Shown here: positions 1-64,000 of the stretch, one piece after another
Layout of the letters: the number at the start of each line of letters is the position of its first letter
Numbering within the stretch: position 1 is the first letter of the stretch
Assembly (NCBI GenBank): GCA_021770845.1
Contig: JAETQF010000001.1
Span: 124,001 to 188,000 of the forward strand
Direction of reading: 5' to 3'
DNA from: Oscillospiraceae bacterium
Lineage (GTDB): Bacteria > Bacillota > Clostridia > Oscillospirales > Oscillospiraceae
Length of the DNA stretch: 64,000 bases
Position numbers and translations under genes: made by a program
The notes under the pieces: model-generated
Database searches by the model: none
The model's input: only the letters and a program-made list of their open reading frames with translations
Told to the model about the DNA's origin: nothing

Positions 1-7
1 TATTCAC
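1..7 (-). CDS. Possible start of a gene running off the left edge
   Basis: On the minus strand a GTG codon at 7-5 follows a GGAGG ribosome-binding site (bases 19-15) at 7-nt spacing. This could be the start of the gene downstream of rplS, which in many Firmicutes is signal peptidase lepB. Only two codons are visible, so identity is a guess from synteny. Confidence 0.3.
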
Positions 8-72
8 AGGCACGCCTCCTTATTATAATACCGTTCTGCCGGGGAATGCCGGACGCTCCGGTTTCTCCGAAT

Positions 73-103
73 AAAAAAGGAGCGGTTCCCCGCTCCTCTT
101 TTA
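73..103 (-). terminator. Intrinsic terminator after rplS
   Basis: GGAGCGG and CCGCTCC form a stem around a short loop at 79-96. On the minus strand it is followed by a T-rich tract and it starts about 17 nt after the rplS stop codon. Confidence 0.8.
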
Positions 104-112
104 TTCCACAGC

Positions 113-454
113 TTACAGATCCTCCTTGACCTTGGCCGCCTTGCCCACGCGGTCGCGCAGGTAGTACAGCTTGGCCCGGCGAACCTTGCCCTTCCGGACG
201 GTCTCCACCTTCTCGATGGTGGGAGCGTGCAGGGGGAACACCTTTTCCACGCCCACGCCGTAAGAGATACGGCGCACGGTGAAGCTCTCCTCCACACCGC
301 CGTGCTTCTTGGCGATCACGGTGCCCTCGAACACCTGGATACGCTCACGGCTGCCTTCCTTGACCCGGATGTGCACGCGGACAGTGTCGCCCACGCGGAC
401 AGAAGGAGCTTCGTCCTTCATGTACTTCTCGCTGAATTGCTGCAGCAGATCCAT
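113..454 (-). CDS. rplS: 50S ribosomal protein L19
   Basis: Ribosomal protein L19, a large-subunit protein at the interface with the 30S subunit. The 113-residue length and sequence are typical: an N-terminal helix ([13 protein letters not shown]), a beta-rich core with the [16 protein letters not shown] segment, the signature-like [16 protein letters not shown], and a basic C-terminus ([13 protein letters not shown]). The ATG at 454 follows an AGGAGG-like site. The gene appears monocistronic or the head of a unit reading off the left edge, with its own promoter-like sequence upstream and a terminator just after the stop. Nothing is unusual about it. Confidence 0.97.
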
Positions 455-535
455 TTGTATTTCCTCCTATAGTCAGGCGTTCATGCGTCCAAGCCCGTTC
501 GCCGCGCAGAGGACCACCCGTTTTCAGACTACGGT

Positions 536-564
536 AGTCTATCATATTGTGAAACGATTTGCAA
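536..564 (-). promoter_or_regulatory. Candidate sigma-A promoter of rplS
   Basis: On the minus strand TTGCAA (564-559) and TAGACT (541-536) are 17 bp apart, leaving an 80-nt leader before rplS. A small dyad, AGACTA-CGG-TAGTCT (526-540), overlaps the -10 box. Ribosomal-protein leader control is possible but not shown by the sequence. Confidence 0.4.
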
Positions 565-583
565 GGGGTTTCCCGGAAAAATT

Positions 584-1192
584 TTAAATCTGATCAGTTT
601 TCCCCGCCCCCCTTCCGCCGTGACGGATCACCCCCGCCAGCAGCCACAGGGCGGTGAGCAGCAGAGACACGTTGGCATAGTGGACGGCGGCGATGGTTCC
701 CACACCCGCCAGCACTCCCACCAGGCACCCGGCAAACGCCGTGAGCAGCCGGTCGGCCCAGTCCGGATCCAGCCGCTCCGCCAGCAGGCCGTACAGCACC
801 CGCCCGCCGTCCAGCGGCAGGATGGGCAGCAGATTAAAGACCCCAAGCCCCAGGCTGAGCACCGCCGGCAGATGCCGGCCCTGCCAGTAGAACAGCCCGC
901 CCAGCAGCAGATTGGCCCCGGGCCCCGCCAGAGCCACCAGGCTGTCCCGCCCGTAGGTCTGCGGCGCCCGGTAGGAGAAGGACAGCTCCGCTCCCACCGC
1001 GGTGAGGGACAGCCGCTCCACCCTCCCTCCGCAGCACCGCGCCGCCGCCACATGGCCCAGCTCGTGGACAACGCAGGCCAAAAGGCCCCAGGGCAGCAGC
1101 CCCACCCCCTCGTCCAGCCAGTACAGAGCCCCCAGCAGCAGCAAAAACCCGGGGCTGGCCTCCAGCCGGGGCCGGTCAGGATTTCGCCACAT
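584..1192 (-). CDS. M50 site-2 protease, SpoIVFB-like
   Basis: Intramembrane zinc metalloprotease of the M50 family, 202 residues from the ATG at 1192. The zinc-binding HELGH lies in a hydrophobic segment near residue 44, and the third ligand motif, LPLDGGR, is near residue 130. Several membrane helices surround them. The gene begins 17 bp inside the upstream M23-domain gene, so the two are translationally coupled. That pairing matches spoIVFA-spoIVFB, where SpoIVFB cleaves pro-sigma-K in the mother cell. The spoIVFB role is inferred from the neighbour; other M50 proteases share the same motifs. A longer start at 1228 is possible but extends further into the upstream gene. Confidence 0.8.
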   Translation of the reverse strand: MWRNPDRPRLEASPGFLLLLGALYWLDEGVGLLPWGLLACVVHELGHVAAARCCGGRVERLSLTAVGAELSFSYRAPQTYGRDSLVALAGPGANLLLGGLFYWQGRHLPAVLSLGLGVFNLLPILPLDGGRVLYGLLAERLDPDWADRLLTAFAGCLVGVLAGVGTIAAVHYANVSLLLTALWLLAGVIRHGGRGAGKTDQI

Positions 1193-2171
1193 AATAGGCC
1201 GGATCCAGCCGGATGTTGTCCTTCTCAATGGTAAAATGGAGATGGGCGCCGACGGCGTTTCCGGTGTCCCCCACCAGCGCCACCGTCTGCCCGCAGGTCA
1301 CCGGATCCCCCTTGTGCACCAGCAGCTTGCTGCAATGGGCGTAAAAGCTGCTGACATTGTTGGCGTGGGAGATCTTCAAATACAGGCCGAATTCATCGCT
1401 TTTGCCGATGTACTCCACCACGCCGTCGGCAAAGGCCCCGATCTCCGTCCCCTCCGCCGCGCCGATGTCCAGGGCAAGGTGGAACTCATTTTTTCCGTTC
1501 ACCGGACTGTCCCGGTAGCCAAAGGTGGAGGTCACCGGGCCCGTCACCGGATCCACCGTTTTAGGCAGCCCCAGCTCATAGAAGGCAAAGCTCACGTTGG
1601 AGGGCAGCTTGATCCCGTCGTCGGTGTACTCCTGGGCCACCGCCGTCACGAGGTTGGGCTGGGTGGGCTCCGGCGAGGGGCTGTCCGTCTCAGGCGGCGG
1701 AGAGGCAGGCGGGGCAGGCTCGTCCGGCGGCGTTCCGCCGCTCCGCCCCTCCATCACCCCGTGGGTGCTCAGGTAGGCCCGTCCCGCTCCAGGGGTCTGG
1801 CTCAGCAGTACCACCGACCGGGGCGCCTCCGGTTCCGGCGCAGGGATGTCCGGCTCCGGCTCGCCCCCTAAAATTCGCACCCACAGCGCCTCCAGAGAGG
1901 CCCCCAGCGGCGCTCCGTCGGAGACGGACTGGCTGAAGGCCCGAAAGGCCGCGGTGAAGTCCACATTTTCGTTCATGGCGGCGCGCCACGCCTCAAACTG
2001 GACGGGAAACACCCCCCGCCCCACGTAGACCAGCAGAAACAGCGCCAGACTGATCAGCAGCTGCGCCAGCCTGCGCCGGTCGCCGGTTTCCGCCTGCCGG
2101 GCGGGCCGCTTTGTCCTGCGGCTCGTTCCGCGGCTGCTCCTTGCCGTCCTGCGCCCATAGGTCGTGTCCAC
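1176..2171 (-). CDS. Membrane-anchored M23 (LytM) protein, SpoIVFA-like
   Basis: 331 residues from a GTG at 2171, chosen because AAGGGGGG lies 6 nt upstream; an ATG at 2189 is the alternative. A basic N-terminus is followed by one membrane helix (LAQLLISLALFLLVYVG), a Pro/Glu-rich linker and a C-terminal LytM domain. The M23 zinc motifs look intact (HLALD and HLHF, with a further His in YAHC). SpoIVFA of Bacillus has a degenerate version of this domain and holds SpoIVFB inactive. Here the adjacent, overlapping M50 gene suggests the same partnership. A cell-wall endopeptidase of the SpoIIQ type is the alternative. Confidence 0.75.
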   Translation of the reverse strand: MDTTYGRRTARSSRGTSRRTKRPARQAETGDRRRLAQLLISLALFLLVYVGRGVFPVQFEAWRAAMNENVDFTAAFRAFSQSVSDGAPLGASLEALWVRILGGEPEPDIPAPEPEAPRSVVLLSQTPGAGRAYLSTHGVMEGRSGGTPPDEPAPPASPPPETDSPSPEPTQPNLVTAVAQEYTDDGIKLPSNVSFAFYELGLPKTVDPVTGPVTSTFGYRDSPVNGKNEFHLALDIGAAEGTEIGAFADGVVEYIGKSDEFGLYLKISHANNVSSFYAHCSKLLVHKGDPVTCGQTVALVGDTGNAVGAHLHFTIEKDNIRLDPAYYVAKS

Positions 2172-2237
2172 GCCAATCCCCCCTTGCATACCCTACTGTA
2201 TGTCCCGGCGGGGGGATTTATGCGCCTTGTCCCACGC

Positions 2238-2279
2238 GAAAAAAGGGCCGCGGAACCTTCCTTGCGGGTTCCGCAGCCC
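2238..2279 (-). terminator. Intrinsic terminator after xerD
   Basis: A 13-bp stem with one mismatch (arms 2245-2257 and 2267-2279) is followed on the minus strand by seven T residues, shortly after the xerD stop codon. Confidence 0.85.
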
Positions 2280-2292
2280 TCTGTGTGCAGAT

Positions 2293-3171
2293 TCAGGCCC
2301 GGGGGTGGGCTTTGGCGTACACGTCCCGGAGCTTCTGGTTGACCACCTGGGTATAGATCTGGGTGGCGGAGATATCCGCGTGACCCAGCATCTCCTGGAT
2401 GGATTTCAGATCCGCCCCGTTCTCCAGCAGATGGGCAGCGAAGGAATGGCGGAGGGTGTGGGGGGTGATGTCCTTCACAATTCCCGCCTTCTCCTGATAG
2501 CACTTTACGATCTTCCAGAACCCCTGGCGGCTCATGCGCTCCCCGTTCATGTTGACAAACAGCGCCGGCTCGTCGGGATCCTCCAGCAGCTGGGGCCGCA
2601 CATCGCTGACATAGGAGGCCAGCGCCCGCACCGCCGCCTTATAGAGGGGCACCACCCGCTCCTTATTCCGCCCCCGGCAGCGGATAAACCCGGCGGACAG
2701 GTTGATATCCTGCGTGTCCAGGGCGATGAGCTCCGACACCCGGATGCCGGTGGCGTACAGCAGCTCCAGCATGGCCTTGTCCCGGCAGCCCTTGGCGTCC
2801 CCGATGTTGGGCTGCTCCAGGAACAGATCCACCTCCCGGTTGGTGAGGATGGCGGGCAGCTTCCGCTCAATCCGGCTGGGGGTGAACCCCTTGGCCGGGT
2901 TGAAGCGCACGAAATGGGCGGCGGTCATATAGGCGTAGAAGGACTTCAGAGACGCCACCGAGCGCACCACCGTGGCGTTGGATTTGCCCATCTGTTCCAG
3001 GTGGTGGGCGTACCGCTTCACATCCTCCTGGGAGGCCTGGAGCAGATCCAGGCCGTCCTCCTCCGCCCAGAGGGCGAACTGGCGCACGTCCCGGACGTAG
3101 GAGCTGAGGGTATTGGCGGCGGCCCGCTTCTCCCGGGTCAGCCAGGTCTCATAGCCCGCGATATAGTCCAT
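2293..3171 (-). CDS. xerD: Tyrosine recombinase XerD
   Basis: 292 residues, usual for XerC/XerD, which resolve chromosome dimers at dif. The N-terminal SAM-like core-binding domain spans about residues 1-90. The catalytic domain carries an Arg in GIRVSELIAL, then HTLRHSFAAHLLENG with the H-x-x-R box, a downstream His in LGHADISATQIYTQV, and the nucleophilic Tyr of that same segment. The gene ends a run with spoIIM 25 bp upstream, the same order as in many Clostridia, which favours the housekeeping XerD over a mobile integrase. The start at 3171 follows AAAGGAG. Confidence 0.9.
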   Translation of the reverse strand: MDYIAGYETWLTREKRAAANTLSSYVRDVRQFALWAEEDGLDLLQASQEDVKRYAHHLEQMGKSNATVVRSVASLKSFYAYMTAAHFVRFNPAKGFTPSRIERKLPAILTNREVDLFLEQPNIGDAKGCRDKAMLELLYATGIRVSELIALDTQDINLSAGFIRCRGRNKERVVPLYKAAVRALASYVSDVRPQLLEDPDEPALFVNMNGERMSRQGFWKIVKCYQEKAGIVKDITPHTLRHSFAAHLLENGADLKSIQEMLGHADISATQIYTQVVNQKLRDVYAKAHPRA

Positions 3172-3196
3172 CTCCTCAGCTCCTTTCCCATTTAAG

Positions 3197-3823
3197 TTAC
3201 AGATTCAGCAGTCTCGCGCAGACGGCGGAAAACAGGGCTGGCATCACCGTCTGCTGCAGGGCCGTGGCCAGCACCAGCAGCCCCGCGCAGGGGGCCAGCG
3301 CTCTGGCCCGCTCCGTCCAGTGGATGGGGGCCGAGGCCGCCCCGGGCAGACGGCTCAGGGACTGGCGGAAGGCGTCCGCCGCCACCACGAACAGCACCGG
3401 CACCGCTATCAGCAGGGTCATCCCAAAGGCGGCCAGCGCCGCCGCCACCCCGGGCAGATGGAACAGCCGGGCGAAGGTGGCCGCCGCAAAGGCCAGCAGG
3501 AACCCCCGCCCGCCCATCAGCAGGGGCACGCCCACCGCGCCCAGGGGAACCAGCCCCAGCAGAAACGCCGCCAGCGGCCAGCGGGCCAGATCCCAGACGG
3601 TGGACGGGAGAGACGGCTCCAGACCGCCGTCCTGTCCCGCGGCCTGGAAATATCCTTGCAGATAGTCCAGCAGCTCATCGCTCTCTCCGCCCAGGGCGGA
3701 AAACAAGAACCCGCCCAGCGCCCCCAGCCCAAAGCAGACGGCCAGTATCGCCAGCCGGGTCACCCCGTCCCACGACGCTGCGGAGCCTATGCGTTTTCCT
3801 GTTCTGCGAACCGCCACACCCAT
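3197..3823 (-). CDS. spoIIM: Stage II sporulation protein M
   Basis: Polytopic membrane protein of the SpoIIM/DUF95 family, 208 residues from ATG 3823; a GTG directly before it at 3826 is also possible. About five hydrophobic segments are visible, including LAILAVCFGLGALGGFLF near the N-terminus and a conserved-looking loop with LMGGRGF. SpoIIM belongs to the DMP complex that dissolves septal peptidoglycan during engulfment. Position next to xerD and near the spoIVF-like pair supports the call. The family is diverse, so assignment rests on length, topology and context. Confidence 0.8.
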   Translation of the reverse strand: MGVAVRRTGKRIGSAASWDGVTRLAILAVCFGLGALGGFLFSALGGESDELLDYLQGYFQAAGQDGGLEPSLPSTVWDLARWPLAAFLLGLVPLGAVGVPLLMGGRGFLLAFAAATFARLFHLPGVAAALAAFGMTLLIAVPVLFVVAADAFRQSLSRLPGAASAPIHWTERARALAPCAGLLVLATALQQTVMPALFSAVCARLLNL

Positions 3824-4127
3824 CACCCCACAGGGATACTATGGCGGCAGGACGGAATTTATGCGGAAAATCCGGACAAGGGGTGCACGGCGGCGGGAAA
3901 CTCCGCCCTAAAATCGGTAAGATTTATCATAAACCTCTTTTTCCGGAAACGCAAGAGGAAAGCGGAAATTTCTCTTAAATTTTTTGTTATGTCCAGTTGT
4001 TATGTATTCTATATTATGTAAACTATAGAAACGGGACGCTGTGTTTTTCGGCGAAAACACAGTATCTTGTGGCAAAAAGGGCCGCGGCTTCAAAATGTTG
4101 AAACTGCGGCCCTTTTTGCGTTTTTTC
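3824..4127. other. Intergenic region with two inverted repeats
   Basis: About 300 bp, AT-rich compared with its surroundings. CTGTGTTTT and AAAACACAG form a dyad at 4039-4062, and a strong terminator hairpin lies at 4074-4117. No gene is visible. Confidence 0.6.
4074..4117 (-). terminator. Bidirectional terminator after the SCIFF maturase
   Basis: AAAAAGGGCCGC (4074-4085) pairs with GCGGCCCTTTTT (4106-4117). T tracts occur on both strands, and the hairpin sits directly after the maturase stop codon. Confidence 0.85.
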
Positions 4128-5516
4128 TCAAATTTCGCCTGATTGGACGCGCTCCCCTGCCATGCCCGCCCGGATGGCCCGCATGGCGATGGCACACTCC
4201 AGACGCTTGCGCTGCATATCGCAGCCAAACCGGTTCGGTTTTTTTATGTCGCCGTTGACAAGCAGGTTGGAGGCGGAGCAACCCCCGCTGCAGTAAAACC
4301 GTGCCCAGCAGTCCTTGCAGTCGGGCCGGGTGTAGATGTTCAGCCCCGCGAAGCTCCGGGACAGCTCCATGTCAAAGGTGCCGTCATAGAGATTGCCCAG
4401 CTTGTACGCCTCATTGCCCACGAACTGGTGGCAGGGGTAGATGTCCCCCTCCGGCGTGATGGCCACGTATTCGCACCCCGCGCCGCAGCCCCGCATCCGC
4501 TTGATCACGCAGGGCCCCTGGGACAGATCCACGTTGAAATGGAAGAAGTTCACGTCGTCCCGCTTCAGCAGCTCCGCCGCCAGCCGCTCATACTCCTCCA
4601 GGATACCGGGCAGATCCTCCTCCCGGAAGGTGTAGTCGCAGTCCGGGCCGCCCACCACCGGCTCCACCGACACGTGGCGGAAGCCCTGGTCGGCGATGTG
4701 GAGCACGTCCGCGGCAAAGTCGGCGTTGTACCGGGTGAAGGTGCCCCGGAGGTAGTAGTCCTTCTCCCCCCTGCCTTCCACCAGCTTCTGGAATTTGGGC
4801 AGGATCACGTCATAGCTGCCGCCCCCGGCCACGGTTTTCCGCATCCGGTCGTTGACCTCGGGCCGGCCGTCCAGGGACAGCACCGCGTTGGACATCTCCC
4901 GGTTGATGTACTCAATGTTCTCGTCGTTGAGCAATACGCCGTTGGTGGTGATGGTGAAGCGGAAATTTTTATTGTGCTTCTTTTCCAGGGAGCGGGCGTA
5001 TTCCACCGTGGCCTTCACCGTGTCCATGGCCATCAGGGGCTCGCCGCCGAAGAAGTCCACCTCGATGTTCCGGCGGCTGCCGGAGCGTTCGATCACGAAG
5101 TCGATGGCCTTTTTCGCCGTCTCCACGTCCATGGTCATGCGGTGGCCGGTGCCGAAGTCGCCGGTGGAGGCGAAGCAGTACTGGCACCGCAGGTTGCAGT
5201 CGTGGGATACGTGGAGGCACAGGGCCTTGATGGGGGCGTCCTGCTGCATCAGCGTGGCCGCGGCGGGGTCGATGTAGTTGTCCTCGGTGAACAGCAGCCC
5301 GTTCTTCTGAAGCTCCAGCAGCTCCGCCCAAGCCTCGTCCACCACCTCGGGGGTGTACTGGGACAGCTTGCCGTAGAGCTCCTGGGGACAGGTATCCGCC
5401 AGGGGGCCGTCCAGCAGGGCCAGGACATCATAGGCGGTCTTGTCCAGCACATGGACGGCGCCGCTGTTGACGTCCACCGCCACAGGCACCCCCAGGCAGA
5501 CGAATGTATGAACCAT
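4128..5516 (-). CDS. scfB: SCIFF peptide radical SAM maturase
   Basis: Radical SAM enzyme that installs thioether cross-links in the SCIFF precursor peptide. 462 residues from ATG 5516, which has AAAGGAAGG about 10 nt upstream; a TTG at 5525 is also in frame. A RiPP-recognition-type N-terminal region precedes the cluster motif HDCNLRCQYC (Cys-x3-Cys-x2-Cys). The C-terminal SPASM region is Cys-rich: CGAGCEY, IYPCHQF, DCKDC and CSGGCSASN. The precursor gene lies 77 bp upstream on the same strand, with a terminator hairpin between them. This pair is highly conserved in Clostridia; the physiological role of the product is unknown. Confidence 0.95.
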   Translation of the reverse strand: MVHTFVCLGVPVAVDVNSGAVHVLDKTAYDVLALLDGPLADTCPQELYGKLSQYTPEVVDEAWAELLELQKNGLLFTEDNYIDPAAATLMQQDAPIKALCLHVSHDCNLRCQYCFASTGDFGTGHRMTMDVETAKKAIDFVIERSGSRRNIEVDFFGGEPLMAMDTVKATVEYARSLEKKHNKNFRFTITTNGVLLNDENIEYINREMSNAVLSLDGRPEVNDRMRKTVAGGGSYDVILPKFQKLVEGRGEKDYYLRGTFTRYNADFAADVLHIADQGFRHVSVEPVVGGPDCDYTFREEDLPGILEEYERLAAELLKRDDVNFFHFNVDLSQGPCVIKRMRGCGAGCEYVAITPEGDIYPCHQFVGNEAYKLGNLYDGTFDMELSRSFAGLNIYTRPDCKDCWARFYCSGGCSASNLLVNGDIKKPNRFGCDMQRKRLECAIAMRAIRAGMAGERVQSGEI

Positions 5517-5545
5517 TCCGGTCAACCTTCCTTTCGTGCGCAGAA

Positions 5546-5570
5546 AAAGGGTGGGAGGCTCCCACCCTTT
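5546..5570 (-). terminator. Partial terminator between scfA and scfB
   Basis: AAAGGGTGGGA and TCCCACCCTTT form an 11-bp stem with a 3-nt loop, followed on the minus strand by TTTTT. It lies in the gap between precursor and maturase, so read-through would set the enzyme below the peptide. Confidence 0.8.
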
Positions 5571-5592
5571 CCAGCGCGCTGTGTATTTGGAG

Positions 5593-5736
5593 TTACTTCT
5601 TGTTCTCGCACTTCTGGTTGGCCACGGTGCAAGAGGTCTTGCAGGCGGACTGGCAAGAGGTCTGGCACTCGCCGCAGCCGCCGTGGGCGGCGCTCTGCTT
5701 CAGGGTGGCGCCGTTCAGCGTCTGAATGTGGGTCAT
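5593..5736 (-). CDS. scfA: SCIFF precursor peptide (six Cys in forty-five)
   Basis: A 47-residue peptide starting MTHIQTLNGATLKQS, with an ATG at 5736 preceded by CGGAGGGAG at good spacing. Exactly six cysteines occur at positions 21, 24, 28, 32, 36 and 43, in the arrangement that names the family. It is the substrate of the downstream radical SAM maturase. It has its own sigma-A promoter (5801-5829) and a terminator before the maturase, so it should be made in excess. A longer in-frame ORF extends upstream, but this start fits the family length. Confidence 0.95.
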   Translation of the reverse strand: MTHIQTLNGATLKQSAAHGGCGECQTSCQSACKTSCTVANQKCENKK

Positions 5737-5800
5737 GGGTATCTCCCTCCGTTTCAACTGATCTGCGTCAATGCCGCTGCTTCGCACAGCAACTGAACGT

Positions 5801-5829
5801 ATTATAGCATATTCCTTTTCTAAATTCAA
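5801..5829 (-). promoter_or_regulatory. Sigma-A promoter of scfA
   Basis: On the minus strand TTGAAT (5829-5824) and TATAAT (5806-5801) have a 17-bp spacer, about 65 nt before the scfA start. Confidence 0.7.
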
Positions 5830-5869
5830 TATGGCGGCGGCTTTTTCTTTTCTTCGACTTTTTAAGCGC

Positions 5870-5895
5870 ACCTGCGGCGGCGTTTGCATAGTATG
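5870..5895 (+). promoter_or_regulatory. Candidate mother-cell (sigma-K/E-like) promoter of the cotJ operon
   Basis: CATAGTATG at 5887-5895 resembles the sigma-K -10 box CATAnnnTA with one mismatch, and an AC dinucleotide 15 bp upstream resembles its -35. cotJ genes are expressed in the mother cell in Bacillus. No sigma-A promoter is seen in this gap on the plus strand. The match is weak. Confidence 0.35.
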
Positions 5896-5940
5896 GAGTG
5901 GCAGCCAATGCCAGACTAACATTCAAGGAGGTTCATTCAC

Positions 5941-6396
5941 TTGAATTCCGATGGAACTACCTCCCGCCCCTGTGGGGACGCCTGCGGCACCATGCCGTCC
6001 TGCGCCCCCCTGGCGGTACCATATGTACCTTTTCAGCAGCAGGGCAGCCAGAAATACAGCCAGGCCGACGCTCTGGCCAACGGCACCCTGTTTCCCGGGC
6101 TGAACCTTCCCTTCCACCTGAAGGCGGACGCCAGCCAGCTGCCCGATAACCATTCCACCCAGCTTCAGGCCCTGTTTTTTGTGGTCACCGAGCTGGGGAT
6201 GTACCTGGATACCCACAAGGATGACGCGGAGGCCTTTCAGCTGTTCCGCCAGTACGCGGAGCTGGCCAAGGAGGGCAAACGCCGCTATGAGGAGATGCAC
6301 GGCCCGCTGACCCAGCTCAGCGCCGGGCAGGAGGCCGCCTATCGCTGGCTGGACGATCCCTGGCCCTGGGAGTTTCAGGAAGGAGGCGCCAACTGA
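5941..6396 (+). CDS. Fused spore-coat protein CotJA-CotJB
   Basis: 151 residues from a TTG start at 5941, fixed by AAGGAGG at 5925-5931 with a 9-nt spacer. Residues about 20-62 are CotJA-like (PYVPFQ, then ALANGTLFPGLNLPF). Residues about 71-148 are CotJB-like (ELGMYLDTHKDDAEAFQLF, RYEEMHGPLT, and the terminal DDPWPWEF). In Bacillus these are two separate genes of the cotJABC operon, encoding inner coat-layer proteins. Here they are one uninterrupted ORF with a short linker. The stop overlaps the cotJC start (TGATG), so the two are coupled. Confidence 0.85.
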   Translation: MNSDGTTSRPCGDACGTMPSCAPLAVPYVPFQQQGSQKYSQADALANGTLFPGLNLPFHLKADASQLPDNHSTQLQALFFVVTELGMYLDTHKDDAEAFQLFRQYAELAKEGKRRYEEMHGPLTQLSAGQEAAYRWLDDPWPWEFQEGGAN

Positions 6397-6599
6397 TGTT
6401 TGTCTATGAGAAAAAGCTGCAGTACCCCGTTCGGATCAAGAACTGTAATCCGAAGCTGGCCTCCGTGATCATCTCCCAGTACGGAGGGCCGGACGGCGAA
6501 CTGGGCGCCTCCCTGCGCTATCTGTCCCAGCGGTATTCCATGCCCTATCCCGAGCTGAAGGGGCTGCTCACCGATATCGGTACTGAGGGGTCGTTTTGA
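6396..6599 (+). CDS. cotJC: cotJC, 5' segment (interrupted by the element)
   Basis: Encodes the first 64 residues of CotJC, a manganese-catalase family coat protein: MFVYEKKLQYPVRI, QYGGPDGELGASLRYLSQRY, and LLTDIGTE. The frame then enters the inserted element and stops after three foreign codons (Gly-Ser-Phe, TGA at 6597-6599). The family normally continues EExxHxE-like into the metal-binding helix, so this fragment alone should be inactive. The missing part is at 16512-16925. Joining base 6578 to 16512 gives a 198-residue protein, the usual family length, with no lost or gained residue. Confidence 0.95.
   Translation: MFVYEKKLQYPVRIKNCNPKLASVIISQYGGPDGELGASLRYLSQRYSMPYPELKGLLTDIGTEGSF
6579..6588 (+). 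repeat. Left attachment core (attL) in cotJC
   Basis: GGTACTGAGG encodes the Gly-Thr-Glu codons of cotJC plus one base. An identical 10-mer lies at 16512-16521. The bases flanking the two copies differ immediately on both sides. Confidence 0.9.
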
Positions 6600-6685
6600 C
6601 ACACCGGCCTCAAGCCGCCGCTATCACCGGGCTGTTCAGGAGCCGTGACGCAGGATACCGTGGGGCCATTCTCGCGCGCACTATC

Positions 6686-8287
6686 TTATTCAGGCGCTTT
6701 ATTCTCCAGCACTCGACTCAAGCCACACAGATTTTCCAGGATAAATATCCATTTCTGCGGTAAAAAATTCAGATGCACCTCTACCCGTTTGTCCTTGTGG
6801 ACTACCATGTGATCCAGCAGGTTTTTATAGAATGGTTCACTGTCCATCTCTCCTCTTACGACAGCCGCTATTTGCCGCTCCACATCCTTTCGCAGATCCC
6901 CCGGCTCATAAGCGATCCCCTCCTTGGAGTGCGCCGCATCCAACTTGACCCGCAGGGCGCCCAGTTCCCTGTCATACCGCTCATTCACAAGCTTCATTTC
7001 GTCCTTGGTGATCTGCCGGGAAAAGAAGGCGTCCAGCGCATCCGCTTTCTTTTGGGTGATCTGCTCAATCTGGTGCTCAAGTGTCTCGGAGCGGTCAGTC
7101 CCTTGCTCCTCCCCTGCCCGGATAGCCTCCATGGCGATATCAGTTGTATTTTGGATGATCCCATCCTGATCCATCTGCAGCGACGCCAAGGACTGCTTCA
7201 AAATATCCATGGCCAGCTCGTCCCGGAGCATCTTTCCAATATCACAGCCCACCGAATTCCCCCGAGCATCTGCATGACGGTTTCCCTCAGTGGTGGCGGT
7301 GAAGCACCCCCAGCGCCTGTAGCTGGTGCCGTCCTTTCGTTTCTTCTTTCGCGAGATGAAGCTGGCCCCGCACTCCCCGCACTTGATCTTGCCGCTGAAC
7401 ACGTAGCGGTTGGAGTGCCCGCCGCCATAGCCTCCCTTTCGATCCCGCTTTTTTAACTCGGACTGGACAATGTCCCACAGCTCCCGGCTGATGATCGGCT
7501 CGTGATGGTTGCGGATGACCACCAGCGCCTCCTCTCCATGGTTGTACTTCTTGGTGTGGCTGAGATAGTCCGGGGTGATGGTCTTTTTCTGCACCAGGTC
7601 GCCCACATATTTCTCGTTTTTCAGCACCTTGATGATGTAGGTATTCGGCCATTTTGTGTTCCCGGTCAGCGACTGGTATCCCGCCTCCCGCAGTTCCCGG
7701 GCGATCACGGAAGTACCCTTCTTTTCTATGCCGTACTTGTGAAAGATCTGCCGGACGATCTCAGCCCCTTCTGGGTTTATGGCCATCTTTCCACCCTTCA
7801 CATCGTAGCCCAGCAGCGATCTGCCAAACACCACCCCCTGCTCCATCCGCCGGGTCTGGCCCCACTTCACCCGGCTGGAGGTCTTGCGGCTCTCCTCCTG
7901 GGCCATGGAGCCCATGATGGACAGACGCAGCTCCGCGTCCGGCTCCAGGGAGTTGATGCCGTCGTTCATGAACACCACCCCCACCCCCAGGGCTTTCAGC
8001 TCCCGGGTATAGGAGATGGTGTCCAGGATGTTCCGGGAGAACCGGCTCACCTCTTTGGTGAGGATGAGCTGGAACTTCCCCATATGGGCATCGGCGATCA
8101 TTCGGTTGAACGCCGCCCGCTTTTTCGTGGAGGTGCCGGTGATCCCCTCGTCGGCATAGACCTGATACAGCTCCCAGTCCGGCTGGCGGTCGATGTACTC
8201 CTTAAAATACCGCTGCTGGCTCTCGAAGGAATCGGCCTGATCATCCCGGTCGGTGGACACCCGGCAGTAGGATGCCACGTTCAGCAT
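6686..8287 (-). CDS. Large serine recombinase (presumed cotJC-element excisionase)
   Basis: 533 residues, complete. The resolvase catalytic domain occupies about residues 1-150, with the nucleophile Ser11 in SYCRVSTDRDDQ and the conserved EVSRFSRN. A recombinase domain follows (about 160-280, with TYIIKVLKNEKYVGD), then a zinc-ribbon region with CGECGASF and later cysteines, and a coiled coil (about 395-460). It is transcribed toward the left core and lies about 90 bp from it, the normal place for an element's own integrase. A GGGGGGAG site precedes the ATG at 8287. It overlaps the small ORF upstream by 7 bp. Confidence 0.93.
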   Translation of the reverse strand: MLNVASYCRVSTDRDDQADSFESQQRYFKEYIDRQPDWELYQVYADEGITGTSTKKRAAFNRMIADAHMGKFQLILTKEVSRFSRNILDTISYTRELKALGVGVVFMNDGINSLEPDAELRLSIMGSMAQEESRKTSSRVKWGQTRRMEQGVVFGRSLLGYDVKGGKMAINPEGAEIVRQIFHKYGIEKKGTSVIARELREAGYQSLTGNTKWPNTYIIKVLKNEKYVGDLVQKKTITPDYLSHTKKYNHGEEALVVIRNHHEPIISRELWDIVQSELKKRDRKGGYGGGHSNRYVFSGKIKCGECGASFISRKKKRKDGTSYRRWGCFTATTEGNRHADARGNSVGCDIGKMLRDELAMDILKQSLASLQMDQDGIIQNTTDIAMEAIRAGEEQGTDRSETLEHQIEQITQKKADALDAFFSRQITKDEMKLVNERYDRELGALRVKLDAAHSKEGIAYEPGDLRKDVERQIAAVVRGEMDSEPFYKNLLDHMVVHKDKRVEVHLNFLPQKWIFILENLCGLSRVLENKAPE

Positions 8288-8511
8288 GGCTTCTCCCCCC
8301 GTTCTGCCGCGCTGGCTTGTGCCCTGATATGCGCCCGAAGCTGATTTTTCAGCTTTTCTTCCGCATACCGATACTGCACCTCATTCAACGCTCCACTGTC
8401 CTTCAGCGACAGCAAGAGGGCTCTCTGGTACTCAAACAGGAACCGGCTGTCCGTCTCCTTGGTGATCTTGCGGTCGTGTTCGATCCCGACCAGACGCGCC
8501 TGCTCCGCCAT
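8281..8511 (-). CDS. Small protein co-translated with the recombinase
   Basis: 76 residues from ATG 8511, with AAAGGGGG about 10 nt upstream; an in-frame GTG at 8520 is less well placed. Charged and mostly helical, with a segment (ALLLSLKDSGALNEVQYRYAEEKLKNQL) that recalls SHOCT-type domains. Its last codons overlap the recombinase start, so the two are made together. Recombination directionality factors of serine integrases are small proteins often encoded beside the integrase. That role is possible here but rests on position only. I do not recognise it as a known factor. Confidence 0.6.
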   Translation of the reverse strand: MAEQARLVGIEHDRKITKETDSRFLFEYQRALLLSLKDSGALNEVQYRYAEEKLKNQLRAHIRAQASAAERGEKPC

Positions 8512-8642
8512 CCCGCACACCCCCTTTGTTTCAAGGGTATGCGTGGGACAGGCCCGCTTTGATCGTTGATTTGCCCCTTTTATTTGACAGTAATCAGCAT
8601 TTCACAGTATCATGTGGAAAGCATACCAATGATCGAACCAGA

Positions 8643-8651
8643 TACGGTATG
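8643..8651 (-). promoter_or_regulatory. Candidate sporulation -10 box upstream of the recombinase operon
   Basis: On the minus strand CATACCGTA matches the sigma-K -10 consensus CATAnnnTA exactly and sigma-E CATACAnT with one mismatch. No convincing -35 is visible at the right distance. It lies about 130 nt before the small ORF. Confidence 0.25.
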
Positions 8652-8733
8652 TTTGTAAGTATTTTGAAATAAGGATTTGTCATTGCCTCCGATTTCTGGT
8701 AGAATGGAGAAAACTTGCGCAGGAGATGAAATT

Positions 8734-9455
8734 ATGAAAAAAATCACCCGCCGCTCCATCGTCCTGTACTGCCTGCCTTTGTTCGCCGTGGGGCTGTTCA
8801 CCACCATGCTGAACAACTACCTGATCTATTTCTACCAGCCCACCGCCGCCTCCGGCCTGCCCACCCTCATCACCCAGGGCTATGTGTTTGCCGGGGTATT
8901 GACGGTGATCGGCCTGATCAAGGCGCTGGGCCACATCATCGACGCGGTATCCGATCCCATAGTGGCCTCCCTCAGCGACAAATCCGGCCACCGGGACGGG
9001 CGGCGCATCCCCTTTTTGCGGCGGTTTGCCGTCCCCTTCGCGCTGTGCGCCCTGCTGATCTTCTGCTCGCCTTTTGATACGCCCCTGCTCAACGATATCT
9101 GGCTGGCGGTGTTCATCTGGGGCTACTACATCTTCTATACCCTGTATATGATCCCCCCTCCATGATGGCGGACGTGATCCGGTATGACACCGTAAAAACC
9201 GGCGTCAACCAGGAGGGCACCTTCGCCGCCGCCAAGAGCTTTGTCACCAAAATGGGCACCTCCATTGCCACCATGATCGTCCCCTCCCTTGTTGTGGTGG
9301 GGGCGGCAACCGGTCAGAGCGTGGGACGGCAGGGGCTGCTGCTCACCGCTGTGGTGGGCGGGGCGTTTACCCTGATCTCCGTGGCCATCTATGCCATGTA
9401 CCGCGAGAAGGAGATCCGCTCCGTCATCCGGGGTAACGCAAAGGGGGCTGTATAA
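8734..9455 (+). pseudogene. Decayed GPH-type (MFS) sugar/cation symporter
   Basis: Two pieces of one transporter in different frames. The first (8734-9165) begins MKKITRRSIVLYCLPLF after AGGAGA, has three or four membrane helices and the loop DAVSDPIVASLSDKSGHRDGRR, and ends in foreign residues after YTLYMIPP. The second, from about 9162, resumes with MMADVIRYDTVKTGVNQEGTF, typical of a late loop of the same family, and runs to the C-terminus. Family members are about 450-480 residues, so roughly 200 central residues are missing at about 9155-9165. The deletion also changes frame. The product should be non-functional. Confidence 0.85.
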
Positions 9456-10768
9456 TGATACCAGGAGCAGAATACTATGCACAGCGGCTGGCCCGGATGA
9501 TCCAGTGCGAAACCGTGTCGGTAAAGGGATCCTATGACGACGCCGAGTTTGCCAGGCTGCGCGGGGTGATGGAGGAGCTGTTCCCCCTGGTGCACCAGCG
9601 CATGGAGCGCCATATTTTCAGCCAGGACTGCTGGGTCTACGAGCTCAAGGGCAGGGACGCCTCCCGGAGCATCCTGCTCATGTCCCACCACGACGTGGCG
9701 TCGGCGGAGGGCACCTGGGAGCATGACCCGTTTGCCGCTGAACTTGTGGACGGCAGGCTGTGGGGCCGGGGGACGGTGGACACGAAAACGCCTCTGTTTG
9801 CCGAGTTCTCCGCCCTGGAGGAGCTGCTGGGGTCGGGCTGGGATCCGCCCTGCAATGTGTTTCTTGCCTCCTCACACAATGAGGAGCTGGGGGGCGACGG
9901 CATCCCCACGGCGCTGGCACATTTCAAAGAGCGGGGCCTCACCTTCGAGGTGGTTTTGGATGAGGGCGGCGCCATCATCGATCCGCCCCTGTCCGGGATG
10001 ACGTGTGAGAAGTGCGCCATGGTGGCCGTCCACGAAAAGGGGCGGTACAAGCTCAACTGCGCCGCCTCCGCCGCCAGCGCCCACACCGGACTCAGCGCCG
10101 CCGTCACCGCCAGCCCCATTGAGCGCATGGCGGGGTTCCTTCAGGAGGCCGCGTCCGGGAAATTGTTTATCCGCCGCCTGAATCCCCAGGTGCGGGCCAT
10201 GTTCCGACACTTGGCCCCCCACTGCAAATTTCCCATGAACGCGGTGCTGGGCAATCTTTGGCTGACCGCCCCCCTGCTCCAAAAGGTCATGCCCAAGCTG
10301 AACCCCCAGGCGGGGGCCATGCTGGGCACGGTGTGCTCTTTCAGCAAAATCGAAGGGGACGATAAGGGCTGCACCGCCACCGTCAGCTTCAAGGCCGTAG
10401 ACGGGGACGACATGGCCCGCGATCTGGACGCCCTGCGGGCTGCCGCGAACAAGTACGGCGTGGACATCACAATCGACCCGGCTTCTGAATACCACGGCCC
10501 GGCCGACATGGGACAGCCCGCTTTTACCTACACCATGGAGCGTATCCGGGCGGTGTTCCCGGATTACCCGCCCGTCCCCTTCATTCTGCCCGCCGGGACG
10601 GACGCCCGGTGGCTCACCGATATCTGTCCCTGTGTACTGCGCTTCGCCCCCATCCGGCTCTCCTCCCGGCAGCTTGGCTCTGTTCACTCGGAGAACGAAA
10701 ACATCGACCTGGACGCCATCGTTGACGCCGTGACATTCTACATTGACTTTCTTCGCAACTATCCATAA
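9455..10768 (+). CDS. M20 family metallopeptidase
   Basis: 437 residues, similar in layout to M20 carboxypeptidases of the PM20D1/CPS1 type. Metal and catalytic motifs are present: SHHDVAS (His and Asp), GRGTVDTK (bridging Asp), HNEELGGDG (catalytic Glu pair), a later Asp in LPAGTDARW, and a terminal His in LGSVHSENE. A lid domain sits in the middle. The start overlaps the stop of the decayed transporter (TAATG) and follows AAAGGGGG, so peptidase and transporter probably formed a uptake-and-hydrolysis unit. The substrate is unknown. It is intact although the transporter is not. Confidence 0.85.
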   Translation: MIPGAEYYAQRLARMIQCETVSVKGSYDDAEFARLRGVMEELFPLVHQRMERHIFSQDCWVYELKGRDASRSILLMSHHDVASAEGTWEHDPFAAELVDGRLWGRGTVDTKTPLFAEFSALEELLGSGWDPPCNVFLASSHNEELGGDGIPTALAHFKERGLTFEVVLDEGGAIIDPPLSGMTCEKCAMVAVHEKGRYKLNCAASAASAHTGLSAAVTASPIERMAGFLQEAASGKLFIRRLNPQVRAMFRHLAPHCKFPMNAVLGNLWLTAPLLQKVMPKLNPQAGAMLGTVCSFSKIEGDDKGCTATVSFKAVDGDDMARDLDALRAAANKYGVDITIDPASEYHGPADMGQPAFTYTMERIRAVFPDYPPVPFILPAGTDARWLTDICPCVLRFAPIRLSSRQLGSVHSENENIDLDAIVDAVTFYIDFLRNYP

Positions 10769-10786
10769 AAAGAGAGGGAGATACTT

Positions 10787-11286
10787 ATGAGTAAGGTAAA
10801 AAACGAACCGAAAATCAAGAATCCGCTGATCGCTGCCATCCGGGAGCAGCTGGAACACCGGGCGCTGTGGATGTACCTGCTGTGCGACGAGGCGGCAAAA
10901 AAGGGTCTGAACGCGGAGGACTACGCCCCCGCCGCCCCATCCGCCGCTGTGGGCTGTACCAAGGCGGGCTGCTGCGGAAAAAGGCCGGAGGCGGGCCGTC
11001 CCTGAAGGGGCTGAAAAAGACGCTGTTCTCCAAGTTTGCCCAGTGGGTGTTTGAAATGGACATCAAGCGGTGCGACGACGACCACCTGGACATCGACTTC
11101 CACTACTGCCCCCTGGTGAAGGCGTGGCAGAAGCAGGGCTGCTCCGACGAGGAGATCCGGCTGTTGTGCGACCACGCCATGTGCGGCGACCGGGGCATCG
11201 CGGAGAGCTTCGGCTGTGAGCTGGACTTGCCCGCCACCATCGCCCGCGGGGATGATATCTGTCAAATTCGATTTGTCCGGCGCTGA
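10787..11286 (+). pseudogene. Frameshifted L-2-amino-thiazoline-4-carboxylate hydrolase family gene
   Basis: The first frame starts MSKVKNEPKIKNPLIAAI at 10787. It loses homology-like sequence near 10925-10945, and the rest continues in another frame to a stop at 11284-11286 (FSKFAQWVFEMDIKRC, FHYCPLVKAWQKQGCSDEE, LLCDHAMCGDRG, then a C-terminal LARGDDICQ-like end). The combined product, about 165 residues, resembles the ATC hydrolase family, with conserved Cys and His in the second half. A single indel separates the frames. A sequencing error is possible; otherwise the gene is dead. Confidence 0.7.
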
Positions 11287-11411
11287 ACCCAGCCGCAATA
11301 CATTATAAATAGAAGTGATCCCTATGCCCATTGCCGAAGCCGTCATTGTCCCCCACCGTAGGCCAGGGGCCGGGAGCGGCAGGCGCAGGCCACCACCATC
11401 GACGCCTGCTG

Positions 11412-11451
11412 AAAAGCGTCCGTCTGCAATTTACGCAGACGGACGCTTTTT
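11412..11451. terminator. Bidirectional terminator
   Basis: A 16-bp stem (arms 11412-11427 and 11435-11450) with T tracts on both strands separates the rightward cargo genes from the leftward hypB-hypA unit. The rest of the gap 11287-11568 shows nothing else. Confidence 0.85.
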
Positions 11452-11568
11452 GCCCAAATTGATTTCCCGGCAGCAAAAGAGGAATCACTTGCCCTCAGCC
11501 CGGGCCGCCGCCATAGACTTGAAATAGCATTGCCGGGAGGATCCCTCCATTTCTTCTCTCTTTCGCTG

Positions 11569-11913
11569 TCAGTACGCCTCGATCTCCTTGATATTCACCT
11601 CATTTCCGGTCAAAAGCCAGGTGTTTCCACTCTGGCAATGGGGACAGGTTTTACCGTAGGCCACAGTGGGATAATCCCGCCCGCAGCCGTCGCAGTGGGT
11701 CATTGCGGGCAGCATTTCGATTCGCAGCTCCGATCCCTCCACCAGCTCCGTCTTGGCCGCCGCCCATTTCCAGCAGTCGGTGAGGTAGTCCGGCACTACG
11801 CCGGATACCTCCCCCAGCTCCAGCACCACGGCGGACACCCTTTCCAGGTCGTTTTCCGCCGCCACCCGCTCCACGCTTTTTATGATGTGGAACACAATGC
11901 CCAGCTCATGCAT
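11569..11913 (-). CDS. hypA: Hydrogenase nickel metallochaperone HypA
   Basis: 114 residues. The N-terminal MHE provides the nickel-binding His2. The zinc site is made by CDGC and CPHC at about residues 73 and 90. HypA delivers nickel to NiFe hydrogenase (or urease) with HypB. The gene is the last of the hypB-flavoprotein-hypA unit, beginning 3 bp after the flavoprotein stop. No hydrogenase subunit and no hypCDEF gene is in the window, so its client lies elsewhere or is not a hydrogenase. Confidence 0.92.
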   Translation of the reverse strand: MHELGIVFHIIKSVERVAAENDLERVSAVVLELGEVSGVVPDYLTDCWKWAAAKTELVEGSELRIEMLPAMTHCDGCGRDYPTVAYGKTCPHCQSGNTWLLTGNEVNIKEIEAY

Positions 11914-11916
11914 GGC

Positions 11917-14709
11917 CTACTCCCTGCTCTTTTTTGCGGCCCGCTTGATCTTGATCTCCCGCTTGATCATGTTGGGCAGGATGGCCTTCATCTTGTCCTC
12001 CGACTTCATCATGGTGGAGCACTCAGGGCGCTCCCGGTGGAGGCGGATGGCGTCGAACTCGCAGCGGGTGGTACACAGGCCGCAGCCAATGCACTTATTG
12101 GGATCCACGACGGAGGCCCCGCAGCCCAGGCAGCGGGCGGTCTCCGCCTTGACCTGTTCCTCGGTAAACGCGCGCTTGGCGTCCCGGAAGGACTTCCGCC
12201 AGTCAAAGCTGTCGTCCATGCCGGGGATCTGCCGGGAGGCCGTGTCATACTGCTCCACCTTAATATTTTCCTTGTCCAGCTCCACAAAGTACCGTGGATC
12301 CCGGCCGATGGTCATGCTGGTGTTGGGCTGGACGAAGCGGTGGAGGGACACCGCCGCCTCCTTGCCCGCCGCGATGGCATCGATGGCGAACTTGGGGCCG
12401 GTGTACACGTCGCCGCCCACGAATATGTCGGGCTGGGCGGTCTGGTAGGTCTTGGCGTCGGCCTTGGCCCAGCCGCCCCGGGCCAGCTCCAACGCGCTCC
12501 CCTCCAGTAGCTCGCCCCACTCCACGCTCTGGCCGATGGACAGCACCACGTGGTCGCAGGGGACGGTGATGGTGTCCTGCTCGTCATACTGGGGGGCGAA
12601 GCGGCCCTGGCCGTCCCACACGCTGGTGCATTTCATGAACACCACGCCGGATACCTTCCCGCCCTCGGCCAGAATCTCCTTGGGGCCCCAGCCGCACTGG
12701 ATGGTCACGTCCTCGTCCTCCGCCTCGGCGATCTCCTCCAGGGAGGCGGGCATTTTCTCCCTGGGCTCCAGGCAGTACATGGACACAGAATCCGCCCCGC
12801 AGCGGTGGGCCGTCCGGGCGGCGTCGATGGCCACATTGCCGCCGCCCACCACCACCGTCTTGCCGGGAACTTTCATCGTCTCATCCGCCAGAGCGTTGCG
12901 CAGGAACTCCACCGCGGAGTACACGCCGGGGGCGCTCTCGCCGGGGATGCCGGGCAGACGGCCCCGCTGGCAACCGATGGCGATATAGAACGCCTCGTAG
13001 CCCTGGGCCCGCAGGTCGTCCAGGGTCAGATCCCTGCCCACCTCCACGCCGCAGCGGAAGTCCACCCCCAAGGCGCGGATGATGTCGATCTCCGCGTCAA
13101 TCACGTTCTTTTCCAGCTTGAAGGAGGGGATGCCGTAGCGGAGCATTCCGCCCAGCTCCTTGTTCTTCTCAAACACGGTGGGCTCATAGCCCTTGAGGGC
13201 CAGGTAATAGGCGCAGGACAGGCCCGCCGGGCCGCCGCCGATGATGGCGATCTTCTGGGAGAACTCACCCTGGAGCTTGGGGATTACTTTTTTGGGCACG
13301 AACCGGCGATCGGCATCCAGATCCTGCTGGGCGATAAACTTCTTCACCTCGTCAATGGCCACGGCCTGATCAATGGTGCCCCGGGTGCAGGCGTCCTCGC
13401 ACCGGCGGTTGCACACCCGGCCGCACACCGCGGGGAACGGATTCTCTTTTTTGATAAGCTCCAGCGCCTCGGTGTATCTGCCCTGGGCCGCCAGCCTCAA
13501 ATAGCCCTGGACGGCAATGTGGGCAGGGCAGGCAGTCTTGCAGGGGGCGGTGCCCGTCTCGTGGGTGTTGATCCGGTTCTTATCCCGGTAGTCCACCGAC
13601 CACTTCTCCGGGCCCCACTTCACCTCGTCGGGCAGCTCCTGCCGGGGGTACTGGATGGGCGCACCGTCCTTGGCACACAGCTTCTGGCCCAGCTTGGCGG
13701 CTCCGGCGGGGCACACCTCCACGCAGCCGCCGCAGGCCACGCACTTGTCCTCCTCCACACGGGCTACATAGGCGGAGCGGCTCATATTGGGGGTGTTGAA
13801 CAGCTGGGAGGTGCGCAGGGCGTTGCAGACGTTCACATTGCAGTTGCAGATGGCGAAGATCTTCTCCTCACCGTCGATGTTGGTGATCTGGTGGACGAAG
13901 CCGTTTTCCTCCGCCCGCTGGAAGATGTCCAGCGCCTCCTCATAGGTGATGTACCGCCCGCCCTTGTCCGTCTCCACCACGTAGTCGGCCATGTCGCCCA
14001 CCGCCACGCACCAGCCCTCCGGATCGTCGCCGCAGCCCTCGCCCATCCGGGCCCGGCTCATCCGGCAAGAGCAGGGGGAGGCGGCGAATTTGTTGTACTT
14101 TTGCAGCCAGTGAGAGATGTGCTCGATGGAGATAGACTGGTTCTCCAGCTCGATGGCCTTCTCCACCGGGATGACGTGCATCCCGATACCCGCCCCGCCG
14201 GGAGGCACCATGGGGGTGATCTTCTCCAGGGGCAGGAAGGTCATACGTTCAAAAAAGGCCGTGACCTCCGGGTGCTCCTGGATCTGGGCGTGGCGCATAT
14301 TGAAAAATTCCGCGCTGCCCGGCACGAACATGGGCAGGACGTACCGCTTCTCATGGTTGGGATTCTTGCCGTCCAGGTTCTCCCAGTGGTACTCGATGAG
14401 GCCGATGAGGCTCATCTCGTCCAGCAGCGTTTGCAGCTTTTCCGGCTCCATGCCGGTGAGCTTTTGAATTTGGGCGAAGGTCTTGGGCTTGCGCACCTTC
14501 ATCTTCATGGCCACGTCGGCCATCTCGTCGGTAACCAGCCCGGCCAGGCCCCAGTACTCCGGATCCTCCGCCGTGACGCCCTTCAGCTTGGCGGGCACCC
14601 GGTCGGTGATCATCCGGCCCAGCTTGAGGATCTTCTCCCGGGGCTGATCCGTCTTGGGAATCTCAAAGGGCAGCCTGCTCTCGTCCAGGGGGAATTTCGT
14701 CTCGCTCAT
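11917..14709 (-). CDS. Multi-iron-sulfur FAD/NAD(P)-dependent oxidoreductase
   Basis: 930 residues. An N-terminal region of about 300 residues has cysteine motifs (SPCSCRMSR, CNCNVNVC). A ferredoxin-like CVACGGCVEVCP lies near 325. Next is a GltD-type iron-sulfur region (CKTACPAH, CGRVCNRRCEDAC), an FAD-binding GGGPAGLSCAYYLALKGY, an NAD(P)-binding GGGNVAIDAARTA, and a C-terminal 4Fe-4S domain (NKCIGCGLCTTRC). It resembles the glutamate-synthase beta-subunit fold used as an electron-transfer module. Lying between hypB and hypA it could serve a nickel hydrogenase, but the electron partners are not known. It is an intact gene within the cotJC element. Confidence 0.85.
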   Translation of the reverse strand: MSETKFPLDESRLPFEIPKTDQPREKILKLGRMITDRVPAKLKGVTAEDPEYWGLAGLVTDEMADVAMKMKVRKPKTFAQIQKLTGMEPEKLQTLLDEMSLIGLIEYHWENLDGKNPNHEKRYVLPMFVPGSAEFFNMRHAQIQEHPEVTAFFERMTFLPLEKITPMVPPGGAGIGMHVIPVEKAIELENQSISIEHISHWLQKYNKFAASPCSCRMSRARMGEGCGDDPEGWCVAVGDMADYVVETDKGGRYITYEEALDIFQRAEENGFVHQITNIDGEEKIFAICNCNVNVCNALRTSQLFNTPNMSRSAYVARVEEDKCVACGGCVEVCPAGAAKLGQKLCAKDGAPIQYPRQELPDEVKWGPEKWSVDYRDKNRINTHETGTAPCKTACPAHIAVQGYLRLAAQGRYTEALELIKKENPFPAVCGRVCNRRCEDACTRGTIDQAVAIDEVKKFIAQQDLDADRRFVPKKVIPKLQGEFSQKIAIIGGGPAGLSCAYYLALKGYEPTVFEKNKELGGMLRYGIPSFKLEKNVIDAEIDIIRALGVDFRCGVEVGRDLTLDDLRAQGYEAFYIAIGCQRGRLPGIPGESAPGVYSAVEFLRNALADETMKVPGKTVVVGGGNVAIDAARTAHRCGADSVSMYCLEPREKMPASLEEIAEAEDEDVTIQCGWGPKEILAEGGKVSGVVFMKCTSVWDGQGRFAPQYDEQDTITVPCDHVVLSIGQSVEWGELLEGSALELARGGWAKADAKTYQTAQPDIFVGGDVYTGPKFAIDAIAAGKEAAVSLHRFVQPNTSMTIGRDPRYFVELDKENIKVEQYDTASRQIPGMDDSFDWRKSFRDAKRAFTEEQVKAETARCLGCGASVVDPNKCIGCGLCTTRCEFDAIRLHRERPECSTMMKSEDKMKAILPNMIKREIKIKRAAKKSRE

Positions 14710-14737
14710 GTCAGTTCTCCTCTCTCTTTTTTAGGGA

Positions 14738-15406
14738 TCAGCTCCGCCAGCTCTTTACCTGCCTCCGCAGCCAGTCCGCCCAGTCCTCCACCCCCTCGCC
14801 GGTTTTGGCGCAGATGGGGATAACCACGGCGTTGGGGTTGCGCATCTTGATGTACTCCCGGCATTTGTCCAACTTAAAATCGAAGTAAGGGGCCACGTCA
14901 ATTTTATTGATGAGCACCACGTCGCACACCTGGAACATCAGGGGGTATTTCAACGGCTTGTCATCCCCCTCGGGCACCGACAGAATGGCGGCGTTCTTCA
15001 CCGCCCCCGTGTCGAACTCGGCGGGGCACACCAGGTTCCCCACGTTCTCCAAAATAGCCAGCTCCACATCGCCGTCCACCAGCTCGTCCAGCCCCTGCCT
15101 GGTCATGTCCGCGTCCAGGTGGCACATCCCGCCGGTATGGAGCTGGATGGACTTCACCCCCGACTCCGCCATAGCCCGGGCGTCCACGTCGGAGTCGATG
15201 TCCGCCTCCATGACGCCGATTTGGATCTCATCCTTCAGCAGCTCTACCGTACGGCGCAGGGTGGTGGTTTTACCGGAACCGGGGGCGCTCATGAGGTTGA
15301 GCAGGAAAATTCCCTTTTCCTTCAGCTCGGCCCGCAGCTCCGCCGCCCGCCTGTCGTTGTCGGCAAAGACGCTCTGCTTCACCTCAATCACGCGAACCTG
15401 ATCCAT
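14738..15406 (-). CDS. hypB: Hydrogenase nickel incorporation GTPase HypB
   Basis: 222 residues. The P-loop is SAPGSGKTTT, with a switch region around MEADIDSDVDA and NKID as the guanine-specificity motif. LENVGNLVCPAEFD carries the family's metal-site cysteine. It lacks the N-terminal His-rich stretch of some HypB proteins. HypB drives nickel transfer from HypA. It is the first gene of the minus-strand unit, with a good promoter (15449-15477) and a FadR-type operator just downstream of the expected transcription start. Confidence 0.93.
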   Translation of the reverse strand: MDQVRVIEVKQSVFADNDRRAAELRAELKEKGIFLLNLMSAPGSGKTTTLRRTVELLKDEIQIGVMEADIDSDVDARAMAESGVKSIQLHTGGMCHLDADMTRQGLDELVDGDVELAILENVGNLVCPAEFDTGAVKNAAILSVPEGDDKPLKYPLMFQVCDVVLINKIDVAPYFDFKLDKCREYIKMRNPNAVVIPICAKTGEGVEDWADWLRRQVKSWRS

Positions 15407-15425
15407 GCCGATCCTCTCCTCTCAC

Positions 15426-15436
15426 TGGTTCAACCA
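15426..15436. promoter_or_regulatory. FadR-type operator in front of hypB
   Basis: TGGTTCAACCA fits the FadR-subfamily pattern TnGTnnnACnA and is extended to CTGGTT-c-AACCAG. It lies about 6-16 bases past the predicted hypB transcription start, where binding would block transcription. Confidence 0.65.
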
Positions 15437-15448
15437 GATATTGTCATA

Positions 15449-15477
15449 ATTTTATCATTTTCCCTCCTTTCAGTCAA
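15449..15477 (-). promoter_or_regulatory. Sigma-A promoter of the hypB operon
   Basis: On the minus strand TTGACT (15477-15472) and TAAAAT (15454-15449) are 17 bp apart, about 45 nt before the hypB start. Confidence 0.75.
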
Positions 15478-15571
15478 CCGCCCGAAAATCTTTCCGGATT
15501 TTTTGTCGATTCCACAGTTTTGACGGATTGCATTTGTGAAAGGTGTATGATAAACTGCCCCATGTGATATG

Positions 15572-15582
15572 TGGTATGACCA
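15572..15582. promoter_or_regulatory. FadR-type operator in front of the GntR gene
   Basis: TGGTATGACCA again fits TnGTnnnACnA exactly. It sits 21 bp before the regulator's start codon and downstream of a TATGAT-like -10 (15546-15551), consistent with autorepression. Confidence 0.65.
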
Positions 15583-15603
15583 GAACCAGAAGGAGGTAAC
15601 GGT

Positions 15604-16314
15604 ATGGAATTTACAAGGCTCTCCTCCCCCAGCCTGAAGGATCTGTTTGTCCAGCAGCTCCAGGGGATGATCTTGTCCGGGGCCCTCCCCGTAGGCGCGC
15701 AGCTCCCCCCGGAGCGCGTCCTTGCCGAACAGATGCACGTCAGCCGCACCGTGGTAAACAGCGGCCTTGCCGAACTGTCCGATCAGGGCTTTTTAGAGGT
15801 GCACCCCAGGCAGGGCACCTTCGTGGCGGACTACCGCCGCCGTGGAAATCTCAGCACCCTGATCGCCATCATGCAGTATAAGGGAGGCGTGTTGGGCCGG
15901 GAGGAGATCCGCTCCATCCTGGAAGTCCGCCGGGCACTGGAGCACCTGGCGGCGGAGCGGGCTATCCGGTACGCCTCCGACGAGGCGCTGGATCGGCTGG
16001 GTAAGGCCCTGGCCCAGATTGCCGCCGCCTCCAGCGCCGAACAGGCGGCAGAGTGTGCCTTCGATTTTCAGCACGAGCTGGCGCTGGTTGGGGGAAACAG
16101 CATCGTTCCACTGATCTACCACTCCTTTAAACCACCTGTGATCGCCCTGTGGGTGCGCTTCTGTCATCTATACGGCATCCCGTCCCTGGTACGCAACACT
16201 CAGATCCTCTATACGTTCATCCGGAACCGGGATCAGGACGGCGCGTCCCAGTGGATCGACGCCTATCTGGAACAGGCCATCAGCGGAAGCCAGCAGATCT
16301 ACGAGTGCCGCTGA
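15604..16314 (+). CDS. FadR-subfamily GntR transcriptional regulator
   Basis: 236 residues. The N-terminal winged helix-turn-helix (about residues 8-75) has the family pattern LPVGAQLPPERVLAEQMHVSRTVVN and GTFVADY. The C-terminal FCD ligand domain (about 90-225) is helical, with conserved polar residues such as RRALEHLAAERA and FDFQHEL. It is divergent from hypB, and each promoter has a TGGTnnnACCA operator. The likely ligand is a small organic acid, as in LldR or PdhR, but nothing here fixes it. The start follows AGGAGG. Confidence 0.9.
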   Translation: MEFTRLSSPSLKDLFVQQLQGMILSGALPVGAQLPPERVLAEQMHVSRTVVNSGLAELSDQGFLEVHPRQGTFVADYRRRGNLSTLIAIMQYKGGVLGREEIRSILEVRRALEHLAAERAIRYASDEALDRLGKALAQIAAASSAEQAAECAFDFQHELALVGGNSIVPLIYHSFKPPVIALWVRFCHLYGIPSLVRNTQILYTFIRNRDQDGASQWIDAYLEQAISGSQQIYECR

Positions 16315-16511
16315 TTTTAGAATGCGCTCTTTGCAGTCAGTCCGGGATTGCCACGCGGATACAGACCTTCCAGCAGGGCTTGTCCCTCTGAACGATCCGC
16401 GTTTCGCCGCCTTCGGCCAGTTGCGGCGGCTCACTTCAATATGTAAAGTATTTTCCCTTTATAAGATTGAAATTACCTGGCTTTATGCGGTTATCTTTTG
16501 GCCCCCTGGTA
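16315..16511. other. Right end of the element, no gene seen
   Basis: About 200 bp between the GntR stop and the right core. AT content rises toward the junction. No ORF with a start site or terminator is evident. Its last bases form half of the element-circle junction. Confidence 0.6.
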
Positions 16512-16521
16512 GGTACTGAGG
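16512..16521 (+). repeat. Right attachment core (attR) in cotJC
   Basis: GGTACTGAGG, identical to 6579-6588. Here it is followed by the genuine cotJC continuation encoding Glu-Leu-Gly-His-Leu-Glu-Met. Confidence 0.9.
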
Positions 16522-16925
16522 AGCTGGGCCATCTGGAGATGGTCGGCACCCTGGTGCACCAGCTCACCCGGAACCTCAGCGACAGCCAGATCAAGACCGC
16601 CGGCTTTGACGCGTATTTTGTGGATCACACCACCGGCGTATACCCGCAGTTTGCCTCCGGCTATCCCTGGTCTGCCTCCACTATGCAGGTCACCGGGGAC
16701 GTCATCGCAGATTTGACCGAGGATCTGGCGGCGGAGCAGAAAGCCCGCCTCACCTACGACAACATTCTCCGTCTGTCCGACGATCCGGATGTGAATGATG
16801 TGATCCGCTTTTTGCGGGAGCGGGAAATCGTCCACTTCCAGCGGTTCGGCGAGGCCATTGAGCTGGCCAAGCAGAGGCTCGATCAGAAAAACGTATACTT
16901 TACCAACCCGGCCTTCGACAAGTAA
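16512..16925 (+). CDS. cotJC: cotJC, 3' segment
   Basis: 137 codons that complete CotJC: GTEELGHLEMVGTLVHQL (the metal-binding helix with the E-x-x-H-x-E pattern), the DHTTGVYPQFASGYPWS loop, and a helix with REREIVHFQRFGEA giving further metal ligands. The frame extends a few codons upstream into the element, but no start site is present there. In the unrearranged chromosome this piece therefore has no ribosome-binding site. It ends NPAFDK and is followed by a terminator. Confidence 0.95.
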   Translation, partial: GTEELGHLEMVGTLVHQLTRNLSDSQIKTAGFDAYFVDHTTGVYPQFASGYPWSASTMQVTGDVIADLTEDLAAEQKARLTYDNILRLSDDPDVNDVIRFLREREIVHFQRFGEAIELAKQRLDQKNVYFTNPAFDK

Positions 16926-16944
16926 GAGGACTAAAAAATTAATA

Positions 16945-16987
16945 AATCCCAGTATCCCAGTCAGAAATGTCTGGGATACTGGGATTA
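16945..16987 (+). terminator. Hairpin after cotJC
   Basis: A perfect 16-bp inverted repeat (arms 16945-16960 and 16972-16987) with an 11-nt loop. The following T tract is poor. Confidence 0.7.
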
Positions 16988-17073
16988 TTCCGTTTTCTGG
17001 AACTTATTCAGCAATTATATACAATATAATCTCATGATAAGCCCTCCGTCTTGGGAGTTTCTTTGCGAAATTG

Positions 17074-17102
17074 TTGACAAACTGTGAATAAACAGCTATA
17101 AT
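17074..17102 (+). promoter_or_regulatory. Consensus sigma-A promoter of the AtoE-like transporter
   Basis: TTGACA and TATAAT separated by 17 bp, a perfect consensus, 64 bp before the start codon. Confidence 0.9.
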
Positions 17103-17166
17103 AAGCCCGTTGAGATTCACGGTTCAGTTGTCTAATCTATCGAAGAAAGAGAGGGTAAACTTTAAT

Positions 17167-18618
17167 ATGCTGAAAAAGTTTTCCAACGGCTGCGTTCGGG
17201 TCATGAACCGCTGGCTGCCCGACCCGTTCCTGTTCGCCATCATCCTGACCATCGTGGTGTTTATCGCCGCCATGATCGGCACATGGCAGAACCCCATCGA
17301 GCTGGTTTGGGCCTGGGCCGGTAAGGGCGGCACCGGCGACGGTATGTGGGGCCTGCTGGCCTTCTCCATGCAGATGGCCCTGGTGCTGGTGCTGGGCTCC
17401 GCCCTGGCCTCCGCCAAGATTTGTAAGAAGATCCTCGCCTCCATTGCCAGTCTGGCCAAGAACAAGATGAGCGCCATCGTGGTTGTCACCGTGGTGTCCA
17501 CCATCTGCTGCTGGCTGAACTGGGGCTTCGGCCTGATCGTGGGCGCCCTGCTGGCCAAGGAAGTGGCCCGCCGCGTCCGTGACCTGGACTATCCCCTGCT
17601 CATCGCCTCCGCCTACTCCGGCTTCGTGATCTGGCACGCCGGCCTGTCCGGCTCCATCCCCCTGCAGATGTCCGGCGGCAAGCAGTTCGGCGATTACTTC
17701 TACTCCGCCGACCTGACCCAGACCATTCTGCACCCCATGAACATCATTATGTGCCTGGTGGTTCTGGTGGGTATGCCCTTCCTGAACTACGCCATGCACC
17801 CCGACAAGGATCACACCATCACCGTGGATCCCAACCTGCTGGTGGACGAGGCGGAGAAGGAGTACAAGATCGAGACTCCCGCTGAGAAGATCGAGCACAG
17901 CAAGATCCTGTGGGCCATCATCCTCATCATGGGCTTTGTGTACATCGTGCTGTTCTTCATCCGCGTGGGCGCGGCCAAGCTGGATCTGAACGCCGTCAAC
18001 GCCATTTTCCTGTTCCTGGGCCTGCTGGCCCACGGCGATCTGCGTAAGTACGTGGACGCCATCGGCGACGCCGCCGGCGGCGCCGCCGGCGTGCTGCTCC
18101 AGTTCCCCTTCTACGCCGGTATCATGGGCCTGATGGTGGCGCAGAACGCCGACGGCGTGTCCCTGGCCAAGATCATCGCCCAGTTCTTCACCGACATCTC
18201 CACCGACATCACCTTCCCCATGTGGACCTTCCTGTCCGGCGGCATCATCAACTTCTTCGTGCCCTCCGGCGGCGGCCAGTGGGCGGTTCAGGGCCCCATC
18301 GTCATGCCCGCCGCCACCGGCATCCTGGAGAAGATGGGCACCGCCGCTGTGTTCACCTTCGACGAGGCCAAGAAGGCCTACCTGCTGGATCCCAACAGCG
18401 CCACCTACGCTCAGGCCATGGGTTACTACGGCCGGGCCGCCATGGGCATTGCCTGGGGCGATCAGTGGACCAACATGATTCAGCCCTTCTGGGCCCTCCC
18501 CGCTCTGGGTGTGGCCGGCCTGAAGGCCAAGGACATCATGGGCTATCTGGTTGTGGTGCTGCTGTTCACCGGCCTGGTTGCCATTCTGGGCTTCCTGGCC
18601 TGGGGCCTGCTGTTCTGA
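17167..18618 (+). CDS. Short-chain fatty acid transporter, AtoE family
   Basis: 483 residues from ATG 17167, after AGAGAGGG. More than ten membrane helices are visible. Recognisable family segments are RWLPDPFLFAIILTIVVF near the N-terminus, NWGFGLIVGALLAKEVAR, and FFVPSGGGQWAVQGPIVMPAA in the second half. AtoE proteins carry short-chain fatty acids such as butyrate or acetoacetate, plausible for a butyrate-producing gut anaerobe. The perfect promoter and biased codon use suggest strong expression. It stands alone, with a terminator on the far side. Confidence 0.9.
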   Translation: MLKKFSNGCVRVMNRWLPDPFLFAIILTIVVFIAAMIGTWQNPIELVWAWAGKGGTGDGMWGLLAFSMQMALVLVLGSALASAKICKKILASIASLAKNKMSAIVVVTVVSTICCWLNWGFGLIVGALLAKEVARRVRDLDYPLLIASAYSGFVIWHAGLSGSIPLQMSGGKQFGDYFYSADLTQTILHPMNIIMCLVVLVGMPFLNYAMHPDKDHTITVDPNLLVDEAEKEYKIETPAEKIEHSKILWAIILIMGFVYIVLFFIRVGAAKLDLNAVNAIFLFLGLLAHGDLRKYVDAIGDAAGGAAGVLLQFPFYAGIMGLMVAQNADGVSLAKIIAQFFTDISTDITFPMWTFLSGGIINFFVPSGGGQWAVQGPIVMPAATGILEKMGTAAVFTFDEAKKAYLLDPNSATYAQAMGYYGRAAMGIAWGDQWTNMIQPFWALPALGVAGLKAKDIMGYLVVVLLFTGLVAILGFLAWGLLF

Positions 18619-18647
18619 GTCAGGCTGCGCATAACCGTAAATCTCCG

Positions 18648-18678
18648 AAAAAGCCCGCTCCGGTTGGAGCGGGCTTTT
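18648..18678. terminator. Bidirectional terminator
   Basis: AAAAGCCCGCTCC (18648-18660) pairs with GGAGCGGGCTTTT, loop GGTT. It serves both the transporter and the convergent nuclease gene. Confidence 0.9.
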
Positions 18679-18689
18679 CTCGTACCTGT

Positions 18690-19445
18690 TCAGTTCTCCC
18701 AGCTCTCCCCGGTGGCGTAGTCAATGGAAATCCCGGGCTGCACATTGTAGACGTACACGTTGAAGCAGATCCCCTCCCCCTCGTCCTCCACGGAAAACGC
18801 CTCCAGCTTTACCCCGGAGGCCAGCAGGTTTTTCCCCTCAAACACAGGGGTCACCCGGTAGAGCACGTGGTTTCCTGTCTCCTCCACGTAGTCGTCCACC
18901 ATGTTCTCAAAGGGGAGCATCCCCTCCACATTCATGTACCGCGTCCCGGTGATCAGGTTCCGCTCATTGGCGTTCTCCCCCGCCAGCTGGTAGCCGATGA
19001 GGTGACACCGGTTATAGAGGTACTTGCCGTCCACGCAGTCATATTTCACCGTTTGCCAGCCGGAGGGCTTCACCTGTCCGATGTCGCCCCGGGGCTCAGT
19101 AGGCATAATATCCAGGCAGACGTTGGCGTAGGCCGCCCCGCACCGGCCCAGGTAGTCCAGCTCGCTGTAGGTCTCAAAGGGCTCCAGCGTCAGATCCTCT
19201 GCGTCAAACTCCGGCCAGTTGTCGTTGAGCACCACATAGGGATCACCAGAGTAGTCCGGGATCTCCTCCATGGAGACAGGCGGATCCTTGAGCCCCAGCT
19301 CCACCAGCAGATTGTCCAGCGTCAGCGATCCCTTGAAAAACAGCCCCGCCGCGGTGACCGCCACCATCACCGCCAGCGCGATCAGCAAAATCACGATCAG
19401 CCGCTCCCGGGTCAGCCAGGGCCGCCGCTCCGTGCGGGCGCTCAT
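18690..19445 (-). CDS. Membrane-anchored DNA/RNA non-specific endonuclease
   Basis: 251 residues from ATG 19445, which has GGGAGGGCGGAGG just upstream. A basic N-terminus and one membrane helix (VILLIALAVMVAVTAAGLFF) place the nuclease domain outside. The domain shows the family's active-site region as YNRCHLIGYQLAGENANERNLITGTRYMN, as in DNA-entry nucleases such as EndA. It may degrade external DNA or act in DNA uptake. It is the last gene of the murD-to-ligA minus-strand run, 55 bp after ligA. Confidence 0.85.
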   Translation of the reverse strand: MSARTERRPWLTRERLIVILLIALAVMVAVTAAGLFFKGSLTLDNLLVELGLKDPPVSMEEIPDYSGDPYVVLNDNWPEFDAEDLTLEPFETYSELDYLGRCGAAYANVCLDIMPTEPRGDIGQVKPSGWQTVKYDCVDGKYLYNRCHLIGYQLAGENANERNLITGTRYMNVEGMLPFENMVDDYVEETGNHVLYRVTPVFEGKNLLASGVKLEAFSVEDEGEGICFNVYVYNVQPGISIDYATGESWEN

Positions 19446-19500
19446 CCTCCGCCCTCCCCGGATTGGGCCCAAACGCTTTTTACCATGGGTCTCCCCCTCT

Positions 19501-22189
<2,689 letters not shown>

Positions 22190-22236
22190 ACAGTCACCTC
22201 CATAGTCACTGTATGCACAAAACAGCTCGGCCTATG

Positions 22237-23490
22237 TCACTCCCGCAGCAGCTCCTCCGCCGCCAGCATCACGCCGGTCTTGCCCGACTCGTAGGTGAGC
22301 CCGCCCTGCAAATAGACCGTGTAGGGCTCCCGCATGGGCGCGTCGGCGGACAGCTCGATGGACGCCCCCTGGATGAAGGCCCCCGCCGCCATGATCACTG
22401 GGCAGTCATACCCCGGCATATCCCAGGGCTCCGGAGTGACGTAAGAGTCCACCGGGGCCCCGGACTGGATGCCCTTGCAGAACCGCTTCACCGCCTCCGG
22501 ATTCTTCAGGTGGATCATCTGGATGATATCGTGGCGGATCGCGTCGGACGGCGGATCCGCCTCATAGCCCAGCAGCTCCATGAGCCGGGCGGCAAACACC
22601 GCCGTTTTCACCGCCTGGGCCACCGTATGGGGGGCCAGAAACAGCCCCTGGTACAGCAGACGGTTATTTCCCAGGGTGGCCCCGCACTCCCGGCCGATCC
22701 CCGGGCAGGTGAGCCGCATGGCCGCCCCCTCCACCAGATCCCGCCGGCCGGCGATGTAGGCCCCGGTGGGGGCCAGCCCGCCGCCGGGATTTTTGATCAG
22801 CGAGCCCACCACCAGGTCGGCCCCCACATGGGTGGGCTCCTGTTCCTCCACAAACTCTCCATAGCAGTTATCCACCAGAATGGCGGCGTTCGGGTTATTT
22901 TCCCGCACAATGGCGCACAATTCCCCGATCTGCGCCACCGACAGGGACGCCCGGGTGGCGTACCCCCGGGAGCGCTGGATCAGCACCGCCTTCACCCGGG
23001 GATCCCGCACCGCCTCCGCCAGCCCTACGGGATCGGGGGCGTCGTCCACCAGCTCCACCTGCCGGTACTCTACGCCGTAGTCCTTCAGGGAGCCGTGGCC
23101 CTTGTCCACCGCTCCCACCACCCCCAGCAGGGTGTCGTAGGGTGCGCCCACGGCGGATACAAGCACGTCCCCCGCCTTCAGCGCCCCGAACAGGGCGCAG
23201 GCGATGGCGTGGGTGCCGTTGACAAATTGCAGCCGCACCAGGGCGTCCTCTGTGCCGAACAGATCGGCGTAGATCTCGTCCAGCTTGTCCCGGCCCAGAT
23301 CGTCGTAGCCGTAGCCGGTGGTGCCGGCAAAATAGCTCTCCGCCACCCGGTGCTTCTGGAACGCCGCCAGCACCCGGCGGCTGTTGGCCTGGGCGATGGC
23401 GTCAATCCGGGCAAACTGCCCCCCCAGCTCCCGCTCCGCCCGATCCGACAGCGCCAGGACGCGCTCTGATATCTGTAAAGGAAAATCCAT
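22237..23490 (-). CDS. Methionine gamma-lyase-like PLP protein (aluminium-resistance family)
   Basis: 417 residues, fold-type I PLP enzyme. FVNGTHAIACALFGAL lies in the cofactor-binding part. DNCYGEFVEEQEPTHVGADLVVGSLIKNPGGG carries the Asp and the Schiff-base Lys (SLIKN). The family is often annotated as aluminium resistance protein, but similarity is to Cys/Met-metabolising lyases, and the true reaction is uncertain. In Bacillus the homologue YnbB sits near glnR. Here it lies between yunB and the M42 peptidases. Confidence 0.85.
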   Translation of the reverse strand: MDFPLQISERVLALSDRAERELGGQFARIDAIAQANSRRVLAAFQKHRVAESYFAGTTGYGYDDLGRDKLDEIYADLFGTEDALVRLQFVNGTHAIACALFGALKAGDVLVSAVGAPYDTLLGVVGAVDKGHGSLKDYGVEYRQVELVDDAPDPVGLAEAVRDPRVKAVLIQRSRGYATRASLSVAQIGELCAIVRENNPNAAILVDNCYGEFVEEQEPTHVGADLVVGSLIKNPGGGLAPTGAYIAGRRDLVEGAAMRLTCPGIGRECGATLGNNRLLYQGLFLAPHTVAQAVKTAVFAARLMELLGYEADPPSDAIRHDIIQMIHLKNPEAVKRFCKGIQSGAPVDSYVTPEPWDMPGYDCPVIMAAGAFIQGASIELSADAPMREPYTVYLQGGLTYESGKTGVMLAAEELLRE

Positions 23491-23520
23491 TAACTGTTAC
23501 CGTCCTATCTCGCGTTTCTT

Positions 23521-24519
23521 CTACTTCTTCAGCTTGCTGGAGGCAAAGGCCGCCGTCAACCCGGCGCAGGCCTCCACATCCCCCAGATCCACCATCTCAG
23601 TGGGGCTGTGGGTATAGCGGCAGGGGATGGAAATGCCTCCCGCGTACACGCCGCTCCGGGTGGCCTGCATGGGCCCCGCGTCGGTGCCCCCCATCTGGAG
23701 CACATCCCGCTGGGCCGGGATCCCCCGTTCCGCCGCCAGCCCCATCAGCCGCTCCACCAGCTCGGGCGGGCAGATCACGGAGCGATCCATCACCTTCACC
23801 GCCGCCCCCTTGCCGCACAGGCTGCTGGCCTGATGCTTGCTCCCCGGCTCGTCGTCCGCCCCGGTGACGTCCACCGCGATGCCGTAGTCCGGATCGATGG
23901 CCCAGGCGGCGGTTTTCGCCCCCCGGCAGCCCACCTCCTCCTGGGTGGAAAACACAAAATACAGGTCGTTCTCCGTCTCCTCCAGCCGTTCCATGGCCAT
24001 CAGCAGCACCAGGCAGGCGATCCGGTCGTCCAGGTAGGGGGAGATCACCCTGCCCGCCGCCTGGCGGACGGGGGTGTCATACACCAACGCGTCCCCCACC
24101 TGAACCAGCTTTTTGGCCTCCTCCCCGTCCGCCGCGCCGACGTCGATGAACAGGTCGCTCACCTTCAGCTTGTCCAGCTCCGCGCCGCCCTTGGCGCAGA
24201 TCAGGCCGCAGGTTCCATTTTGAAAGCGAACCGGGGTATAGAGCACCTCCTTGGCGCCTACGCCTCCCAGGGCCCCCACGTGGACAAAGCCCTTCTCGTC
24301 GATGTGGGTGGCCACCAGCCCGATGGAGTCCATGTGGGCGGAGAACATCACCCGGGGGCCGCTCCCCTTCTTGTGGCAGATCAGGTTTCCCATCACGTCC
24401 CTGGTGATCTCGTCCACAAAGGGCGCGGCCAGCTTTTCAATCACCTGGGAAATTTCGTGCTCACAGCCGGAGGGCCCGAAGGCGGACACCAGCTGCTCCA
24501 GCGTTTTGATCAGTTCCAT
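23521..24519 (-). CDS. M42 family aminopeptidase, copy 1
   Basis: 332 residues. The dinuclear-metal motifs are complete: FSAHMDSIGL, YLDDRIACL, TQEEVGCRGA (catalytic Glu), VAVDVTGADD and the last His in CRYTHSPTEMV. M42 enzymes (glutamyl aminopeptidase/TET type, sometimes endoglucanase-annotated) form large shells that trim peptides. This is the last of three tandem paralogues, 29 bp after the second. AGGAGGAAATAGAT precedes the start. Confidence 0.92.
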   Translation of the reverse strand: MELIKTLEQLVSAFGPSGCEHEISQVIEKLAAPFVDEITRDVMGNLICHKKGSGPRVMFSAHMDSIGLVATHIDEKGFVHVGALGGVGAKEVLYTPVRFQNGTCGLICAKGGAELDKLKVSDLFIDVGAADGEEAKKLVQVGDALVYDTPVRQAAGRVISPYLDDRIACLVLLMAMERLEETENDLYFVFSTQEEVGCRGAKTAAWAIDPDYGIAVDVTGADDEPGSKHQASSLCGKGAAVKVMDRSVICPPELVERLMGLAAERGIPAQRDVLQMGGTDAGPMQATRSGVYAGGISIPCRYTHSPTEMVDLGDVEACAGLTAAFASSKLKK

Positions 24520-24548
24520 ATCTATTTCCTCCTATCAGCCTAAGGCTG

Positions 24549-25571
24549 TCAGCCCCTGGCCATATCCCGGATAAACAGCCGGGCCAGGGCCAGCATCTGT
24601 TCCGCGTCGGATTGGCTGCACACGCTGTTGGGCGCGTGGAGATAGCGCACCGCCGCCGAGATTCCGGCCACCCGCACCCCGGATCCGGTTCCCTGTACCG
24701 CCCTGGCATCGGTGCCGCCGGACAGATAGTGCTTCATCTGCCAGGGCAGGCCGTTCTCCTCCGCCAGCGCCCGCAGCCGCTCAAACAGCGCCCGATCATA
24801 GATGGCGCCCCCGTCCATCCAGGACAGCACCGGGCCCCGCCCCGGCCAGCACACCTGCCGATCCTCCGACAGGGCGGGCACGTCGGCGGCGGTGGTGCCC
24901 TCCAGCACCAGGGCGATCTCCGGCTTGACGGAGAAGGCCGCCCCGAAGGCCCCCCGGGTGCCCACCTCCTCCATCACCGTAAAGGCGAAGGTGCAGTCCA
25001 TGGGCAGCTCCTCCTCCAGCAGCTTCACCATCACCGCGCAGCCCACCCGGTCGTCGATGGCCTTGGCCTTGAGCATTCCGTCCCCAAAGTCCACGGCGTC
25101 GCTGACAAAGGCGGCATAGTCCCCCAGCTCCACCTGGGACAGGGCCTCCTCCCTGTCCTTCGCGCCGATATCCACATAGAGATCCGTGACCTTGGGCACC
25201 TTCTTCCGCTCCTCGGCGGTGGTCAGGTGGATGGGCTTCAGCCCGATGACGCCGGGGACGCGCCCCGGCCCCACCGCCACCTCCTTGCCCAGCAGAATCC
25301 GCTGGTCGATGCCGCCTACGCAGCCGAATTTCAGGAATCCCTCCTTGGTGACCGACTTCACAATCAGCCCCACCTCGTCCATGTGGGCGCACAGCATCAG
25401 CCGGTTCCCCGTGGACTTGGCCCCCCGCTTGAATACGATCAGGTTCCCCAGCGCGTCCACCCGCACGCTGTCCGCGTGGGGCTCCACCCGCTGGCGGAGA
25501 TAGTCCCGCACCTCGTCCTCAAAGGAGGACACCCCGGACAGGGCACACAGGGTTTTCAGCGTCTCAATCAT
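24549..25571 (-). CDS. M42 family aminopeptidase, copy 2
   Basis: 340 residues. Motifs: CAHMDEVGL, KAIDDRVGC, VMEEVGTRGA and VRYLHAPNSVC. The position that is Asp in the VAVDVT motif of the other two copies reads ALVLEGTTA, so an acidic Glu replaces the Asp, as is seen in part of the family. The start overlaps the third copy's stop (ATGA), which shows translational coupling. Confidence 0.92.
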   Translation of the reverse strand: MIETLKTLCALSGVSSFEDEVRDYLRQRVEPHADSVRVDALGNLIVFKRGAKSTGNRLMLCAHMDEVGLIVKSVTKEGFLKFGCVGGIDQRILLGKEVAVGPGRVPGVIGLKPIHLTTAEERKKVPKVTDLYVDIGAKDREEALSQVELGDYAAFVSDAVDFGDGMLKAKAIDDRVGCAVMVKLLEEELPMDCTFAFTVMEEVGTRGAFGAAFSVKPEIALVLEGTTAADVPALSEDRQVCWPGRGPVLSWMDGGAIYDRALFERLRALAEENGLPWQMKHYLSGGTDARAVQGTGSGVRVAGISAAVRYLHAPNSVCSQSDAEQMLALARLFIRDMARG

Positions 25572-26605
25572 TGCCAGTCCCCCTCTCCCAGTCCGGCGGC
25601 AAAGGCGGCCAGCAGCCGGGCCGTGTCCTCAATGTCGGCCCGCTCCACCGTCTCCACCGGGGTGTGCATATACTTCAGCGGGATGGACACCACCGCGGTG
25701 GCCACCCCCTCGTTGCAGATCTGCATCCCCCAGCCGTTGGTGCCGCTGCTGCCCTCCATGATCTCCTTCTGGACGGGGATGCTCTCCCGCTCCGATGCGT
25801 CCAGCAGGCGGCGCACCATCCACCGGGCGCAGTTGGGCCCGATGCCCACGGCGGGGCCGCCGCCCATCACCATAGCCTCCTCCTTAGAGGTGTCCGGCGT
25901 CACCCCGAAGGTCACGTCCACCGCCACACAGCAGTCCGGGGCGACGGCCTGGGTCACCACCCGGGCCCCCATGCCGCCCACCTCCTCCCGGGTGCTGCCC
26001 AGGAGGTAGAGATCCACGTCCAGCTCCCTGTCCTGGAGCAGCTCCGCCGTCCGCAGCAGGGCCGCGAAACAGGCCCGGTCGTCCATGGACTTGGAGCACA
26101 GCTGCCGCTCCCCTAAGCGGAGGAAATTCGAGCGGTACACCATCGGCGTACCCAGAGGGATCCGCCGCTCCGCCTCCTCCTGGCTCAGCCCCACGTCGAT
26201 GAACATCTCCTCCACCTTGGGGGCCTTCTCCCGATCCTCCGCCGACAGCACATGGGGCGGCAGGCAGGCCACCACCCCCCGCAGGGGCGGGTCGGCCAGC
26301 ACCGTCACCTCCCGGTCGGGCAGCATCCGGGCGTCCACCCCAATGGCGGCAAAGCGCAAAAAGCCCTGTTCTATCCCGGTGACGGTGAGCCCCACCTCGT
26401 CCAGATGGGCGTCCAGCAGCAGCTTTCTGGCCCCCGGCTTCCCGCAGCGGCGCACCCCAATCAAATTGCCCAGCCTGTCGATCCAGGCCTCGTCCATCAG
26501 CGGCTCCAGCAGCGCCCGGGCCGCCTCCACTGCCGGGCCCTCACGCCCGGAGGGGGCCCCCAGGTTGCACAACCGCTCCAATCTCTGTTCTGTTTCCACG
26601 TTCAC
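25568..26605 (-). CDS. M42 family aminopeptidase, copy 3
   Basis: 345 residues from a GTG at 26605 with AAAGGAG upstream. Motifs: DAHLDEVGL, KSMDDRACF, TREEVGGMGA, VAVDVTFG and LKYMHTPVET. It differs from copies 1 and 2 over most of its length, so the three are old duplicates or separate acquisitions, perhaps forming mixed complexes with different specificities. It lies 18 bp after murD. Confidence 0.92.
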   Translation of the reverse strand: MNVETEQRLERLCNLGAPSGREGPAVEAARALLEPLMDEAWIDRLGNLIGVRRCGKPGARKLLLDAHLDEVGLTVTGIEQGFLRFAAIGVDARMLPDREVTVLADPPLRGVVACLPPHVLSAEDREKAPKVEEMFIDVGLSQEEAERRIPLGTPMVYRSNFLRLGERQLCSKSMDDRACFAALLRTAELLQDRELDVDLYLLGSTREEVGGMGARVVTQAVAPDCCVAVDVTFGVTPDTSKEEAMVMGGGPAVGIGPNCARWMVRRLLDASERESIPVQKEIMEGSSGTNGWGMQICNEGVATAVVSIPLKYMHTPVETVERADIEDTARLLAAFAAGLGEGDWQ

Positions 26606-26622
26606 GTTACTCCTTTATCCAC

Positions 26623-28002
26623 TTATTCCAATGCGTTCACCAGATCCTTGAACGCGTTTCCCCGCTCCATGAAATTTTTGAAGCGGTCAAAGGACGCGCT
26701 GGCCGGCGACAGGATCACCACGTCCCCCGGCTCCGCCAGGGCCCTGGCCCGCTCCACCGCCTCCTGCAGATCGGCGCAGTCCGCAATCCCCGGCGCCCCC
26801 GGCTCATACCCCGGCGCGGCCAGCACCGCCGCCTTGATTTTCTCCGCCGTGTCCCCGGTGAGCAGCAGCGTCTTGACTGATTTGACAACCTCCGGCCCCA
26901 GCTCGTCGTAGGGGATGTGCTTGTCGTACCCCCCGGCGATGAGGATCACCTTATCCGGAAAAGAGCGCAGCCCCGCCATGGTGCGGCTTGGGCTGGAGGC
27001 GATGGAGTCGTTATAATAGCGCACCCCGTCCAGCTCCCGCACCAGCTCGATGCGGTGCTCCACCCCGTTGAAGGTGCGGGCGAAGTCCCGGATCACCTCG
27101 TCGGGCACCAGCTCCTCCACCACGGCGATGGCGGCCATATAATTCTCCAGGTTGTGCAGGCCGGGCAGGCGGATATCCTCCTGGTGGAGCACCGGGCGGC
27201 CGCAGTACATCACCATGCCGTCCTTTAAGTATACCCCCTGCTCCAGTGACTTTTTCCTGCTGAACAGCGTCACCTGTCCCCGGGCCTCTTTGGCAAAGCC
27301 GGCGGTGATCTCGTTGTCCGCGTTGAGCACCAGCTTGTCGCAGGCGTCCTGGTAGGCAAAGATGTTCCGTTTGGCCGCCACATACTCCTCCATGTCCTTG
27401 TGGACGTCCAGGTGGTTGGGGGCCAGATTGGTGATCACCGCGATGCTGGGGCTCTGCTTCATGGTGAGCAGCTGGAAGGAGGACAGCTCCAGCACCACCA
27501 TGTCGTCCGGCCGGATCTCGTCCACCCGGCACAGTAGCGGGTTGCCGATGTTCCCCCCCACAAAGGTGCGGTAGCCCGCCGCCTTCAGCATCCCGGCGAT
27601 GATGGTGGTGGTGGTGGTTTTGCCGTCCGAACCGGTCACCGCGATGATCCGGCAGGGGCACAGGGACAAAAACGCCTCCATCTCCGAGGTGAGCACCGCC
27701 CCCGCCTCCACCGCCCGGGCGATCTGGGGCACGTCGGGCCGCAGGCCCGGGGTGCGGAAGATCACGTCCACCCCCTTCAGGTGATCCAGATAGTCGGGGC
27801 CCAGGGCCGCCTCCAGCCCCCGGTTCTCCAGGGACTCAATGAGGCCGTTGAACTCCTCCCGCCGCCGCTTGTCGCAGGCCAGCACGTCCACGCCCGCGTC
27901 CAGCAGCCGCTCCACCAGGGGCGTGTTGGACACGCCCAGGCCGATCACGGCCACCCGCTTTCCCTTCAGCCCGTCCATATATCCCTTCAGTGCCGATTCC
28001 AT
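26623..28002 (-). CDS. murD: UDP-N-acetylmuramoyl-L-alanine--D-glutamate ligase
   Basis: 459 residues from ATG 28002 (MESALKGYM), chosen because GGAGGTG lies 9-10 nt upstream; an ATG at 28020 is the other option. The N-terminal UDP-binding Rossmann region (VAVIGLGVSNTPLVE) is followed by the ATP-binding VTGSDGKTTTTT, a central domain with HLDVH, and the C-terminal ligase domain. It adds D-Glu to UDP-MurNAc-L-Ala in the cytoplasm. It stands apart from a dcw cluster and heads the minus-strand run. Confidence 0.95.
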   Translation of the reverse strand: MESALKGYMDGLKGKRVAVIGLGVSNTPLVERLLDAGVDVLACDKRRREEFNGLIESLENRGLEAALGPDYLDHLKGVDVIFRTPGLRPDVPQIARAVEAGAVLTSEMEAFLSLCPCRIIAVTGSDGKTTTTTIIAGMLKAAGYRTFVGGNIGNPLLCRVDEIRPDDMVVLELSSFQLLTMKQSPSIAVITNLAPNHLDVHKDMEEYVAAKRNIFAYQDACDKLVLNADNEITAGFAKEARGQVTLFSRKKSLEQGVYLKDGMVMYCGRPVLHQEDIRLPGLHNLENYMAAIAVVEELVPDEVIRDFARTFNGVEHRIELVRELDGVRYYNDSIASSPSRTMAGLRSFPDKVILIAGGYDKHIPYDELGPEVVKSVKTLLLTGDTAEKIKAAVLAAPGYEPGAPGIADCADLQEAVERARALAEPGDVVILSPASASFDRFKNFMERGNAFKDLVNALE

Positions 28003-28088
28003 ACCGAGCCGCACCTCCATGTCGTCGATCCGCTTCCGCCCAAAGGCAGAATTTGCGTACAGAGGTATTATACCCCATTCAATTCCAT

Positions 28089-28117
28089 TTGACAATCACC
28101 CAAAGTTGAAGTACAAT
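28089..28117 (+). promoter_or_regulatory. Sigma-A promoter of rnpB
   Basis: TTGACA and TACAAT with a 17-bp spacer, placing the start at about 28125, exactly the expected RNA 5' end. Confidence 0.9.
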
Positions 28118-28124
28118 GAATTTC

Positions 28125-28479
28125 GCAAGCAAGCTGGGCAGCCGCGCGGACAGGTCGAAAGGCCGTCCGTGAGGAAAGTCCGGGCTCCGCAGGGCAAGGA
28201 TAACGGGTAACACCCGCCGGGGGCGACCCCAGGAAAAGTGCAACAGAAATAGACTACTGGCGGGCGCAAGCCTGCCAGCAAAGGTGGAAAGGCGAGGTAA
28301 GAGCTCACCCAATGGCGTGTGAAAGCGCCCATTGCTGTAAACTCTATCCGGAGCAACGCCGTGGAGGGACACAAGGCCGGCCCGGCCGTCCCGGGGAGGC
28401 GGCTGGAGCGCGCTGGCGACAGCGCGTCGAGATAGATGGCTGTCTTAAATGACAGAACCCGGCTTACAGGCTTACTTGC
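28125..28479 (+). ncRNA. rnpB: RNase P RNA, class A
   Basis: Catalytic RNA that matures tRNA 5' ends. Helix P1 is formed by the first nine bases and CTTACTTGC at 28471-28479. Conserved core blocks are present: GAGGAAAGTCCGGGCTCC near 28169, ACAGAAA, GGTAAGAGCTCACC, and AACCCGGCTTA near the 3' end. The length is about 355 nt. The domain layout is class A rather than the class B of Bacillus, as in Clostridia. It has its own promoter and terminator. Confidence 0.95.
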
Positions 28480-28485
28480 ACCAGA

Positions 28486-28514
28486 GGCGGGGCCCCTCGA
28501 GGGCCCCGCCCTTT
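28486..28514 (+). terminator. Terminator of rnpB
   Basis: GGCGGGGCCC and GGGCCCCGCC with a CTCGA loop, followed by TTTT. Confidence 0.9.
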
Positions 28515-28573
28515 TCTGTCCATTTTGTCCCTCCCCGGCCGGTTTTCCCGGGAGATTTCTTTTCTTTTATCCG

Positions 28574-28602
28574 TTGCGTTCTCCCGCTGGATCCTATATA
28601 AT
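28574..28602 (+). promoter_or_regulatory. Sigma-A promoter of the pyr operon
   Basis: TTGCGT and TATAAT, 17-bp spacer. The leader would be only about 28 nt, too short for a PyrR attenuator. Confidence 0.85.
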
Positions 28603-28636
28603 AATTCAAACCACTGACGACAGGAGGGACGGCTCT

Positions 28637-29911
28637 TTGCGGCTTTTGATCCAGGGCGGGCGGGTACTCGACCCCGCCCAGGGCGTGGACGAGCGCCTGG
28701 ATATTCTCATTGAGGACGGGAAAATCGCCCGGCTGGGCGAACATCTGAAGGCGGACGGCGCCCAGGTGGTGGACGCCCGCGGGCTGACCGCGGCCCCCGG
28801 GCTGGTGGATCTGCACGTCCACCTGCGGGAGCCGGGCTTCGAGGCCAAGGAGACGGTGGCCACCGGCTGCGCCGCCGCCGCCCGGGGGGGCGTGACCACG
28901 TTGGTGGCCATGCCCAACACCCGGCCCGCCACCGACTGTCCGGACATCGTCCGGCTGGTGCGGGACAGGGCCGCCCCCACCGGAATCAACGTCCTCCCCG
29001 CCGGAGCGGTGACGGTGGGACAGAAGGGCGAACAGCTCACCGACTTTGCCGCCCTGAAGGCGGCGGGCGTCCCCGCCCTCACCGACGACGGCGTGCCCAT
29101 CCAGAACCTGGCCCTGCTCCGGCAGGCCATGCTGGAGGCGAAGCGGCTGAACCTGCCCCTGCTGGATCACTGCGAGGACAGGGACATGGTGCAAAATTAC
29201 GCCGTCAACGAGGGGGCCGTCTCCCGGCAGCTGAACCTCCCCGGCCGCCCCGCCATCGCGGAGGAGCTGCAGATCATGCGGGACGTGATGCTGGCGGAGG
29301 AAACCGGGGCCCATGTCCACATCTGCCACATCTCCACCGCAAAGGGGGTGGACATCGTCCGGCAGGCCAAGGCCCGGGGGATTCACGTTACCTGCGAGAC
29401 CTGCCCCCAGTACTTCACCCTCACCCAGGAGGAGGTGCTGCGGCAGGGCGCCATGGCCCGGGTCAACCCGCCCCTGCGCACCCAGGCGGACGTGGAGGGC
29501 ATCCGGGCGGGGCTGGCGGACGGCACCATCGACGCCATCGTCACCGACCACGCCCCCCACACCGCGGAGGAAAAGGCCAGGCCCCTCCCCGACGCCCCCA
29601 GCGGCATGGTGGGGCTGGAGACCTCCCTGGCCCTGGCCCTCACCGGGCTGTACCACACCGGGCTGCTGCCCCTGAGCCGGGTCATCGCGCTGATGACCGC
29701 CGCCCCCGCCGCCCTGCTGGGGCTGGACAAGGGGACGCTGGCCCCAGGCCGGGACGCCGACCTGATCCTCTTTGATCCAGAGGAGGAGTGGGCCGTTGAC
29801 AAGACCAATTTTGCCTCAAAGGGCCGCAACACCCCCTTCCACGGCCGTACCGTGCGGGGAAAAGTCAAATATACCATTTCCCGGGGAACGATTATTTATA
29901 TGGAGGGCTGA
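28637..29911 (+). CDS. pyrC: Dihydroorotase
   Basis: 424 residues from a TTG at 28637, fixed by AGGAGGG with 7-nt spacing; the frame is open further up but without a start site. Type I amidohydrolase motifs: DLHVHLREPG (metal His pair), LDHCED, HICHIST and DHAPHT (catalytic Asp). It makes dihydroorotate from carbamoyl-aspartate. It is the first gene of pyrC-pyrF-pyrK-pyrD. pyrB, carAB and pyrE are not in the window. Confidence 0.95.
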   Translation: MRLLIQGGRVLDPAQGVDERLDILIEDGKIARLGEHLKADGAQVVDARGLTAAPGLVDLHVHLREPGFEAKETVATGCAAAARGGVTTLVAMPNTRPATDCPDIVRLVRDRAAPTGINVLPAGAVTVGQKGEQLTDFAALKAAGVPALTDDGVPIQNLALLRQAMLEAKRLNLPLLDHCEDRDMVQNYAVNEGAVSRQLNLPGRPAIAEELQIMRDVMLAEETGAHVHICHISTAKGVDIVRQAKARGIHVTCETCPQYFTLTQEEVLRQGAMARVNPPLRTQADVEGIRAGLADGTIDAIVTDHAPHTAEEKARPLPDAPSGMVGLETSLALALTGLYHTGLLPLSRVIALMTAAPAALLGLDKGTLAPGRDADLILFDPEEEWAVDKTNFASKGRNTPFHGRTVRGKVKYTISRGTIIYMEG

Positions 29912-29914
29912 ACC

Positions 29915-30838
29915 ATGTCATTCGACGTATTGCAGGACAAGATCAAGGCCAAAAAGAACCCCACCGTGGCCGGGCTGGACGCCCGGGTGGAGTACGTGCC
30001 GCCCCACATCCTTAAAAAGTACACCGATCAGCACGGCGAAACCCTGAAGGCCGCCGCCCAGGCGGTGCTGGAGTTCGACAAGGGCCTCATTGACGCGCTG
30101 GCGGACGTGGTGCCCGCCGTCAAGCCCCAGTCCGCCTACTTTGAGATGCTGGGCTGGCAGGGGATGCGGGCGCTGGAGGAGGTCATCGCCTACGCCAAGG
30201 AAAAGGGCCTGTTTGTCATCGCCGACGTGAAGCGGGGGGACATCGGCACCACCGCCGCCGCCTACAGCGAGGCGTGGCTGGGCTTCACCCAGGTGGGCGG
30301 GACGGCCTGCCCGGTATTCGACGCCGACTGCGTCACCCTCAACGGCTACATGGGCTCGGACGCCATCAAGCCCTTTTTGAAAGACTGCACCGGGCGGGAC
30401 AAGTGTGCCTTCGTGCTGGCCAAGACCTCCAACCCCTCCTCCATGGAGCTCCAGGACATTGTGGCCGGGGATCGACTGGTGTACACTGTCATGGGCGACC
30501 TGATCCAGCGTTGGGGCCAGGGCACCGAGGGCAAATATCACTATCAGGCCCTGGGGGCGGTGGTGGGGGCCACCCACCCCTCCGTCCTCAAGGAGCTGCG
30601 CTACCGGCTGGACAAGACCTTCTTCCTGGTGCCCGGCTATGGGGCCCAGGGGGGCACCGCCGCCGACGTACGCTACGCCTTTGACGAGCTGGGCCGGGGG
30701 GCCATCGTCAACGCCTCCCGCTCCATTCTGTGCGCATGGCAAAAGACCGGGAAGGACGGCGCGGACTACCAGGAGGCCGCCCGGGCCGCCGCGGAGCAGA
30801 TGCGGGACGAGATCAAGCAGTACGTTACCATTCTGTGA
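29915..30838 (+). CDS. pyrF: Orotidine 5'-phosphate decarboxylase
   Basis: 307 residues, the longer group of OMP decarboxylases. The active-site array is IADVKRGDIGTTAAAYSEAW (Lys-Asp catalytic set). The phosphate-binding end is LVPGYGAQGG. Starts 3 bp after pyrC with GGAGGG. It converts OMP to UMP, the last step of the pathway. Confidence 0.95.
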   Translation: MSFDVLQDKIKAKKNPTVAGLDARVEYVPPHILKKYTDQHGETLKAAAQAVLEFDKGLIDALADVVPAVKPQSAYFEMLGWQGMRALEEVIAYAKEKGLFVIADVKRGDIGTTAAAYSEAWLGFTQVGGTACPVFDADCVTLNGYMGSDAIKPFLKDCTGRDKCAFVLAKTSNPSSMELQDIVAGDRLVYTVMGDLIQRWGQGTEGKYHYQALGAVVGATHPSVLKELRYRLDKTFFLVPGYGAQGGTAADVRYAFDELGRGAIVNASRSILCAWQKTGKDGADYQEAARAAAEQMRDEIKQYVTIL

Positions 30839-30850
30839 GGAGGGCCGAAA

Positions 30851-31636
30851 ATGCCAATTCAACAGATCTGCACCGTGGCCTCCATGACCCAGCTGGACGC
30901 CGCCACCTGGTGGATGGTGCTGGAGGCCGGGAAGCTGGTGGAACAGCACGGCCTCACCGGCGGGCAGTTTATCCACATCAAGTGCGGGGACGATCAGCTC
31001 CTCCGCCGCCCCATCTCAGTGGCCATTGCCGGCTGGGATGAGCCGGAGGATCTCGCCACCCTGATCTTTGAAGTACGGGGCGAGGGCACCCGCTGGCTGT
31101 CCCAGCGCAAAGAGGGGGACAAGCTGGACGTGCTGGGCCCCCTGGGCAACGGCTTCGACGTGTCCCGGGAGGGACATTACCTGCTGGTGGGCGGCGGCAT
31201 CGGCGTACCGCCCCTGATGGAGTACGGCGAGTCGCTGAGCTGGCCCCGAACGGCGGTGCTGGGCTTCCGCACCAAGGACAAAGCGTTCCCCGCCGTGGTC
31301 AGCCGTTTTGAGGAGCACTGCGAGAAAACTTATCTCTGCACCGACGACGGCACCCTGGGCCGCCACGGCTTTGTGGACGGCCAGGTGCGGGAGACCCTTG
31401 CACAGGACAAATCCTTTACACAGGTTCTCGCCTGCGGCCCAAAGCCCATGCTGAAAAGCGTGGCGGCGGTGGCGGCGGAGTTTGGCGTCCCCTGCCAGGT
31501 GTCCATGGAGGAGCGGATGGCCTGCGGCGTGGGGGCCTGCCTGGGCTGCGCCATCCGGATGAAGGACGGGAGCATGAAGCACGTGTGCAAGGACGGCCCG
31601 GTATTCAACGCCGAGGAGGTGGACTGGGATGCGTGA
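30851..31636 (+). CDS. pyrK: Dihydroorotate dehydrogenase electron-transfer subunit
   Basis: 261 residues. Ferredoxin-reductase-like FAD domain (RRPISVAIAGW), NAD-binding GGGIGVPPL, and a C-terminal 2Fe-2S site in CGVGACLGCAIRMKDG plus a later Cys (HVCKDG). It passes electrons from PyrD to NAD. It overlaps pyrD by 8 bp, as expected for subunits of one complex. Confidence 0.95.
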   Translation: MPIQQICTVASMTQLDAATWWMVLEAGKLVEQHGLTGGQFIHIKCGDDQLLRRPISVAIAGWDEPEDLATLIFEVRGEGTRWLSQRKEGDKLDVLGPLGNGFDVSREGHYLLVGGGIGVPPLMEYGESLSWPRTAVLGFRTKDKAFPAVVSRFEEHCEKTYLCTDDGTLGRHGFVDGQVRETLAQDKSFTQVLACGPKPMLKSVAAVAAEFGVPCQVSMEERMACGVGACLGCAIRMKDGSMKHVCKDGPVFNAEEVDWDA

Positions 31637-32552
31637 GAAATGCCTGGATCTGTCCGTGGAGCTGGCGGGGGTGCGGCTGAAAAACCCGGTAGTGGTGGCC
31701 TCCGGCACCTTCGGCTTTGGCCGGGAGTACGGCCAGTTTTTTGACCTGTCCGAGCTGGGCGGCATCTGCTGTAAGGGTCTTACCCTTCACCCCAGGGAGG
31801 GCAATCCCCCGCCCCGGATCGCCGAGACCCCGCTGGGGATGCTCAACTCGGTGGGGCTGCAAAATCCCGGCGTAGACGCCTTCATCCGGGACGAGCTGCC
31901 CTTCCTGCGGCAGCATGACGTGGCGGTCATCGCCAACATCTCGGGAAATACGCCGGAGGAGTACGGCGTCATGTGTGAAAAGCTGTCCGAGGCCGGGGTA
32001 GACATGATTGAGGCCAACATCTCCTGCCCCAATGTAAAGGCCGGAGGCCTGGCCTACGGCACCCGTCCCGAGCTGGCGGCGGAGGTCACCCGGGAGGCCA
32101 AACAGCACGCCGCCGTCCCGGTGATGGTGAAGCTCTCCCCCAACGTCACCGACATCACGGAGATCGCCCGAGCCGCGGCGGACGGGGGCGCGGACGCCCT
32201 GTCCCTCATCAACACCCTGCGGGGGATGCGCATTGACGTGAACACCCGGCGGCCCATCCTCAAAATGAACACCGGCGGGCTGTCCGGCCCCGCCGTCCTC
32301 CCTGTAGCCGTCCGCATGGTGTGGGAGGTGGCAAATGCCGTCAAGCTGCCCCTCCTGGGGATGGGCGGCGTATCCACCGGGGAGGACGCGGCCCAGCTCC
32401 TGCTGGCGGGGGCCTCCGCCGTGGCGGTGGGCACCGCCCTGTTCGCCGACCCCTGCGCCCCTCTGAAGGTGCGGGACGGGCTGGCGGAGATTGCGGCCCG
32501 GCAGGGCCTGTCCGCGGTACGGGAGCTCACCGGAGGCATACGGCCCTGGTGA
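31629..32552 (+). CDS. pyrD: Dihydroorotate dehydrogenase, class 1B catalytic subunit
   Basis: 307 residues, FMN barrel. The substrate loop has the catalytic Cys in ISCPNVKAGG, as in class 1B enzymes that need PyrK. NPVVVASGTFG near the N-terminus and LLGMGGVSTGEDAAQLL, the FMN-phosphate region, are typical. It makes orotate in the cytoplasm. Last classical gene of the operon. Confidence 0.95.
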   Translation: MREKCLDLSVELAGVRLKNPVVVASGTFGFGREYGQFFDLSELGGICCKGLTLHPREGNPPPRIAETPLGMLNSVGLQNPGVDAFIRDELPFLRQHDVAVIANISGNTPEEYGVMCEKLSEAGVDMIEANISCPNVKAGGLAYGTRPELAAEVTREAKQHAAVPVMVKLSPNVTDITEIARAAADGGADALSLINTLRGMRIDVNTRRPILKMNTGGLSGPAVLPVAVRMVWEVANAVKLPLLGMGGVSTGEDAAQLLLAGASAVAVGTALFADPCAPLKVRDGLAEIAARQGLSAVRELTGGIRPW

Positions 32553-32572
32553 AGCACAGGAAGGAGACTACC

Positions 32573-33667
32573 ATGACCACCATTTATCTCATTCGCCACG
32601 GCCAGGCGGAGGGCAACCTCTACCGCCGCTGTCACAGCTGGCGCAACGGGCTGCTCACCGGCAAGGGCCGGGAACAGGTGAAGGCGCTGGAGCAGCGGTT
32701 CCAGAACGTCCACTTCGACGCGGTGTATTCCAGCGACCTCTACCGGGCCATGTCCACCGCCGGGGCCATCTACCGCTCCCATGGGCTTCCCCTGCGGGTG
32801 GATCCCGGTCTGCGGGAGATCGGCGCGGGCATCTGGGAGGATGTGCCCTGGGGTCAGCTGCTCCACGATCACCGGGAGAGCCTGGCGGCATTCCTGGCCT
32901 GCGACCCCGGCTGGCAGGTGGAGGGCAGCGAGACCTTCCCCCAGGTGCGCCAGCGTATGACCGCCTCCCTGGCCCGCATCGCCGCCGCCCATCCGGAACA
33001 GACGGTGGCGGTGACCTCCCACGGCTGCGCCATCCGGGCGGCGCTGTCCGCCTTCCTGGGCATGGACGCCGCCGGCATGAGCCAGATCCCGTTGTCCAAT
33101 AACACCGGCGTGGCCAAGCTGATCTCGGAACACGGCAGCTTCCAGGTAGAGTATTATAATGATGACAGCCACCTCGGCTCCTCTGAGCGGTGGCGGTATC
33201 CCACCGCCCAGTCCAACGCCGCCTCCGGCATCCCCGGCATGGAACGCAACGCCCTGCGTCACCGCTCCCTGATCCTGCCCCAGGAGGAGGAGTTTTATCT
33301 GAGCGCCTGCAATGAAGCCGGCGTTGAGCCATACAATTTCCTGCTGAGCGAACCGGACAACCTGCTGTTGTCTCTGCTGGGAGATCAGCCTGCGGGAGTG
33401 CTCCAGATGGATCGAACCAGGGAAGCGGAGCAGGGCGTGGGCTGGATCACGCTGTTGTGGATGGCCCCGGAATTTCAGGGAAAAGGCCTTGGAATCCAGC
33501 TGCTGGGCCACGCGATCTGTACGTATCGGGCCCTGGGGCGGCAGAGCCTGCGGCTGACCTGCCCTCCGGGGCATCAGCGGTTCCGCCAGTTTTGCCTCAC
33601 CCACGGCTTCACCGAGGCGGACGGCCAGCCCGACGTGCTGGAAACCTACATCGGGCTGGAGCTGTAA
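32573..33667 (+). CDS. Histidine phosphatase-GNAT acetyltransferase fusion
   Basis: 364 residues from ATG 32573. Residues about 1-200 form a phosphoglycerate-mutase-like phosphatase, with catalytic LIRHGQAEGN, an Arg in YSSDLYRAMSTA, Glu in REIGAGIWED and His in VTSHGCAIR. Residues about 215-364 form a GNAT domain, with the acetyl-CoA-binding FQGKGLGIQLLGHA. It lies 20 bp after pyrD and ends at a terminator. Its substrate is unknown; a role in pyrimidine metabolism is only suggested by position. The fusion also exists in other Clostridia as far as I recall. Confidence 0.85.
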   Translation: MTTIYLIRHGQAEGNLYRRCHSWRNGLLTGKGREQVKALEQRFQNVHFDAVYSSDLYRAMSTAGAIYRSHGLPLRVDPGLREIGAGIWEDVPWGQLLHDHRESLAAFLACDPGWQVEGSETFPQVRQRMTASLARIAAAHPEQTVAVTSHGCAIRAALSAFLGMDAAGMSQIPLSNNTGVAKLISEHGSFQVEYYNDDSHLGSSERWRYPTAQSNAASGIPGMERNALRHRSLILPQEEEFYLSACNEAGVEPYNFLLSEPDNLLLSLLGDQPAGVLQMDRTREAEQGVGWITLLWMAPEFQGKGLGIQLLGHAICTYRALGRQSLRLTCPPGHQRFRQFCLTHGFTEADGQPDVLETYIGLEL

Positions 33668-33716
33668 GCCGGGAGAGCGTTTCTCCGAATCCGCACGGCA
33701 CCCATACATAAAAGAA

Positions 33717-33753
33717 GGGCGGACGGGATTACCCGACCGCCCTCATCCTTTTT
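33717..33753 (+). terminator. Terminator of the pyr operon
   Basis: GGGCGGACGGG pairs with CCCGACCGCCC around ATTA, with a TTTTT tract shortly after. Confidence 0.85.
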
Positions 33754-33762
33754 GCAATAAAA

Positions 33763-33799
33763 AAACTTCTGCTGATTTCCAACAAATCAGCAGAAGTTT
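33763..33799 (-). terminator. Terminator of the tRNA-Arg gene
   Basis: A 16-bp perfect stem (33763-33778 with 33784-33799) right after the CCA end, followed on the minus strand by T residues. Confidence 0.85.
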
Positions 33800-33800
33800 C

Positions 33801-33877
33801 TGGTACGCCCGAAGGGACTCGAACCCCCAACATTCAGAACCGGAATCTGACGCTCTATCCAATTGAACTACGGGCGC
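33801..33877 (-). tRNA. tRNA-Arg, anticodon CCG
   Basis: 77 nt including an encoded CCA end. Acceptor GCGCCCG pairs with CGGGCGT; anticodon stem TCAGA/TCTGA encloses TTCCGGT, giving anticodon CCG (reads CGG). The T-arm GGGGG-TTCGAGT-CCCTT has a G-T pair or two. CGG is a frequent codon in this GC-rich genome. Confidence 0.95.
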
Positions 33878-34012
33878 ATCTCATCGTGCTTACGTAGTAT
33901 ACCAGAAAATTTTCCATTTGTAAAGTAAAATTTTGCAGAAATTTTATTGTTTTTCAAAAAAGCTTCCCAAGTGTTTCCATCCCCGGCCTCTGTTTTTTGT
34001 TGAAATTTCGTA

Positions 34013-34041
34013 TTGCGGTTTAACCTTCGGGATGCTATAGT
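34013..34041 (+). promoter_or_regulatory. Sigma-A promoter of the antiporter gene
   Basis: TTGCGG and TATAGT, 17-bp spacer, about 40 nt before the start codon. Confidence 0.7.
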
Positions 34042-34081
34042 ACACTTCGCTCATTTTATGTCAAACTTGCGAGGTGCCATT

Positions 34082-35371
34082 ATGCAAATCCTGCTCCAGC
34101 TCTCCCTCTCTCTGGTGGGCGGTCTGCTCATGTCCCGGCTGGCCAAAAAGCTCAACCTGCCGGCCGTCACCGCTTACCTGATCACCGGCCTGCTGCTGGG
34201 CCCCTACTGCATCGGCGCGCTGGATCTGTTCCAGCTGGGCTTTAACTCCGCTGAGGAGGTGGCCTCCCTGGACATCGTATCCCAGGTAGCTCTGGGCTTC
34301 ATCGCCTTTACCATCGGGAACGAATTTCGGCTGGAACAGCTCAAGAGCATGGGCAAGCAAGCCATCACCGTGGGCATTCTCCAGGCGGTGGTCACCACCG
34401 CCCTGGTGGACGCCGCCCTCATTGCTCTGCATTTTATCAACCCCGCGCTGATCTCCATCTCCTCTGCCATCACTTTGGGCGCTATCGCCGCCGCCACCGC
34501 TCCCGCCGCCACCCTGATGGTGGTGCGGCAGTACAAGGCGGACGGCCCCCTCACCCGGCTCCTTCTGCTGGTGGTGGCCATTGACGACGCGGTGGGCCTG
34601 GTGCTGTTCTCCGCCTCCTTCGGGGTGGCCTCCGCCCTGGAGAGCGGCGCCATCAGCATCCTCACCGTGCTGGTGGAGCCGGTGATCGAGATCGTTCTGT
34701 CCCTGGCTCTGGGCGCTCTGGCGGGCTGGGTGCTGTTCTGGGTGGAGAAGTTCTTCCACTCCCGCAGCAAGCGTCTGTCCATCTCCATCGGTTTTGTGCT
34801 GCTCACCGTGGGGCTGTCCATGGTGGAGTTTGAGGCAGGCGGCGTCCACTGCGGCTTCAGCCTGCTGCTGGTGTGCATGATGACGGGCACCATCTTCTGC
34901 AACATCTGCGACTTCTCCGAGGAGCTGATGGGCCGGGTAGACGGCTGGACGGCCCCCCTGTTCGTCCTGTTCTTCGTGCTGTCCGGCGCGGAGCTGAACC
35001 TGAGCATCTTGGCCAATCCGGCGGTGCTGCTCATCGGCGTGGTGTACATCGCGTTCCGCTCCCTGGGCAAGTATGCGGGGGCCTACGGCAGCTGCGCCCT
35101 CACCCACTGCAGCGACAGCATCAAAAAACACCTGGGCATCACCCTGCTGCCCCAGGCGGGGGTGGCGCTGGGCATGGCCCTCACCGCCCAGCAGCTGTCC
35201 GACGGCGCCATGGTGCGCAGCGTGGTGCTGTTTTCCGTGCTGGTGTACGAGCTGGTGGGCCCGGCGCTGACCAAGCGCTCCCTCATCGCCGCGGGCGAGA
35301 TTCGGACGGAGGGCAAGACCACCGCCCGGAAAAAGAACGAACCCCGCAAACCCGTCAACCTCAACGGATAG
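34082..35371 (+). CDS. Cation/proton antiporter, CPA2 (KefB-like) family
   Basis: 429 residues from ATG 34082 with GAGGTG upstream; the frame is open further up. About 12 membrane helices. LPAVTAYLITGLLLGPYCIG is the usual first-helix pattern, and the core contains TAPAATLMVVRQYKADGPLTRLLLLVVAIDDAVGLVLF with the conserved Asp pair. No RCK/TrkA domain follows, so ion and regulation are open. It exchanges Na+ or K+ for protons. Monocistronic, with promoter and terminator. Confidence 0.88.
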   Translation: MQILLQLSLSLVGGLLMSRLAKKLNLPAVTAYLITGLLLGPYCIGALDLFQLGFNSAEEVASLDIVSQVALGFIAFTIGNEFRLEQLKSMGKQAITVGILQAVVTTALVDAALIALHFINPALISISSAITLGAIAAATAPAATLMVVRQYKADGPLTRLLLLVVAIDDAVGLVLFSASFGVASALESGAISILTVLVEPVIEIVLSLALGALAGWVLFWVEKFFHSRSKRLSISIGFVLLTVGLSMVEFEAGGVHCGFSLLLVCMMTGTIFCNICDFSEELMGRVDGWTAPLFVLFFVLSGAELNLSILANPAVLLIGVVYIAFRSLGKYAGAYGSCALTHCSDSIKKHLGITLLPQAGVALGMALTAQQLSDGAMVRSVVLFSVLVYELVGPALTKRSLIAAGEIRTEGKTTARKKNEPRKPVNLNG

Positions 35372-35376
35372 CGAAA

Positions 35377-35409
35377 GCGGGCGGATCCGGCTGGATCCGC
35401 CCGCTTTTT
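35377..35409. terminator. Terminator after the antiporter gene
   Basis: GCGGGCGGATCC and GGATCCGCCCGC, loop GGCT, followed by TTTTT. Confidence 0.9.
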
Positions 35410-35421
35410 CTATGCGTTTGC

Positions 35422-36987
35422 TCAGGGCAGCAGCTCCACCACCGTCCCGTCCGGGGCCGGTTCTCGAAAGATGGTGCGCCACTGGACACTCTCAGGCGGC
35501 GCGAACCGCAGGGCGGAACAGGCCGAACGGAGCTGGGGCGGGTCGGAGTCCAGCCAGCCCGTGCCGCAGGCCACCAAGATGGACGTGGGCCCATCTGACC
35601 CGCCGATGATCCCGATGGAGCAGGCCGTGGAACCGTCCGCTCCCCCGATGGCGTCCAGCGGCTTGGGCCTGGGCCGATCCCCATGCTCCACGTCCTGAAC
35701 GGACAGCGCCTCTCGGGGCAGCTCCGGCTCCACGGTGTAGGTCATGGCGGTGCAGTGGGCGGGATAGTCCCAGCCCTCCGAATCCGGCAGATCGGACATA
35801 TCCACCTCCTGGGCCTCATACGCCACCACCCGCAAGGTGTGAATTTGACCGGTGACGGGGTTAGCCAGCTCCACCCTGTCCCCCGGGCCGGACACGGTGA
35901 ACCGGGGGCCGGGCACGGCAGCCGGCTCCCCCTCCAGGGACAGGGTAATGGTTTTCACCGCCGGTTTGGCCTTGGTGGCCCAGGGGAAGGAGTCCCTCCA
36001 GAACATCCAGGCCTTTTCAGGGTCAAGGCCGTAGTGTTCCATCAGCCAGAGGCATTCCCAGTCCTGCTGGTTATACGCCCCGCAGCAGTCCTCGGGGCGG
36101 AGGTACATGGGCGCCCAGCCGGAGCCGCAGCCGCTGCGGCCCCCCAGCGCCCTGCCGTTCACCGTCACCTTGGGCCTGTAATCCACGTTCATGGGGTTTT
36201 CCGCGTCCCGCCGCTCCTCGTCCTCCGGCGTGAGGGGCCTGTCCCCTTCCGTCCACGCCCACTTCTCCTGGAACGCCCACAGCTCCCCGGGGTCGATCTC
36301 CACGCACAAATCCAGCACCAGCCCCTTGCCGCAGACATACGCCGCCGGGATGTGCCACACCTTCCCGGCCCAGGAAAAGGTTTTGTTCACGGGGATCTCC
36401 TGTCCCGGCCTGTCATGGCCCCAGTGGCGGCCGAAGCCGCCCTCGTAGTATACCGCCCACTCCGGCTTCTCCGGTGGGGTATCCGGCTCCGGCTCCCCCA
36501 CCAGATCATAATACTCGTCGCTGAACTTCAGCGCCCCGTAGTCAAAGGAGGCCTGCACCTCCTTGATATACCCGTAGGGGTCGTCCATCGGCGTGAGGGA
36601 AAGGGCCTGGGCCAGAGCGTCCAGCACGGCCCGCTGCCCTTCAGTGGGCGGATAGGTCTCCAGGAAGGCGTCAAACTCCCCCCGATTCCACATCCACGCC
36701 TGCTCGATGGCGTCCACGCCACCGCAGGCCAGCACCAGACGCAGGAAGTCCTCAAAGCTCCGGGCCAGCGGGTGGACGTAGTGTCCTCGGGAATTCATGG
36801 GGCTGACGGAAAACACCATGTCCCCGAAGCCCTCCACAAAGCAGCAGTGGATGCCGTCCACCCCCGCCCAGCCGATGACCTTTGCCCCCAGAGGGTCGCA
36901 GAAGTAGCCGCCCTCGGTATCCCCCCGCTCCAGACCCAGCCGGGAAAGGTCGATGTCCAGCCCGCAGTATTTCTCGTACAGCGTCAT
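35422..36987 (-). CDS. Uncharacterised protein with an OadB-like GIIGGSDGPTS motif
   Basis: 521 residues from ATG 36987, preceded by GAGGAGGGGCGGA. No signal peptide or membrane segment is visible; it is rich in Trp, Tyr and acidic residues (WECLWLMEHYGLDPEKAWMFW). Near the C-terminus SIGIIGGSDGPTSILV matches the signature of the membrane beta subunit of sodium-pumping decarboxylases, although the rest of the protein does not resemble that subunit. The upstream neighbour is a DUF4279 protein 13 bp away. I do not know its function; immunity-like roles are sometimes found for such gut Clostridial proteins, but nothing here proves it. Confidence 0.75.
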   Translation of the reverse strand: MTLYEKYCGLDIDLSRLGLERGDTEGGYFCDPLGAKVIGWAGVDGIHCCFVEGFGDMVFSVSPMNSRGHYVHPLARSFEDFLRLVLACGGVDAIEQAWMWNRGEFDAFLETYPPTEGQRAVLDALAQALSLTPMDDPYGYIKEVQASFDYGALKFSDEYYDLVGEPEPDTPPEKPEWAVYYEGGFGRHWGHDRPGQEIPVNKTFSWAGKVWHIPAAYVCGKGLVLDLCVEIDPGELWAFQEKWAWTEGDRPLTPEDEERRDAENPMNVDYRPKVTVNGRALGGRSGCGSGWAPMYLRPEDCCGAYNQQDWECLWLMEHYGLDPEKAWMFWRDSFPWATKAKPAVKTITLSLEGEPAAVPGPRFTVSGPGDRVELANPVTGQIHTLRVVAYEAQEVDMSDLPDSEGWDYPAHCTAMTYTVEPELPREALSVQDVEHGDRPRPKPLDAIGGADGSTACSIGIIGGSDGPTSILVACGTGWLDSDPPQLRSACSALRFAPPESVQWRTIFREPAPDGTVVELLP

Positions 36988-37000
36988 TCCGCCCCTCCTC

Positions 37001-37450
37001 TCAGCCGCGCGGCTCCACCGAGATCTCCGTCCCCGTGTAGTAGCAGAATTCGATGATCTCCCGGTTGAACCACAGGATCGGCGGTTTCTCCCGGCCGATG
37101 CGGGGGACAAGCTGGATGGTGAACCTCACATCCACCTCCCGCCGGATCTGATTCAGCACCGGGATCCTGTCCCACAGCGTCCGCACGATCTGCAGGCACT
37201 GTTCCTCCCCGTCCAGGGCGGGCTCCTCCTGCCAGCACCCGCACCAGCCGGAAAAGGGATACGTCCCGCCGCCCTTCCTGCGGGGCATCCCCATTTTCAT
37301 GGTACGGAAGGGCTGAAGCTCCAGCCTCCGGGTCACCTCGTCCGGATCGAACTCGCTGTTGGCATTGGCCACAAAGCCCATCTTGTCCTGAAACTCTCCG
37401 CCGCTGACTATGGAAAAATAGGAGTTGCAGCTCGTCTGTCCTTCCATCAT
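37001..37450 (-). CDS. DUF4279-like protein
   Basis: 149 residues from ATG 37450, with GGAGGGAAATTG upstream. The pattern FDPDEVTRRLELQPFRTMKMG near residue 35 is DUF4279-like, a family of small proteins often seen near polymorphic-toxin immunity genes. It shares a unit with the next gene. The function is unknown. Confidence 0.75.
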   Translation of the reverse strand: MMEGQTSCNSYFSIVSGGEFQDKMGFVANANSEFDPDEVTRRLELQPFRTMKMGMPRRKGGGTYPFSGWCGCWQEEPALDGEEQCLQIVRTLWDRIPVLNQIRREVDVRFTIQLVPRIGREKPPILWFNREIIEFCYYTGTEISVEPRG

Positions 37451-37495
37451 CAATTTCCCTCCGTACACTCCCCCACCCACCAGTGGGGAGAAGCA

Positions 37496-38779
37496 TCACT
37501 TCCGCAGGGCGATCTCGTGGCGCTTGGGCCCGGTGGACACGATGGTGATGGGCGCCCCGATCCGCTCCTCCAGGAACTCCACATAGCCCCGGGCGTTGGC
37601 GGGCAGGGCCTCGTAATCCGTAGTCCCCCGGATGTCCGCCTTCCAGCCGGGCAGGGTCTCAAACACGGGCTTGGCCCGCAAAAGCCGCGGGGTGGTGGGG
37701 AATACGTCCGTCACCTGGCCGTCGATCTCGTAGCCCACGCACACCTTGATCTCGTCCAGATAGCCCAGCACGTCCAGGCAGGTCAGGGCCACCTGGGTGG
37801 CGCCCTGCACCATGCAGCCGTACTTTGTGGCTACCGCGTCGAACCAGCCCACCCGGCGGGGCCGCCCCGTGGTGGCGCCGAACTCGCCCCTGTCGCCTCC
37901 ACGGCGGCGCAGCTCGTCCCCCTCGGGGCCGGTGAGCTCGCTGACAAAGGGCTCGGTGCTGGAGCCCACGCTGGAGGAATAGGCCTTGGTAACACAGATC
38001 ACGTCCTCAATGGCGGTGGGGGGCACCGGAGCCCCCACGCAGCCGTAGCCCGCCAGGGTGTGGGAGGAGGTGGTCATGGGGACAATGCCCAGATCCGGAT
38101 CCTTCATGGAGCCCAGCTGCCCCTCCAGCAGCACGGTCTTGCCCTCCTTCAGCGCCTGATGGAGGAAGCCTGCCGCGTCGCCCACATAGGGCCGGAGCAG
38201 CTCCCGGTAGCCCAGAAGCTGGTCGTACAGCGCCTTTACGTCCAGGGCGGGCTTGTGGTACAGGTGCTCAAACAGGACGTTTTTCAGCTCCACCGCCCGG
38301 CTCAGCCGATCCCACAGCCGCTCCTCGTCAAAGAGGTCGCACACCTGAATGCCTGTTTTGGCGTATTTATCCGAATAAAACGGGGCAATTCCGCTCTTGG
38401 TGGAGCCGAACGCCCTGCCCCCCAGCCGTTCCTCCTCATACCCGTCCTGAAGGACATGGTAGGGCATGAGCAGCTGGGCCCGTTCGGACAGAATCAGCTT
38501 GGGGGCGGGCACGCCCTGATCCGTGATCTCCCGCAGCTCCGATGCCAGCTTGGCGGCGTCCAGCGCCACTCCATTGCCGATGACGTTGGTGATATGGGGG
38601 TAAAAGATGCCGGAGGGCAGAATGTGCAGCGCAAAACGCCCATAATCGTTGATGATGGTGTGGCCCGCGTTGGCTCCTCCCTGAAAGCGCACCACCACGT
38701 CGGACGTCTCGGCCAGCAGATCGGTGATCTTGCCCTTGCCCTCGTCGCCCCAGTTTGCCCCTACAATCGCTTTTACCAT
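37496..38779 (-). CDS. purA: Adenylosuccinate synthetase
   Basis: 427 residues from ATG 38779 after GGAGGGATCAAGT. The GTP loop is GANWGDEGKGK, with the catalytic His in NAGHTIIND. IMP and Asp sites such as GSTKSGIAPFYSDK, TGRPRRVGWFD and ATTGRPRR are present. It makes adenylosuccinate from IMP, the first step to AMP. It lies far from the main pur operon (14 kb away). No terminator is obvious before the next gene. Confidence 0.96.
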   Translation of the reverse strand: MVKAIVGANWGDEGKGKITDLLAETSDVVVRFQGGANAGHTIINDYGRFALHILPSGIFYPHITNVIGNGVALDAAKLASELREITDQGVPAPKLILSERAQLLMPYHVLQDGYEEERLGGRAFGSTKSGIAPFYSDKYAKTGIQVCDLFDEERLWDRLSRAVELKNVLFEHLYHKPALDVKALYDQLLGYRELLRPYVGDAAGFLHQALKEGKTVLLEGQLGSMKDPDLGIVPMTTSSHTLAGYGCVGAPVPPTAIEDVICVTKAYSSSVGSSTEPFVSELTGPEGDELRRRGGDRGEFGATTGRPRRVGWFDAVATKYGCMVQGATQVALTCLDVLGYLDEIKVCVGYEIDGQVTDVFPTTPRLLRAKPVFETLPGWKADIRGTTDYEALPANARGYVEFLEERIGAPITIVSTGPKRHEIALRK

Positions 38780-38967
38780 ACTTGATCCCTCCGCGCCGGG
38801 ATTCGCAGCGGCAGCGCCGTCTGCCTTTTCCGGCGCATTGCGGGCCGAACACCGGCCCAACAGATTTATTATAATGTAGTTCCCCCCGGTTCGCAACCCC
38901 TTTTCACCCGGATTGTCAAATATTCGGGCAAAATTCCGCCCCATGGTGTCAATATAACGCTTCTGAC

Positions 38968-38996
38968 AAAAAGGGCCGGGCCCTTCGGCCCGGCCC
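38968..38996 (-). terminator. Terminator after aspartate kinase
   Basis: A GC-rich stem at 38973-38996 followed on the minus strand by TTTTT, 10 bp after the stop codon. Confidence 0.85.
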
Positions 38997-39006
38997 CCCG
39001 GCGCGT

Positions 39007-40233
39007 TTACTGCGCGCCGTTGAACTCGTCGTAAAACCGGTCGTGGATCACCTGCACCGCCCGATCCGCGTCGCTGATGTGCACCAGCACCGACACCTTG
39101 ATCTCGCTGGTGGAGATCATGTTGATGTTGATCCCCGCGTTGAACAGGGCCTCGAACATGGCGGCGGCCACGCCGGGGTTGTTGATCATCCCCGCCCCCA
39201 CGATGGACACCTTGGCGATGTTGTCGGACACGTCGATGTGGTCGAAGCGGATGCTGGCCCGGTTGTCCTCCAGCAGCTGGCGGGCCTGCTCCATGTCGGC
39301 CTTGGCCACGGTGAAGCTGATGTCTTTGGTGTCGCTGCGGCCGATGGACTGGAGGATGATGTCCACGTTCACGTTGTTCTTGGCCAGCAGGGAGAAGATC
39401 TTGAAGGCGATGCCCGGGGTATCCTCCAGGCCCACCAGGGCCAGACGGGCCACGTTCTTGTCCTTGGCCACGCCGCTGATGTGGGATTTTTCCATGGTCG
39501 TGACGACCTCCTTCACTTTTGTACCCGGCTTGTTCTGGAAGCTGGACAGCACCTCCAGGTTCACGCCGTACCGCTTGGCCATTTCCACCGAGCGGTTGTG
39601 GAGCACCTGGGCGCCCAGCGTCGCCAGCTCCAGCATCTCGTCATAGGTGATCTCGTCCAGCTTGTGGGCGTTGGGCACCAGGCGGGGGTCGGCGGTGTAC
39701 ACGCCGTCCACGTCGGTGTAGATCTGGCACAGGTCGGCGTTCAGCGCCGCGGCGATGGCCACCGCCGAGGTGTCCGATCCGCCCCGGCCCAGGGTGGTGA
39801 TGTCGTCGTATTTGTTCAGGCCCTGGAAGCCGGTGACGATGACGATCCGCCGCTTGTCCAGCTCCGCCCGGATGCGCTCCCCCTGCACCCGCTTGATGCG
39901 GGCGTTGCCATAGCCGGAGTTGGTGCGGAAGCCCGCCTGCCACCCCGTCAGGGACACCACCGGGAAGCCCATGCCCTCGATGGCCATGGCGCACAGGGCG
40001 CAGGAGATCTGCTCCCCGGTGGACAGCAGCATATCCAGCTCCCGCTTGGAGGCGGCGGGGTTGATCTCCGCCGCCTTCTCAATGAGGTCGTCGGTGGTGT
40101 CCCCCTGGGCGGAGAGCACCGCCACCACCCGGTTCCCTTTTTGGTAAGTATCGGTGATGATGCGGGCCACGTTGCGGATTTTGTCTGCGTCCGCCACCGA
40201 TGACCCGCCGAATTTCTGTACGATCAATGCCAT
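39007..40233 (-). CDS. Aspartate kinase
   Basis: 408 residues from ATG 40233 ([13 protein letters not shown]); an ATG at 40245 is possible. The kinase domain has [27 protein letters not shown] and the [11 protein letters not shown] loop. Two ACT domains follow (from about residue 265). It phosphorylates aspartate for Lys/Thr/Met synthesis. The ACT domains imply feedback by Lys or Thr. The order ACT protein - hom - ask on one strand is a threonine-branch cluster. Confidence 0.95.
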
Positions 40234-40365
40234 AGTTCCATTCATCCTCTCATGGAGATTTCCATGCCGTTCTACGTGGCCGGGCCCCATGCCCGGCATC
40301 CCATTTTATGCGGCGGCTGCGCGACGCGGTTCTATCGCCGTATGCAAAATTACCGACAATCATTT

Positions 40366-40430
40366 GTAGGGGCCGATGTCCTCATCGGCCCGTTGCTGGT
40401 GAACGGCCCGATGAGGACATCAGGCCCTAC
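40366..40430. repeat. 65-bp inverted repeat with GTAGGG ends
   Basis: Two arms of about 29 bp flank a 7-nt centre in the gap between hom and ask; the ends are GTAGGGG and GGCCCTAC. The structure resembles short dispersed hairpin elements of this family of organisms. A shorter relative is at 53435-53462. Confidence 0.75.
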
Positions 40431-40450
40431 AGAGCCTCCGCGCTTCTTAT

Positions 40451-41665
40451 TTAGTCCAGCACCCGGATCACCGAACGGCACTCCAGCCCCGCCAGCGCCT
40501 GTTCCAGCTCCCCCTGGGTGAGGGGCGATCCGGTGAGGCAGGCGGACTCGTCCCCGCCGCCCTCCCGGCGGGCCAGCAGCTTGCACCCCGGCAGGGCGGA
40601 GCGCAGGGCGTCCACCGGGGCCTTGGCCCGGACATACCAGCGGCTGGCCAGCGCATCCGTGCCGCAGGCGGCGTCCTCTCCCCCGGGCTCCCAGGACAGG
40701 GCCTTGCGGTGGCCCATGTTCCGGGCCACGTCGATGACGTCCGCCACCACGGCGGAGGCGGTGGGCAGCTTGCCCGCCCCCCGGCCGTAGAACATCACGT
40801 CGCCGATGGCGTCCCCTCGGACGGAGATGGCGTTGAACACGTCCTCCACCCCGGCCAGCGGGTTGGCCTGATCCACCAGATGGGGGGCCACATAGGCACA
40901 TACTTTCCCGTCCTCTTGCCGGATGGCCCGGCCCAGCAGCTTGATCTTCTTGCCGGCGCTCTCCGCGTAGTCCACGTCCGCCAGCGTCACCCCGGCAATG
41001 CCCTGGGTGGGCACCTGCTCCGGGTAGATGTGCCGCCCGAAGGCGATGGCCGCCAGAATGCAGATCTTCCGGCAGGCGTCGTGGCCGTCCACGTCGGCGG
41101 AGGGATCCCGCTCCGCGTAGCCCTTCTCCTGGGCCTCCGCCAGGGCGGCGTCAAAGGTCAGCCCCGCCCGGATCATCCGGGTGAGGATATAGTTGGTGGT
41201 GCCGTTCAAAATGCCGTAGATCTCCAGGATCTCGTTGGCGGCCAGACACTGGCTCAGGGGCCGGATGATGGGGATGCCGCCCCCCACGCTGGCCTCAAAG
41301 AGGTAGCACACGCCCTTTTCCCGGGCCAGCTGGTTCAGCTCATAGCCATGGGTGGCCACCAGCTCCTTGTTGGAGGTCACCACGCTCTTGCCCGCCACCA
41401 GCGCCCGCCGGGTGAAGTCCAGGGCCACCCCGGCCCCGCCGATGGTCTCCACCACGATGTCCACCTCGGGGTCGTTTTCGATCACCGCGAAGTCCTTCAC
41501 AAACCGCTCCGCAAAGGGGCTGTCCGGGAAGTCCCGCACGTCCAGGATATACTTCAGCCGGATCAGGCCGTCCGCCTTGCGCTCAATGCTGCTCTCGTGC
41601 CCGGTGAGCACCTCCGCCACACCGGAGCCCACAGTGCCAAAGCCCAAAATTGCCACATTTACCAT
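40451..41665 (-). CDS. hom: Homoserine dehydrogenase
   Basis: 404 residues. N-terminal NADPH-binding GFGTVGSGVAEVL, the catalytic domain with FEASVGGGIPIIRPL and ERDPSADVDGHDACRK, and a C-terminal ACT domain (about 325-404). It makes homoserine from aspartate semialdehyde. The start has AAGGATG upstream. It lies between the ACT regulatory protein and aspartate kinase. Confidence 0.95.
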   Translation of the reverse strand: MVNVAILGFGTVGSGVAEVLTGHESSIERKADGLIRLKYILDVRDFPDSPFAERFVKDFAVIENDPEVDIVVETIGGAGVALDFTRRALVAGKSVVTSNKELVATHGYELNQLAREKGVCYLFEASVGGGIPIIRPLSQCLAANEILEIYGILNGTTNYILTRMIRAGLTFDAALAEAQEKGYAERDPSADVDGHDACRKICILAAIAFGRHIYPEQVPTQGIAGVTLADVDYAESAGKKIKLLGRAIRQEDGKVCAYVAPHLVDQANPLAGVEDVFNAISVRGDAIGDVMFYGRGAGKLPTASAVVADVIDVARNMGHRKALSWEPGGEDAACGTDALASRWYVRAKAPVDALRSALPGCKLLARREGGGDESACLTGSPLTQGELEQALAGLECRSVIRVLD

Positions 41666-41766
41666 ACTATTTTCTCATCCTTTTAATAGGTTCTTGCAGG
41701 ACAAAACGTCCCGATCTCCCCATCATCCGTTGCCGTCGAAACACTTTTCCGCATTCCGCCCAGTTC

Positions 41767-41820
41767 CGTCAGCGAGCTTCAAGCTCTTTTTGGTACCTTT
41801 TTCTCTCGAGAAAAAGGTAC
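41767..41820. repeat. TTCAAG/CTTTTTCT dispersed repeat, copy 1 (terminator-like)
   Basis: Contains a 13-bp stem (GTACCTTTTTCTC with GAGAAAAAGGTAC) preceded by AGCTTCAAGCTCTTTTTG. It abuts the stop codon of the ACT-domain gene. Copies occur at 59261-59320 (reverse) and 63275-63327. Confidence 0.75.
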
Positions 41821-42266
41821 TATCCCGCCGGGATCTCGCAGCGGATCACCTCGGGCCGCGCCCGCAGCTCCGCCAGCAGCTCCTCCAAGCCTCCGGACAG
41901 CCCGCTGGTCTCCAGCCCCACCGTCACCGCCGCCGCCCCGCCGCCGGGGATGGCCTGGTTGATGGTCAGCACATTGCCGCCCCGATCCGCCAGCAGGTTC
42001 AGCACGCCGGACAACGCCCCCGGCTGGTTGCGCAGGAGGATCTGGATGGTGACAATCCGCCCGTGGAGCATATCCTGAAAGGGCCGGATGGCATCCTTGT
42101 ATTTGTAAAACGCGCTGCGGCTGATGCCGGTGCGGCGGGTGGCGGCGTTCACCGTCCGCTCCTCCCCCGTCTCCAGCAGCCGCTTGGTCTCCGCCACCTT
42201 CAAATAGATCTCCGGCAGCACGGCGGCCTCCACCACAAAATATTTGGGCCCGCGATCCTGCTCCAT
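41820..42266 (-). CDS. ACT domain-containing protein, PheB/UPF0735 family
   Basis: 148 residues. The N-terminal part has an HTH-like pattern (TVNAATRRTGISRSAFYKYKDA). The C-terminal ACT domain spans residues 70-148 (TIQILLRNQPGALSGVLNLLADRGGNVLTI). The family is usually next to hom, and is thought to sense an amino acid; its target is unknown. The gene ends inside a dispersed repeat. Confidence 0.9.
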   Translation of the reverse strand: MEQDRGPKYFVVEAAVLPEIYLKVAETKRLLETGEERTVNAATRRTGISRSAFYKYKDAIRPFQDMLHGRIVTIQILLRNQPGALSGVLNLLADRGGNVLTINQAIPGGGAAAVTVGLETSGLSGGLEELLAELRARPEVIRCEIPAG

Positions 42267-42412
42267 TCCGTCCGCTCCTCTCCCCTTCTGTCTTTGTACC
42301 GTGGTCTATTGTACCACACACGTGGACGGGGCGCAATTCCGATTCTCCCCGCAAATTTGCCAAACCTTCTCCTCCCCCGCCGCCATTCTTCGGCACAATT
42401 TATAGTCACCGC

Positions 42413-42445
42413 ACTTCAAAAGAAGTAAATCACTTCTTTTGAAGT
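42413..42445. repeat. Double palindrome with ACTTC/GAAGT half sites
   Basis: ACTTCAAAAGAAGT and ACTTCTTTTGAAGT separated by AAATC. Each arm is itself a near palindrome, so four ACTTC half sites are present. It might be an operator or a hairpin. The neighbouring gap has no gene. Confidence 0.6.
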
Positions 42446-42474
42446 CTGCGGCGCAAATGCGCCCTGAACGCGAA

Positions 42475-42506
42475 GCGCCGCCCGCCAGATGCCCGGCGGG
42501 CGGCGC
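42475..42506 (-). terminator. GC-rich hairpin after the PBP gene
   Basis: GCGCCGCCCGCC pairs with GGCGGGCGGCGC about 20 bp after the PBP stop codon. No T tract follows, so it could be a weak terminator. Confidence 0.45.
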
Positions 42507-42526
42507 GCTTGTCATGATACAGCCTG

Positions 42527-45343
42527 CTACGAATCCCCCGCCGGAACATAGGGATCAATCGGAGGGGTCTCGGGAGGCGGCGGCTCCAGGGTGGGCTCCT
42601 CCGGCGGGGGGGTGGGCTCCAAAGTGGCCGGCGGAAGGGTGGGATCCACATAGGGCTCGGTGGGTACCGGCGGGTCGGAGGTGCCCGGCTCCGGCGACGC
42701 GCTGGGATCCACCGGAGGCTCGCTCTCCAGCCCCTCCTCGGTGTGGACATCACAGGGGCCGGCCCCCTCCGCCCACTTCTCATAGGTGCTCAGCAGGGTG
42801 CTGGTGTCCCCCACGGACACCGAGGGCACCTCCACCTCCCGCTGGAAGTTCACGTAGGCCACGGTCTTGACGCTCTCCTCCGGGCAGAAGGGCCCCGCCA
42901 GGTGGTAATACCCGCTGGGGGTGCCGTCCTCCTTCAGGATGGGGCTGTCCACGCACACCTGGAAGGTCACGTGGCAGTCACAGCGCTCGGCAGGCACATC
43001 CTCCCGCAGCAGGCGGAAGGACTGCACCCGGTTGCCCCGGGGGTCGCTGGCGCAGTTGTCCCCCGCCAGCTTGCCGCAGTCCTTGCAGATCTGGCAGGTC
43101 ACCAGATCCCCGGGCACGGGGAAGGGCGAGTTCTCCTTCCCCTCGTGCACCAGCGCCATCACCTTCTGCCACAGGGACACCGAGGGGTTGACGTAGTTGC
43201 TGTTGATCTGCTCGTTGTAGGGATAGCCCGTCCACACCGCCGCGGTATAGTAGGAGGTGTAGCCGCAGAACCAATAGTTAAACACATCGTTGGTGGTGCC
43301 CGTCTTGCCCGCCACAGTCTGCCCGGAGATCCGGGCCCTGCCGGCGGTGCCCATGGGGGAGGTCACCGCGTTGGACAGGTTGGCGTTGATATAGTAGGCG
43401 GTTCGCTCGCTGATGATCAGCTCCGGAGTGGCGCGGCGATCCACAATGGTCTTGCCCGAGGCGTCCTTGATCTCCAGCACGGTGGTGGCGGGGGTAAAGG
43501 CGCCGTTCCGGGGGAAGGCGGCGAAGGCCGCCGCCATCTCGAAGGTGGTCACCCCCCGGGTCAGGCCGCCCATGGCCAGGGGGCTGCGGTCAATGTCGGA
43601 GTGAACCTCCCCCCGGCTGTCCACAAAGTTGGTTGTCAGGGTGGTGATGCCGTACTTCTGCTCCAGGAAGTCGAAGGACGCCTGGGGGGTCACCATTTCC
43701 AGCACCCGCACGGCCACGGTGTTCAGCGACTCCGTCAGGCCGTCCCAGATGGTGGTCAGCCCGTCGTACACCGGAACGACATTATAGGGCCACGGCCTGC
43801 CGTTGAGCAGGTGGGGGCTGTCGTCCACCACGGTGGCGGGGGTGATGAGCCCCATCTCGATGGCCGGGGAGTACACCGACAGAGGCTTGATGGACGACCC
43901 GGGCTGCCGCACCGAATGGACGGCGGGGTTCAGCCCCCGATCCACCTCCTTCTCCATGGTGTTGCCGATGGCCACCACGTAGCCGGTGGAGTTGTCCACC
44001 ACCGTAATGGCGGACATGAGCCGCTGGCCGGTGCGGCGGGACACCTGATCCAGGTTGGAGCGGTCGTTGTAAACCGTGTCTACCGCCGCCTGGATCTCCG
44101 GGTCGTAGGGCACGTAGATGGACAGGCCGCCGCTGAACACCAGGTGGCTGGCCGCCTCCTCATTGATGTGCTGCTCCTCCATCAGCGCCTCCACCGCGTC
44201 GTCGATGACCGCCTCCACATACCAGGAATAGCGGGGGGTTGCCTTGGATTTGGTCTCCGGCTCGTCCGGGTTCTCCGGATCGTCCGCTCCGGCCTGGGCG
44301 TCCCGGGTGAACACCAGGGGATAGGCGATGGCCGCGTCCCGCTCCGCCGTGGTAATATACGCCTTGTTGTCCCGGGCCTCGTCCGGCTTGGCCATCTCCT
44401 TCAGGATCAGCTCCTGCCGGGCCTTGTTGTACTCCCGGTTGGTCCACACCTCGCCATCGTCAAAAGTGTGCCCGCCGCAGGTTTCGCAGGTGCTGGGCTT
44501 CTCGTTCAGGTAGTAGTCCCCGCAGGATTTGCAGGTGTACCGCACCACGTCCACCACGCCATAGGGGGCGTAGAGGGACGGGTTGTTGGTGATCCCCGCC
44601 AGACTGGCGCACTCGGCCAGGTTCAGATCCCACACGTCCTTGCCGAAATAGTACCGGGCCGCCGCCTGCACGCCGTAGCAGTTGTTGCCCATGTAGATCC
44701 GGTTGAAGTAGACGGTGAGGATGTCCTGCTTGGTGTTGTTTTTCTCCAGGTCCAGGGCGGTGAAGATCTCCAGGATCTTCCGGTTGACGGTGACGTCGGC
44801 ATATTCCGTCAGGTTCTTGACCAGCTGCTGGGTGATGGTGGAGCCGCCCTGGATATTGCCGCCGGTGAACATCCGCAGCACGCCGTTGGCGGTGCGCTTC
44901 CAGTCCACGCCGTGGTGCTGGTAGAACCGCTTGTCCTCAATGGCCACAAAGGCGTTGATCAGATCCTCCGGGATGTCCTTATAGTCGATGATCACCCGGT
45001 TCTCCTTGCCCACCAGAGTCTGGAGCTCCCGCCACTGGCCGGTGGTCTTGTCCTCATAGTAGATGACGGAGTTCTCGTTCAGGGTGTAGGCGGACAGGTC
45101 GATATGGGCATTGGGAATCACCGCCGTTTTGACGTAGACGGCGGCGTAGCACAGCAGCAGCGATCCGGTGATGAGGCCGATCAGCAGCAGGGTGCCCAGC
45201 ACCTGGAGCACCCGGATCAGGATGGTCACGCCCACGGGCCGACGGCGCTTGCGGGCCATTTTGCTGATGGGGCGCGTCTCCTCGCCGCGATCCCGGGACG
45301 GCTCCCGGCGCGGCGCGCCCTGCGTTCTGTTTGTCTCCGGCAT
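42527..45343 (-). CDS. Class A penicillin-binding protein with zinc-ribbon-like insert
   Basis: 938 residues from ATG 45343 after GGAGGTATC. One membrane helix (LGTLLLIGLITGSLLLCYAAV). The glycosyltransferase GT51 domain holds EDKRFYQHHGVDW and GGSTITQQLVKNL. The transpeptidase domain has the catalytic PGSSIKPL, ESLN and AGKTGTTND. Between the domains lies CKSCGDYYLNEKPSTCETCGG, a Cys4 zinc-ribbon-like insert, and a second Cys-rich piece (CQICKDCGKLAGDNC) lies after the transpeptidase. A Pro/Glu-rich tail ends the protein. It polymerises and cross-links peptidoglycan outside the membrane. Confidence 0.93.
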   Translation of the reverse strand: MPETNRTQGAPRREPSRDRGEETRPISKMARKRRRPVGVTILIRVLQVLGTLLLIGLITGSLLLCYAAVYVKTAVIPNAHIDLSAYTLNENSVIYYEDKTTGQWRELQTLVGKENRVIIDYKDIPEDLINAFVAIEDKRFYQHHGVDWKRTANGVLRMFTGGNIQGGSTITQQLVKNLTEYADVTVNRKILEIFTALDLEKNNTKQDILTVYFNRIYMGNNCYGVQAAARYYFGKDVWDLNLAECASLAGITNNPSLYAPYGVVDVVRYTCKSCGDYYLNEKPSTCETCGGHTFDDGEVWTNREYNKARQELILKEMAKPDEARDNKAYITTAERDAAIAYPLVFTRDAQAGADDPENPDEPETKSKATPRYSWYVEAVIDDAVEALMEEQHINEEAASHLVFSGGLSIYVPYDPEIQAAVDTVYNDRSNLDQVSRRTGQRLMSAITVVDNSTGYVVAIGNTMEKEVDRGLNPAVHSVRQPGSSIKPLSVYSPAIEMGLITPATVVDDSPHLLNGRPWPYNVVPVYDGLTTIWDGLTESLNTVAVRVLEMVTPQASFDFLEQKYGITTLTTNFVDSRGEVHSDIDRSPLAMGGLTRGVTTFEMAAAFAAFPRNGAFTPATTVLEIKDASGKTIVDRRATPELIISERTAYYINANLSNAVTSPMGTAGRARISGQTVAGKTGTTNDVFNYWFCGYTSYYTAAVWTGYPYNEQINSNYVNPSVSLWQKVMALVHEGKENSPFPVPGDLVTCQICKDCGKLAGDNCASDPRGNRVQSFRLLREDVPAERCDCHVTFQVCVDSPILKEDGTPSGYYHLAGPFCPEESVKTVAYVNFQREVEVPSVSVGDTSTLLSTYEKWAEGAGPCDVHTEEGLESEPPVDPSASPEPGTSDPPVPTEPYVDPTLPPATLEPTPPPEEPTLEPPPPETPPIDPYVPAGDS

Positions 45344-45520
45344 GGTTGAGATACCTCCGATGTAGTCAAGCCGCCCGCGGGCGGTCCGGATTCCTCTCTC
45401 TCCCGCCGCGGCCGGCGGCCCGGCGGATTTGGGTATTATACCACAGTCCATCCAATTTGTCCACCCTGCCTGTAACCGCCCGGTTCGACAGGATTTTCTC
45501 GGGATTTTTTTGGATCCCCC

Positions 45521-45549
45521 TTGCTTTTTTCCGCCGCACCCGTTACAAT
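45521..45549 (+). promoter_or_regulatory. Sigma-A promoter of the DUF1292 gene
   Basis: TTGCTT and TACAAT, 17-bp spacer, 45 bp before the start. Confidence 0.8.
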
Positions 45550-45594
45550 AGGGCACGGAAGCAATCCGCGCCCACCAAAGGAGGACGGCAAACC

Positions 45595-45879
45595 ATGAGC
45601 GAGGAATACGGCCCCGACTTCGTCTCGGTCACCGACGACGAGGGCAATGAATTTGAACTGGAGCATCTGGGCACCCTGGAATACAAGGACGGCGAGTACA
45701 TGGCCTTCGTGCCCGCCGACATGGACGAGGACGACGAGGACTTCGGCCTGATCCTGCTGCGGGTCATCGAGCAGGACGGCGAGCAGCTGCTGGCCGACAT
45801 TGACGACGAACAGGAGCTCAACGAGGTCTACGAGAAATTTATGGAGGAGCTGTTCGCCGACGAGGACGAGGAGGAGTAA
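45595..45879 (+). CDS. DUF1292 acidic protein
   Basis: 94 residues, very acidic (DMDEDDEDFG, ADEDEEE). The family pattern is FELEHLGTLEYKDGEYMAFVP. Such proteins are common in Firmicutes and often adjoin yrrK/yqgF-type genes; the function is unknown. It has its own promoter and AAAGGAGG. It lies divergent from the PBP gene. Confidence 0.88.
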   Translation: MSEEYGPDFVSVTDDEGNEFELEHLGTLEYKDGEYMAFVPADMDEDDEDFGLILLRVIEQDGEQLLADIDDEQELNEVYEKFMEELFADEDEEE

Positions 45880-46105
45880 GGCTTCGTTCGCTGTTCACGA
45901 CGGCTCGAACGCACCGCACCTGCGCCGCGACTGTTCGCGACGGCTCGGACGCATTTTCCCCTGCCGGGTTCTAACTACGTGACCGCCCTTTTAAAACCCA
46001 CATTTTTTAAACGGGACGCCCCCTCGCGCCGTGGCTCGCAGGCCTCCCGGCCCTCTCCGGAGGTGTCTGGACGTTGGAAGCGGTAAAGCGGCGCGGAGGC
46101 GACCC

Positions 46106-46129
46106 ACCTGCATTGCTGTGCAGGTTTTT
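46106..46129 (+). terminator. Terminator hairpin in the long gap
   Basis: ACCTGCA pairs with TGCAGGT and is followed by a T run. Confidence 0.55.
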
Positions 46130-46169
46130 AACGGGGCGGCACGGCCACGGCGGGGGTTTGGCCGCATCA

Positions 46170-46200
46170 GGCGGGAGGGCCTCGGCCCTCCCGCCTTTTT
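46170..46200 (+). terminator. Strong terminator before the PPIase gene
   Basis: GGCGGGAGGGC pairs with GCCCTCCCGCC, loop CTCG, then TTTTT. Confidence 0.85.
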
Positions 46201-46230
46201 TCAGATATTTTTCAGAGATCGATTTTTTTC

Positions 46231-46259
46231 TTGCAACCTCCGTTCCGCCATGTTATAAT
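46231..46259 (+). promoter_or_regulatory. Sigma-A promoter of the PPIase gene
   Basis: TTGCAA and TATAAT, 17-bp spacer, 85 bp before the start. Confidence 0.85.
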
Positions 46260-46343
46260 ACTTGCATTGCGCATATCGCTGATGTGCCTTTGCGCCGTTC
46301 CGCACCCTATCACTAATGATTTACTGAGAGGATTGATCATACC

Positions 46344-47906
46344 ATGAGCGCATCTCGAGAGAAAAAGCAGCGCCAGAGCGCCGGGCCCTCTGAAAAGGCC
46401 CTTCAGGCCCAGCAGCAGCAGGCCGTCCGCAAGCGCAAGACCATCATCTACACCGTGATCGGCGTGGTGATCGCGGGCCTGGTGGCCGCGCTGCTGATCT
46501 GGAACTCCGGCTTCTTTCAGGCCCGGGCCACAGCCGCCACCGTGGGGGATACCACCCTGTCCACCGCGGAGCTGAGCTACTATTATTATAACGCCCGCCA
46601 GACCTATGCCATGTACGGCTCCTATCTGGGCTTTGATACCTCCAAGTCTGACGACGAGCAGACCTATACCGGGGATGAGAACAAGACCTTCCGCGACTTC
46701 TTCCTGGAGACCGCCCTCTCCTCCGCCCAGCGGGATATCGCCCTGGCGGCGGAGGCCCTGAAGAACGGCCACACCGAGGCCGAGGTTCAGGAGGATGTGG
46801 ACGCCCAGATCAGCTCCATCAAGGCCCAGGGCGCCTCCTATGGGTACGGCTATTCCGCCTTCCTCAAGGCCAACTACGGCCCCTATATGAGCGCGGGGAT
46901 CTATAAGCAGATCGTCACCCGGGCCCTGCTGGCCCAGATCGCCCAGAACGAAAAGAGCGAGGCCCTGTCCGACAGCTACACCACGGAGGATCTGGAGGCC
47001 TACTACGGCGAGGACAACCACGCCGACACCTATGATACCTTCGAGTACTCCTACCTCTACTTCACCCCCAAAACGGTGGAGACCAAGGACAAGGACGGCA
47101 ACGACATCGACGAGGACAAGGTCAACGCCGAGAAGGAGCTGGCCCTGGCCGAGGCCAAGACCAATGCGGACGAGGCCCTGAAGGCCCTCAAGGACGGCGA
47201 TAAGCTGGCCGACGTAGCCAAGAAGTACGAGCTGGCGGAGTCCAACATCGCCGACCACACCACCACCGTGGGCACCAGCGGCATCCCCTCCGCGATCCAG
47301 GAGAAGCTGCTGGCGCTGAAGGAGGGCGAGTTTGAGCTGGTGGAGAACGGCGAGAGCGGCTACTATGTCATCACCTTCCACGGCCGGGAGCGGGTGGACG
47401 AGGCCACCAAGGTCGTGCGCCATATCCTGATCACGGCGGACAACACCACCGACGATGACGGCAAGCTGGTGGCCCCCACCGACGAGGCCTGGGCCGCCGC
47501 CAAGGAGAAGATGGACGCCATCGTGGCTGAGTTCGAGGGTGGCGACAAGAGCGAGGACGCTTTCGCCAAGCTGGCCAACGAGAAGTCCGACGACAGCGAC
47601 GGCACCGACGGCGGGTTGTATGAGGACGTGGCCCAGAACGAGTTCGTCACCGAGTTCAACGACTGGATGTTCGACAGCGCCCGCAAGCCCGGCGACACCG
47701 GCGTGGTGCAGCACTCCGCCGAGGAGGGCTCCACCAGAGGCTACTACGGCTACCACTTCATCTATCTGGTGGGCGACGGCGAGGTCAAGTGGGCCCGCGA
47801 CGTGCGCAGCGCCCTGACTACCCAGGATCTGAACGCCTGGAGCGAGGAGCTGATCAAGGGCTTCGAGACCTCCCTGTCCGACGGCGCCAATGTTCTGGGC
47901 CGCTGA
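46344..47906 (+). CDS. Membrane-anchored peptidyl-prolyl isomerase (PrsA/PpiC type)
   Basis: 520 residues. A charged N-terminus and one helix (TIIYTVIGVVIAGLVAALLIW) anchor it, with the rest outside. A SurA-like N-terminal helical region (TLSTAELSYYYYNARQTY) is followed by two parvulin-like parts; the second, from VRHILITADNTTDDDG, ends with GGLYEDV and SAEEGSTRGYYGYHFIYLV. It should fold exported proteins. No lipobox is present, unlike PrsA. The start lies at a position with GAGAGGATTG upstream. Confidence 0.85.
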   Translation: MSASREKKQRQSAGPSEKALQAQQQQAVRKRKTIIYTVIGVVIAGLVAALLIWNSGFFQARATAATVGDTTLSTAELSYYYYNARQTYAMYGSYLGFDTSKSDDEQTYTGDENKTFRDFFLETALSSAQRDIALAAEALKNGHTEAEVQEDVDAQISSIKAQGASYGYGYSAFLKANYGPYMSAGIYKQIVTRALLAQIAQNEKSEALSDSYTTEDLEAYYGEDNHADTYDTFEYSYLYFTPKTVETKDKDGNDIDEDKVNAEKELALAEAKTNADEALKALKDGDKLADVAKKYELAESNIADHTTTVGTSGIPSAIQEKLLALKEGEFELVENGESGYYVITFHGRERVDEATKVVRHILITADNTTDDDGKLVAPTDEAWAAAKEKMDAIVAEFEGGDKSEDAFAKLANEKSDDSDGTDGGLYEDVAQNEFVTEFNDWMFDSARKPGDTGVVQHSAEEGSTRGYYGYHFIYLVGDGEVKWARDVRSALTTQDLNAWSEELIKGFETSLSDGANVLGR

Positions 47907-47921
47907 TTGAATCAAAAAACG

Positions 47922-47953
47922 CGAGGGCCGGACAGCTTGTCTGGCCCTCGTTT
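47922..47953 (+). terminator. Terminator between PPIase and tcdA
   Basis: CGAGGGCC...GGCCCTCG stem at 47922-47950, followed by TTTC. Confidence 0.75.
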
Positions 47954-47972
47954 CATTGGGAGCGTGTTTTTT

Positions 47973-48692
47973 ATGGACGAACAGTTTATCCGCACTCAGA
48001 TGCTGCTGGGCAAGGAGGCCATGGAGCGGCTGCAAGCCGCCCATGTGGCGGTGTTCGGGCTGGGGGGCGTGGGGAGCTGGTGCGCCGAGGCCCTGTGCCG
48101 CTCCGGCGTGGGCGAGCTCACCCTGGTGGATCAGGACACCGTTTCGGTGAGCAACCTCAACCGGCAGGCCGCCGCCCTCCACTCCACCGTGGGCATGGAC
48201 AAGACCCGGGCCACCGCCCAGCGGCTGGCGGACATCGCCCCGGGCTGCGTCCTCCACCCCATGGCCGCCCGGTATGAGGCAGAGTGCCGGGAGGATTTTT
48301 TCCAGGCCCGGTACGACTACCTGGTGGACGCCATCGACCTGGTGAGCTGCAAGCTGGATCTCATTGAGACCGCCCATGCCCGGGGCATCCCCTCCATCTC
48401 CGCCCTGGGCACCGGCAACAAGCGGGACGCCCAGCTCCTCCGCATCGCCGACATCTCCCAGACCGAGGGCTGCCCCCTGGCCCGGGTGGTGCGCAAGGAG
48501 CTGCGGAAGCGGGGCATCCCCCACCATAAAGTTGTCTTTTCCCCGGAGCTGGCCTACAATGCCGAGGACGGCGCCGAGGCCCCGCCCCCGGGCCGGCGGT
48601 CTATCCCCGCCAGCGCCATGTGGGTGCCGGCGGCGGCGGGGCTGCTGCTGGCCCAGGCGGTTATTCTGGAGCTTGGGGGGTGCGGCGGCTGA
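47973..48692 (+). CDS. tcdA: tRNA threonylcarbamoyladenosine dehydratase (E1-like)
   Basis: 239 residues from ATG 47973. ThiF/E1 fold: the ATP-binding VFGLGGVGSWCAEAL, then DQDTVSVSNLNRQ and DAIDLVSCKLDLI. The C-terminal part holds PHHKVVFSPE. It cyclises t6A to ct6A in tRNA. It ends overlapping the convergent PAP2 gene by 32 bp. Confidence 0.9.
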   Translation: MDEQFIRTQMLLGKEAMERLQAAHVAVFGLGGVGSWCAEALCRSGVGELTLVDQDTVSVSNLNRQAAALHSTVGMDKTRATAQRLADIAPGCVLHPMAARYEAECREDFFQARYDYLVDAIDLVSCKLDLIETAHARGIPSISALGTGNKRDAQLLRIADISQTEGCPLARVVRKELRKRGIPHHKVVFSPELAYNAEDGAEAPPPGRRSIPASAMWVPAAAGLLLAQAVILELGGCGG

Positions 48693-49230
48693 GGCGCTCC
48701 CACGCCTTCTTCACCACAAATGCCCCCAAAAGCCCGCACAGGGAGCCCACCACCGCCCCCGCCAGCACGTCGCTGGGGAAATGCACCCCCACGTACAGCC
48801 GGGACAGGCCCATCACCGCCGCCAGACACACCGCCGTGATCTTCATCCACCGTTTGGGCGCGGACAGGCACACCGCGATGGCAAAGGCGAAAGCGGCGTT
48901 GGTGTGGCCCGAGGGGAAGGAGTTGGGATCCTTCTCCGGCACCAGGTTGACGAAGTTCTCGATCACCAGCCAGGGCCGGGCCCGGGCCACCAGCGGCTTG
49001 ATGGTGAAGTTCACCACCACCAGCCCGATCAGCATGGCGCACAGTGCCGACAGCCCCGCCTTCCGCGTCTGCCTGAACAGCAGCAGCACCAGGCACAGCA
49101 CGATAAACAGCATCCCGGTGTTGCCCAGTTGGGTATACAGCTTCATAAACGGATCCAGCAGGGCGCAGCGCACATTCTGGGCGATCCACACCAGCACCTG
49201 CTCGTCCATCTGTTGGATAAATTCCGGCAT
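48661..49230 (-). CDS. PAP2-family membrane phosphatase
   Basis: 189 residues from ATG 49230. Five to six helices. All three acid phosphatase motifs are present: KPLVARARPW, FPSGHTNAAF and SRLYVGVHFPSD. It may dephosphorylate undecaprenyl diphosphate (like BcrC/PgpB) or another lipid phosphate. Convergent overlap with tcdA and divergent from the glycosyltransferases. Confidence 0.9.
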   Translation of the reverse strand: MPEFIQQMDEQVLVWIAQNVRCALLDPFMKLYTQLGNTGMLFIVLCLVLLLFRQTRKAGLSALCAMLIGLVVVNFTIKPLVARARPWLVIENFVNLVPEKDPNSFPSGHTNAAFAFAIAVCLSAPKRWMKITAVCLAAVMGLSRLYVGVHFPSDVLAGAVVGSLCGLLGAFVVKKAWERLSRRTPQAPE

Positions 49231-49247
49231 CCTTGTCCCTCCCCGCC

Positions 49248-49276
49248 TTGACCCGGGGGCCAAAGCTATGTATAAT
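49248..49276 (+). promoter_or_regulatory. Sigma-A promoter of the glycosyltransferase operon
   Basis: TTGACC and TATAAT, 17-bp spacer, 65 bp before the start. Confidence 0.85.
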
Positions 49277-49340
49277 AAATGAGTCCACTTTAATATTAAC
49301 CCATGGCCTGCCCCATGGCAAGCCCTTTTGGAGGTCAAAT

Positions 49341-51578
49341 ATGAAAGTCATCCATCTGATCAGCGGCGGGGACACCGGCGGGGCCAAAACCCACATCCAC
49401 ACCCTGCTCCAGGGGCTGAACCGGCACATCCAGGCGGACATGGTTTGCTTCACCGACGGGCCCTTCACCCAGGAGGCCCGGGCCCTGGGCATCCACACCG
49501 ACGTGCTCACCGGCAGCCCCCCCGCCGTGCTGAAAGCCCTCCGGGACAAGATCCGCCAGGGGGGCTACGACCTGATCCACTGCCACGGCTCCCGGGGCAA
49601 CCTGATGGGGGCCCTGCTGAAGCACTCCACCGGCCTGCCCCTGGTCACCACCGTCCACTCCGATCCCAAGATCGACTACATGGGCCGCCCCCTGGCCGCC
49701 CTCACCTTTGGCACCCTCAATAGCTGGGCCCTGCGGCGTATCCCCAACCATATCGGGGTGTCCCAGCCCATGGTGGATCTGCTCATCGGCCGGGGCTACG
49801 ACCCCCAGGCCGTCTTTGACATACCCAACGGCCTGGATTTCTCCAACCCCACCTCCCGGCTGACCCGGGAGGAGTACCTGGCCTCCCTGGGGCTGGACTG
49901 GCCCCGGGACGCGGTGATCGCCGGCATCGCCGCCCGCCTGAACCCGGTGAAGGACATGGGCACCCTGCTGCGGGGCTTCGCCCTGGCCCACAGGGAACAG
50001 CCCAGCCTGCGCCTCATCATCGCCGGAGAGGGCGAGGAGGGCCCCATGCTCCGCCAGCTGGCCCAGGAGCTGGAGGTGGAGGACGCGGTGTGCTTCGCCG
50101 GCTGGGTGGAGGACACCGACAGCTTCTACCACGCCATCGACATCAACACCCTCACCTCCCTGTCCGAGGGCTTCCCCTACTCCCTGCCCGAGGGGGCCCG
50201 GTTCGCCCTGCCCACCGTGGCCACCAACGTGGGGGGCGTGCCCGCCCTCATCAAGCACAACGTCACCGGCCTGCTGTTCCAGCCCCGGGATCACGAGGCC
50301 CTGGGCCGCCATCTGGCGGATCTGGCCGCCAACTCCGCCCTGCGCCGCCGGCTGGGGGACAAGCTGCTGGAAAAGGCCCGGGAGTCCTATTCCATTGAGA
50401 ACACCGTCCGCCGGCAGCTGGAGATCTATGAGACCATCCTCCGCCGGAGGGATCGGGCCGGCCGGAAACGGGACGGAGTGATCCTCTGCGGGGCCTACGG
50501 TCAGAACAACGCCGGGGACGAGGCGGTGCTGAAGGCCCTGGTGGCCGAGCTGCGCTCCATCGACCCGGATATGCCCCTGTGGGTCATGACCCGGAAGCCC
50601 AAGGCCACCCGGCGGATCCACCGGGTGGGGGCCATCTACACCTTCAACCTCCCCGCCTTCTGCCGCCGTATGTCCAAGTCCGCGCTGTACGCCAACGGCG
50701 GCGGCTCCCTGATCCAGGACGTGACCAGCCACCGCTCCCTGTGGTTCTACCTGTTCACCCTGGCCGCCGCCAAGCGGCTGGGCTGCCAGGTGATGATGTA
50801 CGGCTGCGGCATCGGCCCCATCCAGTCCCCCCGGAACCGGAAGCGGGCGGGCCGGATCATCAACCGGAACGTGGACGCCATCACCCTGCGGGACTGCGCC
50901 TCCCTGGCCGAGCTGGCCGCCCTGGGGGTGGATCGGCCCCGGATCCAGGTGGCCGCCGATCCCGCCGTCTCCCTGCCCGCCGCCCCGGCGGAGGAGGCGG
51001 AGGCCATGCTGGAGCAGGCGGGCCTGCTCCCCCAGGAGGGCCAGCGGTATCTGGGCGTCACCGTCCGGCCCTGGCCCGGCTTTGAGGACAAGCTGTCCGC
51101 CTTTGCCCAGGCCATCGACTACGCCTATGAGAAGCACGGCCTGCTGCCCGTTTTTCTTCCCATCGAGGGCAGGCTGGACGTGGCGGCGGCAAAGCAGGTG
51201 GCCGCCCGGCTCCAGAAGGCCCCCGCCGCCATCCTGCCCCCCTGCGCCAGCTCCGAGCTGGCCATCGCCCTGTCCGCCCGGATGGACGTGGCACTGTCCA
51301 TGCGCCTCCACGCGCTGATTTTCGCCGCCGCCCGGGGGGTGCCCCTGGTGGGGGTGGTGTACGATCCCAAGGTCAGCGCCTTCCTGGAGCGGGTGGAGCA
51401 GGATCTCTGCGTCCCCCTGGAGGAACTCACCGCCCAGGGCCTGTGCGCCCTGCTGGACGCCGCCGAGGCCCGCACCCGGGATCGGGCCGCCCTGTCCGCC
51501 AAAACCGCCCGCCTGGTGGAGCTGGAGCGGATCAACCGGGAGCAGGCCGCCCAGCTTTTGGAGGGTGCCGCCCCATGA
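49341..51578 (+). CDS. Glycosyltransferase-polysaccharide pyruvyltransferase (CsaB) fusion
   Basis: 745 residues from ATG 49341. Residues about 1-375 are a GT4-type transferase: SGGDTGGAKTHI, DLIHCHGSRGN, LNPVKDMGTLL, and the nucleotide-sugar site SLSEGFPYSLPEG. Residues about 380-745 are CsaB-like, with GAYGQNNAGDEAVL, YANGGGSLIQDV, CGIGPIQS and SMRLHALIFAA. CsaB adds ketal pyruvate to a cell-wall polymer that SLH domains bind. Here one protein would both build and pyruvylate the glycan. The next glycosyltransferase overlaps it (ATGA). Confidence 0.9.
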   Translation: MKVIHLISGGDTGGAKTHIHTLLQGLNRHIQADMVCFTDGPFTQEARALGIHTDVLTGSPPAVLKALRDKIRQGGYDLIHCHGSRGNLMGALLKHSTGLPLVTTVHSDPKIDYMGRPLAALTFGTLNSWALRRIPNHIGVSQPMVDLLIGRGYDPQAVFDIPNGLDFSNPTSRLTREEYLASLGLDWPRDAVIAGIAARLNPVKDMGTLLRGFALAHREQPSLRLIIAGEGEEGPMLRQLAQELEVEDAVCFAGWVEDTDSFYHAIDINTLTSLSEGFPYSLPEGARFALPTVATNVGGVPALIKHNVTGLLFQPRDHEALGRHLADLAANSALRRRLGDKLLEKARESYSIENTVRRQLEIYETILRRRDRAGRKRDGVILCGAYGQNNAGDEAVLKALVAELRSIDPDMPLWVMTRKPKATRRIHRVGAIYTFNLPAFCRRMSKSALYANGGGSLIQDVTSHRSLWFYLFTLAAAKRLGCQVMMYGCGIGPIQSPRNRKRAGRIINRNVDAITLRDCASLAELAALGVDRPRIQVAADPAVSLPAAPAEEAEAMLEQAGLLPQEGQRYLGVTVRPWPGFEDKLSAFAQAIDYAYEKHGLLPVFLPIEGRLDVAAAKQVAARLQKAPAAILPPCASSELAIALSARMDVALSMRLHALIFAAARGVPLVGVVYDPKVSAFLERVEQDLCVPLEELTAQGLCALLDAAEARTRDRAALSAKTARLVELERINREQAAQLLEGAAP

Positions 51579-52654
51579 AACAGATTTTGTGCCTCTCCTA
51601 CACCCCCTGGCGGGCCCGGCCCAACCGCACCCAGCAGCTGCTGGCCCGGCTGGGTGACGCGAAGATTCTCTTTATCGAGCCCCCGCCCCCCAAGGGCGCC
51701 CCCAAGCCGGAGCAGGGCCGCCGGGTGCGGAGCCACATCACCGCCTATACCCTGCCCGTCCCCCTGCCCGGGCCCAGGGAGCAGTCCCTGTTCGCCCGCA
51801 GGCGGCTGGATCGGGCCACGGACTTCCTCCAGAAGCTCATGGCCAAGCACCACTTCCAGGAGCCTGTGCTGTGGTGCACCGCCCCCGTCCACGCCCAGTT
51901 CCTGGATCGGCTGGCCTACCGGGGGGCGGTGTACGACTGCCACCGCTTCTGGGACGAGTCCTTCCTGGAGCTGGAGAGCGACCTCACCCGCCACGCCGAG
52001 GTGGTGTTCGCCGCCTCCTTCGGGCTGACCCGGCGGCTGTCTCCCTGCAGCGACAACATCGCCCTGCTGCCCAACGGGGTGAACCCCCTGCTGTTCTCCC
52101 AGGGGGAGCACCCCCTCCCCCCTGCCCTGCGTGATCTTCCCGGCCAGGTGATTTTCGGGCGGGTGGGGGGCGTCACCGGCAAGGTGGATCTGGAGCCCCT
52201 GCTCTACGCCGCCCGCCGCCGCCCGGAGTGGACGTTCGTCCTCATGGGCCGGGCCACCAAGCCCGCGGCCCAGCAGCTGAAGGGCCAGGACAACATCATC
52301 CTCACCGGGCCGGTGAACTCTATGGAGGTGCCCGACTGCCTGTGCCGGTGCGACGTGCTGTTCGACCTGCCCCGGCTGGATCGGCTGGGCAGCGACGTGG
52401 TGCCCATCTCCATCTATGAGTACTTTGCCGCCGGACGGCCGGTGGCCGCCGTCACCGATCCCAACGTACCCGACCCCTACCCCCAGCTCATCCACACCGC
52501 CTATGACGGGGCGGGCTTCCTGAGGGCCTGCAAGGAGGCGCTGGAGGAGGATCCCTGCCTGTGCGCCCAGCGGCGGGCCTTCGCCCAGCAGTCCTCCTGG
52601 GCCGGGCGGGCGGCCCAGGTGGCCTCCATTTTTGAAGCCGTGGGCCTGTTTTGA
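51575..52654 (+). CDS. Glycosyltransferase, CsaB-associated
   Basis: 359 residues, GT4-like fold. N-terminal MKQILCLSYTPWRARPNRTQQL; a middle segment with YDCHRFWDESF; LLPNGVNPLLF before the C-terminal domain; and PISIYEYFAAGRPVAAV as the donor-binding region. Overlaps the fusion gene, so both act in the same glycan pathway, probably the secondary cell-wall polymer. Its sugar is unknown. Confidence 0.85.
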   Translation: MKQILCLSYTPWRARPNRTQQLLARLGDAKILFIEPPPPKGAPKPEQGRRVRSHITAYTLPVPLPGPREQSLFARRRLDRATDFLQKLMAKHHFQEPVLWCTAPVHAQFLDRLAYRGAVYDCHRFWDESFLELESDLTRHAEVVFAASFGLTRRLSPCSDNIALLPNGVNPLLFSQGEHPLPPALRDLPGQVIFGRVGGVTGKVDLEPLLYAARRRPEWTFVLMGRATKPAAQQLKGQDNIILTGPVNSMEVPDCLCRCDVLFDLPRLDRLGSDVVPISIYEYFAAGRPVAAVTDPNVPDPYPQLIHTAYDGAGFLRACKEALEEDPCLCAQRRAFAQQSSWAGRAAQVASIFEAVGLF

Positions 52655-52723
52655 TGGTTTCGCCATGGTTCGCCCTTTTCGCTCCCGGCGGATTGTATAA
52701 GCCTACGAAAATCCGCCGCCCTC

Positions 52724-52752
52724 TTGATTTTTTTGAATGTTTTCGATAAAAT
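52724..52752 (+). promoter_or_regulatory. Sigma-A promoter of the pur operon
   Basis: TTGATT and TAAAAT, 17-bp spacer. The leader to purE would be about 165 nt. Confidence 0.75.
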
Positions 52753-52772
52753 GATAGTGAATTTTTTGGAGC

Positions 52773-52857
52773 GAGGTGCTTATTCATGGAGCGTTCCGTC
52801 CATGTTCGTCCGGCTGTCCGCCGCCGCGGCACCTTTGTGCCCAAATCTGTCCATTAA
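52773..52857 (+). other. Structured purE leader with 23-codon ORF
   Basis: An ATG at 52786 follows GAGGTG at 7-nt spacing and opens a 23-residue frame (starts MERSVHVRPAVRRRG), stop at 52855-52857. The same RNA can form a closed structure: AGGTGC (52774-52779) with GCACCT (52829-52834), enclosing a CATGGA/TCCATG hairpin and a smaller GGC/GCC one. A terminator follows. The arrangement suggests attenuation; I cannot match it to a known riboswitch. Confidence 0.5.
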
Positions 52858-52861
52858 CCGC

Positions 52862-52905
52862 AAAACAGGTTCGCCCGCACCCGCGCGGCGGCCTGTTTTA
52901 TTTTT
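52862..52905 (+). terminator. Attenuator-type terminator upstream of purE
   Basis: AAAACAGG (52862-52869) pairs with CCTGTTTT (52892-52899), with an inner CGCC/GGCG, followed by ATTTTT. It lies between the leader ORF and purE. Confidence 0.75.
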
Positions 52906-52923
52906 CACAAGGAGGGTTTTATC

Positions 52924-53421
52924 GTGAAAAAAGTCGCCGTGATCATGGGCTCCGACTCCGACTGGCCGGTGGTCAAGGGGGCCTGTACCCAGCTGAAGGA
53001 GTTCGGCATCCCCTATGAGGCCCACATTTTGAGCGCCCACCGCACCCCCGCCGCCGCCGCGGACTTCGCCAAAAGCGCCAGGGCCAACGGCTTCGGCGTG
53101 CTCATCTGCGCGGCGGGCATGGCCGCCCACCTGGCGGGGGCCTTCGCGGGGAACTCCACCCTGCCCGTCATCGGCATCCCCATGAAGGGAGGCGCCATGG
53201 ACGGGCTGGACGCCCTGCTGGCCACCGTCCAGATGCCCAGCGGCATCCCGGTGGCCACCGTGGCCATCAACGGGGCCAAAAACGCCGCCGTGCTGGCCGC
53301 CCAGATTCTGGCGGTGTCCGACGACGAGCTGGCCGCCAAGCTGGACGGGGCCCGGGAGAAGATGGCCGCCCAGATCGCCGAGAAGGAGGCCAAATTACAG
53401 GTGGAATTAAATCAAGCATGA
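52924..53421 (+). CDS. purE: N5-carboxyaminoimidazole ribonucleotide mutase
   Basis: 165 residues from a GTG at 52924 with AAGGAGGG upstream. Signature MGSDSDWPVVK, the SAHRTP loop and CAAGMAAHLAG. It makes CAIR; no purK is in the window, so the substrate source is not settled. First gene of the operon. Confidence 0.95.
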   Translation: MKKVAVIMGSDSDWPVVKGACTQLKEFGIPYEAHILSAHRTPAAAADFAKSARANGFGVLICAAGMAAHLAGAFAGNSTLPVIGIPMKGGAMDGLDALLATVQMPSGIPVATVAINGAKNAAVLAAQILAVSDDELAAKLDGAREKMAAQIAEKEAKLQVELNQA

Positions 53422-53434
53422 TTTGATTCCACCT

Positions 53435-53462
53435 GTAGGGGAGGGGCTTGCCCCTCCCCTAC
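53435..53462. repeat. GTAGGGG palindromic hairpin, between purE and purC
   Basis: GTAGGGGAGGGGC and GCCCCTCCCCTAC around TT. It shares the GTAGGGG ends with the 65-bp repeat at 40366-40430. It could damp read-through inside the operon. Confidence 0.7.
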
Positions 53463-53502
53463 ACAATATGATTTCACAATATCATTTATGGAGGAATTCA
53501 TT

Positions 53503-54189
53503 ATGGAAAACAAACTGGTTTACACCGGCAAAACTAAGAACGTCTATGCCCTGGACAACGGAAATTATCTGCTCAAGTTCAAGGACGACTGCACCGGCAA
53601 GGACGGTGTGTTCGACCCCGGCGAGAACTCCGTGGGCCTGACCATCGAGGGCGTGGGCGACGTGAACCTGCGTATGTCCATCTACTTCTTCGAGAAGATC
53701 AACGCCGCCGGCATCCGCACCCACTACGTCTCCGCCGACCTGAAGGACACCACCATGGAGGTGCTGCCCGCCAAGGTGTTCGGCAAGGGGCTGGAGGTCA
53801 TCTGCCGCCACAAGGCGGTGGGCTCCTTCCTCCGCCGGTACGGCGAGTATATCGAGGAGGGCGCCGATCTGCCCGCCTATGTGGAGACCACCTTCAAGAA
53901 TGACGAGAAGGGCGACCCCCTGGTGACCAAGGACGGCCTGGTGGCCCTGGGCGTCATGACCGAGACGCAGTACGACGACATCAAGGACATGACCCAGAAG
54001 ATCACCCAGATCGTGGCTGACGACCTGAAAGCCAAGGGACTGGTGCTCTACGACATCAAGTTCGAGTACGGCTATGACGCCGACGGCAAGGTGATGCTCA
54101 TCGACGAGATCGCCTCCGGCAATATGCGGGTGTACAAGGACGGGCAGTATATCGACCCCATGACCCTGTCCAAGCTGTTCTTCGCCTGA
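53503..54189 (+). CDS. purC: SAICAR synthetase
   Basis: 228 residues from ATG 53503; GGAGGAATTC precedes it, and the in-frame ATG at 53488 lacks a site. Typical motifs: YTGKTKNVY, and [25 protein letters not shown]. It joins CAIR and aspartate. Confidence 0.95.
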
Positions 54190-54211
54190 GGCGCGGGAGG
54201 GAACGGCATCC

Positions 54212-55633
54212 ATGGGCGGATTTTTCGGCGCGATCTCCAGGCGCGATGTAACCCTTGATATCTTTTTCGGCGTGGACTACCACTCCCACCTGGGCACCCG
54301 CAGGGGCGGCATGATCCTCTACGATGAGCAGGACGGCTTCCAGCGGCAGATCCACTCCATTGAAAACACCCCCTTCCGCACCAAATTCGAGAAGGATCTC
54401 CACGAGTTCCACGGCTGCGCCGGCATCGGCTGCATCAGCGACACCGACCCCCAGCCCCTGCTGGTGCGCTCCCACCTGGGGCTGTACGCCATCTCCACCG
54501 TGGGCATCATCAACAACGCCGAGGAGCTGGTGGAGGACTACTTCAACGGCCACGCCCGGCAGTTTATGGCCATGAGCTCCGGCAAGGTCAACTCCACCGA
54601 GCTCACCGCCGCCCTCATCAACCAGAAGGACACCCTGGTGGAGGGCATCCGGTACGCCCAGGAGGCCATCGACGGCTCGTCCACCATCCTCATCCTTACC
54701 CCCGACGGCATCGTAGCCGCCCGGGATCGGCTGGGCCGCCTGCCGGTGCTCATCGGCAAAAACAGCGAGGGCTGCTGCGTGTCCTTTGAGTCCTTCGCCT
54801 GCACCAAGCTGGGCTATGAGAACGCCTACGAGCTGGGCCCCGGGGAGATCGTGCGCCTCACCGCCGAGGGCTTTGAGACCCTGGCCCCCGCCGGGGACAA
54901 GATGCGGATCTGCGCCTTTTTGTGGACGTACTACGGCTATCCCAACTCCAACTACGAGGGGAAGAACGTGGAGGTCATGCGCTGCCGCAACGGCGAGATC
55001 ATGGCACGCTGGGAAAAGGAGCGGGGCTCCCTGCCCGACGTGGACTGGGTGGCCGGGGTGCCCGACTCCGGCGTACCCCACGCCATCGGCTACGCCAACG
55101 CCAGCGGCAAGCCCTTTGCCCGGCCCTTTGTGAAGTATACCCCCACCTGGCCCCGCTCCTTCATGCCCGCCAGCCAGGCGGTGCGGGAGCAGGTAGCCAA
55201 GATGAAGCAGATCCCCGTCCCCGAGCTGATCCAGGGCAGAAAGCTGCTCTTTGTGGACGACTCCATCGTCCGGGGCACCCAGCTGCGGGAGACGGTGGAG
55301 TTCCTCTACGGCGCGGGGGCCAAGGAGGTGCATATGCGCTCCGCCTGCCCCCCCATCATGTACGGCTGCAAGTACCTGAATTTCTCCCGGAGCAATTCCT
55401 CCATGGAGCTGCTGGCCCGGAAAACCGTCCAGGAGCTGGAGGGGGACGAGGGACAGCGGCATTTGGAGGAGTACGCCGACTCCAGTACGGAGCGGGGCCA
55501 ATGCCTGCTGAAGTCCATCTGTGAGAAGCTGGGCTTCGACTCCCTGGGCTACCAGTCGCTGGACGGCCTGCTGGAGGCCATCGGCATCGACCGGGACAAG
55601 GTGTGCACCTATTGCTGGACGGGGAAGGAATAA
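54212..55633 (+). CDS. purF: Amidophosphoribosyltransferase-like protein without N-terminal Cys
   Basis: 473 residues. The C-terminal phosphoribosyltransferase domain has LLFVDDSIVRGTQLRETV, the PRPP motif, intact. The N-terminal Ntn domain begins MGGFFGAISRRD where canonical PurF has Cys as the first mature residue (CGVFG). Therefore the glutamine-hydrolysing nucleophile is missing. Other features of the glutaminase domain (YHSHLGTRRGGM, GLYAISTVGIINN) remain. Related Clostridial sequences share this start as far as I recall. The ammonia source is unclear. Cys residues near the C-terminus (CTYCW) may serve a metal cluster. Confidence 0.88.
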   Translation: MGGFFGAISRRDVTLDIFFGVDYHSHLGTRRGGMILYDEQDGFQRQIHSIENTPFRTKFEKDLHEFHGCAGIGCISDTDPQPLLVRSHLGLYAISTVGIINNAEELVEDYFNGHARQFMAMSSGKVNSTELTAALINQKDTLVEGIRYAQEAIDGSSTILILTPDGIVAARDRLGRLPVLIGKNSEGCCVSFESFACTKLGYENAYELGPGEIVRLTAEGFETLAPAGDKMRICAFLWTYYGYPNSNYEGKNVEVMRCRNGEIMARWEKERGSLPDVDWVAGVPDSGVPHAIGYANASGKPFARPFVKYTPTWPRSFMPASQAVREQVAKMKQIPVPELIQGRKLLFVDDSIVRGTQLRETVEFLYGAGAKEVHMRSACPPIMYGCKYLNFSRSNSSMELLARKTVQELEGDEGQRHLEEYADSSTERGQCLLKSICEKLGFDSLGYQSLDGLLEAIGIDRDKVCTYCWTGKE

Positions 55634-55661
55634 CCCCTTACAACATTTTCGGAGGTTCAAT

Positions 55662-56705
55662 ATGGAAAATTCCCATTCCGCATCCTACGCCGCCGCCGGG
55701 GTGGACGTCACCGCCGGCTATGAGGCGGTGCGGCGCATCAAGCCCATGGTGGAATCCACCTACATCCCTGGGGTGATGGGCACCCTGGGGGGCTTCGGCG
55801 GTATGTTCGCCCCCGATCTCACCGGGATGAAGAAGCCGGTGCTGGTGTCCGGCACCGACGGGGTGGGCACCAAGCTGAAGATCGCCTTTTTGATGGACAA
55901 GCACGACACCGTGGGCATCGACTGCGTGGCCATGTGCGTCAACGACATCATCTGCGGCGGGGCCGCCCCCCTGTTCTTCCTGGACTACATCGCCTGCGGC
56001 AAAAACGAGCCCGGGCGCATCGCCCAGATCGTGGAAGGCATCACTGAGGGCTGCCGCCAGGCGGAGTGCGCCCTGGTGGGCGGCGAGACCGCCGAAATGC
56101 CCGGCTTCTACCCGGTGGACGAGTACGACCTGGCGGGCTTCTCCGTGGGGCTGGTGGACGAGGAGAGGATCATCGACGGCAAAAAGCTGGCCCAGGGGGA
56201 CGCGCTCCTCGGGCTGGCCTCCTCCGGCGTCCACTCTAACGGCTTCTCCCTGGTGCGCAAGGTGCTCCACATTGAGCACGCCGACCTCCACACTCCCCTG
56301 GACGAGCTGGGAGGGCGGGGGCTGGGCGAAACGCTGCTCACTCCCACCAGGATCTATGTCAAGGCGGTGAAGGCCCTGCTGGCCGCCGGAATTGACATTC
56401 ACGCCGTCAGCCACATCACCGGCGGCGGCTTCTATGAGAACGTGCCCCGGATGATGACGGACGGGCTCACCGCCCGGATCCAGCTGGATACCTTCCCCTG
56501 TCCGGCCATATTCGGCCTCATCCAGCGCATGGGGAACATCCCGGAGCGGGATATGTACAACACCTTCAACATGGGCATCGGCATGGTGCTGGCAATTCCC
56601 GAGGCCCAGGCGGATCAGGCCCTGTCCCTCCTGAAGGGCGCGGGCGAGGAGGCCTACCGGATCGGCGAGGTGATCCCCGGCGACGGAGGCGTGGAGCTGG
56701 TATGA
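55662..56705 (+). CDS. purM: Phosphoribosylformylglycinamidine cyclo-ligase
   Basis: 347 residues from ATG 55662 with GGAGG. Motifs: GTDGVGTKLKIA, DCVAMCVNDI, LVGGETAEMPGFY and ITGGGFYENVPR. It makes AIR from FGAM. purL, the enzyme before it, is not in this window. Confidence 0.95.
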   Translation: MENSHSASYAAAGVDVTAGYEAVRRIKPMVESTYIPGVMGTLGGFGGMFAPDLTGMKKPVLVSGTDGVGTKLKIAFLMDKHDTVGIDCVAMCVNDIICGGAAPLFFLDYIACGKNEPGRIAQIVEGITEGCRQAECALVGGETAEMPGFYPVDEYDLAGFSVGLVDEERIIDGKKLAQGDALLGLASSGVHSNGFSLVRKVLHIEHADLHTPLDELGGRGLGETLLTPTRIYVKAVKALLAAGIDIHAVSHITGGGFYENVPRMMTDGLTARIQLDTFPCPAIFGLIQRMGNIPERDMYNTFNMGIGMVLAIPEAQADQALSLLKGAGEEAYRIGEVIPGDGGVELV

Positions 56706-57364
56706 GCGTCAAGCGCATCGCCGTGCTGGTGTCCGGCGGGGGCACCAACCTCCAGGCCCTCATCGACGCCCAGGCCCGGGGGGAGATCGTCAACGGGGAG
56801 ATCGCCGCCGTCATCGCCTCCAAGCCCGGGGCCTATGCCCTGGAGCGGGCCGCCAAGGCGGGCATACCCGGCTATGTGGTGGCCCGGAAGGACTACGCCA
56901 GCAATCAGGCCATGACCATTGCCCTGGTGGACAAGCTGAAGTCGCTGGACATCGACCTGGTGGTGCTGGCGGGGTTCATGGTGATTCTCACCGGGGAAAT
57001 GGTGAGCGCCTACCCCAACGCCATTTTAAACGTCCACCCCGCCCTCATCCCCTCCTTCTGCGGGGAGGGGTACTACGGCCTCCACGTCCATGAGCGGGCG
57101 CTGGAGTATGGGGTCAAGGTGTCCGGCGCCACCGTCCACTTTGTCAGCGAGGAGTGCGACGGCGGGCCCATCGTGCTGCAAAAGGCGGTGGCGGTGGAGG
57201 AGGGCGACACCCCAGAGACCCTCCAGCGCCGGATCATGGAGCAGGCGGAATGGGTGATTCTGCCCCGGGCCGTCTCCCTGTTCTGCCAGGGGCGCCTGAA
57301 GGTGGAGGGCCGGATCGTCCGAATTTTGAAGCCGCTGAATTTATCAAAGGAGTGTCTGCAATGA
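56702..57364 (+). CDS. purN: Phosphoribosylglycinamide formyltransferase
   Basis: 220 residues, 4-bp overlap with purM. VSGGGTNLQALID, the catalytic NVHPALIPSF (Asn-His), and an Asp in SEECDGGPIV. Formyl-THF-dependent step to FGAR. Confidence 0.95.
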   Translation: MSVKRIAVLVSGGGTNLQALIDAQARGEIVNGEIAAVIASKPGAYALERAAKAGIPGYVVARKDYASNQAMTIALVDKLKSLDIDLVVLAGFMVILTGEMVSAYPNAILNVHPALIPSFCGEGYYGLHVHERALEYGVKVSGATVHFVSEECDGGPIVLQKAVAVEEGDTPETLQRRIMEQAEWVILPRAVSLFCQGRLKVEGRIVRILKPLNLSKECLQ

Positions 57365-58071
57365 TCAACATCACCGAGTATTTACAGAATAACCCCTACC
57401 CCGGCCGGGGCATTATGATCGGCCGCTCCGCTGACAACAAGTACGCCGTCATCGCCTACTTCATCATGGGCCGCAGCGAGAACAGCCGCAACCGGATCTT
57501 CGAGGAGACGGAGGACGGCATCCGCACCAAGGCCTTTGACGAGTCCAAGATGACCGACCCCTCCCTCATCATCTACCACCCCGTGCGGAAGATGGAAAAC
57601 GGCCTGACCATCGTCACCAACGGCGACCAGACCGACACCATCCGGGACAATGTTTTAGCGGGCCACTGCTACCGCCACGCCCTGAACACCCGCACCTTTG
57701 AGCCGGACGGCCCCAACTACACCCCCCGGATCTCCGGCGTGGTGAAGCCCAACGGGGCCTACGACCTGTCCATCCTCAAGAGCCTGGACGGCGACCCCTC
57801 CTGCGCCTGCCGGTATTTCTATGAGTACTCTGACCCCAAGGCCGGGATGGGCCACTTCATCCACACCTACGAGGGGGACGGCAGCCCCCTGCCCTCCTTC
57901 GAGGGGGAGCCCAGGCGGGTGGCCGTCACCGCCCCCGACGCGGAGACGCTGGCGGAGGAGCTGTGGCTTGCGCTGAACGAGGACAACAAGGTGTCGCTGT
58001 TCGTGCGGTATATCGACCTGGCCACCGGAGAGGACGAGACGTCCATCATCAACAAGCACTGGGAGGTATAA
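57361..58071 (+). CDS. IMP cyclohydrolase, PurO family
   Basis: 236 residues, begins inside the purN stop, with AAAGGAG upstream. PurO-like: YPGRGIMIGRSADNKYAVIAYFIMGRSENSRNR near the N-terminus and GDQTDTIRDN. This family, first known from archaea, closes the IMP ring in place of the N-terminal half of PurH. The neighbour supplies the other half. Confidence 0.88.
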   Translation: MINITEYLQNNPYPGRGIMIGRSADNKYAVIAYFIMGRSENSRNRIFEETEDGIRTKAFDESKMTDPSLIIYHPVRKMENGLTIVTNGDQTDTIRDNVLAGHCYRHALNTRTFEPDGPNYTPRISGVVKPNGAYDLSILKSLDGDPSCACRYFYEYSDPKAGMGHFIHTYEGDGSPLPSFEGEPRRVAVTAPDAETLAEELWLALNEDNKVSLFVRYIDLATGEDETSIINKHWEV

Positions 58072-58073
58072 AT

Positions 58074-59249
58074 ATGACCGAACTGGAACTGAAATACGGC
58101 TGCAACCCCAACCAGAAGCCCGCCCGCATCTTCATGAAAGGGGACACAGACCTCCCCCTCACCGTCCTCAACGGCAAGCCCGGCTACATCAACTTCATGG
58201 ACGCGCTGAACTCCTGGCAGCTGGTGAAGGCGCTGAAGGCCGCCACCGGCCTGCCCGCCGCCGCCTCCTTCAAGCACGTCTCCCCCGCCGGGGCCGCCCT
58301 GGGCCTGCCCCTCACCGACGTGGAGCGGCAGATCTACTTCGCCCCCCAGGGCGAGCTGTCCCCCATCGCCTGCGCCTACATCCGGGCCCGTGGGGCCGAC
58401 CGGCTGTGCTCCTACGGCGACTGGGCGGCGCTGTCCGACACCTGTGACGCCGACACCGCCCGCTATTTGGCCCTGGAGGTATCCGACGGCGTTATCGCCC
58501 CGGGCTACACAGACGAGGCGCTGGCCATCCTGAAAACCAAGCGCAAGGGCGGCTATAACGTGGTGCAGATCGACCCGGACTATGCCCCCGATCCCGTGGA
58601 GCGCCGGAGCATCTTCGGCATCGTCTTTGAGCAGGGCTACAACGATCTGGCCATCGACGAGAAGCTGCTGGAGAACATCGTCACCGCCAACAAGGAGCTG
58701 CCCCAGGCGGCCAAGCATGACATGATCCTCTCCCTCATCACGCTGAAGTACACCCAGTCCAACTCGGTGTGCTACGTGAAGGACGGCATGACCATCGGCG
58801 TGGGCGCGGGCCAGCAGAGCCGGATCCACTGCACGAGGCTGGCCGGGAACAAGGCGGACACCTGGTGGCTGCGGCAGCACCCGAAGGTGCTGGGCCTTCA
58901 GTTCGTGGACGGCATCCGCCGCCCCGACCGGGACAACGCCATCGACATCTACATCTCCGACGAGCACGACGACGTGCTGGCCGACGGCGTGTGGCAGAGC
59001 ACCTTCCAGGTGCGCCCCGAGGTGCTCACCGAGGCGGAGAAAAAGGAGTGGATCGCCAGGCAGTCCGGGGTGACGGTGGGCTCCGACGCCTTCTTCCCCT
59101 TCGGGGACAACGTGGAGCGGGCCTTCAAGTCGGGCGTGAAGTATATCGCCCAGCCCGGCGGCTCCATCCGGGACGACCACGTCATCGCCACCGCCGACAA
59201 GCATGATATGGTGATGGCGTTTACCGGGATTCGGCTGTTCCACCATTAA
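58074..59249 (+). CDS. AICAR transformylase, single domain (PurH C-terminal type)
   Basis: 391 residues without the cyclohydrolase domain of PurH. Key segments: LKYGCNPNQKPA, SFKHVSPAGAA (Lys-His catalytic pair), YTQSNSVCYVKDGMTIGVGAGQQSR and DAFFPFGDNVERA. It formylates AICAR. With the PurO-like protein it replaces bifunctional PurH. Start 3 bp after its partner. Confidence 0.92.
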   Translation: MTELELKYGCNPNQKPARIFMKGDTDLPLTVLNGKPGYINFMDALNSWQLVKALKAATGLPAAASFKHVSPAGAALGLPLTDVERQIYFAPQGELSPIACAYIRARGADRLCSYGDWAALSDTCDADTARYLALEVSDGVIAPGYTDEALAILKTKRKGGYNVVQIDPDYAPDPVERRSIFGIVFEQGYNDLAIDEKLLENIVTANKELPQAAKHDMILSLITLKYTQSNSVCYVKDGMTIGVGAGQQSRIHCTRLAGNKADTWWLRQHPKVLGLQFVDGIRRPDRDNAIDIYISDEHDDVLADGVWQSTFQVRPEVLTEAEKKEWIARQSGVTVGSDAFFPFGDNVERAFKSGVKYIAQPGGSIRDDHVIATADKHDMVMAFTGIRLFHH

Positions 59250-59260
59250 GGTCAAGGGCC

Positions 59261-59320
59261 TTCTTCTTTTTCTTGAAAGAAAAAGAAGAAGCAAGAAAAA
59301 GAACTTGAAGCTGCTTTGAC
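59261..59320. repeat. TTCAAG/CTTTTTCT dispersed repeat, copy 2 (reverse)
   Basis: Starts 12 bp after the transformylase stop. It has a CTTCTTCTTTTTCTT stem and reads GCTTCAAGTTCTTTTT on the minus strand, like copies 1 and 3. Confidence 0.7.
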
Positions 59321-59339
59321 TTACGGTCAGGAGGTTTTT

Positions 59340-60596
59340 ATGAGGGTTTTAGTGGTTGGATCCGGTGGCAGAGAGCACGCCATCTGCTGGAAATTAAAAC
59401 AGTCCCCCAAGGTGACGGAGCTGTTCTGCGCCCCGGGCAACGCGGGCATCGCCCAGATCGCCCAGTACGTGGGCGTGAAGGCCACCGACGTGGACGGCAT
59501 GGTAAAGTGGGCAAAGGAAAACGCCATGGATTTTGTGGTGGTGGCCCCAGACGATCCCCTGGCCTTGGGCATGGTGGACGCCCTGGAGGAGGCAGGCATC
59601 CCCGCCTTCGGCCCTCGGGCCAACGCCGCCGTCATTGAGGCCAGCAAGGCGTTCTCCAAAGAGCTGATGAAGAATTACCACATCCCCACTGCAAAGTATG
59701 AAACCTTTACAGATTTGGACAAGGCCCTGGCCTACATCGAGGAGCAGGGCGCGCCCATCGTGGTGAAGGCGGACGGGCTGGCCCTGGGCAAGGGCGTGGT
59801 GGTGGCCGCCACCGTGGAGGAGGCCAAGACCGCCGCCCGGGAGATGATGGAGGGCAAAAAGTTCGGTGAATCCGGCTCCACGGTGGTGATTGAGGAGTGC
59901 ATGACCGGCCCGGAGGTGACGGTGCTGGCCTTCGCCGACGGCGAGCACGTGTCCACCATGCCCGCCAGCCAGGATCACAAGCGGGCCTACGACGGCAACC
60001 GGGGCCCCAACACCGGCGGTATGGGGGCCATCTCCCCCCCGCCCCAGTACACGCCCGAGGTGGCCCGGCGGTGCATGGACGAGATCTTTCTGCCCACCAT
60101 CGCCGCGCTCAAGGCGGAGGGCCGGCCCTTCCACGGCGTTCTCTACTTCGGCCTGATGCTCACTCCGGACGGCCCCAAAGTGGTGGAGTACAACGCCCGG
60201 TTTGGCGACCCCGAGTGTCAGGCGGTGCTGTCCCTGCTGGACAGCGACCTGATGGAGATCTTCCTCGCCTGCCGGGAGGGTACGCTGGACAAGCTGAACA
60301 TCCGCTGGAAGGACAAGGCCGCCTGCTGTCTGGTGCTGGCCTCCGGGGGCTACCCGCTGGACTACAAAAAGGGCTATCCCATCTCCGGGCTGGAGGAGGC
60401 GGCGAAATCCGCTGTGGTGTTCCACGCCGGCACCGCCGAACAGGACGGGCAGATCGTCACCAACGGCGGGCGGGTGCTGGGGGTCACCGCCCTGGGCGAT
60501 ACCCTGGAGCAGGCCATCGGCAACGCCTACGCCGCCGCAAAGCCTATTTCCTTTACAGATATGCATTTCCGTACAGATATCGGCCGTGCCTTCTGA
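59340..60596 (+). CDS. purD: Phosphoribosylamine--glycine ligase
   Basis: 418 residues, ATP-grasp fold. GSGGREHAICWKL, KADGLALGKGVVVA, and RGPNTGGMGAISP. It makes GAR. Last gene of the operon, with a terminator 14 bp after the stop. Confidence 0.95.
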   Translation: MRVLVVGSGGREHAICWKLKQSPKVTELFCAPGNAGIAQIAQYVGVKATDVDGMVKWAKENAMDFVVVAPDDPLALGMVDALEEAGIPAFGPRANAAVIEASKAFSKELMKNYHIPTAKYETFTDLDKALAYIEEQGAPIVVKADGLALGKGVVVAATVEEAKTAAREMMEGKKFGESGSTVVIEECMTGPEVTVLAFADGEHVSTMPASQDHKRAYDGNRGPNTGGMGAISPPPQYTPEVARRCMDEIFLPTIAALKAEGRPFHGVLYFGLMLTPDGPKVVEYNARFGDPECQAVLSLLDSDLMEIFLACREGTLDKLNIRWKDKAACCLVLASGGYPLDYKKGYPISGLEEAAKSAVVFHAGTAEQDGQIVTNGGRVLGVTALGDTLEQAIGNAYAAAKPISFTDMHFRTDIGRAF

Positions 60597-60609
60597 ATTA
60601 TGCCCATGG

Positions 60610-60643
60610 AAAAGCGCCCCGTCCACTTGGACGGGGCGCTTTT
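60610..60643. terminator. Bidirectional terminator of the pur operon
   Basis: A 16-bp perfect stem with CTT loop (GCGCCCCGTCCA with TGGACGGGGCGC core); A and T runs on the two sides serve both directions. Confidence 0.9.
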
Positions 60644-60644
60644 G

Positions 60645-61214
60645 TCACGCGGCCTCCTCCCGGAAGCACCGCCGGAGCTGGAACAGATTCCACATGATCA
60701 TCAGGGACACCACACAGACCAGCACCGCCAGCGCCAGCACCAGCCAATTCCCCCACTCCCCCGGGATGGGCAGCGCCGTCAGCAGGGACAGGATGGTGAC
60801 CAGCACCACATCCTCCGTCCTGTGGCGGCGGATCCGCCTGTCCAAATCGCTTTCCTCCGGCTGATAGGTCTCCGCGATGGCCGCCAGGTCGGTGAGCAGC
60901 TGGAACTCAAAGTACAGCCGCGCCGCCGATACCAGCAGATCCAGGAACAAAATGTGCCCGTCCACATCGCCGCCGCCCCAGGACAGCAGCCAGTCCAGCC
61001 CGCTCCACCCCGCCAGCAGCCAGCCCAAGGGCCGCAGCAGGGCCAGATCCCGCCGCTCCCCGGACAGCTTCCCGATGGCGGATAACAGGAGCAGGAAGCC
61101 CACAAAACGGGGTATGACGCTTACCGTGCCGAAATTCACGTCAAAATTCAGGAAGAAATACCCCCAGGCGGCGTGGGACAGGCCGGTATACAGGGTTTCA
61201 CGCTCAAGGCTCAA
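60645..61214 (-). CDS. Uncharacterised membrane protein
   Basis: 189 residues with about four membrane helices (VIPRFVGFLLLLSAIG, LLVSAARLYFEFQLL, VVLVTILSLLTALPI, NWLVLALAVLVCVVSLMIMW). It overlaps the M56 gene by 11 bp, so both are translated together. No family recognised. It may be a partner or target of the sensor. Confidence 0.75.
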   Translation of the reverse strand: MSLERETLYTGLSHAAWGYFFLNFDVNFGTVSVIPRFVGFLLLLSAIGKLSGERRDLALLRPLGWLLAGWSGLDWLLSWGGGDVDGHILFLDLLVSAARLYFEFQLLTDLAAIAETYQPEESDLDRRIRRHRTEDVVLVTILSLLTALPIPGEWGNWLVLALAVLVCVVSLMIMWNLFQLRRCFREEAA

Positions 61215-63207
61215 TCCACTCGCCCCCTTCCACAGGCAGGAGGGTCAGCTCCGCCACAGGTTCGCCGTTGAGGTAGAACATTGCCCGGTAGGCCGCTGGG
61301 GCCAGATATGCCCCATCCGCGCCCCAATCCATGCCGCGGCCTCCGCCGGAGAGAAACACCGTGTCCTCCCAGCCGCTCTCCAGCACGCGGTTGCCAAAGC
61401 TGTTCCCCCAATTGCTGCTCCCGCTGCTGTTGTTGTCCAGATGTTCCGGGGCAATGGGATCCGGTTCCCCGTCCCCCTCCCCATAGACGGGTTTGGCCGC
61501 AAGGCCGACGCTGGTATAGCCGCTCTTTTTGTCCGGGTCGCCGGTATAGGTGGCCCAGAACTGGTAGTGATCATAACCCTCGTCAAACTGGGCATGGGGC
61601 TTGGGCCTGGAGTCAAACGAGGTCATATTCCAAACCCCATTTTTCAAAAACCCACTTCCATTTGCATTTTGCACCTGACTATTGACGGTGGCGGTGCTCT
61701 GCCACTGGCCCTGGATCAGCCAGTCACCGTATCGGGCCTCGTACACCTTACAGGGCAGGCCCAGGTTGCCGCCGTTCCGCTGATCCCCCGGCACCGCGTG
61801 GAGCTTCTCCTGGGGAATCACCACCCAACGCTCCCCCTCCCGCTCCGCCCGGAGCGTCTGTACCGCCAGCCAGCGGGAATATGCCGCATTGTCCCACCCG
61901 ACCCACTCCACGTCATCATTCGGGAGATACTCCAGCGGCAGCACCAGCAGACCCTCCCAGCCGCCATCCCCCTTAGGCGTCAGGCTATAAATCTGGTAGC
62001 CCTCATGGGTACAGGGGCAGCTTCTTACGTCCCCCGCCTGGTTCCACAGCCAGCGGGTATCCCGCTGGTGCTGGTATCCCCCGGCCGCCTGCGCCAGCTC
62101 GTTCTGCTCGGACAGCGGCGCGCACATGGCCCGGTAGGAGATATCCCCCGTGAGCAGGGCCTTGGCGTAGGTGTCAAAGGCACCGGCGTAGGTGGTGCAG
62201 TACGTGGTTCGGGCGGAGGCCATCACCACCGTTGTGTTCTGGACGCCCCATTCGCCGACGCCCTCCGCCCGCGCCCCGATCACCAGCGGGAAAGCCAGCA
62301 CCAGCGCCACGCACACCGACGCCAGCGCCATCCCCGCCGGGTAGCGCTTGAACCGGGCGATGGCCTGGATCCGCCGGGCGATGTTTTTGCCCCCGTTGGC
62401 GGCGGAGGAGGTGCCCGGGGCCCGGGCGTACTTCTCATCCGCCATGGACAGCAGGATCCGGCCGTAGTCCCGGCGCTCCTCCCCCTCCAGCCGCTCCAGC
62501 ACCCGCTGGTCGCACAGGGCCTCCAAATCGTTCCCCGCCCGATCGGCGCACAGCCACAGCAGCGGGTTGCACCAGTGGAGGCACCGCAGCAGCGCGATGA
62601 GCCACCCCCACAGCACATCCTTATAATTAAGGTGGAGCAGCTCGTGGAGGATCACCTTTTCGTCCGTCTCCCTCCCGGCGGGCAGGGCCAGCACGGGCCG
62701 GAACACCCCGCAGATAAAGGCCGTGGGCAGGCCGTCCACCTCCACCGCGGGGCAGGCGGGCAGGCCGTACCGCTCCGCCGCCGCCCTGACCCGTTCGTTC
62801 TGGCCGGGCCGCCCCCGCTTCAGCGCCCGCCGCAGACGGGCATAGGAGATCAGATACCGCGCCAGCAGAGCCGCGGCCCCCGCCAGGTAGAGCAGGTACA
62901 GCCAGTCCGCCGCCGTCCGGGGCGGCGCCAGCCGCGGCAGAGGAACCGGGGCGATGACCCGGGTGAGCGTCCCAAACTGGCCGGTGAGGGCGGACTTCAG
63001 CGCCTCCACCCACATGGGCCAGTTCACCAGCACGTACCGCCCGCCCCACCCCGCCGGGAGGAGCAGCACCAGCGCCAGCACCCCCCAGATCCCGAACTGC
63101 CACCGGGGGGACAGCTTGTCCCGGAACATGGCCTTCACCGCCAGCAGCAGCGCCGCCACCCCGGAGGCCGTCAAGGTCTGCAAAAGAAAAGACCACAAAT
63201 CCGTCAT
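61204..63207 (-). CDS. BlaR1/M56-family sensor metallopeptidase
   Basis: 667 residues from ATG 63207 with GAGGT upstream. N-terminal helices, then the zinc site ILHELLHLNYKD and the further Glu in GNDLEALCDQRVLE. A late helix (MALASVCVALVLAFPLVIG) puts a long extracellular domain of about 370 residues outside. That part lacks the penicillin-binding SxxK box of true BlaR1 as far as visible, so the signal is unknown. It lies beside a BlaI-type repressor that it probably cleaves. Confidence 0.88.
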   Translation of the reverse strand: MTDLWSFLLQTLTASGVAALLLAVKAMFRDKLSPRWQFGIWGVLALVLLLPAGWGGRYVLVNWPMWVEALKSALTGQFGTLTRVIAPVPLPRLAPPRTAADWLYLLYLAGAAALLARYLISYARLRRALKRGRPGQNERVRAAAERYGLPACPAVEVDGLPTAFICGVFRPVLALPAGRETDEKVILHELLHLNYKDVLWGWLIALLRCLHWCNPLLWLCADRAGNDLEALCDQRVLERLEGEERRDYGRILLSMADEKYARAPGTSSAANGGKNIARRIQAIARFKRYPAGMALASVCVALVLAFPLVIGARAEGVGEWGVQNTTVVMASARTTYCTTYAGAFDTYAKALLTGDISYRAMCAPLSEQNELAQAAGGYQHQRDTRWLWNQAGDVRSCPCTHEGYQIYSLTPKGDGGWEGLLVLPLEYLPNDDVEWVGWDNAAYSRWLAVQTLRAEREGERWVVIPQEKLHAVPGDQRNGGNLGLPCKVYEARYGDWLIQGQWQSTATVNSQVQNANGSGFLKNGVWNMTSFDSRPKPHAQFDEGYDHYQFWATYTGDPDKKSGYTSVGLAAKPVYGEGDGEPDPIAPEHLDNNSSGSSNWGNSFGNRVLESGWEDTVFLSGGGRGMDWGADGAYLAPAAYRAMFYLNGEPVAELTLLPVEGGEWIEP

Positions 63208-63274
63208 AATACCATACCTCATGAAATACAAACTGCCGTTACCGGGCAGATACCTTGCGGGTTCCTGCCCCGGC

Positions 63275-63327
63275 CGTCAGCGAATTCAAGTTCTTTTTGG
63301 TTACTTTTTCTTTCAAGAAAAAGTAAC
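63275..63327. repeat. TTCAAG/CTTTTTCT dispersed repeat, copy 3
   Basis: Begins CGTCAGCGAATTCAAG, close to copy 1 (CGTCAGCGAGCTTCAAG), and ends at the blaI stop codon. Stem GTTACTTTTTCTT with AAGAAAAAGTAAC. It separates blaI from the M56 gene and may act as an intra-operon terminator. Confidence 0.75.
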
Positions 63328-63692
63328 TACACCTCCATCTCGTCCAGCAGGCGGCGCAGGGCGTCCCGCTCCTCCCCGCTGATGGGCTTTTCCCGCAGGA
63401 AAGCCGCCACCAAGTCCCCTGTGGCCCCCTGGTACACCTGCCGCAGGAAGCTGTCCCGGGCCTGAGCCCGGCAGTCCTCCCGGCCCAGGGCCGCCCGGTA
63501 GCGCCGGGGACTTTCCTCCCGGTCGATGGACACCAGCCCCTTGGCCTCCATCCGGGTGAGATAGGTGAGCACCGTGTTGCGGCTCCAGCCCGTCTCGCCC
63601 CGCAGGGCCTGGGTCAGCCCGTTCAGGGTGTCCCCGCCGCTCTCCCACAGCGCCCCCAGCACCATCCACTCCTTGTCCGACAGCTTTGTCAT
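63327..63692 (-). CDS. BlaI/MecI-family repressor
   Basis: 121 residues. Winged helix: LSDKEWMVLGALWESGGDTLNGLTQAL and GWSRNTVLTYLTRMEAKGLV. C-terminal dimer part. ATG 63692 after GGAGGGA. Two TACAnnTGTA operators lie in its promoter, so it represses itself. BlaR1-type proteolysis would lift repression. Confidence 0.93.
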   Translation of the reverse strand: MTKLSDKEWMVLGALWESGGDTLNGLTQALRGETGWSRNTVLTYLTRMEAKGLVSIDREESPRRYRAALGREDCRAQARDSFLRQVYQGATGDLVAAFLREKPISGEERDALRRLLDEMEV

Positions 63693-63703
63693 GGCAATCC
63701 CTC

Positions 63704-63715
63704 CTACAGTTGTAG
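63704..63715. promoter_or_regulatory. BlaI-type operator 1
   Basis: CTACAGTTGTAG, the core TACAnnTGTA of BlaI/MecI sites, between promoter and start codon. Confidence 0.8.
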
Positions 63716-63727
63716 TTCTCTTTCTCC

Positions 63728-63756
63728 ATCCTACACCTGTAGGAGAGTTTTGTCAA
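63728..63756 (-). promoter_or_regulatory. Sigma-A promoter of blaI
   Basis: On the minus strand TTGACA (63756-63751) and TAGGAT (63733-63728), 17-bp spacer. It overlaps operator 2. Confidence 0.85.
63731..63742. promoter_or_regulatory. BlaI-type operator 2
   Basis: CTACACCTGTAG, centred 27 bp from operator 1, covers part of the -10 and spacer. Confidence 0.8.
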
Positions 63757-63794
63757 GAGCTTCCAACTTTTTTACAGAAGTTTGAAAAAAGGGG

Positions 63795-63823
63795 TTGACA
63801 GGGCTGGTCTATCGTGATAGACT
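63795..63823 (+). promoter_or_regulatory. Sigma-A promoter of the second BlaI-family gene
   Basis: TTGACA and TAGACT, 17-bp spacer, divergent from the blaI promoter. Confidence 0.8.
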
Positions 63824-63848
63824 GCAAGTAGGTCGATAGCTATAGACC
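63807..63848. promoter_or_regulatory. Two operators with GATAGAC-type arms
   Basis: GTCTATCGTGATAGAC (63807-63822) overlies the -10, and GGTCGATAGCTATAGACC (63831-63848) follows. Both are palindromic and differ from the TACAnnTGTA sites of the first repressor. Confidence 0.7.
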
Positions 63849-63865
63849 GAAAGGAGGCCTGTCTT

Positions 63866-64000
63866 ATGGAGCATTTGCGGTTAGCCGAGGGCGAGTACCG
63901 CTTCGCCCGGATCGTCTGGGAGAACGAACCCCTCCCCTCCGGAAAACTGGTGGAGCTGTCCCAGAAGGAGCTGGGCTGGAAGAAGTCCACCACCTACACC
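63866..64000 (+). CDS. BlaI/MecI/CopY-family repressor, partial (right edge)
   Basis: 45 codons visible before the window ends. MEHLRLAEGEYRFARIVWENEPLPSG and ELGWKKSTTYT are the winged-helix start of the family. ATG 63866 after AAAGGAGG. Divergent from the first blaI, with its own operator type, so a second sensor system probably follows. Confidence 0.85.
   Translation, partial: MEHLRLAEGEYRFARIVWENEPLPSGKLVELSQKELGWKKSTTYT

Follow-up and report, generated by a model that had tools for sequence, protein, structure and literature searches.

The coat gene cotJC is interrupted, in the window (the whole 64,000-nt stretch of DNA analysed here), by a 9,933-bp element carrying a large serine recombinase (LSR). 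We consider it probable that the insertion is a sporulation-gene intervening element with many counterparts elsewhere, and that its excision in the mother cell rebuilds cotJC. We also lean, with less assurance, towards a broader view: that cotJC lies in DNA-level pieces across gut Clostridia, broken at different positions by site-specialised LSR lineages, with up to three elements stacked in one gene, one protein then calling for two or three programmed excisions in the terminal mother cell, and that late, non-essential mother-cell genes offer arbitrary cargo a safe harbour at almost no cost.

Results

The split gene and its empty site

The cotJ operon of the window has a candidate sigma-E/K-type -10 motif (CATAGTAT, 5887-5894, plus strand), followed on the same strand by a single ORF of 151 aa for a fused CotJA-CotJB protein (5941-6396; Pfam CotJA 3.4e-12, CotJB 2.8e-23). 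The element, at 6579-16511, separates codons 61 and 62 of cotJC, leaving a 5' part of codons 1-61 (6396-6578, plus strand) and a 3' part of codons 62-198 (137 codons) plus the stop (16512-16925, plus strand), in which the PF05067 profile is matched over positions 1-66 and 62-201, respectively. The boundaries coincide with a direct repeat, GGTACTGAGG, present at 6579-6588 (left core, attL) and 16512-16521 (right core, attR) on the plus strand and nowhere else on either strand of the window; the crossover probably lies in its first GG. Joining the two parts gives 198 codons in frame, through LLTDIGTE-ELGHLEM. That this is more than chance is shown by the unsplit copy of a genome of the same genus, G247, with which the joined CotJC shares 87% identity along its full 198 residues. 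That genome has the empty site: both flanks of the window are contiguous on it, and their 10-bp overlap is the core. In the genome of the window itself, a draft of 48 contigs that is 82% complete, no second Mn-catalase family match was found at E<=0.001. An insertion in the coding sequence of a sporulation gene at a short direct core, a core-to-core join that, judged by sequence, restores the intact frame, and an LSR, as expected of a sporulation-gene intervening element, were all found.

Among 32 complete site-B elements (those at codons 61/62) of 2.4-16 kb, GG stands on both sides in all 32, and no other bases are constant. The right-side GG is fixed by a conserved glycine codon; the left-side GG is part of the element, so that its constancy there is informative, and GG is likely the crossover dinucleotide. 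An earlier note on this DNA had proposed an element of about 9.9 kb splitting cotJC at 6578 and 16512, and a core-to-core join into an intact frame of 198 residues; the window sequence and the empty site bear this out, and the shared core that it described holds over 10 bp in the window but shrinks to the GG in the wider set. The note did not see the other break sites that such elements use in cotJC.

Neither a rejoined-gene junction nor a circle sequence was seen in the sequence data examined, and an exact-match search for the circle junction in IMG/VR returned 0 matches. LSR relatives in IMG/VR and in GenBank 'phage' records had looked like possible circles. Seven loci were checked for cotJC pieces: the four best among 80 from IMG/VR, two from GenBank and the Pusillibacter plasmid. 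A piece lies beside the LSR in six of them, the exception being L254; the three tested for terminal overlap (L253, L333 and L335) have none and so look chromosomal.

Contents of the element

The LSR (533 aa; 6686-8287, minus strand; Pfam Resolvase, Recombinase and Zn_ribbon_recom) is overlapped at its start by a small ORF on the same strand (8281-8520), of 79 aa if read from GTG 8520 or 76 aa from ATG 8511, which we regard as a candidate excision factor (recombination directionality factor). Its Pfam and NCBIfam scores were no better than chance level and no PHROGs family matched it; the small ORFs of 20 of the 32 elements form three sequence clusters. Upstream of this operon is a candidate mother-cell -10 motif (CATACCCTT, 8533-8541, minus strand).

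The rest of the element holds an MFS transporter remnant that lacks its middle (8677-9455, plus strand; MFS_2 profile positions 2-117, then 338-423) and cargo genes for an M20 family peptidase (9455-10768, plus; Pfam 5.7e-22), an L-2-amino-thiazoline-4-carboxylic acid hydrolase-like protein (10867-11286, plus; Pfam 2.8e-19), the nickel metallochaperone HypA (11569-11913, minus; Pfam 1.1e-32; NCBIfam hypA 70.1 bits, below the cut-off of 88.1), an iron-sulfur/flavin oxidoreductase of 930 aa (11917-14709, minus; Pfam Pyr_redox_2, Fer4_20 and Fer4), the GTPase HypB (14738-15406, minus; NCBIfam TIGR00073 2.2e-72, above cut-off) and a GntR/FCD regulator (15604-16314, plus; Pfam). Of 120 genomes, 17 (its own included) have a match to the oxidoreductase at E<=1e-150. 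Nine of the larger ORFs of the element were compared with PHROGs: no structural, packaging or lysis gene was found, and the LSR alone matched an integration family, the other matches being metabolic, regulatory or without assigned function. The main ORFs include no relaxase or conjugation genes, as an integrative conjugative or mobilizable element would have, and an SCCmec-type cassette was rejected because the LSR scores under the Ccr cut-offs (CcrB 125.9/900, CcrC 123/900 and CcrA 59.9/700 bits).

Recurrence and recombinase lineages

By hand count, cotJC is broken into two or more complementary pieces in no fewer than 85 of the 400 family genomes, and in 49 of them the pieces share a contig. 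The breaks recur at codons ~30-34 (site A), 61/62 (site B), 133-136 (site C) and ~173-177 (site D), conserved stretches that are probably metal-site motifs; some cotJC genes contain two elements, and in one there seem to be three. We do not claim a fifth site around codon 50 (in G391, perhaps also in G280 and G382), as its junction was not confirmed. In the junction comparison that covered it, the hand-set registers were off for L215 (site A), L216, L222 and L225, L221 had only GA in common, and L215 (site B) and L223 were left out. Split cotJC genes also occur in loci assigned to Lachnospiraceae and to further lineages, and the site-B split is present on a plasmid record of Pusillibacter faecalis and in a one-contig genome (G098). 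Cultured carriers include Pusillibacter faecalis MM59, with its pieces 29.9 kb apart on NZ_AP023421, Pseudoflavonifractor sp. An44, P. phocaeensis An507 and Lactonifactor longoviformis DSM 17459, the last of which has an unsplit paralogue as well. In 82 of the 400 family genomes there is no Mn-catalase match at E<=0.001. On the Pusillibacter record, whose gene table is incomplete, no listed cotJC gene covers either half. DNA-level splitting may explain missed cotJC annotations.

In a tree of 58 hand-picked LSRs, those of sites A and C form one clade each (100/100), sites B and D require 2 changes each, and the LSR of the window clusters with the site-B LSRs. The break sites are largely served by separate LSR lineages. 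A cotJC piece is present in the fetched stretch of 50 of the 80 LSR loci listed in the scan of named genomes (36 of the first 37) and missing from that of the other 30; in the family scan, 24 of 25 newly numbered LSR loci have one, the window's own among them. Eight loci were inspected for targets of LSR relatives outside cotJC, and none was identified.

For L133 and L134, LSR dS is 0.17 while cotJC dS is saturated, which clearly points to horizontal spread of the elements; L062 and L083 are a further case of spread between hosts. The element of the window belongs to a widespread, horizontally moving group. Given such spread, some splits may be recent and look intact without any excision.

Selection on the separated parts

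Three related pairs share collinear site-B elements, with 84.9%, 78.2% and about 79% nucleotide identity. Over cotJC codons 62-174, dN and dS are, in the same order, 0.000 and 0.43, 0.004 and 0.54, and 0.016 and 0.87, so that dN/dS in the separated 3' part is 0-0.02, suggesting that the split gene is still in use. In L041 and L060, LSR dS (0.95) exceeds cotJC dS (0.43), which leaves some chance that related elements arrived there separately. The median dN/dS of split pairs, with genomes repeated, is 0.152 versus 0.154 for unsplit pairs. Selection is thus not relaxed by this measure, although the lineages pooled in it may have been split for very different times.

None of 60 site-B C-parts has an in-frame stop, in a set from which matches of <105 aligned residues were filtered out and in which some loci repeat a genome. 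A stop was flagged in one of 104 N-parts (L073); since codon 28 is the first that the match there covers, this stop is probably located past a site-A break. In eight matches with a listed internal stop that were checked, the stop was on the element side of the break or just past the gene end. The LSR frames of the small elements L046, L082, L048 and L047 (2.4-3.5 kb) are likewise open, at 491-550 codons.

Promoter motifs

Compared with phage LSRs, site-B LSR operons more often have a -10 motif of the sporulation type (sigma-E/K) upstream. At -300 to -192 upstream of the LSR, CATACNNT occurs in 15 of the 79 site-B-type LSRs whose loci hold a cotJC piece, against 1/79 on the antisense strand and 1/122 among phage LSRs used as control. 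The broader motif CATANNNT is found in the expected interval in only 32 of the 79 (antisense, 12/79); ACAA starts 13-15 bases upstream of 12 of 58 upstream CATANNNT sites and of none of 39 antisense ones. Regions upstream of cotJ have CATANNNT in 42 of 49 cases in sense and 25 of 49 in antisense. For sites A, C and D there are few LSRs, and site A gave no enrichment (1/10 versus 2 antisense). No enrichment was seen for the strict sigma-K pattern AC-N15-18-CATANNNTA (3/65, 1.2 expected), and of four control patterns one, TACANNNAT, exceeded expectation as well (16/65 versus 6.7); whole-region counts are therefore weak alone, and it is on the positional and phage controls that the claim rests. 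An unrestricted motif search was drawn to conserved coding sequence within the small ORF, and a search >200 bases upstream gave nothing promoter-like at width 8 and GCATAnanT only at width 9. The genome of the window has a sigma-E gene above cut-off and a sigma-K-like gene below it.

Discussion

We infer that excision takes place, that it is confined to the mother cell and that the small ORF has a role in it. At sporulation, sigma-E and/or sigma-K, acting in the mother cell, would drive transcription of the LSR together with the small ORF upstream of it; the small protein would switch the LSR to excision, and the LSR would recombine attL with attR across the GG dinucleotide, releasing a 9.9-kb circle and rebuilding cotJC, which would then be read from the cotJ promoter, while the forespore would retain the element for inheritance. 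Separate LSR lineages may have specialised on different conserved cotJC codons, moving between hosts and stacking in one gene.

The skin-like, non-phage reading of the earlier note is supported by the empty site, the constancy of GG, the purifying selection, the promoter-motif enrichment and the sigma-E and sigma-K-like genes, as well as by the PHROGs comparison, and the damage by other mutations that would have spoken against it was not seen in the site-B C-parts. These data can be set against a plain integration hotspot, at which conserved cotJC codons would be no more than attB, carriers would have lost cotJC, and the halves would be intact because the insertions are recent. Spread between hosts, cargo with no link to sporulation, the family genomes without a Mn-catalase match and the LSR relatives at listed loci without a cotJC piece would all fit such a hotspot, which we nevertheless regard as unlikely, given the very low dN/dS of the three collinear pairs at dS 0.43-0.87, the stop-free, length-filtered C-parts, the open LSR frames retained in elements of 2.4-3.5 kb and the sporulation-type motif upstream of the LSR operon.

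Somewhat less likely again is weak excision independent of growth phase, with CotJC made by cells that happen to have lost the element. The expected-interval motif in only a minority of site-B LSRs is in keeping with it, as is the report that excised yin of C. botulinum was found at all time points (PMC10747680); however, the motif is enriched at the right place over phage LSRs, and frequent germ-line excision would tend to lose the element, whereas collinear elements are common to related genomes. The draft state of the window's genome leaves a very small chance of an assembly artefact or chimeric contig, a reading contradicted by 84 other genomes with a split of this kind (hand count), by the plasmid record and by the one-contig genome.

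Read as a sporulation-gene intervening element, the insertion closely resembles gin, which lies in gerE of Bacillus cereus ATCC10987 (28.6 kb, three recombinases) and is described as requiring an LSR and the small protein GirX (42 aa) for excision, with a 9-bp core (Abe et al. 2017, PMC5595907). Both are non-phage elements in a sporulation gene, with a short shared core, an LSR plus a small ORF and a frame that the core-to-core join restores; the cotJC elements differ in occupying a coat gene at several separate sites, in starting from 2.4 kb at site B and in occurring through much of a family. In skin, which splits sigK in B. subtilis and Clostridioides difficile, a serine recombinase acts with a directionality factor, and CD1234 is under sigma-E and SpoIIID control in the mother cell (PMC5025042), which the promoter motif here resembles; skin, as described there, is prophage-like and in a key regulator, unlike the window element, in which no phage structural gene was found. 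SP-beta in spsM, vfbin in spoVFB and vrin in spoVR (PMC4191935) and yin in yabG (PMC10747680) also interrupt sporulation genes, but are prophages or prophage-like, apparently with one site per gene. The cited papers name a handful of genes, sigK, spsM, spoVFB, spoVR, gerE and yabG, as targets of programmed DNA excision in sporulation. The word cotJC is absent from the main text of Durrant et al. (PMC10083194), and we found no report of a cotJC rearrangement in a search outside which most subscription papers and bioRxiv fall. What is new is the target gene, the multiple sites, the stacking and the prevalence; the type of mechanism is already known.

As the breaks recur in so many family genomes and in other lineages, split cotJC may rank among the most frequent developmental DNA rearrangements of bacteria. 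The natural series of genes that are unsplit or hold one, two or perhaps three elements bears on how a terminal cell line comes to tolerate mobile elements, and the elements also supply serine recombinases whose attB sites are defined and which come with candidate directionality factors. A similar germ-line/soma logic governs the fdxN element, which resides in a nitrogen-fixation gene of heterocyst-forming cyanobacteria; the LSR of the window matches the model of its recombinase, XisF, at 2.3e-32, with a score of 112.6, below the cut-off of 375.

Interruption of cotJC in the window

In the window, cotJC is divided into codons 1-61 (6396..6578) and codons 62-198 (16512..16925) by an element of 9,933 bp (6579..16511) with a GC content of 60%, against 63-65% in the flanks. 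An earlier note, made from the sequence alone, had proposed that a skin-like, non-phage element splits the gene and that core-to-core excision restores it; inspection of the window sequence confirms the two cotJC parts, the common GGTACTGAGG and the in-frame join. The best evidence that the element is an insertion is that the same-genus genome G247 has the empty site (G numbers denote genomes and L numbers loci). Its cotJC is unsplit and shares 87% identity over 198 residues with the protein obtained by joining the window parts, and both window flanks map onto it contiguously, overlapping by the 10-bp core. The note read the sequence correctly, and its biological reading is probably right as well, the window being one instance of a broad pattern. 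The assembly that contains the window (2.48 Mb in 48 contigs, 82% complete) has these two cotJC pieces as its only matches to the Mn-catalase family at E<=0.001.

Some features of the surroundings may be mentioned. The CotJA and CotJB domains lie in a single 151-aa ORF (5941-6396), an apparent fusion, and directly upstream of cotJ (4128-5796) are genes for a six-cysteine SCIFF peptide and a radical SAM/SPASM protein. The cotJ operon of G247 (L336) runs in the opposite orientation with respect to its flanks, and the 14-kb G247 stretch gave no match to the SCFA transporter that adjoins cotJ in the window.

Recurrence of split cotJC in Oscillospiraceae

A search with the large serine recombinase (LSR) of the window element returned relatives at E<=1e-40 in 72 of 150 family genomes, many of them adjoining a cotJC half. 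By script count, the fetched stretch held a cotJC piece in 50 of the best 80 loci of a named-genome scan, L059 alone lacking one among the first 37 rows (L049-L085), and in 24 of the 25 loci that a 400-genome scan added to the numbering, including the window's own. We compared 32 complete elements at the window's position (site B, codons 61/62), leaving out the duplicates L072, L079 and L084. They measure 2,437 to 16,009 bp, 30 carry the LSR antisense to cotJC, and all have GG after codon 61 at both ends, the right-end GG being part of the conserved glycine codon 62 and the left-end GG being element DNA. At L144 (G271:C234), L052 and L037 (G005), two related LSR genes or fragments lie side by side next to cotJC, suggesting that site B there holds tandem or nested elements; L144 and L052 possibly come from one genome. 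The site-B halves of G405 (Eubacterium sp. 14-2, L083) are ~72 kb apart on one scaffold, far above the other measured elements.

Mn-catalase matches are present in 318 of 400 family genomes, and we re-examined 114 with a weak best match, picked by eye (roughly E above 1e-46). By hand count, 85 of these have at least two complementary cotJC pieces that break at one or more of four positions: site A (codons ~30-34; frame-restoring junctions read in L213, L214 and L229), site B, site C (codons 133-136; junctions read in L217-L220) and site D (codons ~173-177; junction read in L041). At least two pieces share a contig and strand in 49 of the 85; in the other 36 the pieces are on separate contigs, where a contig break is individually indistinguishable from an element, and the break positions agree. 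Because genomes with both unsplit and split copies, such as G038, fall outside the 114, the figure of 85 is a lower bound in that respect. Another 23 are ambiguous or show one piece, frequently where a contig ends, and in G391 the break is near codon 50. G003, G056, G233, G272 and G365 were rejected as splits, their proteins being divergent. In the eight match rows checked, each listed stop falls either beyond the break, on the element's side, or immediately after the gene end. Among nine genomes of the window's genus, four, including its own, are split at B, one is split at C, and the other four have best matches as strong as full-length ones; in G247 and G377 the copy was seen to be complete.

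Recombinase lineages, stacking and mobility

Several elements can occupy one gene. In G053, cotJC is cut into three parts by two elements, one at B and one at D, and each encodes its own LSR; in G150 the A and B breaks share a contig; and in Candidatus Agathobaculum intestinipullorum (L056) an LSR adjoins each of the A, B and D breaks, the first cotJC piece being on another contig and the last not located. In G143:C1 and G397:C122 the first and last pieces share a contig, pointing in opposite directions, and the gene order looks scrambled, perhaps through recombinase-driven inversion.

A tree was built from 58 LSRs picked by hand (22 from B, 8 from A, 8 from C, 5 from D, 1 near codon 50 and 14 outside cotJC). 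In it, the LSRs of site A make up one clade, as do those of site C (100/100 support for both), and sites B and D need two changes each. All site labels together require six changes, against a possible minimum of five and a shuffled mean of 31.6. The 14 LSRs outside cotJC, which a B query had retrieved, group on the B side; the deep joins are unsure because of long branches.

In several pairs, close LSRs reside in hosts whose cotJC 5' parts are saturated, or nearly so, in silent changes. LSR dS is 0.17 for G305/G310, 0.30 for L062/L083, and 0.28 for L066/L067, versus 2.62 for the cotJC 5' part of the last pair. Thus, the elements pass from host to host and insert again at the same codon.

Selection on the separated part

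The separated 3' part lies kilobases from the cotJ promoter. Median dN/dS of site-B C-terminal parts (codons 62-174) is 0.152 over 49 split pairs, in which some loci repeat one genome, and 0.154 over 47 unsplit pairs. No in-frame stops were found in 60 split C-terminal parts, matches of <105 aligned residues having been removed beforehand. A later tally has four shorter C-terminal parts: in L044, L045 and L085 the reading stops near site C, and L093 runs into the end of its contig. A stronger test comes from related pairs whose elements are collinear. G053/G198 are 84.9% identical over the whole element (cotJC dN 0.000, dS 0.43), G181/G306 78.2% over 4.35 kb (dN 0.004, dS 0.54) and G166/G260 79-80% in two blocks (dN 0.016, dS 0.87). 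Provided that these elements were inherited, the substitution patterns would place the 3' part under strong selection while separated.

Putative sporulation control

The motif CATANNNT, which we take to be the -10 common to sigma-E and sigma-K, was sought upstream of 65 non-redundant site-B LSRs. It occurs in 49 of them, where shuffled sequences lead one to expect 20.7, and in 29 on the antisense strand. In a wider set of 79 LSRs, those closest to the site-B query in loci holding a cotJC piece, it is found at -300 to -192 in 32 (antisense 12), and in 13 of 122 phage control LSRs (antisense 21; Fisher p = 1.5e-6 for site-B-type against phage LSRs); the corresponding counts for CATACNNT are 15 (antisense 1) and 1 of 122 (antisense 2; p = 3.7e-6). 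Non-cotJC LSRs have CATANNNT in 9 of 43 (antisense 8) and CATACNNT in 2 of 43 (antisense 1), and the promoter-motif counts for A (1/10, antisense 2), C (3/7, antisense 0) and D (2/4, antisense 1) are too small for a verdict. A -10 of the same type is present in 42 of 49 cotJ upstream regions (antisense 25). In a test devised after seeing the sites, ACAA starts 13-15 bases upstream of CATANNNT at 12 of 58 sites and at none of 39 antisense ones. As candidate sites, these recall the control of the C. difficile directionality factor by sigma-E plus SpoIIID, as described in PMC5025042. The window's assembly has a sigma-E gene that passes the NCBIfam cut-off; its sigma-K-like gene is unsplit and scores 258.6 bits against a cut-off of 298.65, which none of 14 control genomes passes, B. 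subtilis among them.

Element content

The LSR of the window element has Resolvase, Recombinase and zinc-ribbon domains, and its start is overlapped by a 79-aa ORF. An ORF from one of three sequence clusters lies upstream of the LSR in 20 of the 32 complete elements, and a second scan found some kind of ORF of at least 40 codons at that position in 29, the relatedness of which is not always convincing. The 79-aa ORF has no match among known families; from its position and recurrence we would guess that it encodes a directionality factor. The cargo comprises an MFS remnant, an M20 peptidase, an amino-thiazoline hydrolase-like protein, HypA, a 930-aa oxidoreductase, HypB and a GntR regulator. 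Among the element ORFs scanned, none matched a family for phage structure or conjugation. The MFS gene (8677-9455) has an internal deletion, profile positions ~117 to 338 being missing. Strong relatives of the oxidoreductase, counted wherever they lie relative to cotJC, are present in 17 of 120 family genomes, its own included, and the cargo is therefore not peculiar to the element.

Known systems and carriers

Gene-intervening elements are known, from PMC5595907, PMC4191935, PMC10747680 and PMC5025042, in sigK, spsM, spoVFB, spoVR, gerE and yabG, and the closest system described there is gin in gerE, which is also non-phage (PMC5595907). The kind of element is thus already known; our literature search found no report of cotJC as a target, of several sites per gene, of stacking or of such frequency. 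Named carriers include Pseudoflavonifractor sp. An44, P. phocaeensis An507, Lactonifactor longoviformis DSM 17459 and Eubacterium sp. 14-2. In Pusillibacter faecalis MM59 (L334, NZ_AP023421.1) the split cotJ locus is on a 504-kb plasmid, the pieces being a computed 29.9 kb apart. Pieces of cotJC also lie beside an LSR in the GenBank 'Bacteriophage sp.' records MT839280 and MT837874 and in some IMG/VR contigs (together L333, L335, L253, L255 and L256), which appear to be bits of bacterial chromosome catalogued as phage.
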